From positions 1 to 64,000 of IMG/VR virus record IMGVR_UViG_3300042301_003612: a stretch of 64,000 nucleotides of DNA; one strand, given 5' to 3'. The notes below the pieces were generated by a model. The model worked only from the letters and a program-made list of their open reading frames with translations. It made no database searches and was not told the DNA's origin. Shown in pieces: positions 1 through 64,000 of the stretch. The first letter of the stretch is position 1, and each line of letters begins with the position of its first letter. Source of the stretch: a virus. The translations under genes were made by a program, and so were the position numbers.

Positions 1-2
1 TG

Positions 3-1439
3 CGAGCGGTTGAAAATAATGATGATTGGTATTTATTCTGCCCTAACGACATTATCTCAAATAATATTAAACCATTACAAGAGTGTTATGGAAATGAGTA
101 CGAAGAAAATTATAAATTAGCTGTCAGTAAAGGTCTTGGTAAAAAAGTTAAGGCTCAAGATATTTGGAATAAAATTATTGAATCTCAGATTGAAACTGGA
201 GTCCCTTATTTATGTTCTAAAGATAATGCGAATAAGAAAACAAATCACCAAAATATTGGTGTGATTAAACAATCTAATTTGTGTAACGAGATTTATCAAT
301 TTACTGATGAGAATACTACCGCAATTTGTACCTTGTCTTCTATGGTTTTAAAGAACTTTATTATTGACGGTAAATTTGACTTTAGATTATTATACAGTGA
401 GGTTAGAAAAGTTGTTAGAGCTTTAAATAAAGTTGTTGATATTAATAGCTACTCTACTGAAAAAGGACGTAAAGGTGGTCTTGAACAAAGAGCAATTGCG
501 ATTGGAACTCAAGGTCTTGCGGATGTCTTTTATCTAATGGATTATATTTTTACTTCTGAAGAAGCAAAGTCATTGAATAAAGATATTTTTGAAACTATCT
601 ATTATGCGGCTATCAGCGAAAGTAATGAATTATGTAGAACTGAAGAATACCAACCATACAAATTCTTTGAGGGGTCACCAATGTCTAAAGGAGAATTCCA
701 ATTTGATATGTGGGGATTAAAAAAAGAAGGTTTATCGGGTTATTGGGATTGGGACACGTTAAAAGAAGACGTTAAAAAATATGGGGTATGTAACTCTTTA
801 TTTACGGCACAAATGCCTGTTGCGTCTTCAGCTAAAATCACTGGGTCTTTTGAAATGACAGAACCGGCTCACTCAGCTTTGTTTAATAGACGTGTTGTTG
901 GTGGAGAAATTTTGATTGTAAATAAATATTTAATCAATGATTTTGAAAAAATTGGTATTTGGTCTGAGGATTTAAAAAATGAAATAATTATGAATGAAGG
1001 TTCAGTTCAAGGGATTAACTTTAACCATTATTTAGACCCTGAAGACAAAAATTACAATAAAAAAGTTAAACGTATTGAACATCTACTTCCTAAGTACAAA
1101 ACTATATGGGAAATTTCCCAAAGAGATTTGATTGATATGGCTGCGGATAGAGGTCCTTTTATTGACCAATCACAATCAATGAATATCTACATGTCAGCAC
1201 CAACATTACCTAAAATTTCGTCGGCACATTTTCATGGATGGAGACAAGGATTAAAAACTCTTTGTTATTATGTTAGAACTAAGGCGATTTCTACAGGAGC
1301 AAAACATTTAGCTATGGACATCTCTAAAGTTGAAAAACCAAAGATTGAAAAACAAATACCAAAATTGGATGTTATACCTTTTGACCCAACAATTAAACCA
1401 AAGGATTCAGAATTTGAATGTTTTGGATGTGGGTCTTAA
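3..1439 (+). CDS. nrdA: Ribonucleoside-diphosphate reductase, large (alpha) subunit, class I; 5' end outside window
   Basis: Catalytic subunit that reduces ribonucleoside diphosphates to deoxy forms. The frame is open from base 3, so only the C-terminal 478 residues are visible. Visible residues 92-96 (NLCNE) match the Asn-Cys-Glu active-site triad of class I enzymes, and Cys109 (AICTLSS) matches the partner of the redox pair. The double Tyr of the radical-transfer path is seen in LKTLCYYVRT. The protein ends ECFGCGS, the mobile CxxC tail re-reduced by thioredoxin or glutaredoxin, both of which are encoded near 56 kb. The GPFIDQSQSMNIYM segment resembles the eukaryote-like branch also found in Bacteroidota. 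The small subunit is not in the window. A terminator follows the stop. Confidence 0.95.
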   Translation, partial: RAVENNDDWYLFCPNDIISNNIKPLQECYGNEYEENYKLAVSKGLGKKVKAQDIWNKIIESQIETGVPYLCSKDNANKKTNHQNIGVIKQSNLCNEIYQFTDENTTAICTLSSMVLKNFIIDGKFDFRLLYSEVRKVVRALNKVVDINSYSTEKGRKGGLEQRAIAIGTQGLADVFYLMDYIFTSEEAKSLNKDIFETIYYAAISESNELCRTEEYQPYKFFEGSPMSKGEFQFDMWGLKKEGLSGYWDWDTLKEDVKKYGVCNSLFTAQMPVASSAKITGSFEMTEPAHSALFNRRVVGGEILIVNKYLINDFEKIGIWSEDLKNEIIMNEGSVQGINFNHYLDPEDKNYNKKVKRIEHLLPKYKTIWEISQRDLIDMAADRGPFIDQSQSMNIYMSAPTLPKISSAHFHGWRQGLKTLCYYVRTKAISTGAKHLAMDISKVEKPKIEKQIPKLDVIPFDPTIKPKDSEFECFGCGS

Positions 1440-1463
1440 TATAAAATAGAAAATTACAACATT

Positions 1464-1490
1464 AATCACGGCAAACTGTCGTGATTTTTT
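1464..1490 (+). terminator. Intrinsic terminator after nrdA
   Basis: AATCACG and CGTGATT form a 7-bp stem around a 9-base loop, followed by a T-rich run. It separates nrdA from the baseplate genes. A GTG at 1481 inside the 3' arm is unlikely to be a start. Confidence 0.8.
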
Positions 1491-1499
1491 ATTTTACTC

Positions 1500-1534
1500 T
1501 ATTTATAAGAAATAATCACGACACTATATTTATT
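1500..1534 (+). promoter_or_regulatory. Putative late promoter motif (two copies) before the gp25-like gene
   Basis: TATTTATA at 1500-1507 and TATTTATT at 1527-1534, 30 and 3 bases before the ATG. Same motif as before many other putative late genes in this window. Confidence 0.5.
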
Positions 1535-1537
1535 GAT

Positions 1538-1996
1538 ATGGCAAATGGAACTACATATGGGATTAATTTTCCTTTTAGAGATTCTTATGATGGTAAGTAT
1601 TTAGACCTTTCTGAGGTAAATGATGAAGAAATCAGAACTGATTTAATTCATCTTTTATTGACTAGAAAAGGTACTCGATATTATTTACCTGATTTTGGTA
1701 CAAGACTATATGAGTTTATATTTGAACCTTTAGATGGACCTACGTTTTCAGAAATTGAAGCGGAGATTAGAGCCTCTGTTGAAGAGTATATTCCAGGAAT
1801 AACAATTACTAAGATTGACATAAGTGCGGCTTCCGAAGGGGAGGAAAATAAAGGTACTTATATAAACGACAACGACGAAAGAGTTTACCGAGTTTCTGAT
1901 ATTGGAACTTTAGAACATACTGCAAGAGTTAAAATTGATTACATCATTACTAATGATGCTTTTAACAATTCAGATTTTGTAATTATAAATATTTAA
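1538..1996 (+). CDS. Baseplate wedge protein, gp25-like (GPW/gp25 family)
   Basis: Small baseplate wedge subunit that connects the sheath start to the wedge. The protein is 152 residues, usual for the family. The family hallmark is seen in the middle: DLIHLLLTRKGTRYYLPDFG followed by a segment on regular placement of the tail end (EFIFEPLDG) and a C-terminal beta region. I chose the ATG at 1538 because the upstream in-frame GTG lies inside the nrdA terminator. It is followed after 6 bases by the gp6-like gene, the order expected of a myovirus wedge operon. Confidence 0.85.
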   Translation: MANGTTYGINFPFRDSYDGKYLDLSEVNDEEIRTDLIHLLLTRKGTRYYLPDFGTRLYEFIFEPLDGPTFSEIEAEIRASVEEYIPGITITKIDISAASEGEENKGTYINDNDERVYRVSDIGTLEHTARVKIDYIITNDAFNNSDFVIINI

Positions 1997-2002
1997 TGAT
2001 AT

Positions 2003-3841
2003 ATGGCTAACAAGAAAATATCATACACAACTAGAGACTTCCAATCAATTAGAACTGAGTTAATAAATTTTACAAGAACTTATTATCCTGACACTATTGA
2101 TAACTTTAACGACGCCTCAGTTTTTTCAGTATTGTTGGACTTAAACGCAGCTGTAACTGACAACTTACAATTTAACATTGATAGAAGTGTTCAGGAAACT
2201 GTATTACAATATGCACAACAAAGGTCATCAATTTTTAATATTGCAAGAACTTACGGATTAAAAGTTCCTGGACTTAGACCGTCAGTCTCATTAGTTGACT
2301 TTTCAATTACGGTACCCGCATTTGGGGATAAGGAAGATTTAAGATACTGTGGTATCTTAAGAAGAGGTTCCCAAGCTAATGGTGCTGGTCAAGTTTTTGA
2401 AACAATTTACGATATTGACTTTACATCAGCAATAAACGCCGAAGGTTATCCTAATAGATTAAAAATACCTAATTTTGATTCTAATAATAAATTAATTAAT
2501 TATACCATTGTTAAAAGAGAAACTGTTGTTAATGGTATTACAAAAGTTTTTAAAAGAGTTATAACATCGTCTGATGTTAAACCATTTTTAGAAATATTTT
2601 TACCTGAAAAAAATGTATTAGGGGTTACAAGTGTTTTATTAAAAGATGGTACGCAATACGCTAATATTCCTACTACCCAAGAATTTTTAGGTTCCAACAA
2701 TAGATGGTATGAAGTTAAAGCGTTAGTTGAAGATAGAGTATTTATTGAAGACCCAACAAAAGTTTCTGATAATCCGGGAATTAAAGTGGGTAAGTACGTC
2801 CAAACAAATGATAAATTTATTACTGAGTACACACCTGAAGGATTTTTTAAAATGACATATGGTGGTGGTAGTCAATCTGCGGATGAACAATTAAGGGAGT
2901 TTGCAAAAAATGGGTTCACATTAGATTTAAATAAATATTCAAATAACTTTGCTTTAGGTAGTGTTCTTAAAGCTAATAGTACATTATTTGTACAATACCG
3001 AGTTGGTGGTGGAACAGGAACTAATTTAGGTGTTAATATTATTAATCAAATAGGCACAGTTTCATTCTTTGTTAATGGTCCATCAGAATCAGTTAATACA
3101 AGTGTTGTTAATTCATTACGTTGTACTAACGTTGTTGCCGCAATTGGTGGGGCAAATTACCCAACAACAGAAGAAGTTAGAAACTTAGTGGCTTTTAACT
3201 TTGCGGCTCAAAATAGAGCAGTAACGGTTAATGACTACGATTCTATAATTAGAACAATGCCGTCACAATTTGGGGCACCTGCTAAAGTTGCGATTACCGA
3301 AGAAAATAATAAAATTAAAATTCAGATGTTATCTTATGACGAATCTGGTAATTTAACTGAAATTGTGTCAAACACATTAAAAAATAACGTTGCTAACTAC
3401 CTATCAAACTATAGAATGATTAATGATTACATTTCTATTCAAAGTGCTAATGTTGTTGATTTAGGTGTTACTATTGATGTGGTGTTAGATAATAGTCAAA
3501 ACCAAGGGGCGGTTATTTCTCAAATAATTACTATTGTATCTGAGTTCTTTAGTCCTGGTAACAGACAGATGGGGGAAAATGTGTATGTGTCCGACCTTAG
3601 AAGATTAGTCCAAAGTGAAAACGGGGTTATTGCGGTTTCAGATATGTTATTCTTTAACAAGGTTGGTGGTCAATATTCTTCATCACAAACATCACAATCT
3701 TATATAGACACTAATACGAAACAGATTGGTTTAGTTGACGATACTATTTTTGCTGAACCAAGTCAGACCTATCAAATCCGATATCCCAACAAAGATATCA
3801 ACATCAGAGTCAAAAATCTAAAAACGGTTAATTTTTCTTGA
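2003..3841 (+). CDS. Baseplate wedge protein, gp6/J-like
   Basis: Major wedge subunit of a contractile-tail baseplate. At 612 residues it is close to T4 gp6 in size. The N-terminus (SYTTRDFQSIRTELINFTR, then a DASVFSVLLDLNAAVTDNL stretch) is typical of the gp6/baseplate-J family. The middle part (VRNLVAFNFAAQNRAVTVNDYDSIIRTMP) is the usual J-like core preceding the C-terminal beta domain. It lies directly after the gp25-like gene and very likely shares its transcript. The family call is firm; exact equivalence to gp6 is inferred. Confidence 0.85.
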   Translation: MANKKISYTTRDFQSIRTELINFTRTYYPDTIDNFNDASVFSVLLDLNAAVTDNLQFNIDRSVQETVLQYAQQRSSIFNIARTYGLKVPGLRPSVSLVDFSITVPAFGDKEDLRYCGILRRGSQANGAGQVFETIYDIDFTSAINAEGYPNRLKIPNFDSNNKLINYTIVKRETVVNGITKVFKRVITSSDVKPFLEIFLPEKNVLGVTSVLLKDGTQYANIPTTQEFLGSNNRWYEVKALVEDRVFIEDPTKVSDNPGIKVGKYVQTNDKFITEYTPEGFFKMTYGGGSQSADEQLREFAKNGFTLDLNKYSNNFALGSVLKANSTLFVQYRVGGGTGTNLGVNIINQIGTVSFFVNGPSESVNTSVVNSLRCTNVVAAIGGANYPTTEEVRNLVAFNFAAQNRAVTVNDYDSIIRTMPSQFGAPAKVAITEENNKIKIQMLSYDESGNLTEIVSNTLKNNVANYLSNYRMINDYISIQSANVVDLGVTIDVVLDNSQNQGAVISQIITIVSEFFSPGNRQMGENVYVSDLRRLVQSENGVIAVSDMLFFNKVGGQYSSSQTSQSYIDTNTKQIGLVDDTIFAEPSQTYQIRYPNKDINIRVKNLKTVNFS

Positions 3842-3871
3842 TAATTTATTTTCAAAATAAATGAATTATCA
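3839..3871 (+). repeat. Palindromic hairpin between wedge genes
   Basis: TGATAATT and AATTATCA form an 8-bp outer stem; an inner ATTTT/AAAAT match can extend it. It overlaps the gp6-like stop. There is no clean T-run, so it may be a weak terminator or an mRNA-processing hairpin. Confidence 0.45.
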
Positions 3872-3891
3872 TTTGAAAATAGTATATAAAC

Positions 3892-3899
3892 TATTTATC
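3892..3899 (+). promoter_or_regulatory. Putative late promoter motif
   Basis: TATTTATC, 14 bases before the ATG of the 1828-residue virion protein. Confidence 0.45.
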
Positions 3900-3913
3900 A
3901 AAAAAAGACCAAT

Positions 3914-6900
3914 ATGTCCAACTCGTATAGAATAAGAACCAAACCTGGTGTTGATAGCTCAATTAAGATTTTAATTGACCAAGAGTTTGAATATTTAGAG
4001 ATTCTTTCTCTAAAAATATTACAAAGCCAAATTTACACAAGACAGTGTTCCGACTATGGAGTTATTGTTGGTAGAGTTAGTATTAATAATGGTTTTGGTA
4101 TTCCTAACGCAAAAGTATCTGTTTTCATACCTTTGGACAGTATGGACGAAAACGACCCTGTTATTTCTGAGTTATATCCTTACAAAACTTTATCAGATTT
4201 AAATGAAGATGGGTATAGATATAATTTATTACCTTATAAACAACAACATCCAGGTCATAATCCTACGGGGACCTTCTTTACAAGAGAAGATGTGTTAATC
4301 AACCCAACTCTTATTGAAGTTTACGACAAGTACTATAAGTATAATGCGATAACTAATGACAGTGGGGATTATATGATATTTGGGGTACCTGTAGGGGCTC
4401 AAACGGTTGTTGTTGACCTTGACCTTTCAGATATTGGTGAGTTCTCTTTAGCACCACAAGATTTAATTAGAATGGGGATTACTACAGAATCACAAGTTTC
4501 TGGGACAAACTTTAAATCATCTACAAATTTACGAGAATTACCTCAAATCATTACTTTCGTTAGAAACCTTGAAGTTGAACCATTATGGGGTCAACCTGAA
4601 ATTTGTAATTTAGGTATTACAAGAACTGATTTTGATTTATCCGCAGAATTTAATATTAACATTACACCTACCGCGATTTTTATGGGTTCTTTAGTATCAT
4701 CTATAGAAGAACAGTATGTTAAGAAGAGTTGTAAACCAACCTTAACCTCAGGGGCGCTTTGTTCTTTAGTTGCGGGGCCTGGTGAGATATTAGCAATTAG
4801 ACACACAATTGCTCAAGATTCTAACGGACGACCTATATTAGAAACAATTGATTTGGAATCAGGGGGACAAGTTATTGATGAAAATGGTACTTGGCTTGTG
4901 GATTTGCCGATGAACTTGGATTATGTTATCACTAATGAGTTTGGTGAACAAGTTATTTCAGACAACCCAAAAAATGGTATCCCAACAAAAGGTAGGTATC
5001 GATTTAAAGTTAAATGGAACCAATCACCATCAGTTTCTGCTGACCCTATTAAAAGGGGGTATTTTTTAGTTCCAAATATTAAAGAGTACGGGTGGAAAAA
5101 AATTGGAAATATTAACGTAGACCCACTTACTAATAATACCGCAACTGCCTTAAATCGAGACGCGGCACAAAGGTCATACGCGTTCAGTTTAGATTGGGCG
5201 GATTATGGATTAACGGGGACATCCATGGGTAATCAGATGATTGATGAGGCGATTAGGTGTGAAGATAAATTTTACGAGTTTCAATACAATAAGGTTTATA
5301 CTGTATCACAATTAATTACTCAATATAGAAATGGGTATGGTAACTGGAGAATTATTGCGATAAAAGATATTTTAGATAGTGATGTTAAATGTTCTAGCGA
5401 CAATAATAAGTTTCCAACAAATGATGCGGTATATAGATTTGATTTAATTTATCTCCTATTTACGATAATGATGTTTGTTTTTAGACCGATATTATATGTG
5501 TTATTACTAATAGTACACATTTTAGCTTTTTTTTTAATGCTTATTGGCCCTATATTAGCAATCATCGCGATAGTTGTCTATCTTGTTGTTATTACTATCT
5601 GTACATTTATTAATGGGGTGATATGGGTGATTAACGGAATTCCTTTTGTTAGTCTTGATTACTTGGATTGTCCTGATGTTAAGGATATTAAGGAAACGGT
5701 TAACCTCCTGTTAAATTTATATAAAAAATTTACTAATTTAAGACTCCCTAATTTATCATATCCCGACTGTGAATTCTGTCAATGTACTGATGGAGACGCA
5801 ATCGTAATTGACAATGCTGATTATCCAGATGCGGTAGCTAATGTTGCACAAACCGCTCAAGAAGCTGGTGCTAATGCGGTTTTAAGTCCCTTTGAACTTT
5901 CAACAAGTTATAACGCGGCCTCACCATATAATACGGATAACCTTGTTTATGAGCAGTTATTTGCGGGGACATCATTAGGTAATGCTAACCAAGCAAATAA
6001 TCCATTAACACCTCAAACACGTGCACCAAAACTTATACCAGTGTCGGGTGGCGTGAGTAATCAAGGTAATGATTATGAGTTTACAACAAGTTTAACTCAA
6101 GCGGAAAGATTAAATTTATTTAATACTAAAGCAAAGTTTTTCAGAAACGACATTAATAATAATCCTGGTGGTGGTGTTAATATAATTAACGTTTCATTTA
6201 ATCCTAACGATATTGGTGTTACTCACCAAGATAATGTTATCGTACTTATGGTAGACCCTAGCGCGGCGGAAACTTTTCTACCTGGTAATTTAATAACTTT
6301 TCAAGACCCTGCAAACTCTACTGACCCTAATATGACAGGGTTTACGTCTATTAATGATTATGGTACTACGAGTAGTACAGGTACTACGGTTAATAATAAA
6401 CCAGGTAGTACTTCAAATGTTGGTAATATTACAGTCCAATATGCCGATTATACAAACGGTAATGGTCCTGCATTGACTAAAACATATACTAGTCAACAAG
6501 CTGATAATGATGCGCAGTACGCAAAATTCCCAATGGATGTTGAGTATTTCCAAGTAATTACCGCACAGACTTATTCCGACTATTTTACAATATGTAACCA
6601 ACCAGGAAGTTTTGGTGCTTATCATGGTTTAATAAATAGATTTATTAATAACCATATGAAATTCAATAGAATTTATGGTAAATCTTTTGGGTCAGGATTT
6701 TGGATAAATGAGTTAAATATTAATTATCCCGGCGCATTTCCACTAATAAAACCTAGTCTTTATTTCCCTGAATTTAATGAACAAATTGTTGTTTTTTTAG
6801 TTAGAGGGGTTGACCCGTATTCTACAAGAAGTAATTGTGAATACGACCTCAGTGTTTTGTATGGTGATGTTGTGACAGCTTCTTCAATTTCTAATACATG

Positions 6901-9400
6901 GGGTTTTACTAACAGAGTAAAAGTTACTAGTGGTGTTGGTGGGGCGCCTAAATATCATTTAAATCAACCAATTAAACCTGGTTTTAAAAATATTAGACAT
7001 AATTTAACAAATAATTTTGATACCGATACTTATAGTGGTCAAAAATTATATTTTGATTCCTTCCATTATCAACCGAGTCCGACTGGCCCCGCGGCTTTTA
7101 GTGGATTTAATTCTAATTTACAAACTTACTATTCTTCATTAGATAATGGTAGTATGTCGTTCACACCTCAAGTTGGTACTCCTAGTTTAGAGACTGGTTT
7201 TAATTCTGACACAACTTACGGTGTTAATGTTGATGGTAACATTAATTACTTTGCTAGAGAATTTAATTCACAACCAGGTTTAATTGACCCAAATACAAAT
7301 AACTACCTCGCTCCCATAAACCCTTATAATGTTCCAAACACTAATTTTCCCAACACTGTAAGTCGTGGATATTACGATAATGAAATTATTGAAGGAGGGT
7401 CTGGAATGTATTGTCAAACTTTTGTAAGAGCACTTAGCGTAGCGGCAAGTATAGGTGGAACCTACGACTATAAATCATATTATTATGCACCAAAATACCC
7501 TATTGCTAACATGTCATATAATTTGGGTGGTAGTCGAAAAATAATAATGAGGTCAGATAGATTACCTACATCTACTACATTACAAAACAATTTAAATAAT
7601 AGTTTTGCATTACATAACAATGTTAATTTCTCAGTATATTCAATTAGTGATGATGGTACTTCAGTGCAAGCTCAAGGTGTTGGTGGCGGCCAATCGGGAA
7701 GTATAACGGGTAATACTGCGGACTCATTAAGTGATGGTGAGACGGAACCTCAAATTATTAGTTCAGTTATTGACTCATTCAACTGTGGGGCGATGATTAA
7801 TTTAGACTGTTATAAAGAGGTTAATGGAGAGTTAGTTGTTGATTATACAGGGCCTTGTGGGTATACCTTTTGGAACAAGAAACTGGTGACAAAGGGATGT
7901 TATACTTTTATAACTACAATTTTTTTATCATTAGTCTCAGACTTTAAATTATTAACCGAGTGGGTTAGTCGTTTATTAATAACATTTGCCGCATGTCGAA
8001 ACGTGTGGGGACATCTGTTCACAAATAATTGGATTAATGGTACTTTATACGCATTTAATTTTAATAATGATGTCACATTTACATCTCCATTATCACCAAA
8101 TCCAAATCAAGCAAGATATTCTTATTGTGATGATGTGGTTATATTACATAATAATACTAACAATTTTTATTATAGAAGTAGCCCATGGGACCGAATTGAG
8201 TTTATTGGACAAAATAGAGCAACACCAAATACTTTTACTTCGGCATTATTTGGGGGGTATGGTGGAAATATGTATAATTTATTATACCCAACGACCATTA
8301 TGGATTTAGGTCCAAGAAATGATTATTTACAAGATATTGTAATGTCAGATAAATATGATGGATATGTTGCTAATAAATTAAAATCAACTACTTTCTCAGA
8401 TGTTACTGAATTATTAAATTTGTTCGTAATTACTAGGTTGGCTAATTCAAGTTTCTTACAACTATTAATTGGTGGAGGAAATGTGTTCTCATATTTTAGT
8501 AGAGTTAAAAATATGGTTGATGGGGATTACGCTCAGTCGATTTCAATTAATTCAGAACTTGGAGTTGCACCATTTCAATCGGCAAATTACCCCGACAGAC
8601 CTGGACAAGATTCTATTTATATTAATACGCTTTCAGATGATGACCAAGTATTTGGAATATTCTATCAATCAGATACAAGACTAAGAGATTTAATTAGCCC
8701 AAAAAGGACAATTATTGACGATACTGTTCCGGCAACTAATGTGTGCGCGTTTAGTAATATTGAAGTTTCTTCCCAAGACGTTCCATTTTATCAATGGGAA
8801 GTTAGGACAAATAAAGTTGGTTCAAACGATAGTATTTTTGGTAGTCAAGTTAATGGGTGGATGACTGACCCGTTATCTACAACTAGTTTCTTTACTAAGA
8901 AATATCAAAGTTTAGATAGAATAGAATCAGCGTCAAGATATTTTAGAACTAATTCTACCGCAATGACTAAGTACTTTAAGGGTTATCTATATAGTGTTGA
9001 ACCAAAGACCGTTACAGGTGTTTGTAGTATTTTTGGTAATGTTTTAACAATTTATTCTCCCATTCCACAACTTTTACAAGAAGGGTTTGTATTAAGTGCC
9101 GCAGGGATTATTCCAAATACTACGATAATAAGTCAATTAACTGTAGCATTACCAAGTACTGTTGCGGGTGGTTCAGGTACTTATCTTATTGATACTCCGC
9201 AAAATTTTGTTGGAGGGCCATTTACCGCAGTAGGGTTTATATATAGTGCGGATATTATCACTCAAGACCAAAACACCCCTAAAGGTAGAGTAATAAACAC
9301 AGGAGCTCCTTTCTATTTCTATTTTGGTTTGAAGAGAGGTGGTACCGCATTTGATAGATTTGTGATTAAATGGGTCGATACTAATGATATAACTGCGTAA
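3914..9400 (+). CDS. Very large baseplate/tail-end protein with a central membrane-like segment
   Basis: The protein has 1828 residues. By position after gp25-like and gp6-like genes it may fill the role of T4 gp7, but I see no sequence motif proving that. Residues about 45-170 look like a carboxypeptidase-regulatory beta domain (VGRVSINNGFGIPNAKVSVF, later TNDSGDYMIFGVPVG). Residues about 510-582 are strikingly hydrophobic, enough for two or three membrane helices, and are followed by a Cys-rich turn (CPD, CEFCQC). A second hydrophobic patch lies near 1325-1370. The rest is Asn/Thr/Gly-rich beta-type sequence, as in virion proteins. A late motif precedes it, and the next gene begins 1 base after its stop. 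Function is inferred from context only. Confidence 0.7.
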   Translation: MSNSYRIRTKPGVDSSIKILIDQEFEYLEILSLKILQSQIYTRQCSDYGVIVGRVSINNGFGIPNAKVSVFIPLDSMDENDPVISELYPYKTLSDLNEDGYRYNLLPYKQQHPGHNPTGTFFTREDVLINPTLIEVYDKYYKYNAITNDSGDYMIFGVPVGAQTVVVDLDLSDIGEFSLAPQDLIRMGITTESQVSGTNFKSSTNLRELPQIITFVRNLEVEPLWGQPEICNLGITRTDFDLSAEFNINITPTAIFMGSLVSSIEEQYVKKSCKPTLTSGALCSLVAGPGEILAIRHTIAQDSNGRPILETIDLESGGQVIDENGTWLVDLPMNLDYVITNEFGEQVISDNPKNGIPTKGRYRFKVKWNQSPSVSADPIKRGYFLVPNIKEYGWKKIGNINVDPLTNNTATALNRDAAQRSYAFSLDWADYGLTGTSMGNQMIDEAIRCEDKFYEFQYNKVYTVSQLITQYRNGYGNWRIIAIKDILDSDVKCSSDNNKFPTNDAVYRFDLIYLLFTIMMFVFRPILYVLLLIVHILAFFLMLIGPILAIIAIVVYLVVITICTFINGVIWVINGIPFVSLDYLDCPDVKDIKETVNLLLNLYKKFTNLRLPNLSYPDCEFCQCTDGDAIVIDNADYPDAVANVAQTAQEAGANAVLSPFELSTSYNAASPYNTDNLVYEQLFAGTSLGNANQANNPLTPQTRAPKLIPVSGGVSNQGNDYEFTTSLTQAERLNLFNTKAKFFRNDINNNPGGGVNIINVSFNPNDIGVTHQDNVIVLMVDPSAAETFLPGNLITFQDPANSTDPNMTGFTSINDYGTTSSTGTTVNNKPGSTSNVGNITVQYADYTNGNGPALTKTYTSQQADNDAQYAKFPMDVEYFQVITAQTYSDYFTICNQPGSFGAYHGLINRFINNHMKFNRIYGKSFGSGFWINELNINYPGAFPLIKPSLYFPEFNEQIVVFLVRGVDPYSTRSNCEYDLSVLYGDVVTASSISNTWGFTNRVKVTSGVGGAPKYHLNQPIKPGFKNIRHNLTNNFDTDTYSGQKLYFDSFHYQPSPTGPAAFSGFNSNLQTYYSSLDNGSMSFTPQVGTPSLETGFNSDTTYGVNVDGNINYFAREFNSQPGLIDPNTNNYLAPINPYNVPNTNFPNTVSRGYYDNEIIEGGSGMYCQTFVRALSVAASIGGTYDYKSYYYAPKYPIANMSYNLGGSRKIIMRSDRLPTSTTLQNNLNNSFALHNNVNFSVYSISDDGTSVQAQGVGGGQSGSITGNTADSLSDGETEPQIISSVIDSFNCGAMINLDCYKEVNGELVVDYTGPCGYTFWNKKLVTKGCYTFITTIFLSLVSDFKLLTEWVSRLLITFAACRNVWGHLFTNNWINGTLYAFNFNNDVTFTSPLSPNPNQARYSYCDDVVILHNNTNNFYYRSSPWDRIEFIGQNRATPNTFTSALFGGYGGNMYNLLYPTTIMDLGPRNDYLQDIVMSDKYDGYVANKLKSTTFSDVTELLNLFVITRLANSSFLQLLIGGGNVFSYFSRVKNMVDGDYAQSISINSELGVAPFQSANYPDRPGQDSIYINTLSDDDQVFGIFYQSDTRLRDLISPKRTIIDDTVPATNVCAFSNIEVSSQDVPFYQWEVRTNKVGSNDSIFGSQVNGWMTDPLSTTSFFTKKYQSLDRIESASRYFRTNSTAMTKYFKGYLYSVEPKTVTGVCSIFGNVLTIYSPIPQLLQEGFVLSAAGIIPNTTIISQLTVALPSTVAGGSGTYLIDTPQNFVGGPFTAVGFIYSADIITQDQNTPKGRVINTGAPFYFYFGLKRGGTAFDRFVIKWVDTNDITA

Positions 9401-9401
9401 T

Positions 9402-11198
9402 ATGGGGAATAGAATAGATACTCGAGTAGTTTTAGGGTCATTAAGGTACAAGTCGGCACCTGACACAAACCTAATGTTTAATGTACCTTTAGTTCAAACT
9501 AATAAGGAGAATATTGAATTTGATAGGAATATTAATATTGACTTACAACAAGTTTTTGATGATGAAAGACAAAAATCCGATACATTTAGACCTGCGTGCA
9601 AGTTCTCATTATTATTTAACAATTCTTATAGTGGGTCAACTAATTACGTACCATTAGAAAATAATTTATATTATGTTAACGCTGTTGCAGCTGCTAAACT
9701 ACAATGTGGGTATAATCCACAAACTGTTCTTTGGTCAGGGTTTCCACAATATAATGAGTTTGACTTTGTTCGCACAGATTATAATGTCCCAGGATATACT
9801 CAACCACCCAATAATCATATTACTTTTATACCTAAAAGTGCTTCAAGTTATAATTGGAATTTTTTTGTTAGTTATGCTTATGATAATGATTTTACAAAAC
9901 CATTAGAGGCTATTGACCAAAAAAGTGGACAATTATTACAATGGATTTCTGGTGGAGGAATACCATTTATAATTAATAACACAACATTTAATGGACAAAA
10001 TTTAGTATCATTTAGATGTCCGGTAAAACATGGTTTATCTATTGGTGAGCACGTAAAACTTAACTTCAGTTACATTGGAATTGACACATTTCAAGTATAT
10101 TCATTAGGAGACCAAAAATCGGGGAGTGAAGAATACATATTCAATATATATAACGTTGGGTTTACTGGCGCTGTTTTTGTTAATAATAAAAAAGGTTTTT
10201 TTAAAAGAATTATTGATATTGAAAATCCTAATGATACTACCTCACAATATTATGTTAGAAGACATAAATTATTAACTAACTCGCAAGACGCGGTATTAGT
10301 TAACGCAGGATTTGACCAAAATATTTTTGGTAATAAAAAGAAATTTGAAAGTAGTGGATTTACGCCAAATCGAGTTGCTAGGGTTTCAACTAAAGAAGGC
10401 TCGCAATCATATACACTATCTTTTAATAAAGACATAAATATTAATCCTATTAGAGATAATCAAAAACGACCTATAAGTGAGTTATTTTTCACTGTCATTT
10501 GGAAAGGTTATTTTGGATTAATGTTTGGTACTAAAAAAAATCCAAATGACTATTTAGGTCTTAAACAAGGTTATGAATTTAATTTACCGGTTGACCCCGC
10601 AAACAATCAACCTAGTTCTTGGTGGGAGAACCTAAACAGTTTATCCGACACAACATTTCCTGTTGGTTTTTATAACACACCACTTGGTGCTGGTTTAGGG
10701 CCTAATTCAGGGCCAATACCATTTACCTATATTGAATCGTTAAAACAAAATGATATTTTAGATGGGGATTTGTGTGAGTGGAATGAATCGGAACAAAAAG
10801 AAAGAGTTATCTCAAAATTATATCATAAGTACAGATTTAACCCATTTGTATTAAGTGTGACAGAACCACAACAATCACCCTCAAACATGTTTGGGTATTA
10901 TTATCAACCTCATTACCCAATAAAGATTAGGGATTATTCTGATTATATTGAAACGGGTAGTAAACAATTAACTGAGGGTATCCCTGACTATGCGTTTTAT
11001 TCGCAAAAAACCGATTCATTTATTTGGAGAGATATATACCAATATGGTTTTATTAATAATGGTATTGGGGTTAATTACCCATTTATTAATGGTACCCATT
11101 ACCCTTATAATTATAATATTTTTAGAATAATTCCGGAAGGAAGTAATTATGGTATAGAAGGATTAACAACTGACCCTATTATCGATGGATGTGAGTAA
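9402..11198 (+). CDS. Putative baseplate/tail structural protein
   Basis: A 598-residue protein with no motif I recognise. It is rich in Asn, Tyr, Phe and Gly, has short beta-like segments throughout and no signal peptide or membrane helix, which fits a virion component. It begins 1 base after the 1828-residue gene (TAATATGG) and its end overlaps the next gene by 14 bases. It therefore appears translationally coupled in a tail-end operon of about 9 kb. Confidence 0.65.
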   Translation: MGNRIDTRVVLGSLRYKSAPDTNLMFNVPLVQTNKENIEFDRNINIDLQQVFDDERQKSDTFRPACKFSLLFNNSYSGSTNYVPLENNLYYVNAVAAAKLQCGYNPQTVLWSGFPQYNEFDFVRTDYNVPGYTQPPNNHITFIPKSASSYNWNFFVSYAYDNDFTKPLEAIDQKSGQLLQWISGGGIPFIINNTTFNGQNLVSFRCPVKHGLSIGEHVKLNFSYIGIDTFQVYSLGDQKSGSEEYIFNIYNVGFTGAVFVNNKKGFFKRIIDIENPNDTTSQYYVRRHKLLTNSQDAVLVNAGFDQNIFGNKKKFESSGFTPNRVARVSTKEGSQSYTLSFNKDININPIRDNQKRPISELFFTVIWKGYFGLMFGTKKNPNDYLGLKQGYEFNLPVDPANNQPSSWWENLNSLSDTTFPVGFYNTPLGAGLGPNSGPIPFTYIESLKQNDILDGDLCEWNESEQKERVISKLYHKYRFNPFVLSVTEPQQSPSNMFGYYYQPHYPIKIRDYSDYIETGSKQLTEGIPDYAFYSQKTDSFIWRDIYQYGFINNGIGVNYPFINGTHYPYNYNIFRIIPEGSNYGIEGLTTDPIIDGCE

Positions 11199-12000
11199 CA
11201 AATATAAATTTATATTACCGACAACGGATAAATATATTAATTTGCCAATAGAACTTAAATGGGATTTTTATGGTAGAGACGATAGTATTGAAATTTTCCA
11301 AGAAGAAGTTGTTGAAGATATCATAGGAGTTCCTGATGATTTTGAGATTTTAAGATTTGCCCACGATACTTACAGATTTGGAAACTCTTTTGAAGATACT
11401 AAAATAAATTATGAATTTAATTTCTATAACGGTAACCCAAATACTGTTGGAACCTCAACAATTGCGAATTGGGTATGTAGTTATTTACCTGAAGGGTTTT
11501 CAGCGACAGAAGTTTATTATTATGAAAAACCTTTTACCAAATCATTTTTTAAGTTAGATTTTTATGATAGTAATAGTGGTACAAATCAAACTAATTATTT
11601 TACTGTGATTTTACCCGTTCAACAGGGTCTTACTGAAAGTGTTAGTATTTCACCCATAAAACCAAACGTTGATATTAAAATACCTTCACAATTTTTAGAT
11701 TATGTTGGGGACAAAGAAGGATTTTTTTTTTATTGGTTGAGAAAAAAAGAATTTATTGATATTAGTACGTTTTATATGTCCGCAAAATTTTTTGATGCCA
11801 GATTAGGTGTATTTGTTAAAATGATGACAGTACCACAATCCACGTTACCTAATGTCTTTTTATTTAATGGTGAAGATAAGTTTTATTATAAAGTTGTTTT
11901 AAACTCTGTTAATCAAACCTATAGAATTTTTAACATTTCTAACGGACTTAGAGTTGGTGAGGGAACCCCCATAAAATGGTATGAATATGTAAACCCATAA
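11185..12000 (+). CDS. Putative tail-end structural protein
   Basis: A 271-residue protein of unknown family. The ATG lies inside the 3' end of the preceding gene (14-base overlap). The sequence is acidic, aromatic and beta-rich with no hydrophobic helix. It is followed after 1 base by another structural gene, so it belongs to the same coupled group. Assignment as a virion protein is by context. Confidence 0.65.
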   Translation: MDVSNKYKFILPTTDKYINLPIELKWDFYGRDDSIEIFQEEVVEDIIGVPDDFEILRFAHDTYRFGNSFEDTKINYEFNFYNGNPNTVGTSTIANWVCSYLPEGFSATEVYYYEKPFTKSFFKLDFYDSNSGTNQTNYFTVILPVQQGLTESVSISPIKPNVDIKIPSQFLDYVGDKEGFFFYWLRKKEFIDISTFYMSAKFFDARLGVFVKMMTVPQSTLPNVFLFNGEDKFYYKVVLNSVNQTYRIFNISNGLRVGEGTPIKWYEYVNP

Positions 12001-12001
12001 T

Positions 12002-13180
12002 ATGGATAATAGAATTTATTATATAAAAATATCTCCAGAAGTTATTAAAAACGATATCTTCAAGGTTAATATATACTCACCTTATACCGAAGATATTGAG
12101 ATACCCTTTTGTTGTGATATATATACCCAGCAAGTTACAAAATATGTGACAGGACATACATATGTGTATTCATCCATGACTGAAATTTTATCAGGTGGAA
12201 CCAACGGGGATTCAATCTTAACAGGACTTACGGTTCCAATTATGTTAACTGAGAATACGGTTGATTTGGGGTATTATTCAGTTTTTGATGGAATGGTGTT
12301 ACAACAGGAAACTATGACTAATTTTTTGTTTTCTGCGACAACAACATTCCCTAACGTATATTATTTTTATAATACTTCCGATACCGAGTTTAAAAAATAT
12401 TTAGAATTTTCAAATTATTATGTTGATTGGGGTGACGGAACGCCAATACAAACAATAACAACAAACGCGCCAAATTATTACCAACACACTTACTCAACAA
12501 TTGGGGAATTTACTATTATTATGTCAGGAATGAGTCCATGGGGTTCAAATATTGTTAAAAAAACAGTTGAAGTTCCATTTACTAACATTGTAATAACTAA
12601 TCCTAATGGTACCGCTTATTTTACACCTGCGGGTGGTAGTTGGAGTGGGACTATGTTTAATTATGATTACATTTTTAGTGGTGATGCTAGTTGTGACGCA
12701 CAAATAATGGACATTACAAATTTTACCACAGTCCCTTTTATTGTTACAGGGTACACTAAATCTTCTGTTAGCGATTTAGAAGTGTACGGAAATAAATATA
12801 TTTTGTTTGGTGGAAAATATAATATAGGTGTTCAAATAACTGGCACATCGGGAAACATTGGAACATATTGGGGACCACACCTAACAGAACCATACACTGC
12901 ATATACAATTAATGGAATGAATTACTATGATTATAGTGATGGTACTACAGTATTTGCGGTTGAGTCTTCGGGATTAACTCAAGATATGTTAATTTGTTCT
13001 GCAATTACAAAAAATGAGGTATTGATAAATGTAATTGATGAGGCTGAAGTTCAAAGTAATGTTTTTGTTGAACGAGGTAAACTATCTGGTTTGGAACGAA
13101 TTGAAAGATTGGGGGAAATTGATAATATAGGTGACCTTGAAAAATACGGATATGAATTTTTTAATATAATAAAAATATAA
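12002..13180 (+). CDS. Putative tail-end protein with PKD-like domain
   Basis: A 392-residue protein. Residues about 138-180 contain VDWGDGTP, then HTYSTIGEFTIIMSG, the signature of a PKD (Ig-like) domain, commonly used for surface binding or as a spacer in adhesins. The remainder is Thr/Tyr/Asn-rich beta sequence. The C-terminus (RGKLSGLERIERLGEIDNI) is more polar and may be an attachment helix. It is the last gene of the run begun at 3914; an 85-base gap with a new promoter motif follows. The PKD call is well supported, the precise place in the virion is not. Confidence 0.7.
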   Translation: MDNRIYYIKISPEVIKNDIFKVNIYSPYTEDIEIPFCCDIYTQQVTKYVTGHTYVYSSMTEILSGGTNGDSILTGLTVPIMLTENTVDLGYYSVFDGMVLQQETMTNFLFSATTTFPNVYYFYNTSDTEFKKYLEFSNYYVDWGDGTPIQTITTNAPNYYQHTYSTIGEFTIIMSGMSPWGSNIVKKTVEVPFTNIVITNPNGTAYFTPAGGSWSGTMFNYDYIFSGDASCDAQIMDITNFTTVPFIVTGYTKSSVSDLEVYGNKYILFGGKYNIGVQITGTSGNIGTYWGPHLTEPYTAYTINGMNYYDYSDGTTVFAVESSGLTQDMLICSAITKNEVLINVIDEAEVQSNVFVERGKLSGLERIERLGEIDNIGDLEKYGYEFFNIIKI

Positions 13181-13186
13181 TATGGA

Positions 13187-13194
13187 TATTTATT
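13187..13194 (+). promoter_or_regulatory. Putative late promoter motif
   Basis: GATATTTATT just after the preceding stop and 71 bases before the next ATG, giving a longer leader than at most other copies. Confidence 0.4.
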
Positions 13195-13265
13195 GTTATA
13201 AAAATTTGTGGTAAATGTGGGATAGAAAAAGAAAAAAATAATAAAATATTAATAAATAATTAAAA

Positions 13266-14174
13266 ATGGCAACAGGAACGTACGGTACAATTAGACCAGC
13301 GGATGTCTCTCCCGAAGATGTGGAAATCATCTTAAATTACACACCATCAAGGGATGAAACAGATAATTTTATCTTAACTAAGTTAAATGCGACATCAATC
13401 TTAAGACCATACTTTAATAACAATGATACTGGTGGTAACCCTAATATTGAAATATTGGGTGGTTTATATAATTTAAGGTTACCTTCAGACCAATTTAATA
13501 AAATTGGTATCTATACCTTAATGGTTAGACCGGCCCAAATAAGAACAAGAATACTTGATTGTGGTGTTCTATCGGCATTACCAAATGTTAAAGGGTTAGT
13601 TATTGATTTAAATGACGTGCCAACTCAGTTTAGAAATAAATTTGTTAATCAAGGATTGGTTGGTTTTAGAATTGAATATTTAAATTCTGACGGAACTAAA
13701 GTACCTAATTTTTTTAGATTAATAACTTCATCATTTTTTTGTGAACCAGTTGTTCAAAACTTAACTAATACTTCTCAAAAAGCTATTAGATATAGGTATA
13801 CTGATAATAATACAAATTTAATTTTTTGTACTGTTTCACCATCATCATCACCTACTAATAAGCCAAATGCAACACCGTATATTGGGCAACCTGACCAAGA
13901 TATCATTATTACAAATACTTTCTTTAATCCAATAACATTGGATATTGAAATTGCTGAACACGATTTCTCAACATTGGCAATTGCATTGTTTGGTAATCAA
14001 ACTAAGTCTATGGATGATGGTATCTACACATTATACGATACTCAAAATAACATATACAGACAATACAATTTATATGAAATTAGAGACCAATTTAATGAAT
14101 TACTTTATGAGGTTAGACAAGATAGGGGAAATAATATTGACTTCAGTAAAAACTTTACAAATATAACGCAATAA
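13266..14174 (+). CDS. Putative baseplate/tail structural protein
   Basis: A 302-residue protein of no family I recognise. The N-terminus (GTIRPADVSPEDVEIILNY) is followed by a beta-rich domain, a Ser/Thr/Pro patch near 196-205 and a C-terminal alpha region ending DNTQ-like polar sequence. It heads a second structural run: its stop overlaps the next ATG by 1 base (TAATG). Its size and position suggest a connector protein between baseplate and fibres, but this is inferred. Confidence 0.65.
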   Translation: MATGTYGTIRPADVSPEDVEIILNYTPSRDETDNFILTKLNATSILRPYFNNNDTGGNPNIEILGGLYNLRLPSDQFNKIGIYTLMVRPAQIRTRILDCGVLSALPNVKGLVIDLNDVPTQFRNKFVNQGLVGFRIEYLNSDGTKVPNFFRLITSSFFCEPVVQNLTNTSQKAIRYRYTDNNTNLIFCTVSPSSSPTNKPNATPYIGQPDQDIIITNTFFNPITLDIEIAEHDFSTLAIALFGNQTKSMDDGIYTLYDTQNNIYRQYNLYEIRDQFNELLYEVRQDRGNNIDFSKNFTNITQ

Positions 14175-17100
14175 TGGCCGTTACAAAATATACTTGCCCA
14201 CCTCAGTCCGCTTCAGGAGCTGGTACCTTTTCCGATAATTTAGTTGGATTCCAATTAGTTACTGGTGGAGGTTTAACGCAAGGAAATTTTGAATTTGTTA
14301 GTTCTATTAATGAAAAAACAAATAGAACCTTTAATACGGGTAATTTCTCAGACCCTATCAGTTTAGATAGTATGGGTGTTAGTGGTGTGGTACAATCTAA
14401 ATCTATTTTTGAAAATAACTTTAAGGTTTATCCTAATTTTGACATGAGTCAAATTACCAACTTCACATTATATGGGTCGATGGTTAAACGTATTTCAGTT
14501 TCGGTTGAAACCATTATTAGTAAGTTCCCTGCGGCATTAGAGTCGACATTCATGGGGACTAACTATGTGACAGGTGCAACCGCAACTAACATTTTATTTA
14601 ATTCGGTTTACGATGAGACCGTTTTTGATTTGGACGTTTCAAAATTAAGAAATCCATTTGATATTGACTTTTCGGTTAACTCAACAAGAAATTTAGAATT
14701 AAAAGAAATTAGTGTATCTCCATTAAGAGATATGACAATCCAATATGCTAAGTATTCCTTATACGTCAATGGGGTTGGATATGATGTTAAATCTTTAACA
14801 CCAACAACCAATACTTCTAGTGGAATATTACAAATATCCGTTAGTGGAAACCCTTTTTCAGGGCAAAGTATTGTATATTATAGTTTTGTTATTCGGCCTA
14901 ACGACTATGAGGTTACTAAAATATTTAATGAAGATTTAGATGAAGTTGAAAATTTCTTATTAAATAGAAGTGTAACACCAATTTATACCGCAACATTCCA
15001 AGTACCAAGAGAATCTGAAGATGGTACATATTACACCTCAAATCAACCAATTACATGGCCATTGTATGGTGAGTGGAATATTGATATTATAACCAAATCA
15101 TTTGAAAATTATTTAATACAATTAAATGAAGTTAGTGAGTATTTTGACATTTATACAACAAATTTAGTCTCAAGATTTTTAATTACAGGTTCATTTAAAG
15201 AATTTGACACCGTAACTCAAAAAATGGAAAAAGTTCTACAGATTTATGGTAGAAGTTTTGATGAAACTAAAAAATTCATAGACGCTTTAGCATTTATGAC
15301 TTCGGTTAATTATAATGTTGGTAATGATATACCGTCACAATTATTAAAAAATTTAGCACAAACATTAGGTTGGGGAATTAACATTTCACCAATAACCGAG
15401 GATGATTTTTTAGGTTCTGTGTTTGGTCAAAAAAATAAAGACAATTCACAATTTACAGGAACGTCACAAAAACAAACTCCCGATGAATTAAATTATCAGT
15501 ATTACAGAAATTTAGTATTAAATTCCGCTTACTTATTTAAATCTAAAGGAACAAGAAAATCAATTGAAGTTTTAATGAGATTGGTTGGTGCTCCTGAAGC
15601 CTTAGTTGAATTTAATGAATATGTTTATGTTGCTGACCAAAAAATTAATTTAGAACAGTTTGATACACAATTCTATAATATTTCTGGAGGGACATACATT
15701 CAAGAATTACCGACTTACGAACAAGGTAATACATTTAACATTATGGGAGTTACCTATACAGGTTTTACTACTCAAACAACAATTCAGGATGTTAATATTA
15801 ACCGAGGGGAATACCCTATGGATTTTTATGGATATCCACAAGCACCTATCGACACTGAAAATTACTTTTTTCAGATAGGTAGCGGTTGGTTTGAACAAAC
15901 ACCAAAACACAGAGCTCCTGAACAAGTTGATTTAAATAATAGTGTATTCACAGGTTCTAACCCTAATTATCAAACAACTTTAATACCTTATTCATACGGT
16001 CAAGAATATCTTAATAGATTTAGGGACTTCCCATTTATGACATTAGGTTATAATTTGAGCGCAGTTCCTGATAATAATAAAAGTTGGACTGATAATGAAG
16101 TTGGAATAAGAAGTAATTTAGATGGAGGGATTAATGCTCGTTATTTTGTCGATGATGAAAGATTAGTATTAAATGTTAAAAATGTTGATTTATTTTTAAA
16201 TCCTGCTCAAGGTATCGTATATGACGTATGGTACATGTCTAGACAATATAATTACCCAATCCCAAATCAAGGTTTAAATTATGTGGCACCAACTTATTGT
16301 AACCCACACCCAAATATCGAGTATCCACAAAGAGGTGGTGTGGATTGGACTGAAATCAACCCACAACCAAAAAGAAAAACATTCTTTGAGTTTGCTCAAA
16401 CATTTTGGCAAAATACTATTAATGTTAGAAACAGACAATATGCTACAGATGGTAAAACAAGTGGTTATCCAACTTTATCTTCTATTTTTTGGAAGTATTT
16501 AGAGTCTCAAAAGACAATAAATATACCTAACGATAATTTCACATATCAAACAATGATTGACTACGTGAATGGTATGGGGGATTATTGGATTAGACTTGTT
16601 GAACAAATGATTCCTGCAACAACTATTTGGAACACTGGTGTTAAGTATGAAAATTCAATATTTCATAGGCAAAAATTTGTTTGGAGAAGACAAGAGTGTT
16701 GTAAATTTATACCAGTACCATGTAAACCATGTTCATTAACCTCAAACATATATCGATATGATTGTAATATACAATCAGTTGAATGTGGTGTGTATCCTTG
16801 GTATGGAAGTTCTACTATTAATAGTTTTAATGCGGTTTTAGGTCAAGCGCTTAATAACTATCTTACTGCTAATGGTTATACCTTAAATGACTGTTTATTA
16901 AATACTTTAACAACTAATTGGTTTGTAGAAATAAAAATTAATGACTCAACTGTTATTCAATACCCATTTTTTGATGGAATTGGTTATACCAATATAAGTT
17001 TAAGCTCGCCACAACCAAATGATTGGGATTCCGCATTATTAATAGCATTAAATGATTTAACAATTTACGGATATGACTATTATTTAACAACTACCGATAC

Positions 17101-17194
17101 TATAGTTATTTATAATTCAATTTGCTCCACTTCAGCCTTTGGTGATAACTTCAAACTAAATGTCGGAATAAACTTTAATATTTTATGTAATTAA
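14174..17194 (+). CDS. Large tail-end protein, possible gpI-like region
   Basis: A 1006-residue protein. Residues about 440-490 (YYRNLVLNSAYLFKSKGTRK, then SIEVLMRLVGAP) match the pattern of P2 gpI-type tail proteins, in which a Lys-Gly-Thr turn precedes a helix that contacts the baseplate. The N-terminal third is beta-rich. The C-terminal part is Cys-rich (QECCKFIPVPCKPC, CNIQSVEC) and may be metal- or disulfide-stabilised. It overlaps both neighbours by 1 base (TAATG), so the three genes are coupled. It probably links the baseplate to the SprB-repeat fibre encoded next. Confidence 0.65.
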   Translation: MAVTKYTCPPQSASGAGTFSDNLVGFQLVTGGGLTQGNFEFVSSINEKTNRTFNTGNFSDPISLDSMGVSGVVQSKSIFENNFKVYPNFDMSQITNFTLYGSMVKRISVSVETIISKFPAALESTFMGTNYVTGATATNILFNSVYDETVFDLDVSKLRNPFDIDFSVNSTRNLELKEISVSPLRDMTIQYAKYSLYVNGVGYDVKSLTPTTNTSSGILQISVSGNPFSGQSIVYYSFVIRPNDYEVTKIFNEDLDEVENFLLNRSVTPIYTATFQVPRESEDGTYYTSNQPITWPLYGEWNIDIITKSFENYLIQLNEVSEYFDIYTTNLVSRFLITGSFKEFDTVTQKMEKVLQIYGRSFDETKKFIDALAFMTSVNYNVGNDIPSQLLKNLAQTLGWGINISPITEDDFLGSVFGQKNKDNSQFTGTSQKQTPDELNYQYYRNLVLNSAYLFKSKGTRKSIEVLMRLVGAPEALVEFNEYVYVADQKINLEQFDTQFYNISGGTYIQELPTYEQGNTFNIMGVTYTGFTTQTTIQDVNINRGEYPMDFYGYPQAPIDTENYFFQIGSGWFEQTPKHRAPEQVDLNNSVFTGSNPNYQTTLIPYSYGQEYLNRFRDFPFMTLGYNLSAVPDNNKSWTDNEVGIRSNLDGGINARYFVDDERLVLNVKNVDLFLNPAQGIVYDVWYMSRQYNYPIPNQGLNYVAPTYCNPHPNIEYPQRGGVDWTEINPQPKRKTFFEFAQTFWQNTINVRNRQYATDGKTSGYPTLSSIFWKYLESQKTINIPNDNFTYQTMIDYVNGMGDYWIRLVEQMIPATTIWNTGVKYENSIFHRQKFVWRRQECCKFIPVPCKPCSLTSNIYRYDCNIQSVECGVYPWYGSSTINSFNAVLGQALNNYLTANGYTLNDCLLNTLTTNWFVEIKINDSTVIQYPFFDGIGYTNISLSSPQPNDWDSALLIALNDLTIYGYDYYLTTTDTIVIYNSICSTSAFGDNFKLNVGINFNILCN

Positions 17195-20100
17195 TGTCTT
17201 GTACTTTATTATATACCTCAACTATAACTGGTGATTGTTCAAATACTAATGTTGGAGGATTCACTATAGATATTAATGGTAGTGCTCCTGATTATTCAAT
17301 TCAGTGGATTAACCCATCTTCTTTAGGAACTATAGCGTTAGGTGCTGGTGTTATACAATATGAGGTTACATCATTATCTGCGGGGACTTACACATTTAAT
17401 ATTATTGATTCATGTATACCAACATTAACGATTGTCCCCGTAAATGTATATATATCAAGTGGAACGTGTGTAAGTATTGATTCTCATACTAATGCTACTT
17501 GTGGCCAAAATAACGGTAGTCTTACCGCATCAACCCAAAATCTTTATGGTATAAGTCAATTCTACCTTTACGATACAATTAATGGTTATATTACTTCGGC
17601 GTCATCAGTGACAAATACTTTTGCATTTGATAATATGTTAAGTCCTGGAATTTATTATGTTATAGGTGATGATGGTGGTGGATGTTCCGGTAAGTCAGAA
17701 ACATGTATTGTTCAAAGTGCGGAAACATTTGACTACGGATTTTATGTTGTTAATGATGCGGGGTGTGCGGTAAATTCGGGTAAAATATTTATTACAGGAT
17801 TAACAGGCACGCCACCATACACTTATTTATGGTCAAACGGAGGAACAAACTCATCAATTAGCGGTTTAAGTGCCTCGACTTACGGTGTTATTGTTACTGA
17901 TGGTAATGGATGTACTATTTCTAAATCGGTAACGGTATTACAAGTGCCATTAGTTGGTTTAGGAGCGTTTACCTCAATTAGTCCAACTTGTTTTGCGTCT
18001 AACGGAGAAATTACGGTTACGGTAACAGGTGGAACCGCGCCATATTATTTTTCAGGTTCAAATGGGACTGTTTATATTACATTTGACCAAACTTACACTT
18101 TTACAAATTTAGCTTCAGGTGTTTTTACAGTACAAGTGACGGATGCTGGTTTATGTAATTTTGTTGCAAGTACAACATTATTACCTCCAGGAGGATTTAG
18201 TATTGTTGGTATTGGTGTTAATAATTCAAACTGTAACAATAACGGGGGGTCTTTAAACCCAATTCAATTATTTGGTGGTAGTGGTAATTACACCTATGAC
18301 TTACAATATCCTGATGGACATCATGATATTGTAAGTACAACAAATCAAAATTGGCAATTTACGGGACTTTCAGGAGGTACTTATAATTTAACAATTAATG
18401 ATGGTGTCTGTACCTTTACCAGTGCTTATACTATCAATAATACTGTTCAATTTAATTTAACAACAACAAGTACAGGAACAACTTGTGGTTTTACTAATGG
18501 AGCTATTAATTTAGAAATTTCAGGTAGTACAGGGCCTTATACTTACTCAATAAATGGGTTAAGTTTGGTTTCGCCTTTAAGTGCTTATACATTTAGTAAT
18601 CTGGCCTCAGGAACATATACGGCTAGTGTTACAGACTTTAGTGGGTGTCAACAAACTAATTCTGTATTAGTTGCCCCATCCGCAAATCCTAATTTTATAT
18701 TAAATGCGACAAATACAGTAAATGGTTCTGATGGTACTATCACCGCATACATAACTAATGGTTTACCACCATTTACTTTAAATTGGAGTAGTAACGTAAA
18801 TGGACAAACAGGGGATACGATTAATAGTTTATCAGCTGGCACGTATTCACTTACAGTTATAGATTTTAATGGGTGTTCTACAATATCAAGTGTTATTATT
18901 ACGGGTACAAATAGTGTGGCATCCTATCAGACATATACAATATGTGATACTGATTTTATCAATTCACCAAATGCAATTAAAACGGGGCCTAAACAAATGT
19001 TAAATGAAGGTTTTTATGATTTAACATTTAATGATATAAATTGTGTGTTAAATGAAGCAATTTTTGAGGCGATTGTGAGTGTTAGTGGTGATGTTTTAAC
19101 TCAACAATTTTATGCTGGTACAACATTAAACGAATATCCTGCAGATAATCAATTTTATGACACAATTACGGGGTTATTATTACAATTTGATGGTATTGCA
19201 AGTGTGGATATTAATCCTCTAAGAAACACTATTCAAATTTTAACTGATTGTGACTCGTTAGTTTCTTTATCGGATGCTCAAGTTATTATTAACATGAAAA
19301 TATATTATGATATCTCGTGCGTTAGTTGTCCTAGTCCAACACCAACACCGACACAAACACCAACGCCAACTAACACTCCTACACCAACAGTCACACTTGG
19401 GTTAAGTCCAACACCAACAAATACCTCAACTCCAGCAAATACGCCAACACCTACACCAACAAAAACACCAACTCCAACACCTTTACCGATAATACCAATA
19501 TGTTCTGTGATAATTAATGGTAGTACTAACGTATCCGCCTATTTTCCATCATCAAATACTAACGTATCTTTAGGTTTTTCAGTAAGTGCACTTGATATTG
19601 CACATACAACAACTAAACTATGGTTGGATACTGGATTGATAATTAAAGAATATAACATAACATTAAACCCTTGGTCAAAAACGTTCAACAGAAACATCGC
19701 ATACCCTTCAGGTGTTTCTTTAGGGGCTGGTTTAGGTGCCATTAGCAGCTCTCAGTTAATCTCAACAAACACTTCAGTATCTCCTAATCAAATAATTACT
19801 TTAGATATTACCACAAGTACCGCAGTTTCAACTGTGATTGGAACACTACTGCCTGGTAGGGAGGTTTCGGGTGATATTTTATTAACAACAACAAATAAAA
19901 TATTAGTTACTAATTCAACTACCTCAGGTCCATATCTTACATATCTAACCCAATATAGTTATCCGTCAGGTACTTTTGAAGTTGAGGTCGATATTACGTC
20001 AACCACACCCCAACCGTATGGTATATTTATCGATAGTGGTAATATATATGTTTGTAACAATGGTGGTCAAATATATAAGGTTAATGTTAACTTTCCATAT

Positions 20101-20481
20101 ACACAAACATTATTTAATAACTCAGGGTTATATGTTGAAGGAGCATCTCAAGTACCAAGTTGTTGTAATACTAACCTAAACTTACCTATAACATACTATA
20201 CTTGGTTTACTAATCTTGATACCTACACATCATCTGATATTACTCCCTGTATAGCCACTGGTTGTGGGGCAAATTTATACACAGCAACATCGACAATAGC
20301 TCCTGGAATTGTAATATATCAGGATAATGCTTTAACAATACCATTTGTTGGTACTAATTATGGTGTTTCAGGTGGTGGATGGGGTAGATTGTTTTTATCA
20401 GATGATTGCCCAATAATTGGATTGAGAAATATTGCACAAGTAAATGGTTCAGGACAAGTTCTAAGTAATTATACATGTTAA
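17194..20481 (+). CDS. Tail fibre/adhesin with about seven SprB-like repeats, Pro/Thr linker and beta-propeller-like end
   Basis: A 1095-residue protein. Residues about 5-585 hold roughly seven diverged SprB-type repeats of about 80 residues; the third is clearest ([33 protein letters not shown]). SprB is the gliding-motility adhesin of Flavobacterium, so the fibre uses the same building block as its likely host's surface. A distinct domain follows (about 590-705). Residues about 710-765 are a Pro/Thr linker ([16 protein letters not shown]). The C-terminal 330 residues show repeated strands such as [15 protein letters not shown] and [14 protein letters not shown], which look propeller-like. 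It is coupled to the preceding tail gene. A receptor-binding role is likely but inferred. Confidence 0.8.
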
Positions 20482-20512
20482 TATATGACAAACTCAATTA
20501 GTTTACTGGTAA

Positions 20513-20689
20513 TTAATCAATTGGGTCTTTTTTACCTAAACCACCATAAAGTCTCATAAGTTTTAGGGATTCATGATAGTTTTTTTCTAATCTGTCTAGT
20601 TCTTTTTCAGGGACACCTTTTTCACAGGCAACCTCATACGCATCTTTAGATTCAGAAACCAATTTTGATATTGTTTTTAGTAGTTTCAT
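20513..20689 (-). CDS. Small minus-strand protein with N-terminal amphipathic tag
   Basis: A 58-residue basic/acidic helical protein starting MKLLKTISKLVSESKDAYEV. The N-terminus resembles the short amphipathic helix shared by several proteins in the window and reminiscent of capsid-targeting peptides. TATTTATA lies 4 bases before its ATG, which is strong support for a real gene despite its size. It is convergent with the SprB-repeat fibre and divergent from the glycosyltransferase. Function unknown. Confidence 0.65.
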   Translation of the reverse strand: MKLLKTISKLVSESKDAYEVACEKGVPEKELDRLEKNYHESLKLMRLYGGLGKKDPID

Positions 20690-20693
20690 ATAG

Positions 20694-20701
20694 TATAAAT
20701 A
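20694..20701 (-). promoter_or_regulatory. Putative late promoter motif, minus strand
   Basis: Read on the minus strand, GATATTTATACTATATG joins the motif to the ATG of the 58-residue gene with a 4-base gap. Confidence 0.5.
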
Positions 20702-20740
20702 TCTACCAAAACACCATTTATTAAGATGGATGATTAATTA

Positions 20741-20748
20741 TATTTATT
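20741..20748 (+). promoter_or_regulatory. Putative late promoter motif
   Basis: TATTTATT, 12 bases before the glycosyltransferase ATG; suggests expression together with the fibre genes. Confidence 0.45.
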
Positions 20749-20760
20749 TTAAAACATAAA

Positions 20761-21738
20761 ATGGATAAAAATTTAAGATTTGTATGTGCCCAACCTGATG
20801 TACCATATTTTTATTGGCAAGTTAGGGTGTACGTTGAAAATTTTATAGAAAAAGGTATTTTACCAAACCAAATACATGTTATTTTTGGTATAGTAACACC
20901 AAATACCGAACCAACTTCAGATTCGTTAAAATTAAAAGAATTGGGAATTAATATCCATCATTATTTAGACGACAGAGAACAAAAACATTATATTCCAAAC
21001 ATTAAGCCATTTTTAATTCATAAATGGTTAAAGGAATTCCCTCAACACGGAGAATGTTTTTTCTTACATGATGCTGATATAATTTTTAGAGAATTACCTG
21101 ATTTTAAAACATTAATGGAGGATGATGTTTTATATCTTTCAGATACTGTTGGTTATATTGGGTTTAATTACATTATGGATTGTTGTAAAAGATATGAATC
21201 TCATCACCCACAATCTAAACAAGGGCAATTACTACAAGAAATGGTTGATGTTATTGGTGTTACGACCGAATGTGTTGAATGTAATGAAAATAATTCAGGC
21301 GGTGGTCAATATTTGATTAAAAAAACAGATTGGATGATTTGGGAAAAAATCTATATGGATTGTGCGCCACTATATGACCAAATGATGGATTACCAAAAAC
21401 GTTTCCCAATAAACCAAGGTGAAATACAATTTTGGACTGCAGAAATGTGGTCTTTATTATGGAACTTATGGTATTTTGGAAAAGAAACTAAAGTAGTTAA
21501 AGATTTAGATTTTTCATGGGCAACCGACTCAATTTCTATTTACGAACAAAGACCAATACTTCATATGGCAGGAGTAACTTCAGATATGAAAACAACTAAA
21601 TTTTATAAAGGTGATTTTATTAATGTTAATCCATTAATTAAGTTAACGGAAAATTTTGAATATTTTGATTATGTTGAAGAACATAGTTCTACAAAAAAAT
21701 ATATAGATGTTATGAAATCTATAGTAAAAAAACAATAA
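20761..21738 (+). CDS. Glycosyltransferase resembling hydroxyproline O-arabinosyltransferase / peptidyl-serine galactosyltransferase
   Basis: A 325-residue GT-A-type enzyme. The landmarks run in the same order as I recall for the plant HPAT/SERGT group: PYFYWQVRVY near 15-24; a metal-binding D104-A-D106 within FFLHDADIIFRELP; GGGQYLIKK near 181-188; TAEMWSLLWNLW near 226-237; DLDFSWATD near 248-256; and a late His268 in ILHMAGVT. Known members add sugar to hydroxyproline or serine in Pro-rich repeats. Here the gene lies between fibre genes encoding Pro/Thr-rich linkers and has the same promoter motif. I infer that it glycosylates those fibres. A less specific phage glycosyltransferase acting on another substrate is the alternative. 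Confidence 0.7.
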   Translation: MDKNLRFVCAQPDVPYFYWQVRVYVENFIEKGILPNQIHVIFGIVTPNTEPTSDSLKLKELGINIHHYLDDREQKHYIPNIKPFLIHKWLKEFPQHGECFFLHDADIIFRELPDFKTLMEDDVLYLSDTVGYIGFNYIMDCCKRYESHHPQSKQGQLLQEMVDVIGVTTECVECNENNSGGGQYLIKKTDWMIWEKIYMDCAPLYDQMMDYQKRFPINQGEIQFWTAEMWSLLWNLWYFGKETKVVKDLDFSWATDSISIYEQRPILHMAGVTSDMKTTKFYKGDFINVNPLIKLTENFEYFDYVEEHSSTKKYIDVMKSIVKKQ

Positions 21739-21744
21739 TCTGAT

Positions 21745-21752
21745 TATTTATA
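21745..21752 (+). promoter_or_regulatory. Putative late promoter motif
   Basis: TATTTATA followed closely by TATAAATA, ending shortly before the ATG at 21765; the pair forms an inverted repeat (TATTTATA-G-TATAAATA). Confidence 0.5.
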
Positions 21753-21764
21753 GTATAAATAACA

Positions 21765-23153
21765 ATGACTAACACGACATCTTTACTTCAACAAAAAAAC
21801 GAATGTGATGTAATTACAATATTTCCAATGACCGTTGAGTGTTTAGTTAACAATCCGTCATCACAAAATGCGACTGATGGAGGTTTATCTATTTCTATAA
21901 CAGGAGGAACACCACCATACATAGTTGCTTGGAGTAATGGTAATATATCTCCGGCAATTAATAATTTAGGTGCTGGTAGTTATACGGCAATAGTTACTGA
22001 CTATTCTTGGTCAGGGAGTGGTCCTGATTATACGGCAACTACAACATGTGTGTTAACCGCACCTATAACACCTACAACTACAACCACAACAACGGTTGCT
22101 CCTGTATTACTCTATGATATTTGTTTAACAGTGTATAAACAACCAAGTAATTATCAAATACACTTTAACCCTAATGGTATATATAATGGTATCTATAGTA
22201 GTGGTTATCAATCATGGATATCAGATGACTCAGTATACCAAATTGTTTGGGGTACACTATACCAGTCATGGACTGTAATTCCGCCCCCAACAAATCCTGG
22301 TTATTATTTACTATCACCCTCACCATATCCACCTTTAACGGGATGGTATATAAATGGTGCGTTAGGAACTGTTGTATCAAATCAAGGTCTTTGTGTACCG
22401 TTACCAAGTAACCCGTCATTTACATATTCACTTACTCAACCAACTTGTATATGTGATGGTAATATAATTATAACGGCTTCTAATGGAACACCACCATATC
22501 AGTACTCAGTTGATAATGGAGTGACATTCACTAGTAATTCAGGGCTCTTCACAGGAAAATGTCCTGGAACTTATAGTTTACAAATTAAGGATTCGTTAAA
22601 TAATTTAAGTACTGTTTCTACGGCTACCTTAAATAATTTTATTGGAATAACAACATATACTCTTAGTTTGTCACCAGTATCTATTACAACGGTAAACAAT
22701 AACACAACTGTAACAAAACAATATACTTGTACCGTAAATGTTTCACCACCAATCCCTGTTGGAACAACAATTACGTTTGATGCACAACACATAAATGTGC
22801 TTGGTAGAGGGCCTGCCTCAACTGACGCAACTATTGTGACTAATAGTGTTTTAACTAAAAATTCAACAGTAATACCAATAACTTCAAGCCCGTCATCAAG
22901 TAATACTACCACACAATTAGGTGCCGGTTGTCAATCGGCGCCAATACATAATACAACCCAAACTGATAACTGGATTTCGGTATCAATGACAAATGGTGAT
23001 ACCATGGTTATTAATACCACAACAACTATGACTAAAATACAACCAGTACCTCATTGTTTCTTTGCGGATTTCGGTGACACATTTTTTGCAGTAAATGGGG
23101 TTATTAATGGATGTAGTTGTTGTACGTTAATTATGCCAAATAAAGCGGTATAA
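21765..23153 (+). CDS. Fibre/adhesin with SprB-like repeats and Thr-rich linker
   Basis: A 462-residue protein. Residues about 22-105 form one SprB-like repeat (GGLSISITGGTPPYIVAWSN, NNLGAGSYTAIVTD). A Thr run (TTTTTTTV) separates it from a tryptophan-rich module. A second repeat at about 222-290 includes GNIIITASNGTPPYQYSVD and CPGTYSLQIKD. The C-terminal part is beta-rich and ends with a Cys cluster (GCSCCTL). The gene follows the glycosyltransferase by 26 bases with its own late motif. It probably forms an accessory fibre or head decoration; the exact place is unknown. Confidence 0.7.
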   Translation: MTNTTSLLQQKNECDVITIFPMTVECLVNNPSSQNATDGGLSISITGGTPPYIVAWSNGNISPAINNLGAGSYTAIVTDYSWSGSGPDYTATTTCVLTAPITPTTTTTTTVAPVLLYDICLTVYKQPSNYQIHFNPNGIYNGIYSSGYQSWISDDSVYQIVWGTLYQSWTVIPPPTNPGYYLLSPSPYPPLTGWYINGALGTVVSNQGLCVPLPSNPSFTYSLTQPTCICDGNIIITASNGTPPYQYSVDNGVTFTSNSGLFTGKCPGTYSLQIKDSLNNLSTVSTATLNNFIGITTYTLSLSPVSITTVNNNTTVTKQYTCTVNVSPPIPVGTTITFDAQHINVLGRGPASTDATIVTNSVLTKNSTVIPITSSPSSSNTTTQLGAGCQSAPIHNTTQTDNWISVSMTNGDTMVINTTTTMTKIQPVPHCFFADFGDTFFAVNGVINGCSCCTLIMPNKAV

Positions 23154-23171
23154 TAAAATAAAAATTAAGGA

Positions 23172-23179
23172 TATTTATA
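23172..23179 (+). promoter_or_regulatory. Putative late promoter motif
   Basis: GATATTTATA, with its end only 3 bases before the ATG at 23183. If it is a -10-like element, the transcript would be leaderless or nearly so. Confidence 0.5.
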
Positions 23180-23182
23180 AAC

Positions 23183-25615
23183 ATGACTTATATATTAAAA
23201 AATACATCGGGATTAATTAATACTAGATTAACAGACACTGGAAGACAAAAATTATCTCAAGGTAATTTTAACATCGAGTATTTTCAAATTGGTGACGGAG
23301 AAGTTTCATATAACTCTTTACCAAGTTCATATAATCAAGCTAATACAAACATATTTGAACCTAATTTTAATTCACAAAATTCAGCACCAACACAATCAAA
23401 TAAACAATATGTAAAATATCCTTATTATGTTGATGGTGTAACAGGTAATACTTATGGTATTCCTTATTCAGAACCTGTGGTTTCTCCTGTATATAACCGA
23501 GCGGCAATGAGAGGATTTTTTACGGGAGACCTTAGTGCGACAACAATTAATTGGAGTGCAATTACAAATAGTTCTCATGTTATTAATTCTAATTATGTTG
23601 TTGATATGTCAGTATTAACTGGCGGTACCACGATTATGTTAATTTATTCAGGTTGTAACACCAATATTGTTAGAATGCCTGCTATAGGTGATTTATTAAC
23701 AATCTATTATGATGGTAATGGTGACCACAATTGTGCCTGTAGTACTTACCCAACGCCAAGCCCAACACCTTCACCAACCCCAACTCCAACCCCATCATAT
23801 GACCCTTGTATCTTACCACCAACCCCAACTCCGTCACCAACATTTTGTCCAATAACACCGACACCAAATTGTGACCCTGTTGTGGAACCAGAATGTCTTA
23901 TGGATATGAGTAGTTGTTACCCAATGATGACATATAAAATTGTCGATATTTGTTTAGGTGTTTACACATTAGATAGGCCAACACCTAATTTTTCAGGAAG
24001 TTCAAATGTTTGTTATGCGAGAACTATCGTATATCCGCCAAATATGACATCACTTTATGATACACTAACACCATGTAAACATTGGAATGAGGATGTTATT
24101 AATTTTGAGTCTGTTTGTTATACAGATGAGTTTGATGTTAAAATTTGGAATATGAATATTCCATGGTCGGAAAATCCTGCGGGGTTAATTCCGACAATAA
24201 ATGAAGGATTTGCGGATTTTGGTTCAGCGACATATATCGGGTCAAAAGAATATTTGGGTTATATGTCGAATAGTGGGCAGACTGACAGCAGTTCAGTATA
24301 CTACTACAACTCTTTCGATGAAAAAGTTACTGTACAACCAAAAGACCAAAAATCTATTGCCATTATTCACTATACAAATCAAAGTATTGATTTCTTTTAT
24401 GGTGAAAAATTTGCATTAGAACCTTATGACCCTACGGCGCCTGCTAATACTATTGGGCAAGCAAGAAACTTTAGACTACATATTCCATGGCTTATGTGGC
24501 ATAAAAATCCTGAATGTTGTTTAGGTGAAACTTTTTGGGTTGACCCTCCAGGGTATGACGGATTAAATTTATTTCAAGTACAATACTTGAAATCTACTAA
24601 GAATGCGGATATGAATAACCCTGGTATGAGATACTACCAATTATGGGATACTAATACAAATGATGACGGGTTCCCAAGTAGAGTTGGTAAAGTTTTCCCT
24701 GACCAAAAAATTATAGTGATTGATGATGAAGAGATTATTGCTGCTATGTCTTATAAATCAAATCGTAATTGGACTCTACCTTCACCAAAACTTACTTTAG
24801 TTGCACCAAATACATGTGGTACTGATAATACTTCATATATTGGTGTGTTAACAGGTGATACTGAGTATATGTATGTGACTTATAGAATTAGTAATACGAT
24901 TAATTTTACTAATTCATTACATTGTAACTATTATACTAGAATACAAGGTCCAAATTTAACTTGTATACCAAGTGCGTCGCAAAACGTGTCAATTAGGTTT
25001 GGTCCGGAGTTTGGTTGTTTAAATCAACCAGATTATACACCAACAACTACAACAACTACAACTACAACAACATTATGTCCATCTGTTTGTTATACGCCAC
25101 AAGGATTTTACGGTGATAAATTTGAAATTATATGTCAAAAAGTTATTGGTGATATTAGACCTGATTCGTCCGAGTGGAAAATAATCGATGTAACATCACA
25201 ATTAAGTGCAACAACCGTTGGAGGGTATATTACTCAAAACGGTATAACAGGTAATACATTTACTATTACTCAAGATGACTATGATAATGCACCTTATTAC
25301 GATTTAAATACATATATACCTCTAACCCCTGTTGGAAGCACTACACCATCTTTAAATTTTGGGGACGAATATTATTTCTATGGTTCGTTAGAAACGGATA
25401 TTCAAGCTACAATATATGAGATGAGGTATAAAATTAATTTAGGTGTTGCTGAATTTCAAGCAACTTCAAACCCAACATGGACTCAAGGGACTGACTCATA
25501 TATAACTGATATTGGTCTTTACGATTCTGATAAGAATCTTATGATTATATCAAAGATGCAATCACCTGTTTTAAGACAAGGGATTCAACAGTTCCTGGTT
25601 AAATTTGATTTCTAA
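23183..25615 (+). CDS. Large fibre/virion protein with Pro/Thr and Thr linkers
   Basis: An 810-residue protein. The N-terminal 80 residues (TSGLINTRLTDTGRQKLSQG, FQIGDGEVSYN) look like a conserved virion-attachment domain. A Pro/Thr/Ser linker with interspersed Cys lies at about 188-235 ([15 protein letters not shown]). A second Thr-only run is near 620-632. Between and after them are aromatic beta-rich domains with paired Cys. The C-terminus (IQQFLVKFDF) looks like a strand-forming trimer end. It is the last plus-strand fibre gene before the RuvC-like nuclease. Surface exposure and possible glycosylation of the linkers are inferred from composition and the nearby glycosyltransferase. Confidence 0.7.
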   Translation: MTYILKNTSGLINTRLTDTGRQKLSQGNFNIEYFQIGDGEVSYNSLPSSYNQANTNIFEPNFNSQNSAPTQSNKQYVKYPYYVDGVTGNTYGIPYSEPVVSPVYNRAAMRGFFTGDLSATTINWSAITNSSHVINSNYVVDMSVLTGGTTIMLIYSGCNTNIVRMPAIGDLLTIYYDGNGDHNCACSTYPTPSPTPSPTPTPTPSYDPCILPPTPTPSPTFCPITPTPNCDPVVEPECLMDMSSCYPMMTYKIVDICLGVYTLDRPTPNFSGSSNVCYARTIVYPPNMTSLYDTLTPCKHWNEDVINFESVCYTDEFDVKIWNMNIPWSENPAGLIPTINEGFADFGSATYIGSKEYLGYMSNSGQTDSSSVYYYNSFDEKVTVQPKDQKSIAIIHYTNQSIDFFYGEKFALEPYDPTAPANTIGQARNFRLHIPWLMWHKNPECCLGETFWVDPPGYDGLNLFQVQYLKSTKNADMNNPGMRYYQLWDTNTNDDGFPSRVGKVFPDQKIIVIDDEEIIAAMSYKSNRNWTLPSPKLTLVAPNTCGTDNTSYIGVLTGDTEYMYVTYRISNTINFTNSLHCNYYTRIQGPNLTCIPSASQNVSIRFGPEFGCLNQPDYTPTTTTTTTTTTLCPSVCYTPQGFYGDKFEIICQKVIGDIRPDSSEWKIIDVTSQLSATTVGGYITQNGITGNTFTITQDDYDNAPYYDLNTYIPLTPVGSTTPSLNFGDEYYFYGSLETDIQATIYEMRYKINLGVAEFQATSNPTWTQGTDSYITDIGLYDSDKNLMIISKMQSPVLRQGIQQFLVKFDF

Positions 25616-25661
25616 TTTTAAGGTTGGATATAATCACTAAAACTTTTTTATAGAACAAAAA

Positions 25662-26264
25662 ATGATTAGAAATAAATTAAAAGAAAGTCCAAAAGTTTTA
25701 GGTCTTGATGTGTCAACTCGAACAATCGGTGTTGCATTATTTGATATACAAAGTAGAGAATTATTAGAATTAACTCACGTATCACCAGTTCCAAAACCAA
25801 AAGAAGAGTCTAAAATTAAGGAATTATTACTTAAGAGTGATATTTTTAGAAATAAGTTAATTGAATATAAAGACTTAGGTATTGTTAAGGTTATTATTGA
25901 AGAACCATTATTAAATTCAAATAATGTTTATACTATTAGTATTTTATTAAGATATAATACCTTAATTACTAAAGAAATTTATGATGTTTTAGGTATTGTA
26001 CCTGAATTTATATCCACCTATAATTCACGTAAGTTTGCTTACCCTGAATTAGTTAGAGAAAACAACAAAAATAAGTTTGTTTTATTTGGGGGATTCCCAA
26101 AAGACTGTGATAAAAAACAAATCATATGGGAACAAGTTGCTAAAAGAGAACCACAAATACAGTGGTTGTATACTCGAAACAATACATTAAAGAAAGAAAA
26201 CTTTGACCAAACAGACGCCTATACTTGTGTATTAGGTTATATGAGACAAGAAAAACTTTGGTAA
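25662..26264 (+). CDS. RuvC-like Holliday-junction resolvase / RNase H-fold nuclease
   Basis: A 200-residue protein expected to cut branched DNA during packaging or recombination. Catalytic acids appear in the expected order: D16 in LGLDVSTRTIGVAL, E80/E81 in VIIEEPL, and D182-x-x-D185 in FDQTDAYTCVL near the C-terminus. Size is close to RuvC (about 170 residues). It lies apart from the recombination genes at 35-39 kb, between the fibre genes and a convergent adhesin gene, and is followed by a strong terminator. Confidence 0.85.
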   Translation: MIRNKLKESPKVLGLDVSTRTIGVALFDIQSRELLELTHVSPVPKPKEESKIKELLLKSDIFRNKLIEYKDLGIVKVIIEEPLLNSNNVYTISILLRYNTLITKEIYDVLGIVPEFISTYNSRKFAYPELVRENNKNKFVLFGGFPKDCDKKQIIWEQVAKREPQIQWLYTRNNTLKKENFDQTDAYTCVLGYMRQEKLW

Positions 26265-26290
26265 TATCGTATAAATAACCGATAATATAG

Positions 26291-26320
26291 AATATCGTCT
26301 TTTTAGACGATATTTTTTTT
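26291..26320 (+). terminator. Intrinsic terminator after the RuvC-like gene
   Basis: AATATCGTC and GACGATATT form a perfect 9-bp stem with a 6-base loop, followed by a run of Ts. It sits between convergent genes; only the plus orientation has the T-run. Confidence 0.85.
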
Positions 26321-26341
26321 TACCTTAAAGTTTTGATTTAC

Positions 26342-29300
26342 TCAATTTTGAGCAGTAGTTGAGGTTATTATAATTGGAACACCACAGTTTGCGGTTGTTA
26401 CTGTAAAAGAATAGTTTATTTCAAAAACTTGGTCAATAGATAATACAGAGTTGTTGTATGAACCAATACTTAATTGAGCATTCGAAATAAATCCGGTACA
26501 AAATGATGAAGGTACCATTGCCTGTAAATAAACCGATACCACAGCACCTGTTTGAACTGAAAAAGTATTTGAATAGACACCAGCAGCTAAGCTAGATTGA
26601 AACGTATATACTATAACACCATTAACTTTTATATTACCCGTTGTCCAAGAACAATAGGTTTTTGTGTGAGTGTAAGACATGGTACAAGGTTGTGGTGTTA
26701 CAGTTGTTGTTGTTGTTGTTGTTGGTGTTGCCGCCGCAGAACAAGCATTACAACTAGGGTATGTTGAGAAACCAGTGAAGTAATTACCAGACCAAGTAAT
26801 TACATTTGTGTTTGGGGAAAATTGTCCCGGTGAACATAAGGAAGAGCCAATAAATTTCCAACACACCCCTGTAGTAGGGTTACGTAAAACATTCCCAACA
26901 ATAGTTGTTGGTGTTGCCGGTACAGTTTGAACTAAGACCTGCAGGGTACTAGATGAATTGTTATTATTGTTAGTACAATCTGTAAACACATAATAAGTTA
27001 AACATGGAGTTGGAGTTACGGTTGATGATGGTGTTGGAGGTAATCCTGATGTTACGGTAGGAGTTGGCGTTTGTGTTGGTGTTTGGGTTGGCGTATTTGT
27101 TGGTGTACTTGTTGGCGTAATAACACAGTTTAAACAATCACCTAAATTAGAAAAACCAAAAGGACCTGCAAGTAAATCCATTTGGTTAATACCTATGATA
27201 TCGTTGTTTACCCCAATATAACTCACACATTTTGACACACCATCAACAAGTGATTCAAAAACCATATATATTTCTATATCAAGACCTGGAGTTGGGTTCT
27301 CAAGGACACTTGTTGTATAATACATACTACCATTAAAACAGTCTTGGAATTGTTTACTTGATGGACATTTAATTAAGTCATTAACAGTATTAAATGTTAC
27401 GTTTCCTAAAAAGTCACACGGTCTGTCAATTGCGGGTGTAGGTGTTGGTGTGGTTGTTACTGTAGGTGTTGGTGTTGGTGTAATAGAACTAATCGTTGCA
27501 TCAACACTAACATTTGAACATACATTTATTGGTGTCTGAGTAGGTGTCTGAGTAGGTGTTGGGGTCTGAGTAGGTGTTTGCGTTGGAGTAGGAGTAAAGT
27601 CACAATCAAATAATGCCGTAAAGTCAACATCACACGGTAATGTAGGTGTTGGCGTTGGTGTAGGACAAATACCTGCAAGTAAATTGTCGTCACATAAATC
27701 AGGACAAATACTATAACAAGGTGATTTACCCGATAATAAACAAATACCACCTAAACTGGTCGATAAACACCATTGAGTGTTTGTCGTGTCATAATAAATA
27801 AATAATGAATTTAATGTACCAACCCAATAAAAATTAATACCATAAGCACCAACTCTTACGTAGTTATCGTCCCATAAGACATTGCCCGTATCATATAAAC
27901 AATAGTTTATTACCGTACAAAAACCTACAGGTATTGATGTTTCAGTTGGTGTTGGCGTTGGTGTTTCAGTTGGTGTAGGAGTATTTGTTGGTGTTTGGGT
28001 TGGAGTTTCGGTTGGTGTAGGAGTATTTGTTGGTGTTTGGGTCAGCCCATTTGTTGGCGTATTTGTTGGTGTTTCAGTTGGTGTTGGTGTTTGGGTTGGT
28101 GTATTTGTTGGTGTTTCAGTTGGAGTATTTGTTGGAGTTTCAGTTGGTGTTTGGGTTGGTGTTTCAGTTGGTGTTGGTGTTGGTGTTTCATTTGGGGTTG
28201 GAGTATTTGTTGGTGTAGGTGTATTTGTTGGTGTTTCAGTTGGCGTATTTGTTGGTGTTTCAGTATTTGTTGGTGTATTTGTTGGTGTTTCAGTATTTGT
28301 TGGAGTATTTGTTGGAGTATTTGTTGGTGTTTCAGTTGGAGTATTTGTTGGAGTATTTGTTGGGGTATTTGTTGGTGTTTCAGTTGGCGTTGGTGTAACT
28401 GTTGGTGTTGGAGTATTTGTTGGAGTATTTGTTGGTGTAGGTGTATTTGTTGGTGTTTCAGTTGGCGTATTTGTTGGTGTTACAGTATTTGTTGGGGTAA
28501 CTGTTGATGTAGGTGTATTTGTTGGGGTATTTGTTGGGGTATTAGTCGGAGTTTGAGTCGGCGTTTGAGTCGGAGTATTTGTTGGAGTTACAGTATTTGT
28601 TGGAGTATTAGTTACAGTATTTGTTGGAGTATTTGTTGGAGTATTTGTTGGAGTATTTGTTGGTGTTTCAGTTGGAGTATTTGTTGGAGTTACAGTGTTT
28701 GTTGGAGTATTAGTTGGCGTAGATGTTGGAGTTTCAGTTGGGCTTGGTGTAGGAGTATTTGTTGGAGTTATTGTATTTGTTGGTGTTACAGTATTAGTTG
28801 GAGTATTAGTTGGAGTATTAGTCGGTGTATTAGTTGGTGTATTTGTTGGAGTTACAGTATTAGTTGGCGTTATTGTATTTGTTGGTGTTGAAGTATTTGT
28901 TGGAGTATTAGTTGGAGTTGTTGTTGGTGTTGGTGGAGGATTTGTTGAGGTAAGAGTTGGGGTGGGTGTTGGAGTTTCAGTTGGACTTGGTGTAGGAGTA
29001 TTTGTTGGAGTTACAGTATTTGTTGGTGTTGGTGTATTTGATGGTGTTGAAGTATTTGTTGGTGTTATTGTATTTGTTGGTGTTGATGTATTTGTTGGCG
29101 TTATTGTATTTGTTGGTGTTACAGTATTAGTTGGAGTATTAGTCGGCGTATTAGTCGGCGTATTAGTTGGAGTATTAGTTGGAGTTGGAGTTGGGGTTGG
29201 GGTTTGGGTTGGAGTGTTAGTTGGAGTTGGAGTTGGGGTAGGTGTTGGGCTAAGTGGTGGTGTACAATACCAACTTGGAGCATTACACATGTTTAGAGTA

Positions 29301-29836
29301 ACAGTTACAGTTGAATAAGTTGCGTTAGTTTTAACGTCATTAATATATAAATATGGAATTGGGTTTAGTATATTAACACACATGTTGAATGTACCAGGCA
29401 CCTCAAATGGGTATGATAAAGTTTCTCCAAGCTGACAATTATACATGTCAACAAATACTACTCCGTCAACTGCAGGGTCAGTATTACCTACGGCATCATT
29501 TAAGTCCTTAGAATCAATATAAATGTCAACACACGTACAAGTTGGTAATGGTATAATATTGGGACTTTGACATTTTGCCGTATGGTCGACCATACAAGCG
29601 GCACAACCACCTCCAGGTGTATACTCAAAATAGGTGTTAACACTATTATAGTGAGTCTCAACATAACCAGCAAGTTTGGCCTCCCAACATACATCATTTG
29701 TGTCATAATAAATTTTACCTGCAATAAACTCTGAGTTTGTAACTCCATCAATTGTTGGCGTACATGGCCTAATAATTACTGCATTGTTAAAACAACATCT
29801 TAAAAATACTGTATTACATTCTGGTATTTGCGGCAT
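26342..29836 (-). CDS. Giant Thr-Pro-repeat surface/fibre protein
   Basis: A 1164-residue protein. An N-terminal Cys-rich beta region (about 1-195) is followed by roughly 435 residues of Thr-Pro repeats, mostly NTPT units (DNA 27941-29250), then small globular modules divided by shorter Pro/Thr linkers, and a C-terminal beta domain. The modules share a pattern: a strand ending with CW or similar, then a paired-Cys exit ([24 protein letters not shown]). Such linkers are usually extended, exposed and glycosylated. It has a late motif 36 bases upstream and is the only large minus-strand gene in the region. Probably a long flexible virion adhesin; no enzymatic motif seen. Confidence 0.75.
27941..29250 (-). 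repeat. 1.3-kb low-complexity tract encoding Thr-Pro repeats
   Basis: On the plus strand it is built from units such as GTTGGAGTATTT and GTTGGTGTTTCA; on the minus strand these read NTPT and ETPT. Units are imperfect at third positions and interrupted by rarer variants. Shorter tracts of the same kind occur near 27010-27120, 27430-27485, 27530-27595 and 27640-27662. Confidence 0.95.
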
Positions 29837-29872
29837 TTATTTTAGTTTTTTTGTTATATGGTTATCTCAGTC

Positions 29873-29880
29873 TATAAATA
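29873..29880 (-). promoter_or_regulatory. Putative late promoter motif, minus strand
   Basis: TATTTATA on the minus strand, 36 bases before the ATG of the Thr-Pro-repeat gene; shows that the motif is strand-oriented with its gene. Confidence 0.5.
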
Positions 29881-30026
29881 CCTTTAAGGTTCTTTTTATT
29901 TTTAAAAAAAATTGTAATACAAATAACGTTTTTTACAAATTTCTCACTTAACCCAACGTAAATTTGTTGTATATTAATTAATTTCATATTCCATTCCTAT
30001 AATAGTATCAATTTAGGTTTTAATGG

Positions 30027-30242
30027 TTATAAACTTAAATAAGTGATAACTTCACAACTATTATTATCAATAACCTTTAGATTAAAACTTAACTGACTTC
30101 CCATAACTGACGGAATAACAAACGAGTATGGCGCCGAATTGATTGTGTCAATATAAATACATATTGTTATTGGGTCGTCACAAAGATAAATATCAAATGG
30201 AGATGCTCCTGTAATGTTGTTAATTGTTATATTTGTTGACAT
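30027..30242 (-). CDS. Small putative virion protein
   Basis: A 71-residue protein of Asn/Ile/Thr-rich beta-type sequence (TNITINNITGASPFDIYLCD) with three Cys and no membrane helix. Composition resembles single modules of the neighbouring fibre proteins. It has a late motif 15 bases upstream and lies upstream of the Thr-Pro-repeat gene on the same strand, with a 190-base spacer that shows nothing else clear. Function unknown. Confidence 0.6.
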   Translation of the reverse strand: MSTNITINNITGASPFDIYLCDDPITICIYIDTINSAPYSFVIPSVMGSQLSFNLKVIDNNSCEVITYLSL

Positions 30243-30257
30243 TGAGATTTCTTTTTA

Positions 30258-30265
30258 GATAAATA
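30258..30265 (-). promoter_or_regulatory. Putative late promoter motif, minus strand
   Basis: TATTTATC in minus-strand sense, 15 bases before the ATG at 30242. Confidence 0.4.
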
Positions 30266-30327
30266 TAATCAGAGCCAAAAACTTGTGAAGGTTGATTAAC
30301 TTAATATTTTTAATTATTATGTGTTAT

Positions 30328-31230
30328 ATGTCAGACGATAAAGAAATTTTATTAGAATTACTTAGGGAAATCCTTGGTGATGAAAAACAACATTATGAGT
30401 CTAAAGGGCAAATCGCGTTCGACTGTGTAATATGTGATGAAGATAGACATAAAGGTAATTTAGAGGTTAACTACTTACATCACGTATATAAATGCTGGAG
30501 TTGTGGTGACGTTAATAATACTAAAGGACCTCTTGGTAAATTATTTGACCAATTTGGAAATAAAAAACAAAAAAAAGTCTATAAACTACTACAACCCGAA
30601 GAGTTTAAACCCAAAGAAGAAAAATTTCAAAAATTAAGACTACCTGAAAGTTTTACTTTATTTAAGGACTCAAGTACCGTTTATCCTGTTAGAAGACAAG
30701 CCTACAACTACTTAAAGAACCGTGGTATTGGTGATGATATTATTGAAAAATATGGTATTGGATTTTGTGATAATGGTTCCCATAAAGGTAGAATTATTGT
30801 ACCATCGTATGATAAGAAAGGTGAACTAACTTATTATATCGCAAGAAGTTGGGACCCAAACACACGAGCTAAATATAAAAATCCACAAGCGGAAAAAGAT
30901 AAAATAATCTTCAACGAACACTTAATTGATTGGAAAAAAGATATATTTTTAGTTGAGGGTGTTTTTGACGGGTTTTTCCTACCAAATAGTATTGCAATGT
31001 TGGGTAAACATATGAGTGAATTATTATTTAACTCGTTATACAATAAAGCAAAAAAAAATATAATAATTTCATTGGATGGCGACGCTTGGGACAATTCAAC
31101 TAGATTATACGAAGAATTAAACGGTGGTGGTCTATATGGTAAAATAAAACTATTAAAATTACCAAAAGATAAAGACGTTTGTGATTTAAAAGGTGAAATT
31201 AACGACTATTATTATACTATGAAGTTTTAA
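30328..31230 (+). CDS. DNA primase, DnaG-like (zinc finger plus Toprim)
   Basis: A 300-residue protein that should make RNA primers for replication. A zinc ribbon with CVIC and CWSC pairs lies near the N-terminus. A Toprim fold follows: FLVEGVFDGF supplies the catalytic Glu and ISLDGDAWDN the DxD metal site. It is shorter than cellular DnaG and lacks a helicase-binding C-terminal domain. I took the ATG at 30328 (MSDDKE); ATG 30319 (MCYMSDD) is a possible alternative. It starts the replication/recombination part of the window, and the next gene begins 1 base after its stop. Confidence 0.85.
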   Translation: MSDDKEILLELLREILGDEKQHYESKGQIAFDCVICDEDRHKGNLEVNYLHHVYKCWSCGDVNNTKGPLGKLFDQFGNKKQKKVYKLLQPEEFKPKEEKFQKLRLPESFTLFKDSSTVYPVRRQAYNYLKNRGIGDDIIEKYGIGFCDNGSHKGRIIVPSYDKKGELTYYIARSWDPNTRAKYKNPQAEKDKIIFNEHLIDWKKDIFLVEGVFDGFFLPNSIAMLGKHMSELLFNSLYNKAKKNIIISLDGDAWDNSTRLYEELNGGGLYGKIKLLKLPKDKDVCDLKGEINDYYYTMKF

Positions 31231-31231
31231 T

Positions 31232-31579
31232 ATGGAAATTGGTAAATTAATTAAAGTTAAAGTTGGTGATATCAAAGCTCCTGAATGTATTGTTTGGACG
31301 ACGGACAATTTAGATATGGTTGATGAAATTATTAAGAATTACGATGTGAATATTAGTGCTATTAAGATATCAAAAGATTTTAAACTCATTGATGGTGGTC
31401 ATCGACTTTGCATACTTTGGGAAGAATATGGGGATAAACATGAGATAATGGTTAGACAAGTTCCAATCAATCAATGGTTGTTTTATACCATATTATTTAC
31501 GTTTTTACCAATATTATTTCCCGTGGGAATTGTTTTGAGGGTTTTAAAACAAAAAAAAAATAAAAAAAAATGGAATTAA
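31232..31579 (+). CDS. ParB-like-domain protein with C-terminal membrane helix
   Basis: A 115-residue protein. Residues 40-62 (AIKISKDFKLIDGGHRLCIL) carry the DGGHRL motif of the ParB N-terminal nucleotide-binding/nuclease fold. Residues about 80-104 form a hydrophobic segment (LFYTILFTFLPILFPVGIVL) followed by a Lys-rich tail, so it may be anchored with its body in the cytoplasm. There is no helix-turn-helix domain, so it is not a full partition protein. It overlaps the next gene by 10 bases. Role unknown. Confidence 0.6.
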   Translation: MEIGKLIKVKVGDIKAPECIVWTTDNLDMVDEIIKNYDVNISAIKISKDFKLIDGGHRLCILWEEYGDKHEIMVRQVPINQWLFYTILFTFLPILFPVGIVLRVLKQKKNKKKWN

Positions 31580-32430
31580 ATAAGATTGCGGAAGAAATTC
31601 GAGAGATTTTACAGAAAAGGAGAGATGAGTTAGATTTAACCTTTGTGGAGGACACTCACACATATTATATGAAGGATTTAGATGGTAATATCAAAGATGA
31701 TTACCCTTCGGTGAGTAAGGTTATGAAATATTTTTACGAGGAGTTTGATAGTGAAGGTATCTCTTTAAGAAAGGCTAAGGGTGACCTTGAAGTCCAACAA
31801 CAATTACTTGATGAGTGGAAAGCTGCTGGTGATTATTCTACAAACATGGGTAGTAGAGTACACTATTTGTTAGAGAAGAAACTTATAGAAATGTTTGGTA
31901 ATTACAAGGAAGTGCGACAACCAATTTTTGATTGTGACTTTACACAGATACTTAAAGGTGATTCAATGGTCTCGGCTGGAAGTGATTATTTAAATCTTAT
32001 GATTGAAAGAGGTGCGGTGTTATTAGATACTGAGATTGTGTTAGGTGACCCTGAATTAGGTTATACAGGACAACCTGATAAGGTGTGGTTAATCTTTAAT
32101 AAAGAAATGACCGAGTTTGGTTTGATAATTACCGATTGGAAATCCAATAAACCTAAAAACTTTGAACAGACTCATTTTACGACAAAAATGAAATACCCAT
32201 TTCAAAAACACCCAAACAATGCTTTAGGTCACTATTTCACACAATTACCATTCTATGGTAAATTGTTACTTAAAATGTTGAAGGGTACTAAATATGAAAA
32301 TATTAAACTATACGGATGTATTGTTGTTTTAGTAAAAGAGATTGGTGAGTATGAGGAATTTAGAGTACCTAAAGAAGTAATTACAACTATTCTTGATATG
32401 GATATGAAAAAATATTTGACTAAAAAATAA
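31570..32430 (+). CDS. PD-(D/E)XK nuclease, RecB/Cas4-like
   Basis: A 286-residue protein. An N-terminal helix-rich part includes MGSRVHYLLEKKL, typical for RecB-family nucleases. The catalytic core appears as YTGQPDKVWLI followed by LIITDWKSNK, giving the D...D-x-K signature, with a late Gln/Tyr-containing helix (GHYFTQLPFYGKLL). Likely a DNA exonuclease in recombination or host DNA breakdown. It overlaps the ParB-like gene and lies between the primase and gp46/47 genes. Confidence 0.8.
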   Translation: MELNKIAEEIREILQKRRDELDLTFVEDTHTYYMKDLDGNIKDDYPSVSKVMKYFYEEFDSEGISLRKAKGDLEVQQQLLDEWKAAGDYSTNMGSRVHYLLEKKLIEMFGNYKEVRQPIFDCDFTQILKGDSMVSAGSDYLNLMIERGAVLLDTEIVLGDPELGYTGQPDKVWLIFNKEMTEFGLIITDWKSNKPKNFEQTHFTTKMKYPFQKHPNNALGHYFTQLPFYGKLLLKMLKGTKYENIKLYGCIVVLVKEIGEYEEFRVPKEVITTILDMDMKKYLTKK

Positions 32431-32449
32431 AAAATAACTATATTTTATT

Positions 32450-32542
32450 ATGAAAAATAATATAACATTGGTATGGGTGCATACCACAACTTTGGATTAT
32501 TTTATTCCAAATGGATTAACAATAAATTATATAATTAAATAA
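32450..32542 (+). CDS. Possible 30-residue peptide
   Basis: A short open frame (MKNNITLVWVHTTTLDYF...) in the 113-base gap before the zinc-ribbon gene, ending 1 base before its ATG. Spacing fits this phage's coupling pattern. No motif; may be chance. Confidence 0.3.
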   Translation: MKNNITLVWVHTTTLDYFIPNGLTINYIIK

Positions 32543-32543
32543 A

Positions 32544-32780
32544 ATGGAAGATATTTTAAAACCAAAAATTGACCTTAAAAAACAACCAACTGTTGAATGT
32601 GAAAAATGTTCCTCAAAATATTTTAAAGAAGTTGTTTTGATAAAAAAAGTTTCTAAACTAATGACTGGTAGTTTTGATGATACGTTAGTTCCATTCCCAA
32701 CATACCGATGTGATGATTGTGGGCATGTTAATTCGGATTTTGTGTTATTTGACGAAGGTAATAATACTAATTTAGTTTAA
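32544..32780 (+). CDS. Small zinc-ribbon protein
   Basis: A 78-residue protein with CEKC at 19-22 and CDDC at 53-56, a classic rubredoxin-knuckle zinc ribbon spanning about 38 residues. Such phage proteins may bind nucleic acid or RNA polymerase, but nothing here fixes the target. The next gene follows after 1 base. Confidence 0.7.
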   Translation: MEDILKPKIDLKKQPTVECEKCSSKYFKEVVLIKKVSKLMTGSFDDTLVPFPTYRCDDCGHVNSDFVLFDEGNNTNLV

Positions 32781-32781
32781 G

Positions 32782-33003
32782 ATGGACTATAAAGAATTTT
32801 ACATTTGGTTAGATGGGTTTATGACAAATAGATGTTGGACAACAATTAAACAGATTGACATTCAAAGCATTCAAGATAAAATGAAAGAAGTTAAAGATGA
32901 TTTACCTAAATTAGGTGGTAATAAGTTATCTAATGAATTTATACCAAACGCGGCACCAACCAATCCTTTAAGAGATATGATTTGGGATATCCAAAAAAAA
33001 TAG
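32782..33003 (+). CDS. Hypothetical small protein
   Basis: A 73-residue soluble protein (FYIWLDGFMTNRCWTTIKQI) with predicted helices and no known motif. It lies between the zinc-ribbon and acetyltransferase genes with 1- and 10-base gaps, so it is part of the same early-type operon. Function unknown. Confidence 0.55.
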   Translation: MDYKEFYIWLDGFMTNRCWTTIKQIDIQSIQDKMKEVKDDLPKLGGNKLSNEFIPNAAPTNPLRDMIWDIQKK

Positions 33004-33013
33004 TAATGTGATT

Positions 33014-33346
33014 ATGATTGAAGATATTAAAGTTATACACCTTAAGAGTAATGCTCAACAACTTGAAACATGGATTGCCATGTTAAATGGTGAAATTATA
33101 GGCCACATATATATGGAACGAGAAGAAAGTAATAAAATAAAATTCTTAGATGCTTGGGTACATGAGGAACATAGACTAAAAGGTGTTTTTAGAATGTTGT
33201 GGGATACTAGATGGGAATATGTTAAAACTCGTTATAGTGGATATACAGTATATGCTTGGTGTAAACCAGGTTCATTACCATTATTAATTGAAAAAGGATT
33301 CACTGAAGGTGAGACATCAACTTATGTTGAAAAAATAATAGAATAA
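33014..33346 (+). CDS. GNAT-family acetyltransferase
   Basis: A 110-residue short GNAT protein. The central strand-turn-helix LDAWVHEEHRLKGVFRMLWD corresponds to the acetyl-CoA-binding motif A, although the usual R/Q-x-x-G-x-G/A loop is reduced to HRLKGV. VYAWCKPGSLPLLIEKGF is the family's C-terminal motif in which a residue near the end of a helix gains a new acyl acceptor site. I prefer the ATG at 33014 over a GTG two codons upstream. Substrate unknown. Confidence 0.65.
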   Translation: MIEDIKVIHLKSNAQQLETWIAMLNGEIIGHIYMEREESNKIKFLDAWVHEEHRLKGVFRMLWDTRWEYVKTRYSGYTVYAWCKPGSLPLLIEKGFTEGETSTYVEKIIE

Positions 33347-33359
33347 ATAAATTAAAACT

Positions 33360-33695
33360 ATGAAAAACTTATTAACCATCATTGTTAGTACATCAATTCT
33401 TATTGGAATATTTGCCGCCATTATCAATAATAGAGCGAATACCAAATTCAGTGGAGTAATAAAAGATAAAGAAAGAATAATTGATAGTCTTAAAAAAAAC
33501 CCCCATGTAGACACTCTATGGTTATCATTACCTGAAGACTCCATTAAGGTTCAAATAGGAAAACAATTAAAAAAAATTCAATCTCAAAGGGATAGAAATC
33601 GGGCGTTGAAAGAATATATTATTTTTTTAGAAAATGATAACCAATTTTTAGGTAGTGTTCTTGCAGAGAAAGAATTAAAAGACGGTATCAAATAA
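33360..33695 (+). CDS. Membrane-anchored coiled-coil protein
   Basis: A 111-residue protein. Residues 4-23 form an N-terminal signal anchor (LLTIIVSTSILIGIFAAII); the rest is charged and helical (DKERIIDSLKK, KQLKKIQSQRDRNRALKEYI). The topology fits a periplasmic coiled coil such as an inner-membrane spanin or a membrane-tethered accessory protein. No lysis gene is adjacent, so the role stays open. Confidence 0.55.
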   Translation: MKNLLTIIVSTSILIGIFAAIINNRANTKFSGVIKDKERIIDSLKKNPHVDTLWLSLPEDSIKVQIGKQLKKIQSQRDRNRALKEYIIFLENDNQFLGSVLAEKELKDGIK

Positions 33696-33721
33696 TAAAT
33701 AAATTACTAAAAACATAAAAA

Positions 33722-33967
33722 ATGAAAAAAAGAACACTTAACGAGTTAAGACAAGAAAAAGAATTTGGTTACAAACCACCGGTAGATAAGAAAACAAAAC
33801 CGGAACAAATTTTTGAGATTAAAATTACCATAACAGATGGAGAAAAAAAAATAAAATCAAAAATTAATGTTTCCGATTATAAAACATCAAAAGAATTACA
33901 TAACGTTAGTTTAGTTGATGAAACAGTGGCCGCTTTATTAGTTGAATTTGAAAATAATATCAAATAA
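33722..33967 (+). CDS. Hypothetical small Lys-rich protein
   Basis: An 81-residue protein with a basic N-terminus (MKKRTLNELRQEKEFGYKPP) and a beta-rich centre (FEIKITITDGEKKIKSKIN). No recognised motif. It follows the membrane coiled-coil gene by 26 bases and has an A-rich leader. Confidence 0.5.
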   Translation: MKKRTLNELRQEKEFGYKPPVDKKTKPEQIFEIKITITDGEKKIKSKINVSDYKTSKELHNVSLVDETVAALLVEFENNIK

Positions 33968-33978
33968 TAGAAGTAAAA

Positions 33979-34080
33979 ATGATTGATATGTTATATAGAT
34001 TAAGATATAAATTATTAAAATATGTGTTGTATAATCAACGTAAGATTGATAAAACAACAAAGATTACCCTAAACGATTAA
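33979..34080 (+). CDS. Possible 33-residue basic peptide
   Basis: Open frame starting MIDMLYRLRYKLLKYVLYNQ and ending just before the cysteine-synthase-like gene. Amphipathic and basic. Only the gap position supports it. Confidence 0.3.
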   Translation: MIDMLYRLRYKLLKYVLYNQRKIDKTTKITLND

Positions 34081-34092
34081 ACTTAATTTAAA

Positions 34093-34974
34093 TTGGAAAA
34101 TTATTTAGAGGTGGGCCAAACACCACTTATCCCTATTGATATTGATGGAGTCATTATTTGGGGTAAGGCAGAATTTATGAACCCATCAGGTTCTGTTAAA
34201 GACAGACCAATCAAAAACATTTTAACACGAGCGGTAGAGAATGGTTTATTATCCAAAGGAGGTACCGTTGTTGAAGCAACTAGTGGAAACGCAGGTATTT
34301 CATTTGCCATGTATTGTGCCGAAATGGGGTTTAAATGTGTTATTGTAATGCCATCTAACATGAGTGAAGAACGTAAAAAAATGTTACGTCTATATGGTGC
34401 GGAACTTATTGAAGTTGGACCTGGTGATTTTGATTCTGCAATTAAATTAAGAGATGAGTTGGCAGAAAAAAATGGATGGTTTAATGGAAATCAATTTGCA
34501 TCGCCTTGGAATATAGAGGCTCATAAAGAAGGGACAGGTGTTGAACTAATGTATCAGGCAATTAGTAATAAAATTAGACCATCAGCATTTGTATTAGGAA
34601 CTGGTACTGGTGGAACACTAATGGGGGCGGGAGAAACACTTAAAAATTTTTATTATGATATGGAAATTGTTGCGGTTGAACCATCAGAGTCACCAGTAAT
34701 GAGTGGAGGAGAATCAGGATTACATGGGATTCAGGGAATTGGTGATGGTTCTAAGTTTATGGTTGATTTAGATTTTGTTGACCACATTATTACAATATCA
34801 ACAGAAGAGGCGACTCAAATGAGTCGTAGATTATCTAAAGATTATGGAATCTTTGTTGGAATTTCTGCGGGAGCAAATGTTTTGGCCTCACTTAAATACG
34901 GACAAAAGTTTGATAAGACAAATATTTTCACTATACTTTGTGATAGAGGAGACAGATACCTTTCAATATTATGA
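34093..34974 (+). CDS. Cysteine synthase-like PLP enzyme (CysK/CysM type)
   Basis: A 293-residue fold-type II PLP enzyme that would make cysteine from O-acetylserine (or phosphoserine) and sulfide. The PLP lysine is K36 in PSGSVKDRP. The substrate loop SGNAG is at 64-68, the phosphate-binding glycine turn GTGTGGT at 169-175, and GISAGAN near 256-262. Length is close to CysM (about 300). The start is a TTG: a stop lies just upstream in frame, and the next ATG would remove the N-terminal TPLIPI strand. It overlaps the gp47-like gene by 4 bases (ATGA). An unusual metabolic gene for a phage. Confidence 0.88.
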   Translation: MENYLEVGQTPLIPIDIDGVIIWGKAEFMNPSGSVKDRPIKNILTRAVENGLLSKGGTVVEATSGNAGISFAMYCAEMGFKCVIVMPSNMSEERKKMLRLYGAELIEVGPGDFDSAIKLRDELAEKNGWFNGNQFASPWNIEAHKEGTGVELMYQAISNKIRPSAFVLGTGTGGTLMGAGETLKNFYYDMEIVAVEPSESPVMSGGESGLHGIQGIGDGSKFMVDLDFVDHIITISTEEATQMSRRLSKDYGIFVGISAGANVLASLKYGQKFDKTNIFTILCDRGDRYLSIL

Positions 34975-35750
34975 TTAAAACTTTAGTACACTTTTCTGAT
35001 TTACATATCAGATTATATAAAGACCACAATTTATACCGTTCAATATTAGAACCCGCAATTGAACAATGGAAAGAATTGTCTCCTGACCGTATTATATTTA
35101 CGGGAGACTTGGTCCACAGTAAGAATCAATTAACTCCAGAACTTATTGAGTTTGTTGTTTGGATTTTAACAGAATGTTCTAACATTGCTAAAACAATTAT
35201 TATACCTGGTAATCACGATTTTTTAACAAATAATACCGAAAGATTAGACGCTCTTACACCTATCATTAATTCTTTGAATAATGATAATATTGTATACTAC
35301 CGAGATAGAGGTGTGTATGAGGATGATAACATTAGTTGGTGTGTTTATTCTCAATACCAAGGAAATATTCCTCCTGATATTATTGATGGTAAGGGAAGAA
35401 AGATTGGTTTATTTCATGGTCCTATTTCAGGTTTAAAAACAGACCTTGGATTTGAGTTTGGTGAGGAAGCGTATGAGATTGAAAAGTTTGATGGTTTGGA
35501 AACCGTATTATGTGGTGATATTCACAAACGAGCTGAGTTCCAAATTAAAGGGGGTAAAGGTTATATGATTGGTTCAACAATTCAAAATAATTTAGGTGAA
35601 AGTATTAGTAAACACGGATATGGTATTTATGATGTTGAAAACAAAGAATATAAATATAAAGATTTATTTAATCCAAAACCTTATCTTTCATTTAAAATAA
35701 CATCATTTGAGGATATTATAAATGGAAAAGAAAAACTCACAAATGTATAA
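34971..35750 (+). CDS. Recombination nuclease subunit, gp47/SbcD-like metallophosphoesterase
   Basis: A 259-residue calcineurin-like nuclease, partner of the SbcC/gp46-like ATPase at 37-39 kb. Metal-binding motifs are clear: D10-x-H12 in FSDLHIR, GD46 in FTGDLVHS, GNHD at 80-83, H in LFHGPI and GDIH in LCGDIHKRAEF. It is shorter than T4 gp47 (339 residues), lacking much of the capping domain. Coupled to the cysteine synthase gene by ATGA and overlapping the next gene by 29 bases. Confidence 0.9.
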   Translation: MIKTLVHFSDLHIRLYKDHNLYRSILEPAIEQWKELSPDRIIFTGDLVHSKNQLTPELIEFVVWILTECSNIAKTIIIPGNHDFLTNNTERLDALTPIINSLNNDNIVYYRDRGVYEDDNISWCVYSQYQGNIPPDIIDGKGRKIGLFHGPISGLKTDLGFEFGEEAYEIEKFDGLETVLCGDIHKRAEFQIKGGKGYMIGSTIQNNLGESISKHGYGIYDVENKEYKYKDLFNPKPYLSFKITSFEDIINGKEKLTNV

Positions 35751-36351
35751 TATTGATATTAATAACACTAAAGAAATCTATGATTTTTGTTTATTAAATA
35801 AAATTTTGGATATTGATGGGTTTATTAATAAATGTTTTAAGAATGGATTTCATATTGAAAAGTATGGTTTTATTGGGGAAGACTCAGGTAAAACACTTAA
35901 TGATGGTGAAAAAGACTTAAAAACGGGTGGGATTCAGGAAAAACGTGTAGAAATCGAGGTAATCCGAGAAATACGGGTGGAAGTACCTGTTGAAGTGATT
36001 AAAGAAGTTGAAAAAATTGTGGAGGTTATTAAAGAAGTTCCTGTTGAAAAAATAATTGAAAAAATCATCCAAGTTTCTGATGATACTCAAATAAATGAAC
36101 TGTTGTTAAAAATACAACAGTTGGAAAACAGGCCACCTGAAATTGTTGAAGTTATTAAAGAGGTCATTACCCAATCAAATAACGATAAGTCATTAATGTT
36201 ACAAGACACATTGAATAAATTAAGAAAAGAACTTACAGAAAAAAATAGTAAGATAACAGAACTTGAGGGGACTATCAAAAAATTAGAACAAATAAACATA
36301 AATCAAGGGGCGGCTTATATGAAAGGGTCGAACCTAACAAAAAACATATAA
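35722..36351 (+). CDS. Coiled-coil protein with Val-Glu-Ile-Lys repeats
   Basis: A 209-residue protein. The first 45 residues look globular; residues about 72-118 consist of repeats such as EVPVEVIKEV and EKIVEVIKEV, followed by a long coiled coil (LRKELTEKNSKITELEGTIKKL). A closely similar repeat occurs in the membrane protein at 41.1 kb, suggesting the two interact. It starts inside the gp47-like gene; ATG 35743 is an alternative start. No catalytic motif. A link to the recombination complex is possible from position between gp47- and gp46-like genes. Confidence 0.6.
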   Translation: MEKKNSQMYNIDINNTKEIYDFCLLNKILDIDGFINKCFKNGFHIEKYGFIGEDSGKTLNDGEKDLKTGGIQEKRVEIEVIREIRVEVPVEVIKEVEKIVEVIKEVPVEKIIEKIIQVSDDTQINELLLKIQQLENRPPEIVEVIKEVITQSNNDKSLMLQDTLNKLRKELTEKNSKITELEGTIKKLEQININQGAAYMKGSNLTKNI

Positions 36352-36352
36352 T

Positions 36353-36691
36353 ATGGCAATTTTAATTTGGTTAATCGCCGCTTATGGAATGAGTAACATA
36401 CTTGTGTACAGTTCCATATTCGCAGGAATGAGAGAGTTCTTCAAAAAATGGGGAAGTAATAAATTAGTACCTTTACACGGGATTGGACAATTCATATCGG
36501 ATTTACTATCTTGTATGATGTGTACTAGTACATGGGTTGGATTTTTCTTCTCATTATGTTATTACTCACCATCACATGAATTGATTGGTACAAATATTAC
36601 ATCATTCTTTTTTGATGGTATGATAGCCTCAGGATTTGTATGGGGGATAAATGCAATAATAGAATGGTTCGAAGAGAATCGACCTAAATAA
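36353..36691 (+). CDS. Small membrane protein with CxxC, DUF1360-like
   Basis: A 112-residue protein with hydrophobic segments near 3-20, 45-70 and 85-103. The second holds LLSCMMCTSTWVGFFFS, which recalls the C-x-x-C-x-x-x-W pattern of DUF1360 phage and bacterial membrane proteins. It starts 1 base after the coiled-coil gene. Function unknown; the DUF1360 link is from memory of the pattern. Confidence 0.5.
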   Translation: MAILIWLIAAYGMSNILVYSSIFAGMREFFKKWGSNKLVPLHGIGQFISDLLSCMMCTSTWVGFFFSLCYYSPSHELIGTNITSFFFDGMIASGFVWGINAIIEWFEENRPK

Positions 36692-36697
36692 TTTATA
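36690..36697 (+). promoter_or_regulatory. Weak late-like motif
   Basis: AATTTATA followed by AATAAA, 16 bases before the ATG of the 89-residue gene; one mismatch to TATTTATA. Confidence 0.25.
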
Positions 36698-36713
36698 AAT
36701 AAAAAACAAAAAA

Positions 36714-36983
36714 ATGGGAAAAAAAGCAAAAGAACACAGAAAAAAAACTCAAGCGAGAAACGTAAAAATTAAGGGAGAACAAAAAAAAATGCAAAAACTT
36801 TACCAAGACATGTTCAGTAAACAATTAACTGACTTAGAATCTAAATTTTCCGGCGAAACAGAAAATTTAACTGTTAAAGTTGGAGATGTTGAGGTACCTT
36901 TTGAGGTGGTGAATAACCCAATTGAAAATATCCTTGAACAAAAACAAGTTGAAAAAATAGAAATTTCTGATTTAGAAAAATAA
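36714..36983 (+). CDS. Hypothetical basic/acidic helical protein
   Basis: An 89-residue protein. The N-terminus is very Lys-rich (MGKKAKEHRKKTQARNVKIK); the C-terminal half is acidic. It may bind nucleic acid through the N-terminal patch. It is followed after 4 bases by the gp46-like gene. No recognised family. Confidence 0.5.
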   Translation: MGKKAKEHRKKTQARNVKIKGEQKKMQKLYQDMFSKQLTDLESKFSGETENLTVKVGDVEVPFEVVNNPIENILEQKQVEKIEISDLEK

Positions 36984-36987
36984 TAGA

Positions 36988-39360
36988 ATGGATTTATTTA
37001 ATCCACCAATAGAATTTAATTATAAAATAATGAATAGTGAATTAGAGTTTGAAACTTTTGATAATCCATATGTACAAGTTGTATGGGATGATTATGCTGA
37101 AAATTTTACTCAAGAAAAGATTAAAAGTGTTAGACATTATTTCCAAAAAAAATACAATACGACTAATGTAAATGTTATTACTAAGACTAAGGCTAGTGAT
37201 GATGTCACTCATACTGTTGACATATCTTTTAATATCTTGGACAAGAATTATCAGTCTGAATTAGTTAAAACATATCTAACATCTAAATCTTTAGAGAAGT
37301 ATTTTGATGAGGTAATTCATCTTGATGGGATTGTTGATAATAAATTATTGGTTAATAACAGTGAAGTTACCCCATTTAAACGATGGTTCATTAAGAACAT
37401 TGAGTTCTCAAATTTCCTTTCATATGGTGAGAATCAGAAATTGGATTTTGAAAAATGTGATGGGATTACCGTAGTTGAGTCTAACCCACCAAATTTTGGA
37501 GGTAAAACAGTTTTAACTGTGGATTTATTATTGTTCTTATTCTTTAATGAGACTACTAAAACATCCAAAGCCGAAGAGGTCTTCAATCGATTCACCGATA
37601 AGAATAAAGTATCCGTTAAAGGAGAAATCATTATCGATGGTGATGAATATATAATTGTTAGACATATTGAAAGAAAAAAATCTAAGGCGGGAGAGTGGAA
37701 TGTTAAAACTGAATTGGACTTTTTTAAAAAGTTGTCTGACGGTAGTTTACAAAACTTTACAGGAGAACAAAGACGAGAAACAGAGGCGTTCATTAAAACT
37801 TCCATTGGGTCTAAAGAAGATTTCTTAATGACAATCTTAACTACTGCAACTAACTTAGAGGATTTAATTGATTCTAAACCAACTGCTAGAGGGCAAGTTT
37901 TGTCAAGATTCATGGGGTTAGATTTTCTTAAAAAGAAAGAAGAGGAGGGAAAGGAAATCTACAGTGATTTCTCAAAATCAATGATGTCTAACATTTATAG
38001 TAGTGAAAAGTTAAAAACCGATAATGAAGATTATAATTCTAAAATAGTTGGGTTTAATGAAGAGAACCAACAACTCCAAAAAGATTTAATTAATGTTCAG
38101 GAGAGAATCATTAAAGGTCAGGAATACAAAGATAATTTGTTAAAGAGTAAACATAATGACATTGATAAAGAAATCAGTTTACTTTCCCCTGATAAAGTAA
38201 TTTTGGATATAACAACTCTTAAAAGTCAAAGACAAGGTGTTGAAAAACAATTTTCCGAAATAAAAGTTGTTGAACCATCATCTTTTTATCATGAGGATGA
38301 ACATGATAAAGTTAAAGAAGACTACAATGAGGAGTATAAGAAAAAAGTTGAGGTTGACCATAAAATAAAAACTATTGAGGATTTGAAGAGTTCTGTTGAT
38401 GGCGGAATTAAATGTGAACATTGTGGAATTAATTTAATGATGGCATCAATTACCCAATCTAAAATTGCCGAACTTGATGGTTATATTAAGCATAAAGACC
38501 AAATTTCGGAGTTAATGCAGGTTTTATTAGGCAAAGAACAAAGTTTCGTACAACTTAAAAAAGAGTTTGATGAGTATGAAAAAAACAAACTAATAAAAGA
38601 AAAATACGAACTTAGTATTGAATCGTTTGATTTAAAAATTAAAAGACTCCAAGAGAAGTTAACAAAATATAATGAGTTACAGGATAAGATAACATCCAAC
38701 GAAAAAATTGAAACCCAATTAATTAAAGCGGGTTTACGTTTAGATGACCTTGATGTTGAAAAAAGTAACACAACAAAAAAAATAAACAGTAACGATTATC
38801 AAATCCAAACGTATAAAGATAAGATTGAACAAAATTTAAAAACAATTGTTAAGATTGGTGAAGAGGCGGAACGAGAAAAAATCTACAAAATTTATTTGGA
38901 AATATATGGTAAAAACGGAGTATCAAAAATGATTATGAAAACGATGATGCCGTTAATCAATTCTGAATTACAAAGGTTGTTGGAGAATAGTTCTCATTTC
39001 AGATTGGAAGTTAATATTAATGATAAGAACGAAGTTGAGTTCCTGATGATTGATAACAATACTCAGGTAGAAAAACTTATGGCCTCAGGTTCAGGTTACG
39101 AAAGAACAATCGCCTCTTTAGCGTTAAGAGCTGTATTAAGTAAAATTTGTTCATTACCTAAACCAAATATTGTGGTATTTGATGAAGTCTTTGGTAAAAT
39201 ATCTAACGATAACTTGGATATGGTTTCCGAGTTCTTTACAAAGATTAAAGAATATTTTGAAAAAATATTTGTTATAACACATAACCCATTGGTGACCAAC
39301 TGGTCTGATAATGTGGTTAAGATTAGGAAGGAAGAAAATATTAGTTTTGTGTCACAATAA
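36988..39360 (+). CDS. Recombination ATPase subunit, gp46/SbcC-like, with N-terminal extension
   Basis: A 790-residue SMC/Rad50-type ATPase that drives the gp47/SbcD-like nuclease in end processing and recombination-dependent replication. The ATPase head begins only at about residue 132 (FIKNIEFSNFLSYGE). The Walker A loop is SNPPNFGGKT at 165-174, the zinc hook C476-E-H-C479 sits between two coiled coils, and the signature MASGSGYERTIASLALR and Walker B VVFDEVFGK (D732, E733) follow. The first 130 residues are an extra domain not found in T4 gp46 (560 residues). ATPase function is confident; the extension's role is unknown. Confidence 0.9.
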   Translation: MDLFNPPIEFNYKIMNSELEFETFDNPYVQVVWDDYAENFTQEKIKSVRHYFQKKYNTTNVNVITKTKASDDVTHTVDISFNILDKNYQSELVKTYLTSKSLEKYFDEVIHLDGIVDNKLLVNNSEVTPFKRWFIKNIEFSNFLSYGENQKLDFEKCDGITVVESNPPNFGGKTVLTVDLLLFLFFNETTKTSKAEEVFNRFTDKNKVSVKGEIIIDGDEYIIVRHIERKKSKAGEWNVKTELDFFKKLSDGSLQNFTGEQRRETEAFIKTSIGSKEDFLMTILTTATNLEDLIDSKPTARGQVLSRFMGLDFLKKKEEEGKEIYSDFSKSMMSNIYSSEKLKTDNEDYNSKIVGFNEENQQLQKDLINVQERIIKGQEYKDNLLKSKHNDIDKEISLLSPDKVILDITTLKSQRQGVEKQFSEIKVVEPSSFYHEDEHDKVKEDYNEEYKKKVEVDHKIKTIEDLKSSVDGGIKCEHCGINLMMASITQSKIAELDGYIKHKDQISELMQVLLGKEQSFVQLKKEFDEYEKNKLIKEKYELSIESFDLKIKRLQEKLTKYNELQDKITSNEKIETQLIKAGLRLDDLDVEKSNTTKKINSNDYQIQTYKDKIEQNLKTIVKIGEEAEREKIYKIYLEIYGKNGVSKMIMKTMMPLINSELQRLLENSSHFRLEVNINDKNEVEFLMIDNNTQVEKLMASGSGYERTIASLALRAVLSKICSLPKPNIVVFDEVFGKISNDNLDMVSEFFTKIKEYFEKIFVITHNPLVTNWSDNVVKIRKEENISFVSQ

Positions 39361-39391
39361 TTTGATATTAACTAAATAATTTGTAATTTTG
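39361..39391 (+). promoter_or_regulatory. Host-type (Bacteroidota) promoter before the sigma-factor pair
   Basis: TTTG at 39361-39364, a 19-base spacer, and TAATTTTG at 39384-39391 match the Bacteroidota -33/-7 consensus (TTTG, 19-20, TAnnTTTG). The predicted transcript start is about 6 bases before the ATG at 39404. Confidence 0.65.
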
Positions 39392-39403
39392 TAAAAAAAA
39401 CAT

Positions 39404-39958
39404 ATGAATGATAGATTAACTAGTTATATTTTATTTGTCTTTGCTAAACACGATGAACAGGAAGAGTTTATAACATCGTTAGCTGAGGAACTATCGGTCA
39501 TATCCGATTCATTAAATATAAAATTTTATTATGGGCCCGAATCTGGTATATTTACTTTTGATACCAAAGATGATTTCTCGGTTATTAAAGAATATATGGA
39601 TATAATGTTTTGTGAAAGTAAAATTGTTTATATGTTGTTACCATATGACCATGACAAAATATCAGTTGGTTTTTCGGATGATATTTATAACCACTTATTT
39701 ACACAAAATGTTGGTAAAAATATATCAAGTTTTGAATCTGAGTCGCAAAAAACGTTAAGTGAAGAATTAAAAAGTAGAGTTGATTTATTTTTTGATAAGA
39801 TAATTGACGATGAGGACGATGATGAGGATGAGATTAAAAAAATTAAATCTAAACTTTCAGTTCCTTCTTTAGATGACTTACTTGATAAAATAAATGATAA
39901 AGGCCTTGTATCATTAACAAAAAAAGAACTATCTTTGCTAAAACAATACTCTAAATAA
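39404..39958 (+). CDS. Hypothetical acidic protein with DUF6576-like tail
   Basis: A 184-residue protein. The first 120 residues are mixed alpha/beta with no known motif. A strongly acidic stretch (DDEDDDEDEI) precedes a C-terminal element, LDDLLDKINDKGLVSLTKKE, that resembles the short helical hairpin seen at the end of many Bacteroidota proteins. It lies 5 bases upstream of the sigma gene behind a host-type promoter, so the two are co-expressed; it might modulate the sigma factor, which is inference. Confidence 0.6.
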   Translation: MNDRLTSYILFVFAKHDEQEEFITSLAEELSVISDSLNIKFYYGPESGIFTFDTKDDFSVIKEYMDIMFCESKIVYMLLPYDHDKISVGFSDDIYNHLFTQNVGKNISSFESESQKTLSEELKSRVDLFFDKIIDDEDDDEDEIKKIKSKLSVPSLDDLLDKINDKGLVSLTKKELSLLKQYSK

Positions 39959-39963
39959 AAAAT

Positions 39964-40764
39964 ATGAAAGAAAAAAGCTCATCAATTTCAATTAACCAAG
40001 AAGAGATACAAATATATCTTAAGGACATTCGTAAAATAAAAGTTATGACTCCTGAAAGGGAGAGAGAACTTGCAAAGATGATAGCTACTGAGGGTATTAC
40101 CCAAAGAGAAAAAGATGCAATTCACAAAGAACTTTTAGAAGGTAATTTACGTTTTGTAATTACAGTGGCAAAACAATATCAAAATCAAGGATTAGATTTT
40201 CCTGATTTAATAGCCGAAGGTAATTTAGGGCTAATGAAAGCCATTAATAATTTTGATTGGTCTAAAAACCTTAGATTTATTTCTTATGCGGTTTGGTGGG
40301 TTAAACAATCAATCTTACAGTCTTTAAATGACAACTCAAGAACAATTAGATTACCTGTTAATGTTGTTCAAGATTTACATCGAGCAAAAAAAGAGGTTGA
40401 ATCTAATGGTGCTCAACTAGATGATAAATTCCAAAGGTTACCATCGATGATTGATTTGGATATGAATATTAACGAAGATGGTGATACTTTAATTGATATT
40501 ATTAAGAATGACCAAGCGGAGATGCCTGATGAGATATTTAATAGTAAGGATATGTTAAAGTCAAAACTATTAAATCTTCTTGATTTTTTAGATGAAAGAG
40601 AAAAAGTGATTATTGAAGATTATTTTGGATTAACAGGGACACCAAGAACTTTAGAGGATATAGGTGGTGATTTTAACTTAACAAAGGAGAGAGTTCGTCA
40701 GATAAAACAAAAGGCTTTAAGGAAAATAAGAAATGAAAGTGATTGTTTATACGATTATATGTAA
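39964..40764 (+). CDS. Sigma-70 family RNA polymerase sigma factor, RpoD-like
   Basis: A 266-residue sigma factor. Residues 14-40 resemble region 1.2, 52-131 region 2 (GNLRFVITVAKQYQNQG, ISYAVWWVKQSILQSL) and 203-262 region 4 with the helix-turn-helix TLEDIGGDFNLTKERVRQI. Region 2 is very close to Bacteroidota primary sigma factors, so it was probably acquired from a host. Region 3 is short and altered. It probably redirects host polymerase to phage late promoters; TATTTATA is the obvious candidate target, an inference. It is read from a host-type promoter and ends at a strong terminator. Confidence 0.92.
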   Translation: MKEKSSSISINQEEIQIYLKDIRKIKVMTPERERELAKMIATEGITQREKDAIHKELLEGNLRFVITVAKQYQNQGLDFPDLIAEGNLGLMKAINNFDWSKNLRFISYAVWWVKQSILQSLNDNSRTIRLPVNVVQDLHRAKKEVESNGAQLDDKFQRLPSMIDLDMNINEDGDTLIDIIKNDQAEMPDEIFNSKDMLKSKLLNLLDFLDEREKVIIEDYFGLTGTPRTLEDIGGDFNLTKERVRQIKQKALRKIRNESDCLYDYM

Positions 40765-40771
40765 AAAAAAG

Positions 40772-40805
40772 AAAACCTTCTATTTATTAAGATAGAAGGT
40801 TTTTT
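40772..40805 (+). terminator. Intrinsic terminator after the sigma gene
   Basis: AAAACCTTCTAT and ATAGAAGGTTTT pair as a 12-bp stem with an 8-base loop, merging into a T-run. Confidence 0.9.
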
Positions 40806-40830
40806 ACTTTTATAAAAAAAACAAAATATT

Positions 40831-41121
40831 ATGAAAGCAATTTTAAATTTTATTGACACTTGGGGAGTTAGAATCATTACATTATTAATATTAATTATCT
40901 TTTTTAAAACTTGTTCGACTAATGGAAAAGTTGAAAAAGTTCAAAAAAGTGTAGTGGAGACTAACATTAAAGTAGATTCATTATCACTTGAATTACAAAA
41001 ACAAATTAAGATTGAAGGTCTTAAATCTGAAAAAAGAATGATTCAATCTACTGATAGAAAAATTATGGATGTTAACAGACAGACAGAAATTGATAAAGAA
41101 ATATCTCAACTTGATAAATGA
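40831..41121 (+). CDS. Membrane-anchored coiled-coil protein
   Basis: A 96-residue protein with one N-terminal membrane helix (IITLLILIIFFKTC, about 15-28) and a charged helical remainder. It overlaps the next membrane-protein gene by 4 bases (ATGA), so the two probably work together in the envelope. It opens the membrane/lysis-type cluster after the sigma terminator. Function unknown. Confidence 0.55.
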   Translation: MKAILNFIDTWGVRIITLLILIIFFKTCSTNGKVEKVQKSVVETNIKVDSLSLELQKQIKIEGLKSEKRMIQSTDRKIMDVNRQTEIDKEISQLDK

Positions 41122-41990
41122 AAATAATTTTTTCATGGATTAAATCCAACCCAATTAGGGCTATGTTTTTATTCCCGATTATATTAGTTGGGATTATTTC
41201 TATTTCCCACGTAGTCTCTTGGTATGATTTAGCGAATCCACTTAGTTGGGCAATCTACCTATCAATAGCTATAGAGATTGGCGCTATGACGGCATTGATT
41301 GCGGCAACAAATCGAATTAAAGGTGGGGTGTGGTTTATGTTTGGGTTAGTTACTTTTGTACAAATGATTGGTAATATATTTTTTTCTTATAAAGAAATTG
41401 ACTCCAACGGGGAATTATTCAAATCTTGGGTAGAACTTACTGGCCCAATATGGGAAGGTTTAGGTTCTGACATTACAGATGTTGTATCATTGAAAAGATG
41501 GTTAGCATTTTTAGAAGGTGGTTTATTACCAATAATATCTTTAACCTCATTACATTTTTTCATTAAATACGATGAAGGTAATAGGACTGTTGTTGAACCT
41601 GAAGTGTTTGAAAAAATTGTTGAAGTAATTAAAGAAGATTCAGAGAGGGACACCAATGTCCCTCACAAAGAAGATACCATACATGATACTATACATGATG
41701 AGATTGAGATTCCTGAAAGTTATTTAACACATCATACCACACATTATACCCCTCAAGTCGAAACAATTGTAGTTGAAAAAATTGTTGAGGTACCTGTTGA
41801 GGTTATTAAAGAAGTGGAGAAAATTGTTGAGGTACTTGTTGAGGTTATTAAAGAAGTACCTGTTGAAGTAATTAGAGAAGTTGAGGTTATTAAAGAAGTA
41901 TTTGTTGAGGTTATTAAAGAAGTTGAGGTCACAACAACCACAACAACTGAAGATAATATTAAAAGATTAAGTTATATAAAACCTGATTAA
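41118..41990 (+). CDS. Multi-pass membrane protein with Val-Glu-Ile-Lys repeat tail
   Basis: A 290-residue protein. Hydrophobic helices lie near 14-36, 42-64, 70-90 and 135-152; the rest is soluble. Residues about 211-275 repeat VEVPVEVIKEV-like units with striking DNA periodicity, then a Thr run (TTTTTTE). The same repeat style occurs in the protein at 35.7 kb. Possible roles include anchoring a replication or virion-assembly complex to the membrane. It is coupled to the preceding coiled-coil gene and lies just before the amidase gene. Confidence 0.6.
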   Translation: MKIIFSWIKSNPIRAMFLFPIILVGIISISHVVSWYDLANPLSWAIYLSIAIEIGAMTALIAATNRIKGGVWFMFGLVTFVQMIGNIFFSYKEIDSNGELFKSWVELTGPIWEGLGSDITDVVSLKRWLAFLEGGLLPIISLTSLHFFIKYDEGNRTVVEPEVFEKIVEVIKEDSERDTNVPHKEDTIHDTIHDEIEIPESYLTHHTTHYTPQVETIVVEKIVEVPVEVIKEVEKIVEVLVEVIKEVPVEVIREVEVIKEVFVEVIKEVEVTTTTTTEDNIKRLSYIKPD

Positions 41991-42021
41991 GATAACTAAA
42001 TAAAATTTTAAGTTATATGTT

Positions 42022-42627
42022 ATGTTTGATATAATTAACTACAAAAAATTTAAACCTAAGGGTAAACAAAAGAAAAAATATCAAATAATACTAACCCACA
42101 CCTCAAGGAACGTTACAGATTATTTAAACTCTATTAAGTATAGATACTCGGGAAATTATCCTAAAATCCCAAACTATATTATAACTATGGATGGAAAAGT
42201 ATTACAACTATTAGACAATACGGAACACACCCAATACTTTGAAGAACCTAATATTAATAGGAATTCAATTATCATTTCATTAGAAAATTTAGGATGGTTA
42301 CAAAAAGAACCGTTAAAAGACTATTACGTTAACTGGATTGGTGATATTTATAAAGGTAATGTGTTTGAGAAAAAATGGAGAGACTATTTTTTTTGGCAAC
42401 CTTATACCGATATCCAAGTACAGAATACAAGTATATTGTGTAATATATTGTTTAAAGAAATGTCTATAAAACCAATGATTGTTGGGCACAACACAAAAAT
42501 AAATGGTATTGAAAAATATGAAGGTGTGGTCACTAAAAGTAATTTTGATTTGAATTTTACTGATGTTAGTCCATCTTTTAATTTTGAAAAATTTTTAAAA
42601 AAAATTAATAATGAAAAAAATTGTTAA
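42022..42627 (+). CDS. N-acetylmuramoyl-L-alanine amidase (amidase_2/PGRP type), endolysin
   Basis: A 201-residue enzyme that would cleave the sugar-peptide link of peptidoglycan at lysis. The fold is seen from IILTHTS (His26), NYIITMDGKVLQLLD (core strands), NSIIISLENLGW and VGHNT (His156). The third zinc ligand of typical members (Cys or Asp about 8-20 residues later) falls at GVVTKSNFD, so Asn174 or Asp176 may take this place. No signal peptide is visible, so release would depend on a holin. Its end overlaps the next gene by 17 bases. Confidence 0.75.
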   Translation: MFDIINYKKFKPKGKQKKKYQIILTHTSRNVTDYLNSIKYRYSGNYPKIPNYIITMDGKVLQLLDNTEHTQYFEEPNINRNSIIISLENLGWLQKEPLKDYYVNWIGDIYKGNVFEKKWRDYFFWQPYTDIQVQNTSILCNILFKEMSIKPMIVGHNTKINGIEKYEGVVTKSNFDLNFTDVSPSFNFEKFLKKINNEKNC

Positions 42628-42919
42628 ATTAAATGAATCTGAATTAATAAATTTTATTAAAAAATTTATTGCTGAAGAAGAATCTGAAGATGATTTTAAT
42701 GATAATAATTTTACGGTTGAACCTAATGTTAATATGATACCAAGAGAAAAACAACTACAAGGTATGTTTGGTAAATATGAAGACCAAGTCCCAAATGATG
42801 TTTTAAGGTATTTAAGAAAAAATCCACAACTAATTATGAACCGATTAGTTAAAATTTATGGGGATAAATTTTTAGAGTTTGCCGAAAAAGCTTACATTAA
42901 GAACTATAAAATAAAATAA
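42611..42919 (+). CDS. Small protein with shared N-terminal helix tag
   Basis: A 102-residue acidic protein. Residues 1-23 (KKIVKLNESELINFIKKFIAEE) form the amphipathic, Glu-ended helix seen on several other proteins of this window. Next comes an acidic linker and a helical domain (NDVLRYLRKNPQLIMNRLVK). Because such N-terminal helices can direct proteins into phage capsids before proteolysis, it may be an internal head protein. It starts within the amidase gene. Confidence 0.6.
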   Translation: MKKIVKLNESELINFIKKFIAEEESEDDFNDNNFTVEPNVNMIPREKQLQGMFGKYEDQVPNDVLRYLRKNPQLIMNRLVKIYGDKFLEFAEKAYIKNYKIK

Positions 42920-42941
42920 TATTTAAATTAATTAAAATACA

Positions 42942-43538
42942 ATGAATAATTCGCACGATGAAATTAAAAATTTATTAAAAGCCTCTAGAAAATTATTAAA
43001 TAATGAGACTATTAATGAAGATATCCGTAGACAATATGGGGTATTAACCGAACAAGGTGTTGACATGACTGACGATAATGTTACTAAAAAACTTAATATT
43101 ACACAATCTGTTGAAGACGAAATAGATGATAATACAGAATCCTCAAAAGATAAAACACAAGGGTATAGAATATCTGGTGGTGTATTGGTTTTACATGGTA
43201 AAACCCAAACTGAATTAGAATTAACAACTGATGAAAAAACTGCATTCCAAGAAACTATGGATGAGTTTGTTACTGGGGTTTCTGATTTAGTTGATTTTAA
43301 TAAGTTAAATGTATTCCCAAACAATGTTGAATGGTCGGGTAAAATAATTGATTTTGATATTGAGTTTTTTTTCACAATTGGCGAAGAAAATGGAGTTTAT
43401 ATTAATGGACAAATGATTAAGGTAGATGATAAATTTTTAGATATGGTTAATAAATTAAAAACTTTTTATGAAAAGTTTAAATCAAAATGGGCTAAAATTA
43501 TGGCATCAAGAAAAAAAACAAAAAAAACCGAAGAATAA
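42942..43538 (+). CDS. Putative structural or scaffold-like protein
   Basis: A 198-residue acidic helical protein. The N-terminus (EIKNLLKASRKLLNNETINEDI) loosely resembles the shared tag; RRQYGVLTEQ follows. The middle is polar and low in Cys, the C-terminus basic (MASRKKTKKTEE). It might be a scaffold or core component but no family is recognised. Its TAATG stop/start overlap couples it to the next gene. Confidence 0.5.
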   Translation: MNNSHDEIKNLLKASRKLLNNETINEDIRRQYGVLTEQGVDMTDDNVTKKLNITQSVEDEIDDNTESSKDKTQGYRISGGVLVLHGKTQTELELTTDEKTAFQETMDEFVTGVSDLVDFNKLNVFPNNVEWSGKIIDFDIEFFFTIGEENGVYINGQMIKVDDKFLDMVNKLKTFYEKFKSKWAKIMASRKKTKKTEE

Positions 43539-43879
43539 TGAAAAAATTTTTTAATGAACAAACAATTTTATTATTAATTATTGCCGTATTGGCAATTTGG
43601 AATATATTCAACACTAACAGTATTAAAACGGATGTTGATTCATATAAAGATAAGATAAAGACAATTCAAGTACAAGTAGACTCTGTCCAAACGGTAAATA
43701 AAGAAATTGATGGAAAAATTGGTAAAGTTGACAAAAAAATTGTTAATGTTACTAAAGAGATTCATCATATTGATAATACAATAACAATAGTAAAAAATAA
43801 CACAAATGAAAAAATTAATACTGCTGACAATTTTGGCGTTAACGAGCTTGAATTGTTTTTCGCAAACAGGTACCAATAA
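43538..43879 (+). CDS. Putative inner-membrane spanin-like protein
   Basis: A 113-residue protein with a signal-anchor helix at about 9-24 (ILLLIIAVLAIWNIF) and a long coiled coil outside the membrane (KTIQVQVDSVQ, EIDGKIGKVDKKIVNVTKEI). This is the topology of Rz-type inner-membrane spanins. The next gene starts 74 bases before its end in another frame and encodes a secreted protein, the arrangement of Rz/Rz1 pairs. The amidase lies 1 kb upstream. Role inferred from topology. Confidence 0.55.
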   Translation: MKKFFNEQTILLLIIAVLAIWNIFNTNSIKTDVDSYKDKIKTIQVQVDSVQTVNKEIDGKIGKVDKKIVNVTKEIHHIDNTITIVKNNTNEKINTADNFGVNELELFFANRYQ

Positions 43880-44228
43880 AGAATCAGACACCACTAAAGT
43901 TGTTTTAACTAAAGAGGTTGCTAAACAAATTGTGAAAGACTTGATTAGGCTAGATGGATGTCAAGAAGAGTTAAAATTAACTCAAAATAAAATTATTAAA
44001 CTTGAAGAAAGAGAAATTCAAAAAGATACAATCATTTCTTTATTGAGAGATAAAGATAAGAATAACCAATTTGTTATTACTCAAAAAGATAAACAATTAC
44101 AAATATCTGACGAGTTATCTAAAAGTTTAGGTAAAGAATTAAAAAGTTCTAAACGTACCACTTCCTTATATAAATTAGGAACTTTAGTTGGGATTATATC
44201 AACATCACTTTTATTAATTATTAAATAA
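43806..44228 (+). CDS. Secreted coiled-coil protein overlapping the spanin-like gene
   Basis: A 140-residue protein. Residues 1-20 (KKLILLTILALTSLNCFSQ) are a signal peptide of Flavobacterium style, ending CFSQ; a Cys at 17 might be lipidated although the site is not a canonical lipobox. A coiled coil follows (EELKLTQNKIIKLEEREIQK), then a C-terminal membrane helix (LGTLVGIISTSLLLII). It could be the outer partner of the preceding spanin-like protein, but its C-terminal helix is unusual for Rz1. Confidence 0.55.
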   Translation: MKKLILLTILALTSLNCFSQTGTNKESDTTKVVLTKEVAKQIVKDLIRLDGCQEELKLTQNKIIKLEEREIQKDTIISLLRDKDKNNQFVITQKDKQLQISDELSKSLGKELKSSKRTTSLYKLGTLVGIISTSLLLIIK

Positions 44229-44229
44229 C

Positions 44230-44961
44230 ATGAAAATTAAAGAAACATATTCTGGTGACCTAAAAACTAAAATGGCGGATGAAATGAGTAAAACAGGTGT
44301 TTTCTCACAAGGTTCAGACGCGGTCCAAACTGCAAACTCTTTTATTAGAAGTATACCTGAAAGTAAAAACAAAAAAGAAGAGATTATTCGTAAACCATTA
44401 AAGAAAGGTTTTACCAATAAGTTAGTTAGTACTAAAAAAATAACAAAACCTATAGGCAAATTAACTATGGGAATGCCAATAATGGGTGAAAAAAAAACAG
44501 AATCAACAGAATCAACAGGTTCAGGTTCTGCGGGAGGATTCTCAGAGCCATTATTCTCAACAACTAAAAAAGAAATGGAAGAAAATACGTTCAAAGCCCC
44601 AAAACTAACTATGTTTTCGGATGAAAAACCAAAACTTAAAAAAGTTGAGGCGACAGAAGCTACAGGTTCATCATCTTCAGGTGCTTATGAAACCAATGCG
44701 GCTTGGGCAAAATCCACAAGTAAAAAAGATTGGAGAGGTAAATCTAAACCTCAAATACCTGGAGGTAAGTTCGTCCAAGTTAAAGAGAAGTGTAAAAAAT
44801 TCCCATACTGTAATCAAGGAGATATTAAAGCTTTAAAAATATTTGAAAACAATACTGTTAAAAAAGTGATTACAAATATTAGTAAAAAACATAACATAAG
44901 TGAAAACGTGATTAAAACGATACTATCTTATGAGTATGAAAATAGTAAATCTAACAAATAA
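44230..44961 (+). CDS. Putative virion protein with Thr-Gly-Ser repeat motif
   Basis: A 243-residue basic protein. Two copies of a motif, TESTGSGSAGGFSEPLF (near 98) and ATEATGSSSSGAYETNAAW (near 144), are separated by charged linkers. The C-terminal region has a Cys pair (KCKKFPYC) and helices. The repeated Gly/Ser hairpins may be peptide docking sites on a virion. It follows the secreted coiled-coil gene by 1 base. Family unknown. Confidence 0.5.
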   Translation: MKIKETYSGDLKTKMADEMSKTGVFSQGSDAVQTANSFIRSIPESKNKKEEIIRKPLKKGFTNKLVSTKKITKPIGKLTMGMPIMGEKKTESTESTGSGSAGGFSEPLFSTTKKEMEENTFKAPKLTMFSDEKPKLKKVEATEATGSSSSGAYETNAAWAKSTSKKDWRGKSKPQIPGGKFVQVKEKCKKFPYCNQGDIKALKIFENNTVKKVITNISKKHNISENVIKTILSYEYENSKSNK

Positions 44962-44976
44962 ACTGAAATATTTAGA

Positions 44977-44984
44977 TATTTATA
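44977..44984 (+). promoter_or_regulatory. Putative late promoter motif
   Basis: GATATTTATATTAAAA, 14 bases before the ATG at 44999; nearly the same context precedes the gene at 51090. Confidence 0.5.
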
Positions 44985-44998
44985 TTAAAAACAAGAAA

Positions 44999-46546
44999 AT
45001 GAAAAACACAAATAACAAATACCTTGATAATTTGGTCGCTAGATTGGTTAAAGAAACCTTAGAGGAAAGAACCGATGAGTTAACTACCAAGATAAATGAA
45101 TTAGGTGGTATGGATGATGGTCATCCTAAATTTGGTAAGTTAAATTTAAATAAAATGTCAGATGAAGACTTAAATGACTTAATGAGTTCTAATGTTGAAG
45201 GTGATGACGACGACTATAAAGACCGAAGTGCGTATAAACCATATTATGGTGAAGAAGATGGTGACGATGATTTCCAAGACGATGATTTCCAATACAATGG
45301 TGACATTGACAATGACTTTGATAATGATGAGGAATTAGACGAATCATCAGAAGTATGTGAATGTGGTGGTGGTATGTATGAAGGTATTTGTGAAGAATGT
45401 GGTTATAGTAAAGTAGACGAAGGAATTGATGATGAAGAAGACCTTAATGGTAAATTTGATTATGTTGAGGAAGAAGTTGATTTTGAAGATGAGGAAGAAA
45501 TTGAAGACGAGACTCAATCAGAAGATAAAGAGGCTTGCAAGTACCATATGGATAATTTTGGTCCTGAGGACAAAAGAACACAACAGTTCTGTGGTTCAAA
45601 TAAAATGGGTTTAAACAAATTTAAATTCTCAATGAATGAAAGATTAAAAGGTCGACAAAGAAATATTGACAAAAACAAAAATGGTAAAATTGATTCTGAA
45701 GATTTTGAAATGTTAAGAAAAGGTGAGACTAAAGAAGGTAAAATGAATGAGAAATTAAAAGGTCGACAAAGAAATATTGACAAAAACAAAAATGGTAAAA
45801 TTGATTCTGAAGATTTTGAAATGTTAAGAAAAGGTGAGACTAAAGAAGGTAAAAAATCTGTTAAACTTTCTGAGAACGAAATGATTGATTTAATAGAAAA
45901 ACTTGTTAGAGAAGAAAATGCTGGCAAAAAACAAACTAATAATATTAAAAGTGCCGGAAAACCTAAAGGACTTACAAAATACGAACAAATTCACACTAAA
46001 GATGGTAAAGAAAATGATAACTATCTTAAGGATGTTTCTAAAAAAATGAAAGATTATTTAAAAGACGGTTCTAAAGGTGATTTTGATATGAACCCTAAAA
46101 TGTTTCCTAAAGGAAATGGTGAATTAGCAACAATGAAAAAGAAAGCATATATCCCATCAACTGCGGTTGAGGACTACGTTGACAACTTTACGGCTGCTGC
46201 GTTAGAAAATTTAGATTACGATGGTATCCATGCAAATGAAGAATGGGTAACAGATAACATCGAAGGTTCTTCAAGAACAGGTAATAACCCTGAATGGGCT
46301 AACACGGGGGAATCTGATGTGAACAAAAAACGTAACAAAATCAGAAAAGATAATATGTTGGCTAAACTTAAGAGAAAGGCCTACAACAAATCACCACAAC
46401 CAGTTGTTAACGATACTGCGGGTGAAGATAAAGGTAGTGTGATTATGGCTAAATTAGAGTCAACTGAACCAAAACAAGCGAAACAAATTAATGAAGAGTT
46501 TGATAGAATGAAATCTTTAATAGGTTACAATCAAAAAACTCAATAA
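44999..46546 (+). CDS. Tagged acidic protein with zinc ribbon and duplicated EF-hand-like repeat
   Basis: A 515-residue protein. The N-terminus (YLDNLVARLVKETLEE) is a tag-like amphipathic helix; a second tag-like copy lies inside (VKLSENEMIDLIEKLVREE, near 289). A zinc-ribbon-like element has CECGGG and CEEC pairs near 118-135. Residues 212-248 and 249-285 are 37-residue repeats, each with a calcium-loop-like DKNKNGKIDSED (near 224 and 261). Very acidic runs (DDDFQDDDFQ) lie between. The C-terminus, INEEFDRMKSLIGY, is another helical tag. I chose ATG 44999 because the late motif sits just upstream. Likely a virion or core protein. Confidence 0.65.
   Translation: MKNTNNKYLDNLVARLVKETLEERTDELTTKINELGGMDDGHPKFGKLNLNKMSDEDLNDLMSSNVEGDDDDYKDRSAYKPYYGEEDGDDDFQDDDFQYNGDIDNDFDNDEELDESSEVCECGGGMYEGICEECGYSKVDEGIDDEEDLNGKFDYVEEEVDFEDEEEIEDETQSEDKEACKYHMDNFGPEDKRTQQFCGSNKMGLNKFKFSMNERLKGRQRNIDKNKNGKIDSEDFEMLRKGETKEGKMNEKLKGRQRNIDKNKNGKIDSEDFEMLRKGETKEGKKSVKLSENEMIDLIEKLVREENAGKKQTNNIKSAGKPKGLTKYEQIHTKDGKENDNYLKDVSKKMKDYLKDGSKGDFDMNPKMFPKGNGELATMKKKAYIPSTAVEDYVDNFTAAALENLDYDGIHANEEWVTDNIEGSSRTGNNPEWANTGESDVNKKRNKIRKDNMLAKLKRKAYNKSPQPVVNDTAGEDKGSVIMAKLESTEPKQAKQINEEFDRMKSLIGYNQKTQ
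45632..45853 (+). repeat. Tandem 111-bp repeat, two copies
   Basis: Copies at 45632-45742 and 45743-45853 differ at only two bases (GAAAGA versus GAGAAA), a sign of recent duplication. They encode the EF-hand-like module. Confidence 0.95.
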
Positions 46547-46574
46547 TTTACAAACACATAATATAACTTATAAT

Positions 46575-46608
46575 TTCTCCATAGACTAACTCTATGGAGA
46601 ATTTTTTT
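46575..46608 (+). terminator. Intrinsic terminator containing the next gene's start codon
   Basis: TTCTCCATAG and CTATGGAGAA form a perfect 10-bp stem with a 7-base loop, then a run of Ts. The ATG at 46594 is part of the 3' arm. Confidence 0.8.
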
Positions 46609-47061
46609 AATTACATATCAAATCCGTTAACTCCTGAGGATGTTGACATCTGGTTTAGGGTAAATAATATCATACCTGAAAAAATAGAGTTATTTTCCGA
46701 CTTCTCACATTCCCTGAACATATTAATTGTTGAAACTTATTTAGGTGAGAATAACACCGCAAATGAAACCAAAATTGTTATGTCGTTAGACGATAATCAC
46801 AAACATTTTGAATGGTGTTGGAATAAAATAATTGATAACTTTACTAAAGAGAATATTAGATTCCAACCAATTGGTGACCACTACGAATACTTCCAATCAT
46901 TTTTTGTTGATATCTTTTATAATCAAAGTGACGTTAAAATTAGACATTCTATTGATAGTTACCTCAACGACCTTTTTGACACCAAAAAATCTTTCACTAA
47001 ATCTGATTTAGATATGATATTAACCATATATAAAGTGTTAGATAAAAATCTTAAAATTTAA
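46594..47061 (+). CDS. Hypothetical protein starting inside a terminator hairpin
   Basis: A 155-residue soluble protein rich in aromatic and acidic residues (MENFFNYISNPLTPEDVDIW; KHFEWCWNKIIDNF). No recognised family. The next in-frame Met is far downstream, so the ATG in the hairpin arm is the natural start, and translation may depend on melting of the hairpin or on run-through transcripts. Confidence 0.6.
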   Translation: MENFFNYISNPLTPEDVDIWFRVNNIIPEKIELFSDFSHSLNILIVETYLGENNTANETKIVMSLDDNHKHFEWCWNKIIDNFTKENIRFQPIGDHYEYFQSFFVDIFYNQSDVKIRHSIDSYLNDLFDTKKSFTKSDLDMILTIYKVLDKNLKI

Positions 47062-47143
47062 AAAATACCTTTATAGTGTTTACTATAGACCAAAAAAAAT
47101 TATTTTATAATAAAACAATAAATAAACTAATTGAATTTTAAAA

Positions 47144-47320
47144 ATGGAAACATTAGAACAAATTAAAACACTAACTGAAGAATTGTCACAAGAAGTGGCC
47201 AAATTCTTTAAAGGTAATAAAAGTGCGGGTACTAGAGCTAGAAAAAACGCTCATGACTTGAAAAATTTATTACAAACACTAAGAACTGAAATACTTGAAG
47301 AAAGAAAAAAACCTCAATAA
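47144..47320 (+). CDS. Histone H1-like protein of the Bacteroidota Hc1 type
   Basis: A 58-residue helical protein. The central GNKSAGTRARKNAHDLKN matches the G-N-K-x-A-G-T-R-x-R-K signature I know from the short Hc1-type histone-like proteins of Bacteroidota, which are about 55-60 residues. It would bind or compact DNA. The ATG of the next gene overlaps its stop (TAATG). The host connection makes it a likely acquisition from a Bacteroidota genome. Confidence 0.7.
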   Translation: METLEQIKTLTEELSQEVAKFFKGNKSAGTRARKNAHDLKNLLQTLRTEILEERKKPQ

Positions 47321-47508
47321 TGCATAATTTAAATGCAATATATTTGTTTTTATTTATCTTTTCGGTTCTGACCGTAATTAGAACGGTCGCTAGGTTTATA
47401 AGTACCCTATTACAGAACCCACCAAGTCAACTAAAATTGACTAGGTGGGAACTTATACACTTAGGATTATCACTATCCTATGTCATAACCTATTTTATTA
47501 AAAATTAA
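47320..47508 (+). CDS. Small membrane protein
   Basis: A 62-residue protein with two hydrophobic stretches (IYLFLFIFSVLTVI near 7-20; LGLSLSYVITYFI near 48-60) separated by a polar loop. Its length and topology allow a holin-like or envelope role; nothing more specific is visible. It is translationally coupled to the histone-like gene. Confidence 0.5.
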   Translation: MHNLNAIYLFLFIFSVLTVIRTVARFISTLLQNPPSQLKLTRWELIHLGLSLSYVITYFIKN

Positions 47509-47510
47509 TT

Positions 47511-47960
47511 ATGAGTTTATATAAAGAGTTTTCAACATTACTTCCATACATACAGTCTGTAAGGAAACTTAAAAACTATTTAAGTTTTGACGTTAGTTTT
47601 CCTAAAACATGGAAATTACCTAAAAAATATATTGAAGAAGATAAAATTTTAGAACAAGAAAGTACTATTATTGATAATAGATTTTTTTCTTTTGTATCTG
47701 AGATAACTGAAGAAGGTGTTGAAAACACATCTAAAAATATTCAAAATATTATTAAATATAATTTAGAAAGAGAAGAGAAAGAAAAATTATTCCAAAATAA
47801 AGTAGATGAATTAAAGCATATTTTTGAAAAACAAAATCTTAAAAACTTAAAAAGTTTACAATTTGAAATAAAAAATAATAAATTAGAACTTGAATACGAT
47901 GAAGAAGAGCTCGAAGGTGCTAGAGTGGTTCCAGAACGAATTAACAAAGGACAAGATTGA
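47511..47960 (+). CDS. Hypothetical helical protein
   Basis: A 149-residue charged protein with a long helix in the second half (EREEKEKLFQNKVDELKHIF) and an acidic end. It begins 2 bases after the membrane protein's stop. Its last 62 bases overlap the next gene in a different frame. Function unknown. Confidence 0.55.
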   Translation: MSLYKEFSTLLPYIQSVRKLKNYLSFDVSFPKTWKLPKKYIEEDKILEQESTIIDNRFFSFVSEITEEGVENTSKNIQNIIKYNLEREEKEKLFQNKVDELKHIFEKQNLKNLKSLQFEIKNNKLELEYDEEELEGARVVPERINKGQD

Positions 47961-48093
47961 TTTAGATAAAGGAAAGTCTGATTTAATCAACCAAATTAAA
48001 AAATTAAAAAAGGAAGAAATACTTCCTAAAATACCTCAAACCCCTGAAAAAATATCACTATGGAAGAGAATCAAAAAAGTATTGATGGGATAA
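47899..48093 (+). CDS. Small basic helical protein, overlapping both neighbours
   Basis: A 64-residue Lys-rich protein (MKKSSKVLEWFQNELTKDKI ... LWKRIKKVLMG). It overlaps the preceding gene by 62 bases and the following by 34 bases, in different frames. The amphipathic C-terminus could bind membrane or nucleic acid. Accepted because without it the strand would have an unusual gap in the coupled series; ATG chosen over an upstream TTG. Confidence 0.45.
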   Translation: MKKSSKVLEWFQNELTKDKIDLDKGKSDLINQIKKLKKEEILPKIPQTPEKISLWKRIKKVLMG

Positions 48094-48374
48094 TTGAAAA
48101 ATTAGCGTTAGTTGCTGATGCGATTGACAGTTTATTTCCTGATGGAAAATCCGCAATCGCCTTTGAACTTAAATCAGAAGATTTTAAAAGAGTTCAAAAT
48201 AACTTTCGACAAGTTGACCATACACATAAACAATTCAAAATAGTTATTTCAAATACCGAATTTATGTTTTTGTTGGATGGGTTGTTGATTGACGAAACAG
48301 ATAGGTTTTCGGAAACCCTTTCTCAGATAAAATTAAATAAAGATACTTCCTCTGAGCAGTTGAATAATCTTTAA
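48060..48374 (+). CDS. Hypothetical protein
   Basis: A 104-residue acidic protein (GIIEKLALVADAIDSLFPDG; EFMFLLDGLLIDETDRF) of unknown family. Its 3' part overlaps the minus-strand gene for 113 bases, so each transcript covers the other gene's end. Confidence 0.5.
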   Translation: MEENQKSIDGIIEKLALVADAIDSLFPDGKSAIAFELKSEDFKRVQNNFRQVDHTHKQFKIVISNTEFMFLLDGLLIDETDRFSETLSQIKLNKDTSSEQLNNL

Positions 48375-48909
48375 CAAACATACAATCACTTCTTTTTTGA
48401 GATATGAAATTTTCAGAAAGATTATCTAATAGTCTTGATGAATCATCATCATTTTTTAATGTGAATAAATTATAATTGTCATCGTTTTGTACAATTACTT
48501 TATTATTTAATTTAGATATCATTTTTAAACCAGGTGGGTCTAAATATTTTTTAATAAAATCATTGATTGTTATTCTAGTATTGGTGGAATAGTCAACAAT
48601 AAGTTCCTCTAAATTATATTTTGATATTTTGATAATTGAGAAATCATTATCGTCTAAGTCAACTTTAACCTGTCTACCAAAAACATCTTTCATATACATT
48701 GGTGACAAAGTTCCTGATGTTTTTTCTAACAATGCTAATTCATACAATGATTCGTAACCATTTTCATATTTTTTATCAAAAAAAATGGAATTACTTTTCT
48801 CAACCAATAAATTATATAACTCATTTGCTTTTTTATGTGTTTTAAATTTATTGATTATTTTCTTTTTTACTTTATTCTTAAACAGTACTACTTGATAGTT
48901 GTATGACAT
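48262..48909 (-). CDS. Hypothetical protein, convergent overlap
   Basis: A 215-residue protein beginning MSYNYQVVLFKNKVKKKIIN, mixed alpha/beta, rich in Lys, Asn and Asp. No family recognised. In overall style it resembles the minus-strand 273-residue protein at 57 kb (a short N-terminal strand pattern and many Asn/Asp/Tyr). It is divergent from dnaJ and overlaps the plus-strand gene at its 3' end. Confidence 0.55.
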   Translation of the reverse strand: MSYNYQVVLFKNKVKKKIINKFKTHKKANELYNLLVEKSNSIFFDKKYENGYESLYELALLEKTSGTLSPMYMKDVFGRQVKVDLDDNDFSIIKISKYNLEELIVDYSTNTRITINDFIKKYLDPPGLKMISKLNNKVIVQNDDNYNLFTLKNDDDSSRLLDNLSENFISQKRSDCMFVKDYSTAQRKYLYLILSEKGFPKTYLFRQSTTHPTKT

Positions 48910-48958
48910 TGAAAAATGATAATATTAACTAAATTAGTTTCAAAACAAATATAAGTAA

Positions 48959-49882
48959 ATGAGTATGGATAATTTTTACAATACAATAGGGGTTAATGAA
49001 ACCGCAACACAAGATGAGATTAAAAAAGCTTACCGTAAATTAGCAATTGAACATCATCCAGATAAAGGTGGTGATGAAAATAAATTTAAAAAAATTTCGG
49101 AAGCCTACGATACTTTAGGTGACGAGATTAAAAGAAGTCAATATGACAATCAAAGGCAAAATCCTTTTAATAACATGGGAGGTGGAGGATTCAACCCATT
49201 TGAAGATTTGTTTAAAGGAGCATTTCATACTCAAAGAAGACGAACTGTTCCTGATAAAGTAATTGAAGTTCAGATTAGTGCTCTTGAATCGTTTATTGCG
49301 GGGGATAAGGTAATTAGTTATTCAAGACAACATATGTGTAATGATTGTGTTGGACAAGGTGGAGATAGAGACACTTGTAATGTATGTAATGGAGATGGAT
49401 TTATTGTTCAAAAAATTGGTGGAAGTATGTTTTCTCAGGTGGTTAGACAAACGTGTAACAAATGTAAAGGGAATGGATTCGCCTATAAAAAAACTTGTGG
49501 TACTTGCCACGGACAAACAACTAGGTCTGAAACGGAATCAATTAAGATTAAATTACCACATGGGATTGATGATGGACAATTTTTAAGGTTACAAGGTAAA
49601 GGTGATTATAAAGATGGTATGTATGGTAATTTGGTTATTAGAGTTAAAGTGATGTCTGAAAATAATTTTGAAAAACTTGGGGATGATTTAATCTATAACG
49701 CTTATTTTGATTTAAATGGGTTACACAGTGATAATTTAGAGATTCCGCATCCACAAGGGAATATATCAATTAAATTACCAACTCAATTTGATACATCAAA
49801 ACCCCTTAGAGTTAAATCTAAAGGGTATAATAATGTTGGTGATATGTTTGTTAAACTTTTTGTTAGGTTTAACCGTAATTAA
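48959..49882 (+). CDS. dnaJ: Type I DnaJ (Hsp40) co-chaperone
   Basis: A 307-residue J-domain protein. The HPD motif that stimulates DnaK is at 33-35, followed by a Gly/Phe linker (NNMGGGGFNPFEDLF). Four zinc repeats follow: CNDCVGQG, CNVCNGDG, CNKCKGNG and CGTCHGQT; the last has lost its final Gly. The C-terminal substrate domain (KIKLPHGIDDGQFLRLQGKG) is intact. It is somewhat shorter than bacterial DnaJ (about 375). No DnaK gene is in the window, so it probably directs the host DnaK to phage proteins. The stop overlaps a convergent gene by 4 bases. Confidence 0.95.
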   Translation: MSMDNFYNTIGVNETATQDEIKKAYRKLAIEHHPDKGGDENKFKKISEAYDTLGDEIKRSQYDNQRQNPFNNMGGGGFNPFEDLFKGAFHTQRRRTVPDKVIEVQISALESFIAGDKVISYSRQHMCNDCVGQGGDRDTCNVCNGDGFIVQKIGGSMFSQVVRQTCNKCKGNGFAYKKTCGTCHGQTTRSETESIKIKLPHGIDDGQFLRLQGKGDYKDGMYGNLVIRVKVMSENNFEKLGDDLIYNAYFDLNGLHSDNLEIPHPQGNISIKLPTQFDTSKPLRVKSKGYNNVGDMFVKLFVRFNRN

Positions 49883-50082
49883 TTTGTGAAGTAATTTTGA
49901 GCTTCGTGTATTAATTTTATAGTCCCGTATATTGCGGCAAATAAAATATAGAATGATATTGCAATTAAAAACCACTGTTGTTTTCGGAATTTACCACAAG
50001 AACTACATTTTTTTGTTGATTTAGAGGATTTACCTGTATTAATTTCGGTTTCATCAATTACTGTTCCTTCGACTGTATCCAT
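49879..50082 (-). CDS. Small membrane protein with CxxC
   Basis: A 67-residue protein. An acidic N-terminus with a CSSC pair (near 26-29) precedes one membrane helix (WFLIAISFYILFAAIYGTI). On its strand, TACTTTTG lies at 50112-50119 and matches a Bacteroidota -7 element, though the -33 is poor. Convergent with dnaJ. Function unknown. Confidence 0.5.
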   Translation of the reverse strand: MDTVEGTVIDETEINTGKSSKSTKKCSSCGKFRKQQWFLIAISFYILFAAIYGTIKLIHEAQNYFTN

Positions 50083-50200
50083 TGTTTTTTAAATTTAAAT
50101 AGTTTATGACCCAAAAGTAATCTAAAAATACATTAAAGTAAAATACCTAAAACATTTGCCTTTTTGGTTTTTTTCACTTATACTTTTAAAAAAAATAACT

Positions 50201-51040
50201 ATGCTATCATACATCGGAGGTAAAAGTAAAATTGGAAAGTGGATTGTCCCTTTCTACCCTGAGGATATGGAGACGTACGTAGAAACATTCGGAGGGATGT
50301 TTTGGTGTTTCTTCAACATGGATTTATCCAAATATCCAAATCTTAAAGAAGTCGTATATAACGACTTCAATCCATTAAATTATAACTTGTTTCAATGTGT
50401 TAAAAATCCTAAACTATTATTGGATGCGATTAATGCAATACCATGTCAACAATTTGGTGAAGAAATTACACCGTCAATTTACAAAGAACAATTTATCAGC
50501 TTCCAAGCTGAAATATTTGCCGATAATTACAGCGTACAACCTGGCGATTATGTTGTTGCCGCGAAATATGCTTACGTATTAACACAAGTATTTAGTGGTA
50601 GTAAACCTGAAACGAGTGGTTTTATTGACTTAAAAGGTAAGTATAAATCAAAATACCTTACATTTAGAGATAAGTTATCTAAACCTGAATGGGTTGAACA
50701 TTTTTTAAAGATAACCAAGGTTGAGAATATGGATTTTGAGGATGTTATTAAAAAATATGACTCACCAACAACATATATCTATTTGGACCCACCTTATTGG
50801 AAAACGGAAAATTATTACAATAATCATGACTTTGATAGAGATGACCATGAGAGATTGGCTAATGTATTAAAAGATATTAAAGGTAAATTTAGTTTATCTT
50901 ATTATGACTTTGAATTATTACATACTTGGTTTCCTGAACCAAAATATCGATGGGAGAAAAAAGAATTCGCCAAAGCTGCGGCGGCTAAAAAAGGTAAGAC
51001 TCAAAACATGGGGGAAGAACTTTTAATTATGAATTACTAA
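50201..51040 (+). CDS. DNA adenine methyltransferase, Dam/D12 class
   Basis: A 279-residue N6-adenine methylase. The S-adenosylmethionine loop is YIGGKSKIG at the very N-terminus, YVETFGGMF supplies the family's motif I, and DPPYW (D196-P-P-Y) is the catalytic motif IV. Order and length fit Dam-type enzymes. I start it at ATG 50201 so that MLSYIGGK is the N-terminus, as in relatives; an upstream in-frame start would add an unlikely hydrophobic extension. It may protect phage DNA against host restriction. Confidence 0.85.
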   Translation: MLSYIGGKSKIGKWIVPFYPEDMETYVETFGGMFWCFFNMDLSKYPNLKEVVYNDFNPLNYNLFQCVKNPKLLLDAINAIPCQQFGEEITPSIYKEQFISFQAEIFADNYSVQPGDYVVAAKYAYVLTQVFSGSKPETSGFIDLKGKYKSKYLTFRDKLSKPEWVEHFLKITKVENMDFEDVIKKYDSPTTYIYLDPPYWKTENYYNNHDFDRDDHERLANVLKDIKGKFSLSYYDFELLHTWFPEPKYRWEKKEFAKAAAAKKGKTQNMGEELLIMNY

Positions 51041-51066
51041 ATAATGGATTATTTCTTAATTCTGAA

Positions 51067-51074
51067 TATTTATA
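51067..51074 (+). promoter_or_regulatory. Putative late promoter motif
   Basis: AATATTTATATTAAAAAC, 15 bases before the ATG at 51090. Confidence 0.5.
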
Positions 51075-51089
51075 TTAAAAACATTTAAA

Positions 51090-52466
51090 ATGAGAATAAC
51101 AACATTACTTTCGAATTTAATAGTAGAACAATCTAGATTTCAGGTTTTATTTGATAAATTAGTTAAACCTGCCACTAAATCTAAAAATATTGAGACAGGA
51201 AAAAAACCAAAAGGTATTATGGATTTTGAAACCCTAAAGGCGATTATCCTTGCTGACCCAACAACTAGAGTACCTGAAGGTAAAGATATAGACACTTTAT
51301 CCATGGAAGATATGGAAAGAGTTAAAGTTGGTAAATACTCACAATGGTTACTTAAAAACTATGTTAGTCCTCAGATTGAAACTGATGATGAAGTTGATTT
51401 TAAAAGTCCTGCATATCAAAAGTCTTTAGTTGAAGGCCGAAGATTATTCATGGAGGATTTATATAAAACTACCGCTGATTTAGTTAAGTTTGAAAAGGCT
51501 AAACCCTATTTACCCCAAGAACAAAGAGACATCAATAAATTTACGGTAACATCATTATTTGATACTTTAAAAGATTTTCAAATTCCTGAAAAGAAAAGGG
51601 GTGAACTTGAAAAGAAAGAAGCTAAAAAATCAAGAGAAGGTTTTAACCACGCTGGTGGTAAAATCGTTTATGAAGGTCCAAATTGGACAATGATTAAAAT
51701 TGAAGACCAAGGTAGTGTTGGTAAAGACGCGGCGGTTTACTATGGTGGATTCCATGAGTACGACCAAGGAGAATCAAGATGGTGTACGTCATCACCTGGA
51801 TTAACTTATTTTAATGGATACATTAAAGATGGCCCATTATATGTCGTATTTCCAAATGATGACAAAGGTTTAGTTGGTAAAAAAACAGGTTTACCACAAG
51901 AAAGATTCCAATTCCATTTCCCTTCAAATCAGTTTATGGATAGACATGACAGACAAATTAATTTAGTTGAATATTTGAACGGACCTATGTCTGAACTCAA
52001 GGACTTCTTCAAACCTGAATTTGCGAAAGGATTAGTAACTAAAGGTGGTAATAAGGTTGAAATTAACTATCCTGATAGTTCTGCGGGTAAATTTGTTGCT
52101 TTATATGGATTTGATGAATTATTTGATAGTTTACCTGAAAATATAGAACACTTATTAATTAATAACAAATCAAAAGAAGAGATTGCGTTAACAGTTCCTG
52201 AGTCTTTAGGTAGATTCAAAGACTTACAAGCATTGTTATTACAAAATATCGCTAAAACATTACCTGAGTCAATCGGTCAATTACAGAATTTAAATTTCTT
52301 GGCGTTACCGTCAAATAAATCGTTACAAAGTTTACCTGAATCAATTGCTGATATACCAGGTTTAGCGTTTATTAACTTAAAAGATAGTAACCCTGGTGTT
52401 AAAATACCTGAAAGATTAAAAGAAAAACTATCTGATGAAGGTAGTGGGTTTTATTATGTAAACTAA
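51090..52466 (+). CDS. Tagged protein with W-C-T-S domain and leucine-rich repeats
   Basis: A 458-residue protein. The N-terminus (MRITTLLSNLIVEQSRFQVL) is a tag-like helix. A central domain (about 185-300) holds WTMIKIEDQG, ESRWCTSSPGLTYFNGYI and GPLYVVFPNDD, a W-C-T pattern I recall from uncharacterised phage proteins. Residues about 350-440 form three or four leucine-rich repeats (LPESIGQLQNLNFLALPSN). With a late promoter motif and the tag, it may be a head-borne protein delivered into the host, where LRRs could bind a target; this is inference. Confidence 0.55.
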   Translation: MRITTLLSNLIVEQSRFQVLFDKLVKPATKSKNIETGKKPKGIMDFETLKAIILADPTTRVPEGKDIDTLSMEDMERVKVGKYSQWLLKNYVSPQIETDDEVDFKSPAYQKSLVEGRRLFMEDLYKTTADLVKFEKAKPYLPQEQRDINKFTVTSLFDTLKDFQIPEKKRGELEKKEAKKSREGFNHAGGKIVYEGPNWTMIKIEDQGSVGKDAAVYYGGFHEYDQGESRWCTSSPGLTYFNGYIKDGPLYVVFPNDDKGLVGKKTGLPQERFQFHFPSNQFMDRHDRQINLVEYLNGPMSELKDFFKPEFAKGLVTKGGNKVEINYPDSSAGKFVALYGFDELFDSLPENIEHLLINNKSKEEIALTVPESLGRFKDLQALLLQNIAKTLPESIGQLQNLNFLALPSNKSLQSLPESIADIPGLAFINLKDSNPGVKIPERLKEKLSDEGSGFYYVN

Positions 52467-52495
52467 TTTACTTATTTTTTTACAAAAATAATGTT

Positions 52496-52786
52496 ATGGG
52501 AAATGTTGACGTAGACATATATGTTAATCAGTTTATATCATTTTTTGATAAAAACCCTGAAGAGTTAAAAATTTTAATCGGTGATGTGGATAAAAATGAA
52601 TTTTATCTTAAAGTTACTGAACAATGTTATGTTAATGTTGAAAATGGGGAAGAAATTTCTTTAACAAGGCCTCAGATACTTAAAATAATTGTTAAACTTA
52701 GAAAGAGTGAAATTACTATCTTTGAAAAAACTAAGATTTACGAAATTCACCAAAAAACAAAATTCGGAAACATTTGTTTAAATTAA
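52496..52786 (+). CDS. Hypothetical small protein
   Basis: A 96-residue acidic protein (NVDVDIYVNQFISFFDKNPE) with alternating helices and strands, no recognised family. It lies alone between the LRR protein and the DUF932-like gene. No late motif or host-type promoter is visible just upstream, so it may be read through from the preceding gene. Confidence 0.5.
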   Translation: MGNVDVDIYVNQFISFFDKNPEELKILIGDVDKNEFYLKVTEQCYVNVENGEEISLTRPQILKIIVKLRKSEITIFEKTKIYEIHQKTKFGNICLN

Positions 52787-52787
52787 A

Positions 52788-52819
52788 TTTGGTAATATGA
52801 ATGGTATTCATTACTTTTG
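52788..52819 (+). promoter_or_regulatory. Host-type (Bacteroidota) promoter before the DUF932-like gene
   Basis: TTTG at 52788-52791, a 20-base spacer and TACTTTTG at 52812-52819 match the Bacteroidota consensus; the leader would be about 20 bases. Confidence 0.6.
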
Positions 52820-52845
52820 TATTATAAATTTAAAAACAACAAAAT

Positions 52846-53601
52846 ATGTCATACACTTCCGAGTCAATTAAATCAACCGCACCAGCAGTATTTGCAACGT
52901 TCCCATCTCAAAAGATGTCGGATAAGTATGTTTTCGTACCAACATTTGAAATTCTTGAGAATTTTGAACGTGAGGGATGGCAATTATCATCTGTTAAACA
53001 AACAGGTCGTGGTGAACATGGTGTTCACGAATTAAGATTTCGTAATGGGGAATTACCTAAAGTTGGTGATTCAATCGTAGAGGCAATTATTCGTAACTCG
53101 CATAACGGATTGGCAACATTCTCAGTTAGTGCTGGCCTTCATCGATTAGTATGTAGTAACGGTTTAACGGTACCTACGTCACTTTCTGAGTCATTCAACC
53201 TTAGACATCAAAGATTTGATTTAAATGAGGTAAAACAACTTACAGAGAGTTTTGCGGGACGGTTACCTGTAATCCAAAGGTCAGTAGACCGAATGATGAA
53301 TAAAGAACTGACTTTACCTGAGAAAATTCAATTCATTAAGAAAGCTATCAACACTCGTTGGAAGACTGGTACTGTACCGCCAACTCTTGATGTTATGGAG
53401 ATTATGTACCCTAAACGTGAGGAAGATAACAAGAATGACTTATGGACGGTATTCAATGTGGTACAAGAGAAGTTTATTAAAGGTGGTCTTGAGTATCAAA
53501 CACAAAGAGGTAGAAAAACATCCTTAAGAGGTTTAAGTAGTATTATGGCGGTTAACCAAGTTAATACCAAACTTTGGGAACTTGCAGAAGAGATGTGTTA
53601 A
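52846..53601 (+). CDS. DUF932-like protein
   Basis: A 251-residue protein. VPTFEILENFEREGWQLSSV, HELRFRN and SAGLHRLVCSNGLTV match the DUF932 family (plasmid and phage proteins of unknown function, often near replication or anti-restriction genes). It has its own host-type promoter and ends at a hairpin, so it forms a single-gene early unit. Biochemical role unknown. Confidence 0.7.
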   Translation: MSYTSESIKSTAPAVFATFPSQKMSDKYVFVPTFEILENFEREGWQLSSVKQTGRGEHGVHELRFRNGELPKVGDSIVEAIIRNSHNGLATFSVSAGLHRLVCSNGLTVPTSLSESFNLRHQRFDLNEVKQLTESFAGRLPVIQRSVDRMMNKELTLPEKIQFIKKAINTRWKTGTVPPTLDVMEIMYPKREEDNKNDLWTVFNVVQEKFIKGGLEYQTQRGRKTSLRGLSSIMAVNQVNTKLWELAEEMC

Positions 53602-53605
53602 TTTA

Positions 53606-53628
53606 AATGGGGGTAATAATCCCCCATT
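53606..53628 (+). terminator. Hairpin terminator-like element
   Basis: AATGGGGG and CCCCCATT form a perfect 8-bp GC-rich stem with a 7-base loop; the following sequence is T-rich but without a clear run, so efficiency is uncertain. Confidence 0.6.
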
Positions 53629-53643
53629 CATTTAATTTAAATT

Positions 53644-55410
53644 ATGAAAGAAATTTATTCATATACTTTGACGGATTACACCACGATAAAATTCGAGGGT
53701 ACTAATGATTTATGTTTTGATAAACATGAGACTGTGAATCCATTGGGGGATGACGAACCATTAAAGAAAAAAGTTACACTATCAACCGATGATTGGGATG
53801 GAGGGTATTATGGTAAATTTAAACAAGAATCTGTTAGTGAAGACAAAGAGGATTTTATTAAAAACTATGGTAATCCTTTATGTACTGTAAGGTTGTACAG
53901 AAGAACCATTGTTGTTACTGAGAAGGATAATAAGATTGCTTTAAAAATATTTGAATATAACCGAGTTAGGATTAAGGCGACCAAATATTTTAGGTTATCA
54001 ACAAGAGTTGAATTTCTAACATTTAATCATACAACAAATTCATTATATACGGGTTATATTCTAGACTATCATAAAAAAAGAAAGTGTCGTAAAAAAATTA
54101 GAAGGTGTATTTTTGCTGAAGACCCAATTAATCGTTTTCGTTCTTTAATAAATTCTTTATTTGGTGACTACAATAAAAAAGTTATTGAACCTAAAATTTG
54201 GGGGAGGTCTGATTTAATTAATCATATTATTAATTTGTTTGTTAACTCAATCCCTGGCACTGAAAAATACCCTGAATTATCACCTGAGTTAAAATTATAT
54301 AAACGATACTTAGATTATTCGGGTATTAAATTCTCAAACAATTGGAGTTCGTTTATATTATATAATCCACAACCTAAAAAGGTTGAGTTGGTTAAGAATG
54401 GTATGAAATATATTGATACTATTATTAGTAACGCAGGTCTTAATGGAGATAAACTTAAACGTGTATTACATAAAGTAAAACAATGTGATTTTACAACATT
54501 ATCTTATACTTATGAGGTTTTTGGTAAGAATTTTATAATGTCACAAAATGACGATATCATTAAAAAAATGATTGAAAACTCCGTGGTTAACGGTAGTGGC
54601 GTACAGGTTAATTTTACTAACAAGGAAAACCAAAACTCGTTCGATATCTTCAAGTTAGTATTAGATGGACAAATAAATTATAATACCTTCCATGACCATT
54701 TAAACTTTCATAATTTCTTAAATAATTTAGAAACAATTAAGTGGAAGTCTTCTAATTACGAAGACTTTATGGATGAACACTTTGAGTGGTCAGAAAAACA
54801 AGCGTTCTATACGTCAGGTGACTTTAAAAGATATTATGGTGAGAAGTTTAAGTCAGAAGTTGAAAGACCGTTATTGGGTGTAAATGTTCATTTTCCTGTT
54901 TTATTGACCACTAGTAAAGAATATAATAAAGAATCTTTCATACAGTCTAATTGTGTTAAAACTTATATTAAAAAACCACACTCAGTTATTGTATCTTTAA
55001 GAAGAGATAATGTTGATTCTGAATATAGAGTGACTATTGAATACTTTATTAAGTATAGTGGTGGTAAAGTAGTTGAATTGAAAAGAGTACAATCATTAGG
55101 TAAATTTAATTATAACTTTGGGGAAGATTGGTCAATTATTTTAGAAAACCTTGATAGACGAATAGATAACTTGGTTAAAAAAGAATTGTTTGTTTTACCT
55201 GAGATAGAATCTATATTTGGTCACAAAACAATCAAAAGTAAATTAGTTGAAATAGGCCCAAACCAATTTTATGATGTTCATAACAGAGGTAGTGAAACTA
55301 AATTAGATTGGGATAATGATATGATATATAATGTTGCTTTAAAACAAAGTATATTTGATGATTTTGAACCTAATAATTTACTAAATATGATTAATGAATT
55401 AGATTTTTAA
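53644..55410 (+). CDS. PcfJ-like protein
   Basis: A 588-residue protein. The C-terminal portion, about 420-520, follows the PcfJ pattern: FIQSNCVKTYIKK, HSVIVSLRRD, YRVTIEYFIKY and LKRVQSLGKFNYNF. PcfJ proteins accompany conjugative and phage replication genes; their chemistry is unknown. The N-terminal 250 residues are basic with Cys pairs (KKRKCRKKIRRC). It lies after the DUF932-like gene and couples to a small gene 1 base later. Confidence 0.65.
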   Translation: MKEIYSYTLTDYTTIKFEGTNDLCFDKHETVNPLGDDEPLKKKVTLSTDDWDGGYYGKFKQESVSEDKEDFIKNYGNPLCTVRLYRRTIVVTEKDNKIALKIFEYNRVRIKATKYFRLSTRVEFLTFNHTTNSLYTGYILDYHKKRKCRKKIRRCIFAEDPINRFRSLINSLFGDYNKKVIEPKIWGRSDLINHIINLFVNSIPGTEKYPELSPELKLYKRYLDYSGIKFSNNWSSFILYNPQPKKVELVKNGMKYIDTIISNAGLNGDKLKRVLHKVKQCDFTTLSYTYEVFGKNFIMSQNDDIIKKMIENSVVNGSGVQVNFTNKENQNSFDIFKLVLDGQINYNTFHDHLNFHNFLNNLETIKWKSSNYEDFMDEHFEWSEKQAFYTSGDFKRYYGEKFKSEVERPLLGVNVHFPVLLTTSKEYNKESFIQSNCVKTYIKKPHSVIVSLRRDNVDSEYRVTIEYFIKYSGGKVVELKRVQSLGKFNYNFGEDWSIILENLDRRIDNLVKKELFVLPEIESIFGHKTIKSKLVEIGPNQFYDVHNRGSETKLDWDNDMIYNVALKQSIFDDFEPNNLLNMINELDF

Positions 55411-55411
55411 G

Positions 55412-55723
55412 ATGAAAGAAATTCCTTTATTTTGTGTTGAAATGTTTACCAAAAAGTATGGTGTTCATCCTAGTTTTGTTGAGGTGATGTTACCATATTC
55501 AGAATCCGCAATTAAAACGGTAATTAAGAAATCGTATTTACTATGGTACAATGACTTTGTTAATGAGAAAGGTGAAGTGTTAACTAAAGACACGTTATAT
55601 GAATACGATTCAACAGGAGTTCTTTTGTATTTTAAAAACGGTACTCATATATTTATATTAACAAAACCCGACAAGAAAAGTATTGTTGAGTTTTTTATAC
55701 ATAACTTAAAAAAAATAAAATAA
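55412..55723 (+). CDS. Hypothetical small protein
   Basis: A 103-residue protein (MFTKKYGVHPSFVEVMLPYS; TGVLLYFKNGTHIFILTKPD) with alternating helix and strand segments. No family recognised. It lies 1 base after the PcfJ-like gene and 3 bases before thioredoxin, in one transcription unit. Confidence 0.5.
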   Translation: MKEIPLFCVEMFTKKYGVHPSFVEVMLPYSESAIKTVIKKSYLLWYNDFVNEKGEVLTKDTLYEYDSTGVLLYFKNGTHIFILTKPDKKSIVEFFIHNLKKIK

Positions 55724-55726
55724 ACT

Positions 55727-56050
55727 ATGGAAATTACACAAGAATTATTACAGGAAAAAATTAACAACGGAGAAAAATTAGTTGTGGATTTTTGGGCACC
55801 TTGGTGTGGCCCTTGTAAAATGATGAAACCTGTTTTTGAAACCGTTGCGGAAAAATATCAAAAAGAAAATTCTGAAGTACAATTATATACATTGAATGTT
55901 GAAGAGAATAAAGAATTTTCGTCCAAGTTAGGAATTAGAGCAATCCCTACAATAAAATCTTTTGCCAATGGTAAAGAACAATTTTCAAGACCAGGATTAC
56001 AAATGGAGTCTCAAATAAATGATATTGCAAAAAATTTATTAAATGGATAA
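55727..56050 (+). CDS. trxA: Thioredoxin
   Basis: A 107-residue thioredoxin. The redox site is W26-C-G-P-C30-K in VVDFWAPWCGPCK and the cis-proline is P74 in RAIPTIK. Full-length for the family, no signal peptide, so cytoplasmic. It can re-reduce the CxxC tail of the phage ribonucleotide reductase. It overlaps the glutaredoxin-like gene by 8 bases, showing joint expression. Confidence 0.95.
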   Translation: MEITQELLQEKINNGEKLVVDFWAPWCGPCKMMKPVFETVAEKYQKENSEVQLYTLNVEENKEFSSKLGIRAIPTIKSFANGKEQFSRPGLQMESQINDIAKNLLNG

Positions 56051-56327
56051 AGTATTAATTCTTTTCACAATGGAGGGTTGTCCTTTTTGTGATATAATGA
56101 AAGAACAATTAAATGAGATTGATATCGATTATGTGGTTAGGGATATTAACGAATATGAGGAAGAATATGACATGTTTGTTGAGATTACCGAAAATGACTT
56201 TGTACCGGCATTTATGATTATTGAATCACCTGATGAAAATCCTAAGACCATGTTATTTGCTCCTGATAGAGATTTCAATGAAATTGAAGACGGGGTTAAA
56301 ATAATTAAAGAACATTTTAATTTATAA
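56043..56327 (+). CDS. Glutaredoxin-like protein
   Basis: A 94-residue protein with C13-P-F-C16 in LFTMEGCPFCDIMK and a VPAFMI cis-proline motif near 58. Compared with classic glutaredoxin the glutathione-binding TVG/GG motifs are absent, so it may work with thioredoxin reductase or as a NrdH-type electron donor. Overlaps trxA; both probably serve ribonucleotide reduction. Confidence 0.85.
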   Translation: MDKVLILFTMEGCPFCDIMKEQLNEIDIDYVVRDINEYEEEYDMFVEITENDFVPAFMIIESPDENPKTMLFAPDRDFNEIEDGVKIIKEHFNL

Positions 56328-56349
56328 AAATCCTTCACTGGATTTTTTT
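56326..56349 (+). terminator. Intrinsic terminator after the glutaredoxin gene
   Basis: AAAAATCC and GGATTTTT form an 8-bp stem with a 6-base loop and continue into a T-run. Confidence 0.75.
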
Positions 56350-56362
56350 ATGTATTTACGAT

Positions 56363-56887
56363 ATGAATTTGACTTTTAAAAAAAATGGTGTCACTCATCA
56401 TCCTGCAAGAACTTGGGAATTAACTGACGGTAATTACATTAATATTTATCAGGGTAGTCGTGGACACAATCCAGAGTTAGATTTTATTGTTAAATATAAA
56501 ACTGAAAAATCTAGATTAAGAGCACCATCACATACTCATTGGATTGTTGATTTACTTTTAAAATGTGAACATAATCCAAATGGAGTTAATTCTTATGTAA
56601 CTGAATGGTTAGAGATATACGATGTTGCCTCAGCATTCAACTCTATTGAGGAACGTAATAATTATTGTTTAATGTATAACGATTATTTTACCGAAAAATA
56701 TGATTTATTACAAAATTTAGGTGTTTTTTCAGTTGAATTTTTATCCGCAATGATTGAATTGTTTATTAAGTGTGAAAAACAAACGCCCAATGCCTTCATG
56801 TTTAAAACCCTTTTAGTTTTAATTAAAGATTATTGTGAGGGTAAAAAAGACTTCTACCAAGTAGTGTCCTATTCTAAACGAGTTTAA
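56363..56887 (+). CDS. Hypothetical protein
   Basis: A 174-residue protein of unknown family. The N-terminal part has several His (KKNGVTHHPARTW, APSHTHWIVD); the rest is helical with aromatic residues. It is alone after the glutaredoxin terminator and overlaps the convergent minus-strand gene by 4 bases. No promoter motif of either class is evident upstream. Confidence 0.5.
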   Translation: MNLTFKKNGVTHHPARTWELTDGNYINIYQGSRGHNPELDFIVKYKTEKSRLRAPSHTHWIVDLLLKCEHNPNGVNSYVTEWLEIYDVASAFNSIEERNNYCLMYNDYFTEKYDLLQNLGVFSVEFLSAMIELFIKCEKQTPNAFMFKTLLVLIKDYCEGKKDFYQVVSYSKRV

Positions 56888-57705
56888 AAAATAATTAAAT
56901 CTTTTGTTCTATCATGGATTAACCATGGTTTATCACTAATAGGATTATTTAAATCCTCAGAAACATCGTAGTTTAATATGGTAGTTTGAAATTTATTTAA
57001 ATTAAAATCAAATACATCCAATACCATAGATTTAATTGTTTCTTCCTGATAAATCGAATCTGAAATTATTCTTATATTAAAATCGTAATCTTGGTTTTTA
57101 AGCGTTGATATTTTGAATAATATCTTATTTGAATTAATTACTTTGAATAACTGATTACAAATATATTCTGAATAATAAAAATATAATCTACCCATACTTA
57201 AACTATGTCCGTATGGGAATTCTGATGAAATATTAAGAGGTGAATAAGAGAAGTAACTTAATTTTGTTGTATCTTCATGACCAAAATCTAACTCAACCAT
57301 GAACCCTTTATGGTCCGATACTGAATTATATTTAACAGTATTATCTGATTGAACAAAGTCAATCATTTTTTGGTTAAATGACGGTCTTTCAGTATTATAG
57401 AAGGTGAACCAATATTCTTCCTTCTTAACTAATTCATTATTGTATAAGATTAGGTCGACAACATTTATATTATCATAACCGTACTTGTTCAACAAGGATT
57501 CGTTTTCTTTATAAAACCTTTCTTTAACGTCAGACATGTCTAATATCTTAGAAGAGTTTGTCATACCGTTTATTACAAAGAATTTACCACAATCAGTTAT
57601 CTCAACTACCGTATCGTATTTTGTATCTTTGTTTATCTCTTTTAAAACAAAATCGGCAAAACTGTTTACGATTCCTTTATTTGAATATTTATTGATGTAG
57701 TTCAT
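56884..57705 (-). CDS. Hypothetical protein with late-type promoter motif
   Basis: A 273-residue mixed alpha/beta protein (NKYSNKGIVNSFADFVLKEI) with many Tyr, Asn and Asp, no recognised motif. TATTTATA lies on its strand at 57747-57754, 41 bases before the ATG, so it is probably a late gene. It resembles in general style the minus-strand 215-residue protein at 48.3 kb; whether they are paralogues needs an alignment. Confidence 0.55.
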   Translation of the reverse strand: MNYINKYSNKGIVNSFADFVLKEINKDTKYDTVVEITDCGKFFVINGMTNSSKILDMSDVKERFYKENESLLNKYGYDNINVVDLILYNNELVKKEEYWFTFYNTERPSFNQKMIDFVQSDNTVKYNSVSDHKGFMVELDFGHEDTTKLSYFSYSPLNISSEFPYGHSLSMGRLYFYYSEYICNQLFKVINSNKILFKISTLKNQDYDFNIRIISDSIYQEETIKSMVLDVFDFNLNKFQTTILNYDVSEDLNNPISDKPWLIHDRTKDLIIF

Positions 57706-57746
57706 TTTTAATAATTATACCAATTAATAGTAAAAATAATTTAGAT

Positions 57747-57754
57747 TATAAATA
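57747..57754 (-). promoter_or_regulatory. Putative late promoter motif, minus strand
   Basis: CTATTTATAATC in minus-strand sense, 41 bases before the ATG at 57705. Confidence 0.4.
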
Positions 57755-57785
57755 GAAAAAGAGGTGTTTATCACCCCTTTTTAAT
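57755..57785 (-). terminator. Terminator of the small MGCGCK gene
   Basis: On the minus strand AAAAAGGGGTG and CACCTCTTTTT pair around a 5-base loop with one A.C mismatch and a T-run. It separates the 57-residue gene from the next minus-strand gene; the structure could also work on the plus strand. Confidence 0.6.
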
Positions 57786-57804
57786 AACAGAAATAAGAAA
57801 TATA

Positions 57805-57978
57805 TTACTTCTTATTGTAGTACTTCTCAACAACTTTCTTAATTGACTCTTGAATAGAAGAGTTATTAGTAGTTTGCCCTTGAACCTGAGCCAAAGTTTG
57901 ATTTTGACTACTTTGTTGAGGGGTCGAAACTGTTTGAGGTTGAGTTTGATTTCCTTTATTTTTGCAACCGCAGCCCAT
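57805..57978 (-). CDS. Small Gln/Thr-rich protein starting MGCGCK
   Basis: A 57-residue protein. It starts with the motif MGCGCKNKG, followed by a Gln/Thr-rich, low-complexity linker and a basic helix (ESIKKVVEKYYNKK) at the C-terminus. TATTTATA stands 32 bases upstream and a terminator follows, so it is a self-contained late gene despite being short. The paired Cys may bind metal or be modified. Function unknown. Confidence 0.65.
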   Translation of the reverse strand: MGCGCKNKGNQTQPQTVSTPQQSSQNQTLAQVQGQTTNNSSIQESIKKVVEKYYNKK

Positions 57979-58010
57979 GGTAATAATATTTAGATTTGTT
58001 TATTCTTATT

Positions 58011-58018
58011 TATAAATA
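58011..58018 (-). promoter_or_regulatory. Putative late promoter motif, minus strand
   Basis: GATATTTATAAATAAG on the minus strand, 32 bases before the MGCGCK gene; divergent from the late motif at 58075. Confidence 0.45.
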
Positions 58019-58074
58019 TCACCAATTAATATTTAATGTCAAGAAAATCAAGTTAAATTTATTTTATTTTCAAG

Positions 58075-58082
58075 TATTTATA
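58075..58082 (+). promoter_or_regulatory. Putative late promoter motif
   Basis: AGTATTTATAGAC joins directly to the ATG at 58086 with a 3-base gap. Confidence 0.5.
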
Positions 58083-58085
58083 GAC

Positions 58086-59450
58086 ATGGCAAATAAAGTG
58101 AGACTTACTGAACAGGGGTTACAACAACTAATTAAAAGAATTGTTGAGGAAGTTGATGGTGAATATTATAAAATATCACCAGAAGAATATTTAGAACTAT
58201 TAAAGTTATCGGGGTATCACGGACAAGGAATTAGCAGATTACCAAAGTTTCAAGGAAAACCTTTGTGGATAACCGGTGATTTAAAAATAAGTAACACATC
58301 AACAGATTCTTTAGGGAATGTTGGTTATGTTGATGGTAGTTTAGATATATCAAACACTAAGATAAGTGACATATCAAAAATTAATGTTAAAAACCATGTA
58401 TGGGATGGCGGGACTCCAGTTCAACGAAAAAGATTGGCGGCCGAATTACAAAAAAAGAAAAATGAAATGGATGTTCTTCGCGATAACGATGAATGGAACA
58501 TTAATAATACAGATGATGTAGGTTTAAAGGCTAATGCCTTATTTAAATATTTAGTTTCTGTCGGTTTAGATGTATTAGACGAAGAGGGTCAAGAAAAATT
58601 ATCTAACTTAAAAATTGAGTTAGATAAACTACAAGACAAATATAACAACGTTGAAGAACCTGAATTAGTTTCTGGTTTATATGATGAAATTAGTGATTTA
58701 GAGGGTGATATTGAAGGTTTAGAGAATGAAAATAATGATGTTTATATCATTTCCCCAAATCGTTATAGTACCTATGGGTTACAAAGTTTTGAAGTCTTAA
58801 GCCCTGAGTTTACAGACATGGTTTATAGTGTTGGGACCTCTGATGAGATGGATGACGCGGCGTTAATATACGCTAAAAATTATATTGATGAGGTTGGACT
58901 TGATGGGTTTAATCGGGGTTTTATTGATGAATACATTGATATTAATTATCTTAGAAGTTACTTTAGTGATTGGTTTGAAGATGATATACGACAAAATTCT
59001 GAAGTTTATTTTAGTGAAGATGATTTTAAATTAACTCAAAAACAAGAAGAAGAAAAAACTAAATTAGAACAAGAGATTGAAGAATATGAAGAAAGACAAA
59101 GTAATTTAGATTTTGACACTGAAGCTCCTGAGGAATTTCATAGAATGTATGACCAAATACAAGACCACATCGATACCTTACAAGAAGAATTAGATAATAT
59201 AACACCTGATGATGAACCTACCGAGGAAATGATAGAAGAACTTCTTGAAAGTAGGTTAAATGATGTTGAAGACAGTCCTATATATTATATTAAAGAATAT
59301 GGTGCTGACATTAGAAATTTTATTGACGAAGACGCTTTAGCTAAAGGACTTGTTGATAGCGACGGATGGGGTGTTATGAACGGGTATGATGGAGATTATG
59401 AGGAAGTAACCGTAAATGGGCAAGATTTTTATATTATGAGAGTCGAGTAA
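58086..59450 (+). CDS. Tagged acidic coiled-coil protein
   Basis: A 454-residue protein. It opens with the shared tag (KVRLTEQGLQQLIKRIVEEV, about 4-23). Two long acidic coiled coils follow near 190-245 and 318-385, e.g. KTKLEQEIEEYEERQSN. The rest is globular and ends in VTVNGQDFYIMRVE. I start it at ATG 58086, next to the late motif; upstream in-frame codons run through non-coding sequence. A virion-internal or scaffold-like role is possible from the tag. Confidence 0.6.
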   Translation: MANKVRLTEQGLQQLIKRIVEEVDGEYYKISPEEYLELLKLSGYHGQGISRLPKFQGKPLWITGDLKISNTSTDSLGNVGYVDGSLDISNTKISDISKINVKNHVWDGGTPVQRKRLAAELQKKKNEMDVLRDNDEWNINNTDDVGLKANALFKYLVSVGLDVLDEEGQEKLSNLKIELDKLQDKYNNVEEPELVSGLYDEISDLEGDIEGLENENNDVYIISPNRYSTYGLQSFEVLSPEFTDMVYSVGTSDEMDDAALIYAKNYIDEVGLDGFNRGFIDEYIDINYLRSYFSDWFEDDIRQNSEVYFSEDDFKLTQKQEEEKTKLEQEIEEYEERQSNLDFDTEAPEEFHRMYDQIQDHIDTLQEELDNITPDDEPTEEMIEELLESRLNDVEDSPIYYIKEYGADIRNFIDEDALAKGLVDSDGWGVMNGYDGDYEEVTVNGQDFYIMRVE

Positions 59451-59461
59451 AAGTATTCATT

Positions 59462-59469
59462 TATTTATA
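59462..59469 (+). promoter_or_regulatory. Putative late promoter motif
   Basis: TATTTATAAAAT, 23 bases before the ATG at 59493. Confidence 0.4.
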
Positions 59470-59492
59470 AAATTTTTGTATATTTTTAATAA

Positions 59493-60269
59493 ATGGAAAA
59501 GAAAGGGAGACATAAAAAAGTTGAGTTTATAATGGATACTGATTGGTTATTTCAAGGTATCTTAGATGCTGAACAAAAACAATACGTTTTATTAGACTAT
59601 TTCCAAAAATTAAATAAACATTTGGAATTAATGGAGGTCTATCCAATGTTTATTGAACTATCACTACATTTAGGGAATATTCAAACCTTACTTAATAAAA
59701 ACCAAATTTTATATACTGATAAAAAATTTTTAACTAATGATGATGAGTTAGTATTATCGGATTTAAAAGTTAAAGACATTCCTGTTCTTGCGGACGAAGA
59801 AATTGACGAGTACCATCAGATTTTAAAAAATACACAACCACAATTATTTTACTACTTTAATTTTGCAAAATCAATTTGGAGTATGGTGTATGATTCTGTC
59901 GATATTGTTGTAAAAAAAAATAAAAATAATTTTAAAAGTAATTCAGGGTTTTTTTATTTTAAATCTAAAAATATTGTTTATGTATGGCAATATACCACCA
60001 AAAAAGTTTATAGGGTTAAGAATCAAAGTAAAACAACTACAAAATTAGTTTACGAAGGACCACAAAATAATTTGACAATGTTAGAAATTATTTCTAAATT
60101 TTCTAAAACATATGAAAAGAACGAGGAAGTTAATAATCCTGTTTTTGAAATGTTTTGTAAAGATATATTTCCGCTTGAGGAAACGTTAATTCCAATCTTT
60201 AAAAGAAAAGTGTTAACATATATTAGTCAAAGTGGTGGTAGTAAAAAAACGGTTAAATATATAGAATAA
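59493..60269 (+). CDS. Hypothetical protein
   Basis: A 258-residue protein rich in Lys, Leu and aromatic residues (DTDWLFQGILDAEQKQYVLL). No motif or membrane helix. It is coupled to the next small gene by a 1-base overlap (TAATG). Late motif upstream. Unknown function. Confidence 0.55.
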   Translation: MEKKGRHKKVEFIMDTDWLFQGILDAEQKQYVLLDYFQKLNKHLELMEVYPMFIELSLHLGNIQTLLNKNQILYTDKKFLTNDDELVLSDLKVKDIPVLADEEIDEYHQILKNTQPQLFYYFNFAKSIWSMVYDSVDIVVKKNKNNFKSNSGFFYFKSKNIVYVWQYTTKKVYRVKNQSKTTTKLVYEGPQNNLTMLEIISKFSKTYEKNEEVNNPVFEMFCKDIFPLEETLIPIFKRKVLTYISQSGGSKKTVKYIE

Positions 60270-60475
60270 TGGGGCTCAAAAGTAGATTTATTGATATTGA
60301 TAGCATCAATCATTACTTAAAAGGTAATGAAAAATTAGATATGTTATTTAAGGCGGATTCTTTTATTTTTATGGATGAAACTGCGTCTAAAGTTTACGAG
60401 TGGTATATTAAAAAGTTAACTGATGAAGAAATAAAATTAAAAATCAGTGAGTATTATATAAATAAAATAAAGTAA
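60269..60475 (+). CDS. Hypothetical small protein
   Basis: A 68-residue charged helical protein (FIDIDSINHYLKGNEKLDML). It is coupled to the preceding gene and lies 5 bases before the glutamine synthetase gene, so it is probably on the same message. No recognised family. Confidence 0.5.
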   Translation: MGLKSRFIDIDSINHYLKGNEKLDMLFKADSFIFMDETASKVYEWYIKKLTDEEIKLKISEYYINKIK

Positions 60476-60480
60476 AAAAG

Positions 60481-61674
60481 ATGATAAAAATTGAATATGT
60501 ATGGTTAGATGGATATGCACCAGAACCTAATTTAAGAAGTAAGATAAAAGTAATTGAAGGTGTGATTACTGATTTAACAAAAGTACCTGAATGGAACTTT
60601 GATGGTTCGTCAACAAAACAAGCCGAAGGATATAGTTCTGATTGTATATTAAAACCCGTTCGAATATATCGTGAGAATGATTGTTATAATAAAGTGTATG
60701 TGTTTTGTGAGGTAATGAATCCTGACGGAACACCACATGAATCAAACCATAGAACCATGTTAGGTGACGAGGTTAATGATATGTGGTTTGGGTTTGAACA
60801 AGAATATTTTATTCAAGAGGGTATTGGGAAATCAATATTAGGATTTAATCGAGGTCATATTGAAGGACAAGGTAAATACTATTGTGGTGTCGGTAGTAAT
60901 GTTGTTGGACGACAATTAGTTGAAGAACATATGGATTTATGTTTAAATATGGGGATTGAAATTACCGGAGTTAATGCTGAAGTTGCTTTGGGACAATGGG
61001 AATATCAAGTGTTTGCTAAAGGTAAAATTAAAGCTGGTGATGATTTATGGATGTCAAGATATTTGATGGAGAAATTATCTGAAAAATACGGATATCATAT
61101 TAACTACCACCCAAAACCTATTACTGCGGGTGATTGGAATGGTTCGGGTTTACATACAAACTTTTCAACAAAAAAGATGAGAGAAGTTGGGGGTGAAGGT
61201 TATTTCAAAACACTATTCAATGCGCTTGAGTCAAGAAAAGAACAACATATTGAAGTTTACGGTTCAGATAATAATCTTAGATTAACTGGTAAACATGAGA
61301 CACAATCAATCCATAAATTTAGTTGGGGGGTAAGTGACAGAGGAGCTTCAATTAGAGTTCCAAGGTTAGTTGCAGAATTATGGAAAGGGTATCTTGAAGA
61401 TAGACGGCCAGCATCCAATGCAAACCCATACGAGGTTATCAAAGCAATTAGTGATACTATTGATATGGCTGACGAATTATCGGTTACATTAAGTAATATG
61501 TTTTCAAATGTTAATACTAAAAACTTTGATGATTTAAAATCTAAATACAATGGAATACCAACCGCAGAAGAACTTTTGGAGGAGTATAAAAATGATGATG
61601 ATTATGAGTTATCTGAAAAAATGATGGAGTCTAAAGCAAATGTTAAACCAGAGTTTATTAATAACAAAAACTAA
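60481..61674 (+). CDS. Glutamine synthetase, type II (eukaryote-like)
   Basis: A 397-residue ATP-dependent enzyme making glutamine from glutamate and ammonia. The family signatures run in order: PEWNFDGSST at 36-45; metal site WFGFEQEY with E106 and E108; YYCGVGS at 133-139; NAEV and QWEY at 165-175; NGSGLHTNFS at 220-229; RLTGKHET at 267-274; DRGASIRVPR at 286-295; and YLEDRRPASNANPY at 304-317. This is type II rather than the bacterial type I, slightly longer than usual (about 340-370) owing to an acidic C-terminal tail. All catalytic motifs seem intact. Very rare in phages; supplies glutamine, the nitrogen donor for nucleotides. Confidence 0.93.
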   Translation: MIKIEYVWLDGYAPEPNLRSKIKVIEGVITDLTKVPEWNFDGSSTKQAEGYSSDCILKPVRIYRENDCYNKVYVFCEVMNPDGTPHESNHRTMLGDEVNDMWFGFEQEYFIQEGIGKSILGFNRGHIEGQGKYYCGVGSNVVGRQLVEEHMDLCLNMGIEITGVNAEVALGQWEYQVFAKGKIKAGDDLWMSRYLMEKLSEKYGYHINYHPKPITAGDWNGSGLHTNFSTKKMREVGGEGYFKTLFNALESRKEQHIEVYGSDNNLRLTGKHETQSIHKFSWGVSDRGASIRVPRLVAELWKGYLEDRRPASNANPYEVIKAISDTIDMADELSVTLSNMFSNVNTKNFDDLKSKYNGIPTAEELLEEYKNDDDYELSEKMMESKANVKPEFINNKN

Positions 61675-61682
61675 TAATATAA

Positions 61683-61982
61683 ATGAAAGATAATTGTGTG
61701 TGTAACCCAATAAATGGGGGAGATGGTAATTGCCAGTGTGTAAATTCATCTAATGTTAACATAGAAAAAGAAATGGTAAATCATCCTGACCATTACCAAT
61801 TTGGTAAAAATAATGAATACGAAGCAATAAAAGTTATTGACGCTTGGGATTTAGGGTTTAGTTTAGGAAATGCAATAAAATATATTAGTCGTGCAGGAAA
61901 AAAAAGAAAAGATACAGAACTTGAAGACCTCAGAAAAGGACTTTGGTACCTCCAACACCATATCGAAAACATCGAAAAATAA
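61683..61982 (+). CDS. DUF3310 protein
   Basis: A 99-residue protein. The first 28 residues are Cys-rich (CVCNPINGGDGNCQC); the remainder is the DUF3310 domain: NHPDHYQFG, EAIKVIDAWDLGF, AIKYISRAGKK and DLRKGLWYLQHHI. The family is common in phages, often annotated as a nucleotide kinase-like protein. It lies 8 bases after glutamine synthetase. A second frame overlaps its 3' end. Confidence 0.85.
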   Translation: MKDNCVCNPINGGDGNCQCVNSSNVNIEKEMVNHPDHYQFGKNNEYEAIKVIDAWDLGFSLGNAIKYISRAGKKRKDTELEDLRKGLWYLQHHIENIEK

Positions 61983-62286
61983 AACAGGACTTAGTAAAGA
62001 AATTTCAGTTTTAGATGCAATTACAACACCAAGTGAATTACTACGAGAAACTTTTATTAATTTTATGTGGGGATTTTTAGGTAATTCTATTGTTGTGTTT
62101 GTCGCAAAAGAATTGGACTTTTTAGTTTTAATAAATTATATTTTGTATTACGTTTTAATTTCGTATATTGTCAACAGAAAAAAATATGATACAATTTTAG
62201 GTAAGTTTATAGTTCTCCCTGGTTCGGCCGCGGGAGGAGCATTTGCGGGATATAAATTAGCTCAAATAATTACAGAAATGGTTTAA
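61891..62286 (+). CDS. Small membrane protein, start uncertain
   Basis: The open frame encodes 131 residues from GTG 61891, overlapping DUF3310 by 92 bases in the +1 frame. The part after 61983 looks genuine: ITTPSELLRETFINFMWGF and hydrophobic stretches LVLINYILYYVLISYIV plus GSAAGGAFAGYKLAQII. No ATG occurs before the Met of MWGFLGN, so the true start is unclear: a GTG, a non-ATG start or a +1 frameshift from DUF3310 are possible. Confidence 0.45.
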   Translation: MQEKKEKIQNLKTSEKDFGTSNTISKTSKNKTGLSKEISVLDAITTPSELLRETFINFMWGFLGNSIVVFVAKELDFLVLINYILYYVLISYIVNRKKYDTILGKFIVLPGSAAGGAFAGYKLAQIITEMV

Positions 62287-62303
62287 TTAAAAAAAGATAA
62301 GAT

Positions 62304-62375
62304 ATGATAGGTAGTTTAGTGTATGTAAGTTTGTTATTGAATGTAGTATTAATTTTAAAATTGATACGCAAATGA
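62304..62375 (+). CDS. 23-residue membrane peptide
   Basis: MIGSLVYVSLLLNVVLILKL plus IRK: one hydrophobic helix with a basic end. Its stop overlaps the next ATG (ATGA). Too short to assign; coupling suggests it is translated. Confidence 0.4.
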   Translation: MIGSLVYVSLLLNVVLILKLIRK

Positions 62376-62461
62376 TGATAGTAATGGGAATTTTAATTGT
62401 TGTTGCGATAGTGTTAACAACTGTGTTAGTGATGGACATTTTAATTGATATAATAATATGA
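62372..62461 (+). CDS. 29-residue membrane peptide
   Basis: A single hydrophobic helix (MMIVMGILIVVAIVLTTVLV) coupled by ATGA to the preceding peptide, and overlapping the following gene by 4 bases. May modulate a membrane process; function unknown. Confidence 0.4.
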   Translation: MMIVMGILIVVAIVLTTVLVMDILIDIII

Positions 62462-62988
62462 AATACTACAAAATAATTTTGGCCGGTAAAGGAGCTGAAC
62501 TTTACCCATTTCAATTAAACACAAAACAATACGAAACTTTTCGTGATAACGGGGTAGAACAAGATGAGATGGAATGCGATGATATATGTGAAATATTAGA
62601 AGTTGAAAGTTTCCTTGATTCGACAAACGAATCTATTATGGGGCCTTTTGCGGATTCATTTATTTTAAGAGTTGAAGATGAGTATGGAAAAGTTGTTTAT
62701 GAAACAGAAGTTTTGGATATAAAAAAAATTGATTACGAAGAAAAATATTGTAGTAATAAAGCTTTTTTAATTGTTGAAAATTATTGTAAAGGTGAACAAG
62801 TAATTTATGATATACCACTTGAAGAAGATTTTGATATTGATAAATTAAGATTAAAAGTCTATGATGTTGGTTGTAGAGTCGAAGTAGTAAACGAAATTAT
62901 ATATGATGAAAAATCATATGAAATTTATAAATCATATGGTGATACAACTAGTAAAGGATTTAATTATCATTTAACCGCAGGAATTTAA
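62458..62988 (+). CDS. Hypothetical acidic protein
   Basis: A 176-residue acidic protein (DEMECDDICEILEVESFLDS) of mixed secondary structure, no recognised family. It begins inside the end of the 29-residue peptide and is followed after 5 bases by a DNA methyltransferase gene, so it may be linked to that enzyme. Confidence 0.55.
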   Translation: MKYYKIILAGKGAELYPFQLNTKQYETFRDNGVEQDEMECDDICEILEVESFLDSTNESIMGPFADSFILRVEDEYGKVVYETEVLDIKKIDYEEKYCSNKAFLIVENYCKGEQVIYDIPLEEDFDIDKLRLKVYDVGCRVEVVNEIIYDEKSYEIYKSYGDTTSKGFNYHLTAGI

Positions 62989-62993
62989 AAATT

Positions 62994-63845
62994 ATGGAAA
63001 CAGGAAAAATAATAAATGGAGATTGCATCAAGGTAATGAAAACATTATCTGATGGGTGTGTTGATTTGGTTGTGACATCACCACCATATAATTGCGGAAT
63101 TAAATATGATACCCACATAGATGACTTACCTATGGATAAATATTGGGGTTGGACAAGAGAATGGTTAACAGAAACTTACCGATTGATTAAAGATGACGGT
63201 AGAGTCTCAATTAACATTCCCTACGAAGTGAATGTTCAAGATAGAGGAGGTAGAGTATTTTTTGTTTCAGAATTTTATCAAATAATGAAAGAGGTTGGAT
63301 TTAAATTCTTTGGAATCGTGGATTTAGAAGAAGATTCGCCACACAGAAGTAAGACAACCGCATGGGGTTCTTGGATGAGTCCTAGTTCTCCATATATTTA
63401 TAATCCAAAAGAATGTGTAATATTAGCTTATAAAAAACAACACATTAAAAAAGTTAAAGGTGAGCCAGAGTGGAAAGGAGTCCCAACTGAGATTGAACAG
63501 GAAGATGGGACATTAAAGAAAAAAATTGTATATGAGGAAAAAGATAAGAAAGAGTTTATGGAACTTGTATTTGGTCAGTGGAATTACTTTGCAGATACTA
63601 AATCACTCACCAAGGCAACTTTCTCGATGGACATACCAACAAAAGCAATTAAAATATTGTCCTACAAAAACGATGTAGTTCTTGACCCATTTGCGGGTAG
63701 CGGGACATCATGCGTTGCTGCGGAAATATTAGATAGACGATGGATAGGTATAGAACTAAGTCCTGACTACGCTGAGATTTCTCGTAAACGAATACAATCT
63801 TTTGTGGATAAGAAAAAACAACTTAAATTAGAATTTAATAAATAG
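62994..63845 (+). CDS. DNA methyltransferase (N4-cytosine/N6-adenine, beta class)
   Basis: A 283-residue methylase. The catalytic motif SPPY is at 29-32 in LVVTSPPYNCGIKYD, and the AdoMet-binding DPFAGSGT at 231-238 lies near the C-terminus. That order (motif IV before motif I) marks the beta class. GIELSPDYAEISRKRI is the usual end. No cognate restriction endonuclease is adjacent, so it probably protects or marks phage DNA. Its stop leads into a strong terminator. Confidence 0.92.
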   Translation: METGKIINGDCIKVMKTLSDGCVDLVVTSPPYNCGIKYDTHIDDLPMDKYWGWTREWLTETYRLIKDDGRVSINIPYEVNVQDRGGRVFFVSEFYQIMKEVGFKFFGIVDLEEDSPHRSKTTAWGSWMSPSSPYIYNPKECVILAYKKQHIKKVKGEPEWKGVPTEIEQEDGTLKKKIVYEEKDKKEFMELVFGQWNYFADTKSLTKATFSMDIPTKAIKILSYKNDVVLDPFAGSGTSCVAAEILDRRWIGIELSPDYAEISRKRIQSFVDKKKQLKLEFNK

Positions 63846-63868
63846 GGGAATTTAATATCCCCTTTTTT
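63844..63868 (+). terminator. Intrinsic terminator after the beta-class methyltransferase
   Basis: AGGGGA and TCCCCT form a 6-bp stem with an 8-base loop followed by a T-run. Confidence 0.8.
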
Positions 63869-63878
63869 GTTTTCATGA

Positions 63879-63886
63879 TATTTATT
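63879..63886 (+). promoter_or_regulatory. Putative late promoter motif
   Basis: GATATTTATTATAAAA, 13 bases before the ATG at 63900. Confidence 0.5.
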
Positions 63887-63899
63887 ATAAAAAATACAC

Positions 63900-64000
63900 A
63901 TGAAAGGAATGAAACTTAATGAGTCTGAATTAAAAGACAGGATATTTCAAATTTATAAAGAGGAACAATATAAGATTCTTGAAGAAAAATGGAACAAATT
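63900..64000 (+). CDS. Tagged protein, 3' end outside window
   Basis: Only the first 33 residues are visible. They begin MKGMKLNESELKDRIFQIYK, matching the shared N-terminal tag (K-L-N-E-S-E-L also seen at 42.6 kb), and continue with a charged helix. Late motif and terminator upstream mark it as a new late unit. Confidence 0.7.
   Translation, partial: MKGMKLNESELKDRIFQIYKEEQYKILEEKWNK

Follow-up and report, generated by a model that had tools for sequence, protein, structure and literature searches.

The locus

The window, by which we mean the whole stretch of 64,000 nucleotides that was analysed, carries on its plus strand an open reading frame (20761-21738) which an earlier note had taken for an enzyme gene, and this is a real gene with an ATG start and a product of 325 residues. 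The product matches the PHROG family phrog_4417, annotated as of unknown function, with an E-value of 6e-67 (residues 6-321 on positions 2-291 of the 293 of the profile). The landmarks described previously, D104-A-D106, E228-M229-W230 and H268, are all present. All 48 aligned members of the family have the same candidate catalytic residues, namely D104, D106, Q183, Q223, W225, the EMW at 228-230, H268 and K283-G284; we presume that the two aspartates and the late histidine H268 bind a metal. The family occurs in 74 of the 50,697 phage records of one collection, and 517 stretches containing it were confirmed in IMG/VR.

Upstream of the enzyme gene is the gene for a 1095-residue SprB-repeat protein (17194-20481, plus strand). 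Directly downstream is that of a 462-residue protein with matches to SprB repeats (21765-23153, plus strand), followed by an 810-residue fibre-like protein (23183-25615, plus strand) and a 1164-residue Thr-Pro-rich protein (26342-29836, minus strand). The Thr-Pro linkers that had been reported in the 1095-, 810- and 1164-residue products are indeed there, with 7, 4 and 106 TPT triplets respectively. The earlier list omitted the gene of the 462-residue protein and the uninterrupted runs of threonine. One run of seven lies at residues 104-110 of the 462-residue product (22074-22094, plus strand, mixed Thr codons), one of ten at residues 621-630 of the 810-residue product (25043-25072, plus strand, mixed ACA and ACT codons), and a single run of seven near the C-terminus of the 1164-residue product (residues 1039-1045; 26702-26722, minus strand, six ACA and one ACT). 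The 1095-residue protein has a Thr-Pro linker and no run of at least four threonines. The 462- and 810-residue proteins are probable acceptors of the enzyme and the 1164-residue protein a possible one; the 1095-residue protein is probably not the main acceptor. A 290-residue membrane-like product encoded elsewhere in the window (41118-41990) has a run of six threonines; it is not an obvious virion protein and counts against this reading.

The motif TATTTATA, said to be common to the neighbouring genes, has 26 matches in the window, a number attained in 6 of 100 shuffles, where 18.6 are expected. It shows no enrichment beyond shuffles, and we rejected it as a special motif. Within 111 runs of threonine, adjacent codons are identical in 178 of 612 cases (29%, against 28% expected from codon use) and no run consists of a single codon. 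This mixture of codons argues for selection at the protein level and not for a DNA microsatellite.

Predicted fold of the enzyme

An AlphaFold2 model of the 325-residue product (pLDDT 96, pTM 0.93) has a GT-A fold, and its D-x-D motif (D104, D106) is the one present in all 48 members. The top-ranked solved structure after re-alignment was glycogenin (Z 15.5, 3.4 A over 228 residues, 9% identity), a peptidyl-tyrosine glucosyltransferase of family GT8. The next solved structures were LgtC, UGGT and the Skp1 galactosyltransferase, and the other matches listed were likewise glycosyltransferases. On the predicted fold, then, the identification of the product as a glycosyltransferase holds.

From sequence alone, a Pfam scan of the 48 members placed the family in no curated glycosyltransferase family. 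Ten Pfam families were matched at E<=10 (HMMER filters drop most matches above 0.1), with GT8 absent among them, and the best hints were SwrA at 0.0011 and Nucleotid_trans at 0.011, each in one member. Neither a single-sequence search nor a search with the 48-row profile found a sequence match in the PDB.

Co-occurrence of the enzyme with poly-threonine

Homologues of the 810-residue fibre protein have or lack the threonine run together with the enzyme. The run is found at 32 of 36 loci with the enzyme and at none of 36 without it (4e-16), whereas at least two TPT triplets are found at 34 of 36 and 20 of 36. Because the association with Thr-Pro is the weaker one, we dropped the Thr-Pro linkers as acceptor in favour of poly-threonine. 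Eight of 80 loci were left out of this comparison, four with a truncated fibre (L204, L236, L248, L259) and four with too little upstream DNA (L208, L214, L219, L221). Contigs were judged on flanks of up to 9 kb and, for four enzyme-free ones, on the whole record as well. The exceptions are four enzyme-bearing loci whose fibre protein has no run (L217, L243, L253, L257). Some enzyme-free fibre loci have runs of five or six threonines in other proteins, in segments that look folded. L221, left out for its short flank, has a run of ten and no enzyme in that flank. Across 53 distinct enzymes, five had no open reading frame encoding at least five consecutive threonines in the surrounding DNA examined, four of them on cut loci.

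Relatives of the enzyme in Firmicute phages were scanned for plus-strand open reading frames of at least 80 residues, counted by their offset from the enzyme gene. A frame containing a run of at least five threonines lies near the enzyme at all 36 loci, and at 32 it is the one directly upstream; none was found at offsets -8, -4, -3, 0, +1 to +3 or +6 to +8. PHROG typing of ten tagged proteins identified eight as major head or major tail proteins; a ninth, of 113 residues, matches tail families, and the tenth is of unknown function. The poly-threonine forms C-terminal tails on both capsid and tail proteins, and in annotated siphophages the phrog_4417 gene is located beside head or tail genes.

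The same association is seen within each of these two protein families, counted with identical rows merged. For the major tail protein, whose search matched 39 places of which 30 were taken as loci, the tag is present in 20 of 23 distinct rows with the enzyme and in 0 of 26 without it (Fisher 6e-11). Behind the 26 enzyme-free rows stand 299 genomes, and phrog_4417 occurs in only four of them, the same four that have the enzyme at a tail locus. For the capsid protein the tag is present in 6 of 7 rows with the enzyme and in 0 of 14 without (Fisher 1e-4); 12 of the 14 enzyme-free genomes are wholly without phrog_4417, and in the other two (G003, G615) it is encoded at a distant site. The enzyme and poly-threonine thus occur together tightly in three unrelated structural protein families. 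The rows are related to one another, and trees reduce the number of independent observations. For the fibre, with identical rows merged here too, each trait changes six times on the tree, leaving three independent pairs on well-supported branches (about two agree, none opposes), which is not enough for statistical significance. For the tail protein the tree has 10 and 9 trait changes and three well-supported independent pairs; for the capsid protein it has 2 and 1, with two independent pairs.

The tag is also shared between proteins of one phage. In 18 of 31 phages the residues following the threonine run are identical between the capsid and the tail protein, against a mean of 2.9 and a maximum of 10 in 20,000 shuffles. 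Only phages with both tails entered this test, with identical pairs merged and the split capsid frame of L119 assigned by hand. Where the enzyme is distant in sequence, so is the tag: LP65 has TETQTQTQ tails on two frames before the enzyme gene, one of them annotated 'structural protein 2-D,MS', and 521B has the altered tag TTVAPTTVKP. The genomic company of the enzyme, at the Firmicute loci and in the tail, capsid and fibre comparisons alike, indicates an acceptor among the virion proteins of the phage itself, in line with the earlier note, which had proposed its fibres.

Poly-threonine without phrog_4417

Virus records found only by a DNA pattern for poly-threonine tails lacked phrog_4417 in 12 of 19 cases (11 of the 12 being contigs shorter than 60 kb), so the tag is not exclusive to this family. 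The pattern match in L299 lies outside any real open reading frame; that in L311 lies in an open stretch of 207 codons that looks like a real protein. In L312, a record of 18.6 kb in which phrog_4417 was not found, two glycosyltransferase-like genes directly follow the gene of a poly-threonine-tailed major head protein. One matches PF11397 clearly (4.5e-14) and the other weakly (GT2 0.0027, PF11397 0.0032). From the gene content of this one contig, a second glycosyltransferase family may serve the same tag.

A pattern of seven Thr codons matched all 10 large records with the enzyme and 2 of the 4 without it. The reversed control matched 10 of the 14 records, and for this reason we relied only on 15 stretches that were inspected one by one, a part of all matches. 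Two of the four enzyme-free large phages have one run each of seven to nine threonines, and one of these sits at a protein N-terminus that is likewise threonine-rich in an enzyme-bearing phage.

Interpretation

We consider it highly probable that the product of 20761-21738 is a phage-encoded protein O-glycosyltransferase decorating poly-threonine tags on the virion surface. The acceptor is probably the runs of threonine and not the Thr-Pro linkers. The enzyme would be of GT-A type and probably metal-dependent, and would act in the host cytoplasm during assembly, moving a sugar from a nucleotide-sugar donor to the Thr hydroxyls of poly-threonine tracts on the phage's own surface proteins. In the phage of the window these tracts would be the short internal linkers of the form TP-T7..10-[V/L]-x-P in the fibre-like proteins encoded beside the enzyme. 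In the Firmicute relatives most would be C-terminal tails, borne by the major capsid and major tail proteins and by a small protein of the head region. The virion would in this way acquire a flexible bristle with a dense cover of sugars, which might shield the particle or bind it to glycan-recognising surfaces. The virus record encodes, outside the window, a dTDP-glucose 4,6-dehydratase-like protein (69337-70233) and an RmlC-like protein (70492-71013), both below the NCBIfam cut-off, and a GT2 (82564-83286). RmlC (PF00908) was considered as a companion of the enzyme and rejected; 3 of 9 records with the enzyme and 2 of 4 without it encode RmlC, so we claim no link.

The earlier note had got as far as a glycosyltransferase acting on the phage's own fibres, and of this the glycosyltransferase and an acceptor among the virion proteins are supported. 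It had further made the enzyme a relative of plant HPAT/SERGT transferases (GT95/GT96) that glycosylates Thr-Pro or hydroxyproline linkers of the fibres, which we now regard as unlikely. Such an enzyme would fit the predicted glycosyltransferase fold, the Thr-Pro-rich neighbours, the somewhat greater frequency of TPT-rich fibres beside the enzyme and the order of D-x-D, EMW and late His, which resembles that described for HPAT. Against this, the HPAT family PF23452 is not among the matches of any of the 48 members at E<=10, TPT triplets persist in fibre homologues without the enzyme where poly-threonine does not, and the tagged Firmicute tails are runs of threonine and not Thr-Pro repeats. PF23452 had no match in the whole virus record either, a weak search by itself given that 14 of 14 control genomes were silent too. 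The fold matches listed include no GT95 or GT96 enzyme, which carries no weight either way, as the solved structures and viral protein models that were compared may contain none. As for hydroxyproline, the 83.6-kb record, which may be a fragment, gave no match to the 2-oxoglutarate/Fe oxygenase family PF13640, the sole hydroxylase family searched, in a search that was positive in 3 of 14 control genomes. A prolyl hydroxylase could be supplied by the host. With threonine as acceptor none is needed.

It is very unlikely, in our estimation, that the enzyme modifies a host or DNA target, as in seroconversion or base modification, with the poly-threonine tails being unrelated surface bristles. Phages VPE25 and VFW, which carry a phrog_4417 member, are reported to have glycosylated cytosine, but that report infers the modification from a separate T4-like beta-glucosyltransferase (PMC4999554). 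The joint presence and absence of enzyme and tags across three unrelated structural protein families, the location of the gene next to those for the head or tail in annotated siphophages and the tag sequence common to proteins within one phage all speak against such a target. Least probable of all is a GT-A-like fold with another chemistry, such as nucleotidyl or phospho-sugar transfer, on the same tags. It would be consistent with the failure to reach a curated glycosyltransferase family or a PDB sequence, SwrA and Nucleotid_trans being the best Pfam hints. The listed structural matches are nevertheless sugar transferases, and the two aspartates and the late histidine, presumably metal-binding, are invariant.

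Returning to a glycosyltransferase that reads poly-threonine, the relatives with the same tags on capsid and tail proteins suggest that sugar-coating of phages is widespread. On balance we favour the broader idea that tailed phages in general use poly-threonine as a portable tag for glycosylation. Within a phage, one tag would mark surface proteins that are not homologous to each other, namely the capsid, the small head protein, the tail tube and the fibres; in some phages it is apparently added by translational recoding where the capsid or tail gene ends. The tag would be read by at least two unrelated glycosyltransferase families, phrog_4417 and the PF11397-type pair, and divergent enzymes would co-evolve with divergent tags. 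If this is correct, a family of unknown function gains both a function and an acceptor recognisable from sequence alone. Sugar-coated capsids, tails or fibres would then be expected in phages of lactic acid bacteria, enterococci, staphylococci, bacilli and Bacteroidota, with a bearing on phage stability, adhesion, antibody recognition and phage therapy. The compact peptide tag and the soluble-looking phage O-glycosyltransferase would form a directly testable pair.

Comparison with known systems

The enzyme resembles glycogenin and other GT8-type GT-A enzymes in fold, and glycogenin, the highest-ranked solved match, also has a protein acceptor; it differs in the low identity of that match and in the absence of GT8 among the Pfam families matched. 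To the plant HPAT/SERGT enzymes the likeness is the landmark order given in the earlier note (D-x-D, E-M-aromatic, late His), and the differences are the missing HMM match and the acceptor, which is indicated to be poly-threonine here as opposed to Pro-rich repeats. The PF11397 (GlcNAc) glycosyltransferase genes of L312 likewise follow a poly-threonine-tagged capsid gene but belong to a family other than phrog_4417. Among the papers listed, our literature searches, with most subscription papers out of reach, found nothing linking poly-threonine tails or phrog_4417 with phage glycosylation, nor anything pairing 'hydroxyproline O-arabinosyltransferase' with 'phage'.

The closest parallel is the virion glycosylation that Freeman et al. 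(2023) reportedly described in the mycobacteriophages Che8, Corndog and Myrna. Two reports describe mycobacteriophage capsid and tail tube subunits modified by phage glycosyltransferases, with glycans at the C-termini (PMC12619734, PMC12363180). The C-termini of capsid and tail proteins are also where the Firmicute relatives encode poly-threonine. In Che8, however, the last 90-110 residues of these proteins are without poly-threonine, the capsid protein ending in NKTGS, and some 50 kb separate the glycosyltransferase genes from those of the head. Che8 gp108, gp109 and gp110 score below zero against the phrog_4417 profile (-2.7 to -3.2 bits), and we rejected them as homologues on this score. 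Glycosylation of virions by phage enzymes thus has a precedent in mycobacteriophages, where the enzymes are unrelated and the C-termini differ.

Sequence, predicted fold and gene neighbourhood of the enzyme

The enzyme gene at 20761-21738 (plus strand) encodes a 325-residue product that matches phrog_4417, a PHROG family of unknown function, along its full length and that received no assignment from curated Pfam or NCBIfam. The landmarks on which the earlier note had based its likeness to HPAT/SERGT-type transferases (D104, D106, E228-M229-W230 and H268) are real, and they do not vary in any of 48 relatives. An AlphaFold2 model built from a 48-row alignment reached pLDDT 96 and pTM 0.93. After re-alignment its best-ranked solved structure was glycogenin (Z 15.5, 3.4 Å, 228 residues, 9% identity), followed by LgtC, UGGT, Skp1 galactosyltransferase, GlyE and LARGE1, all of them GT-A glycosyltransferases, while the first two ranks in a viral structure library were an uncultured Caudovirales protein and Orf49 of Lactobacillus phage LP65. 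With GT-A enzymes heading this ranking, the modelled fold predicts a glycosyltransferase, one that no sequence family names.

Relatives were found in 74 of 50,697 phage records, mostly from phages of Lactobacillus, Enterococcus, Staphylococcus and Lactococcus, with one Chryseobacterium phage and one Arcanobacterium phage. IMG/VR yielded 209 confirmed stretches, or 517 with a profile search (80 stretches retained per scan), and a single genome scan yielded 35 enzyme loci, by their record titles Firmicutes throughout. In annotated siphophages the enzyme adjoins head or tail genes. It follows the major tail gene in phiFL1A and PMBT8, with a small overlapping ORF in between in SA2 and TPWB06; in bIL285, CHPC836 and 9183 the gene before it encodes a capsid or major head protein, and in 1706 a 'major structural protein'. 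In LP65, Bacchae and 521B, all myophages, it stands in surroundings that hold recombination genes and others, behind a gene for a structural, Ig-domain or 'major tail' protein or behind a small ORF adjoining such a gene.

Poly-threonine tags on neighbouring virion proteins

In Firmicute loci the gene immediately 5' of the enzyme carries C-terminal threonine tails such as TTTTTTTSA, TTTTTTSHA or a form of 16 residues, and the proteins tagged in this way are mutually non-homologous. Considering plus-strand ORFs of at least 80 residues in 36 loci (the 35 from the genome scan and phiFL1A), a run of five or more threonines (T5+) was present in the ORF immediately 5' of the enzyme in 32, and at least one plus-strand ORF had such a run in all 36. 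In the four exceptions, the enzyme ORF is split and the tagged tail protein lies one gene further 5' (L119), the tail protein has a weaker TTTSTTSA and the capsid protein a T6 run (L098), a short T-rich open stretch lies immediately 5' of the enzyme (L105, the same as L177 of the capsid set), or the tag is on a 219-residue ORF 3' of the enzyme (L085). PHROG typing of ten tagged proteins identified both a tagged major head and a tagged major tail protein in each of L104, L091, L117 and L108, an additional small head-region protein in L104 whose function is unknown in PHROGs, and in L089 a 113-residue protein that matches tail families and is FN3-like by eye.

Tags in the presence and absence of the enzyme

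Relatives of one major tail protein were found in 35 of 299 genomes of one order, and 30 loci were examined. The enzyme lay within the 1.5-kb flanks of four; the tail protein of three of these has a T5+ tail and that of the fourth TTTSTTSA. None of the 26 others was tagged, despite 60-71% body identity in eight of them. A family search of the same 299 genomes found the enzyme in exactly these four, so the 26 do not have a distant copy. With the earlier loci added, 49 distinct rows give a tagged major tail protein in 20 of 23 cases with the enzyme versus 0 of 26 without. Relatives of one capsid protein among 345 genomes gave 19 loci, tagged in 5/5 with the enzyme versus 0/14 without (pooled, 6/7 versus 0/14); the family was absent from 12 of the 14 enzyme-free genomes and at a distant place in two (G003 and G615). 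The untagged enzyme-bearing exceptions (L086, L089 and L093) have the tag instead on a small protein adjoining the enzyme.

For the window's own lineage we used 80 contigs with relatives of the N-terminus of the 810-residue fibre-like protein (23183-25615), which gave 72 usable loci, the enzyme being scored on flanks of up to 9 kb. Of 36 loci with the enzyme, 32 had a T5+ run in the fibre; of 36 loci without it, none did (23/26 versus 0/24 with identical fibres merged). The earlier note had proposed Thr-Pro linkers as the acceptor; at least two Thr-Pro-Thr triplets were present in 34/36 fibres with the enzyme and in 20/36 without, and thus these linkers do not require the enzyme. Among 53 distinct enzymes from 82 contigs of this lineage, 48 had one or more T5+ ORFs within the available flanking DNA, and four of the remaining five (L011, L019, L025, L034 and L081) are on cut loci.

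On trees, changes in the two traits numbered 6 and 6 for the fibre, 10 and 9 for the tail and 2 and 1 for the capsid protein. Only two to three independent pairs per tree were on well-supported branches, agreeing or neutral, and the phylogenetic test within a lineage is therefore weak. Judged from these sequences, the strength of the association between enzyme and tag lies in the agreement of three unrelated families of putative acceptors, not in the phylogeny of a single lineage.

Threonine runs in the window phage

The 83.6-kb record has T5+ runs in four listed ORFs. Those of the 462-residue (21765-23153), 810-residue and 1164-residue (26342-29836, minus strand) products share the context TP-T(7 to 10)-V/L-x-P. 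The fourth, a membrane-like product of 290 residues (41118-41990), has a T6 run near its C-terminus, hydrophobic N-terminal stretches and long VEVIKEV repeats; its gene is adjoined by a weak Rz-like spanin match and an amidase. Other proteins of the virion may also be tagged, because related records reach 318 kb and no capsid protein was identified in the 83.6-kb record. Several larger enzyme-bearing relatives have further ORFs with multiple threonine runs. Of four enzyme-free relatives, two had one T7-T9 run each and two had no match, the reversed control pattern matching 10 of 14 records. A protein with an N-terminal MTTTTTTT is found in two large phages, one enzyme-free and one enzyme-bearing (L278 and L273), irrespective of the enzyme, and therefore some threonine runs fall outside the tag system.

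Genes of the 83.6-kb record at 69337-71013 and 82564-83286 specify a dTDP-glucose 4,6-dehydratase-like protein, an RmlC-like epimerase and a GT2 enzyme; across relatives, RmlC had no consistent linkage with the enzyme. Also present are a glutamine synthetase-like gene (60481-61674; Gln-synt_C, E 1.5e-19) and a sigma-70-type factor gene (39964-40764), noted along with TATTTATA sites. The reverse complement of the motif in the earlier note, TATAAATA, resembles the T4 late promoter, and one copy is at 20694, 5' of the enzyme gene.

Possible recoding, tag divergence and tags without phrog_4417

In VPE25 the stop codon of the gene preceding the enzyme is spanned by the start of a poly-Thr reading frame in the -1 frame; that gene is annotated as hypothetical and presumed from its position to encode the capsid protein. 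A comparable out-of-frame poly-Thr stretch is found in 9183 where its major head gene ends. The SA2 tail gene ends T8-Pro-stop at CCC TAA while a long poly-Thr frame goes on at +1, TPWB06 and PG-2021_4 are SA2-like at the protein level, and in bIL285 NDKTTTTTTRHD follows the capsid stop TAA in frame. Out-of-frame or post-stop poly-Thr stretches at capsid or tail genes fall within L182:5550-6890, L184:7117-7930, L183:3762-5000 and L287:4595-5892. Programmed +1 shifting occurs in structural genes of Listeria phage PSA. These arrangements suggest that the poly-Thr tail of these phages is made by translational recoding, which would tag only part of the capsid or tail subunits.

In 18 of the 31 phages whose capsid and tail proteins both carry a threonine tail, the two proteins end identically beyond their last threonine, as with HHD in phage 1706 (mean 2.9 and maximum 10 in 20,000 shuffles), a count that kinship of the phages can inflate, the two proteins themselves being non-homologous. 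Changed tags accompany distant enzymes. In LP65 (23% identity) both ORFs that precede the enzyme carry TETQTQTQ repeats, and one of these is annotated as structural on the basis of 2-D gel and MS; 521B (28% identity) has TTVAPTTVKP. Adjacent threonine codons were identical in 178 of 612 pairs (28% expected) and none of 111 runs was built of one codon; with codons mixed as at random, the runs seem to be maintained as protein.

A search of virus records with exact DNA patterns for T7-Ser-Ala-stop and T8-Gly-Ala/Val-stop returned 21 stretches in 19 records, seven of them with phrog_4417. The match in L299 was rejected as a chance frame of ten residues. Among the 12 records free of phrog_4417, head and tail proteins are tagged in L308, tail proteins in L302 and L306, and an untyped but real-looking ORF in L311, so the tag extends beyond this family. 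In L312 (7626-10175), also free of phrog_4417, a major head protein (phrog_422) ending in T12-GA is followed directly by two glycosyltransferase-like genes, one with a clear PF11397 match (4.5e-14) and one with a weak match. This one contig suggests a possible second enzyme family for the tag.

Relation to known systems

The phrog_4417 enzyme is best explained as a predicted protein O-glycosyltransferase for poly-Thr tags on virion surface proteins. Among the literature matches listed, there was nothing on phrog_4417 or on a poly-Thr tag. Glycosylation of capsid and tail by phage enzymes has been reported for mycobacteriophages (PMC12619734, PMC12363180); by profile those enzymes are unrelated to phrog_4417.
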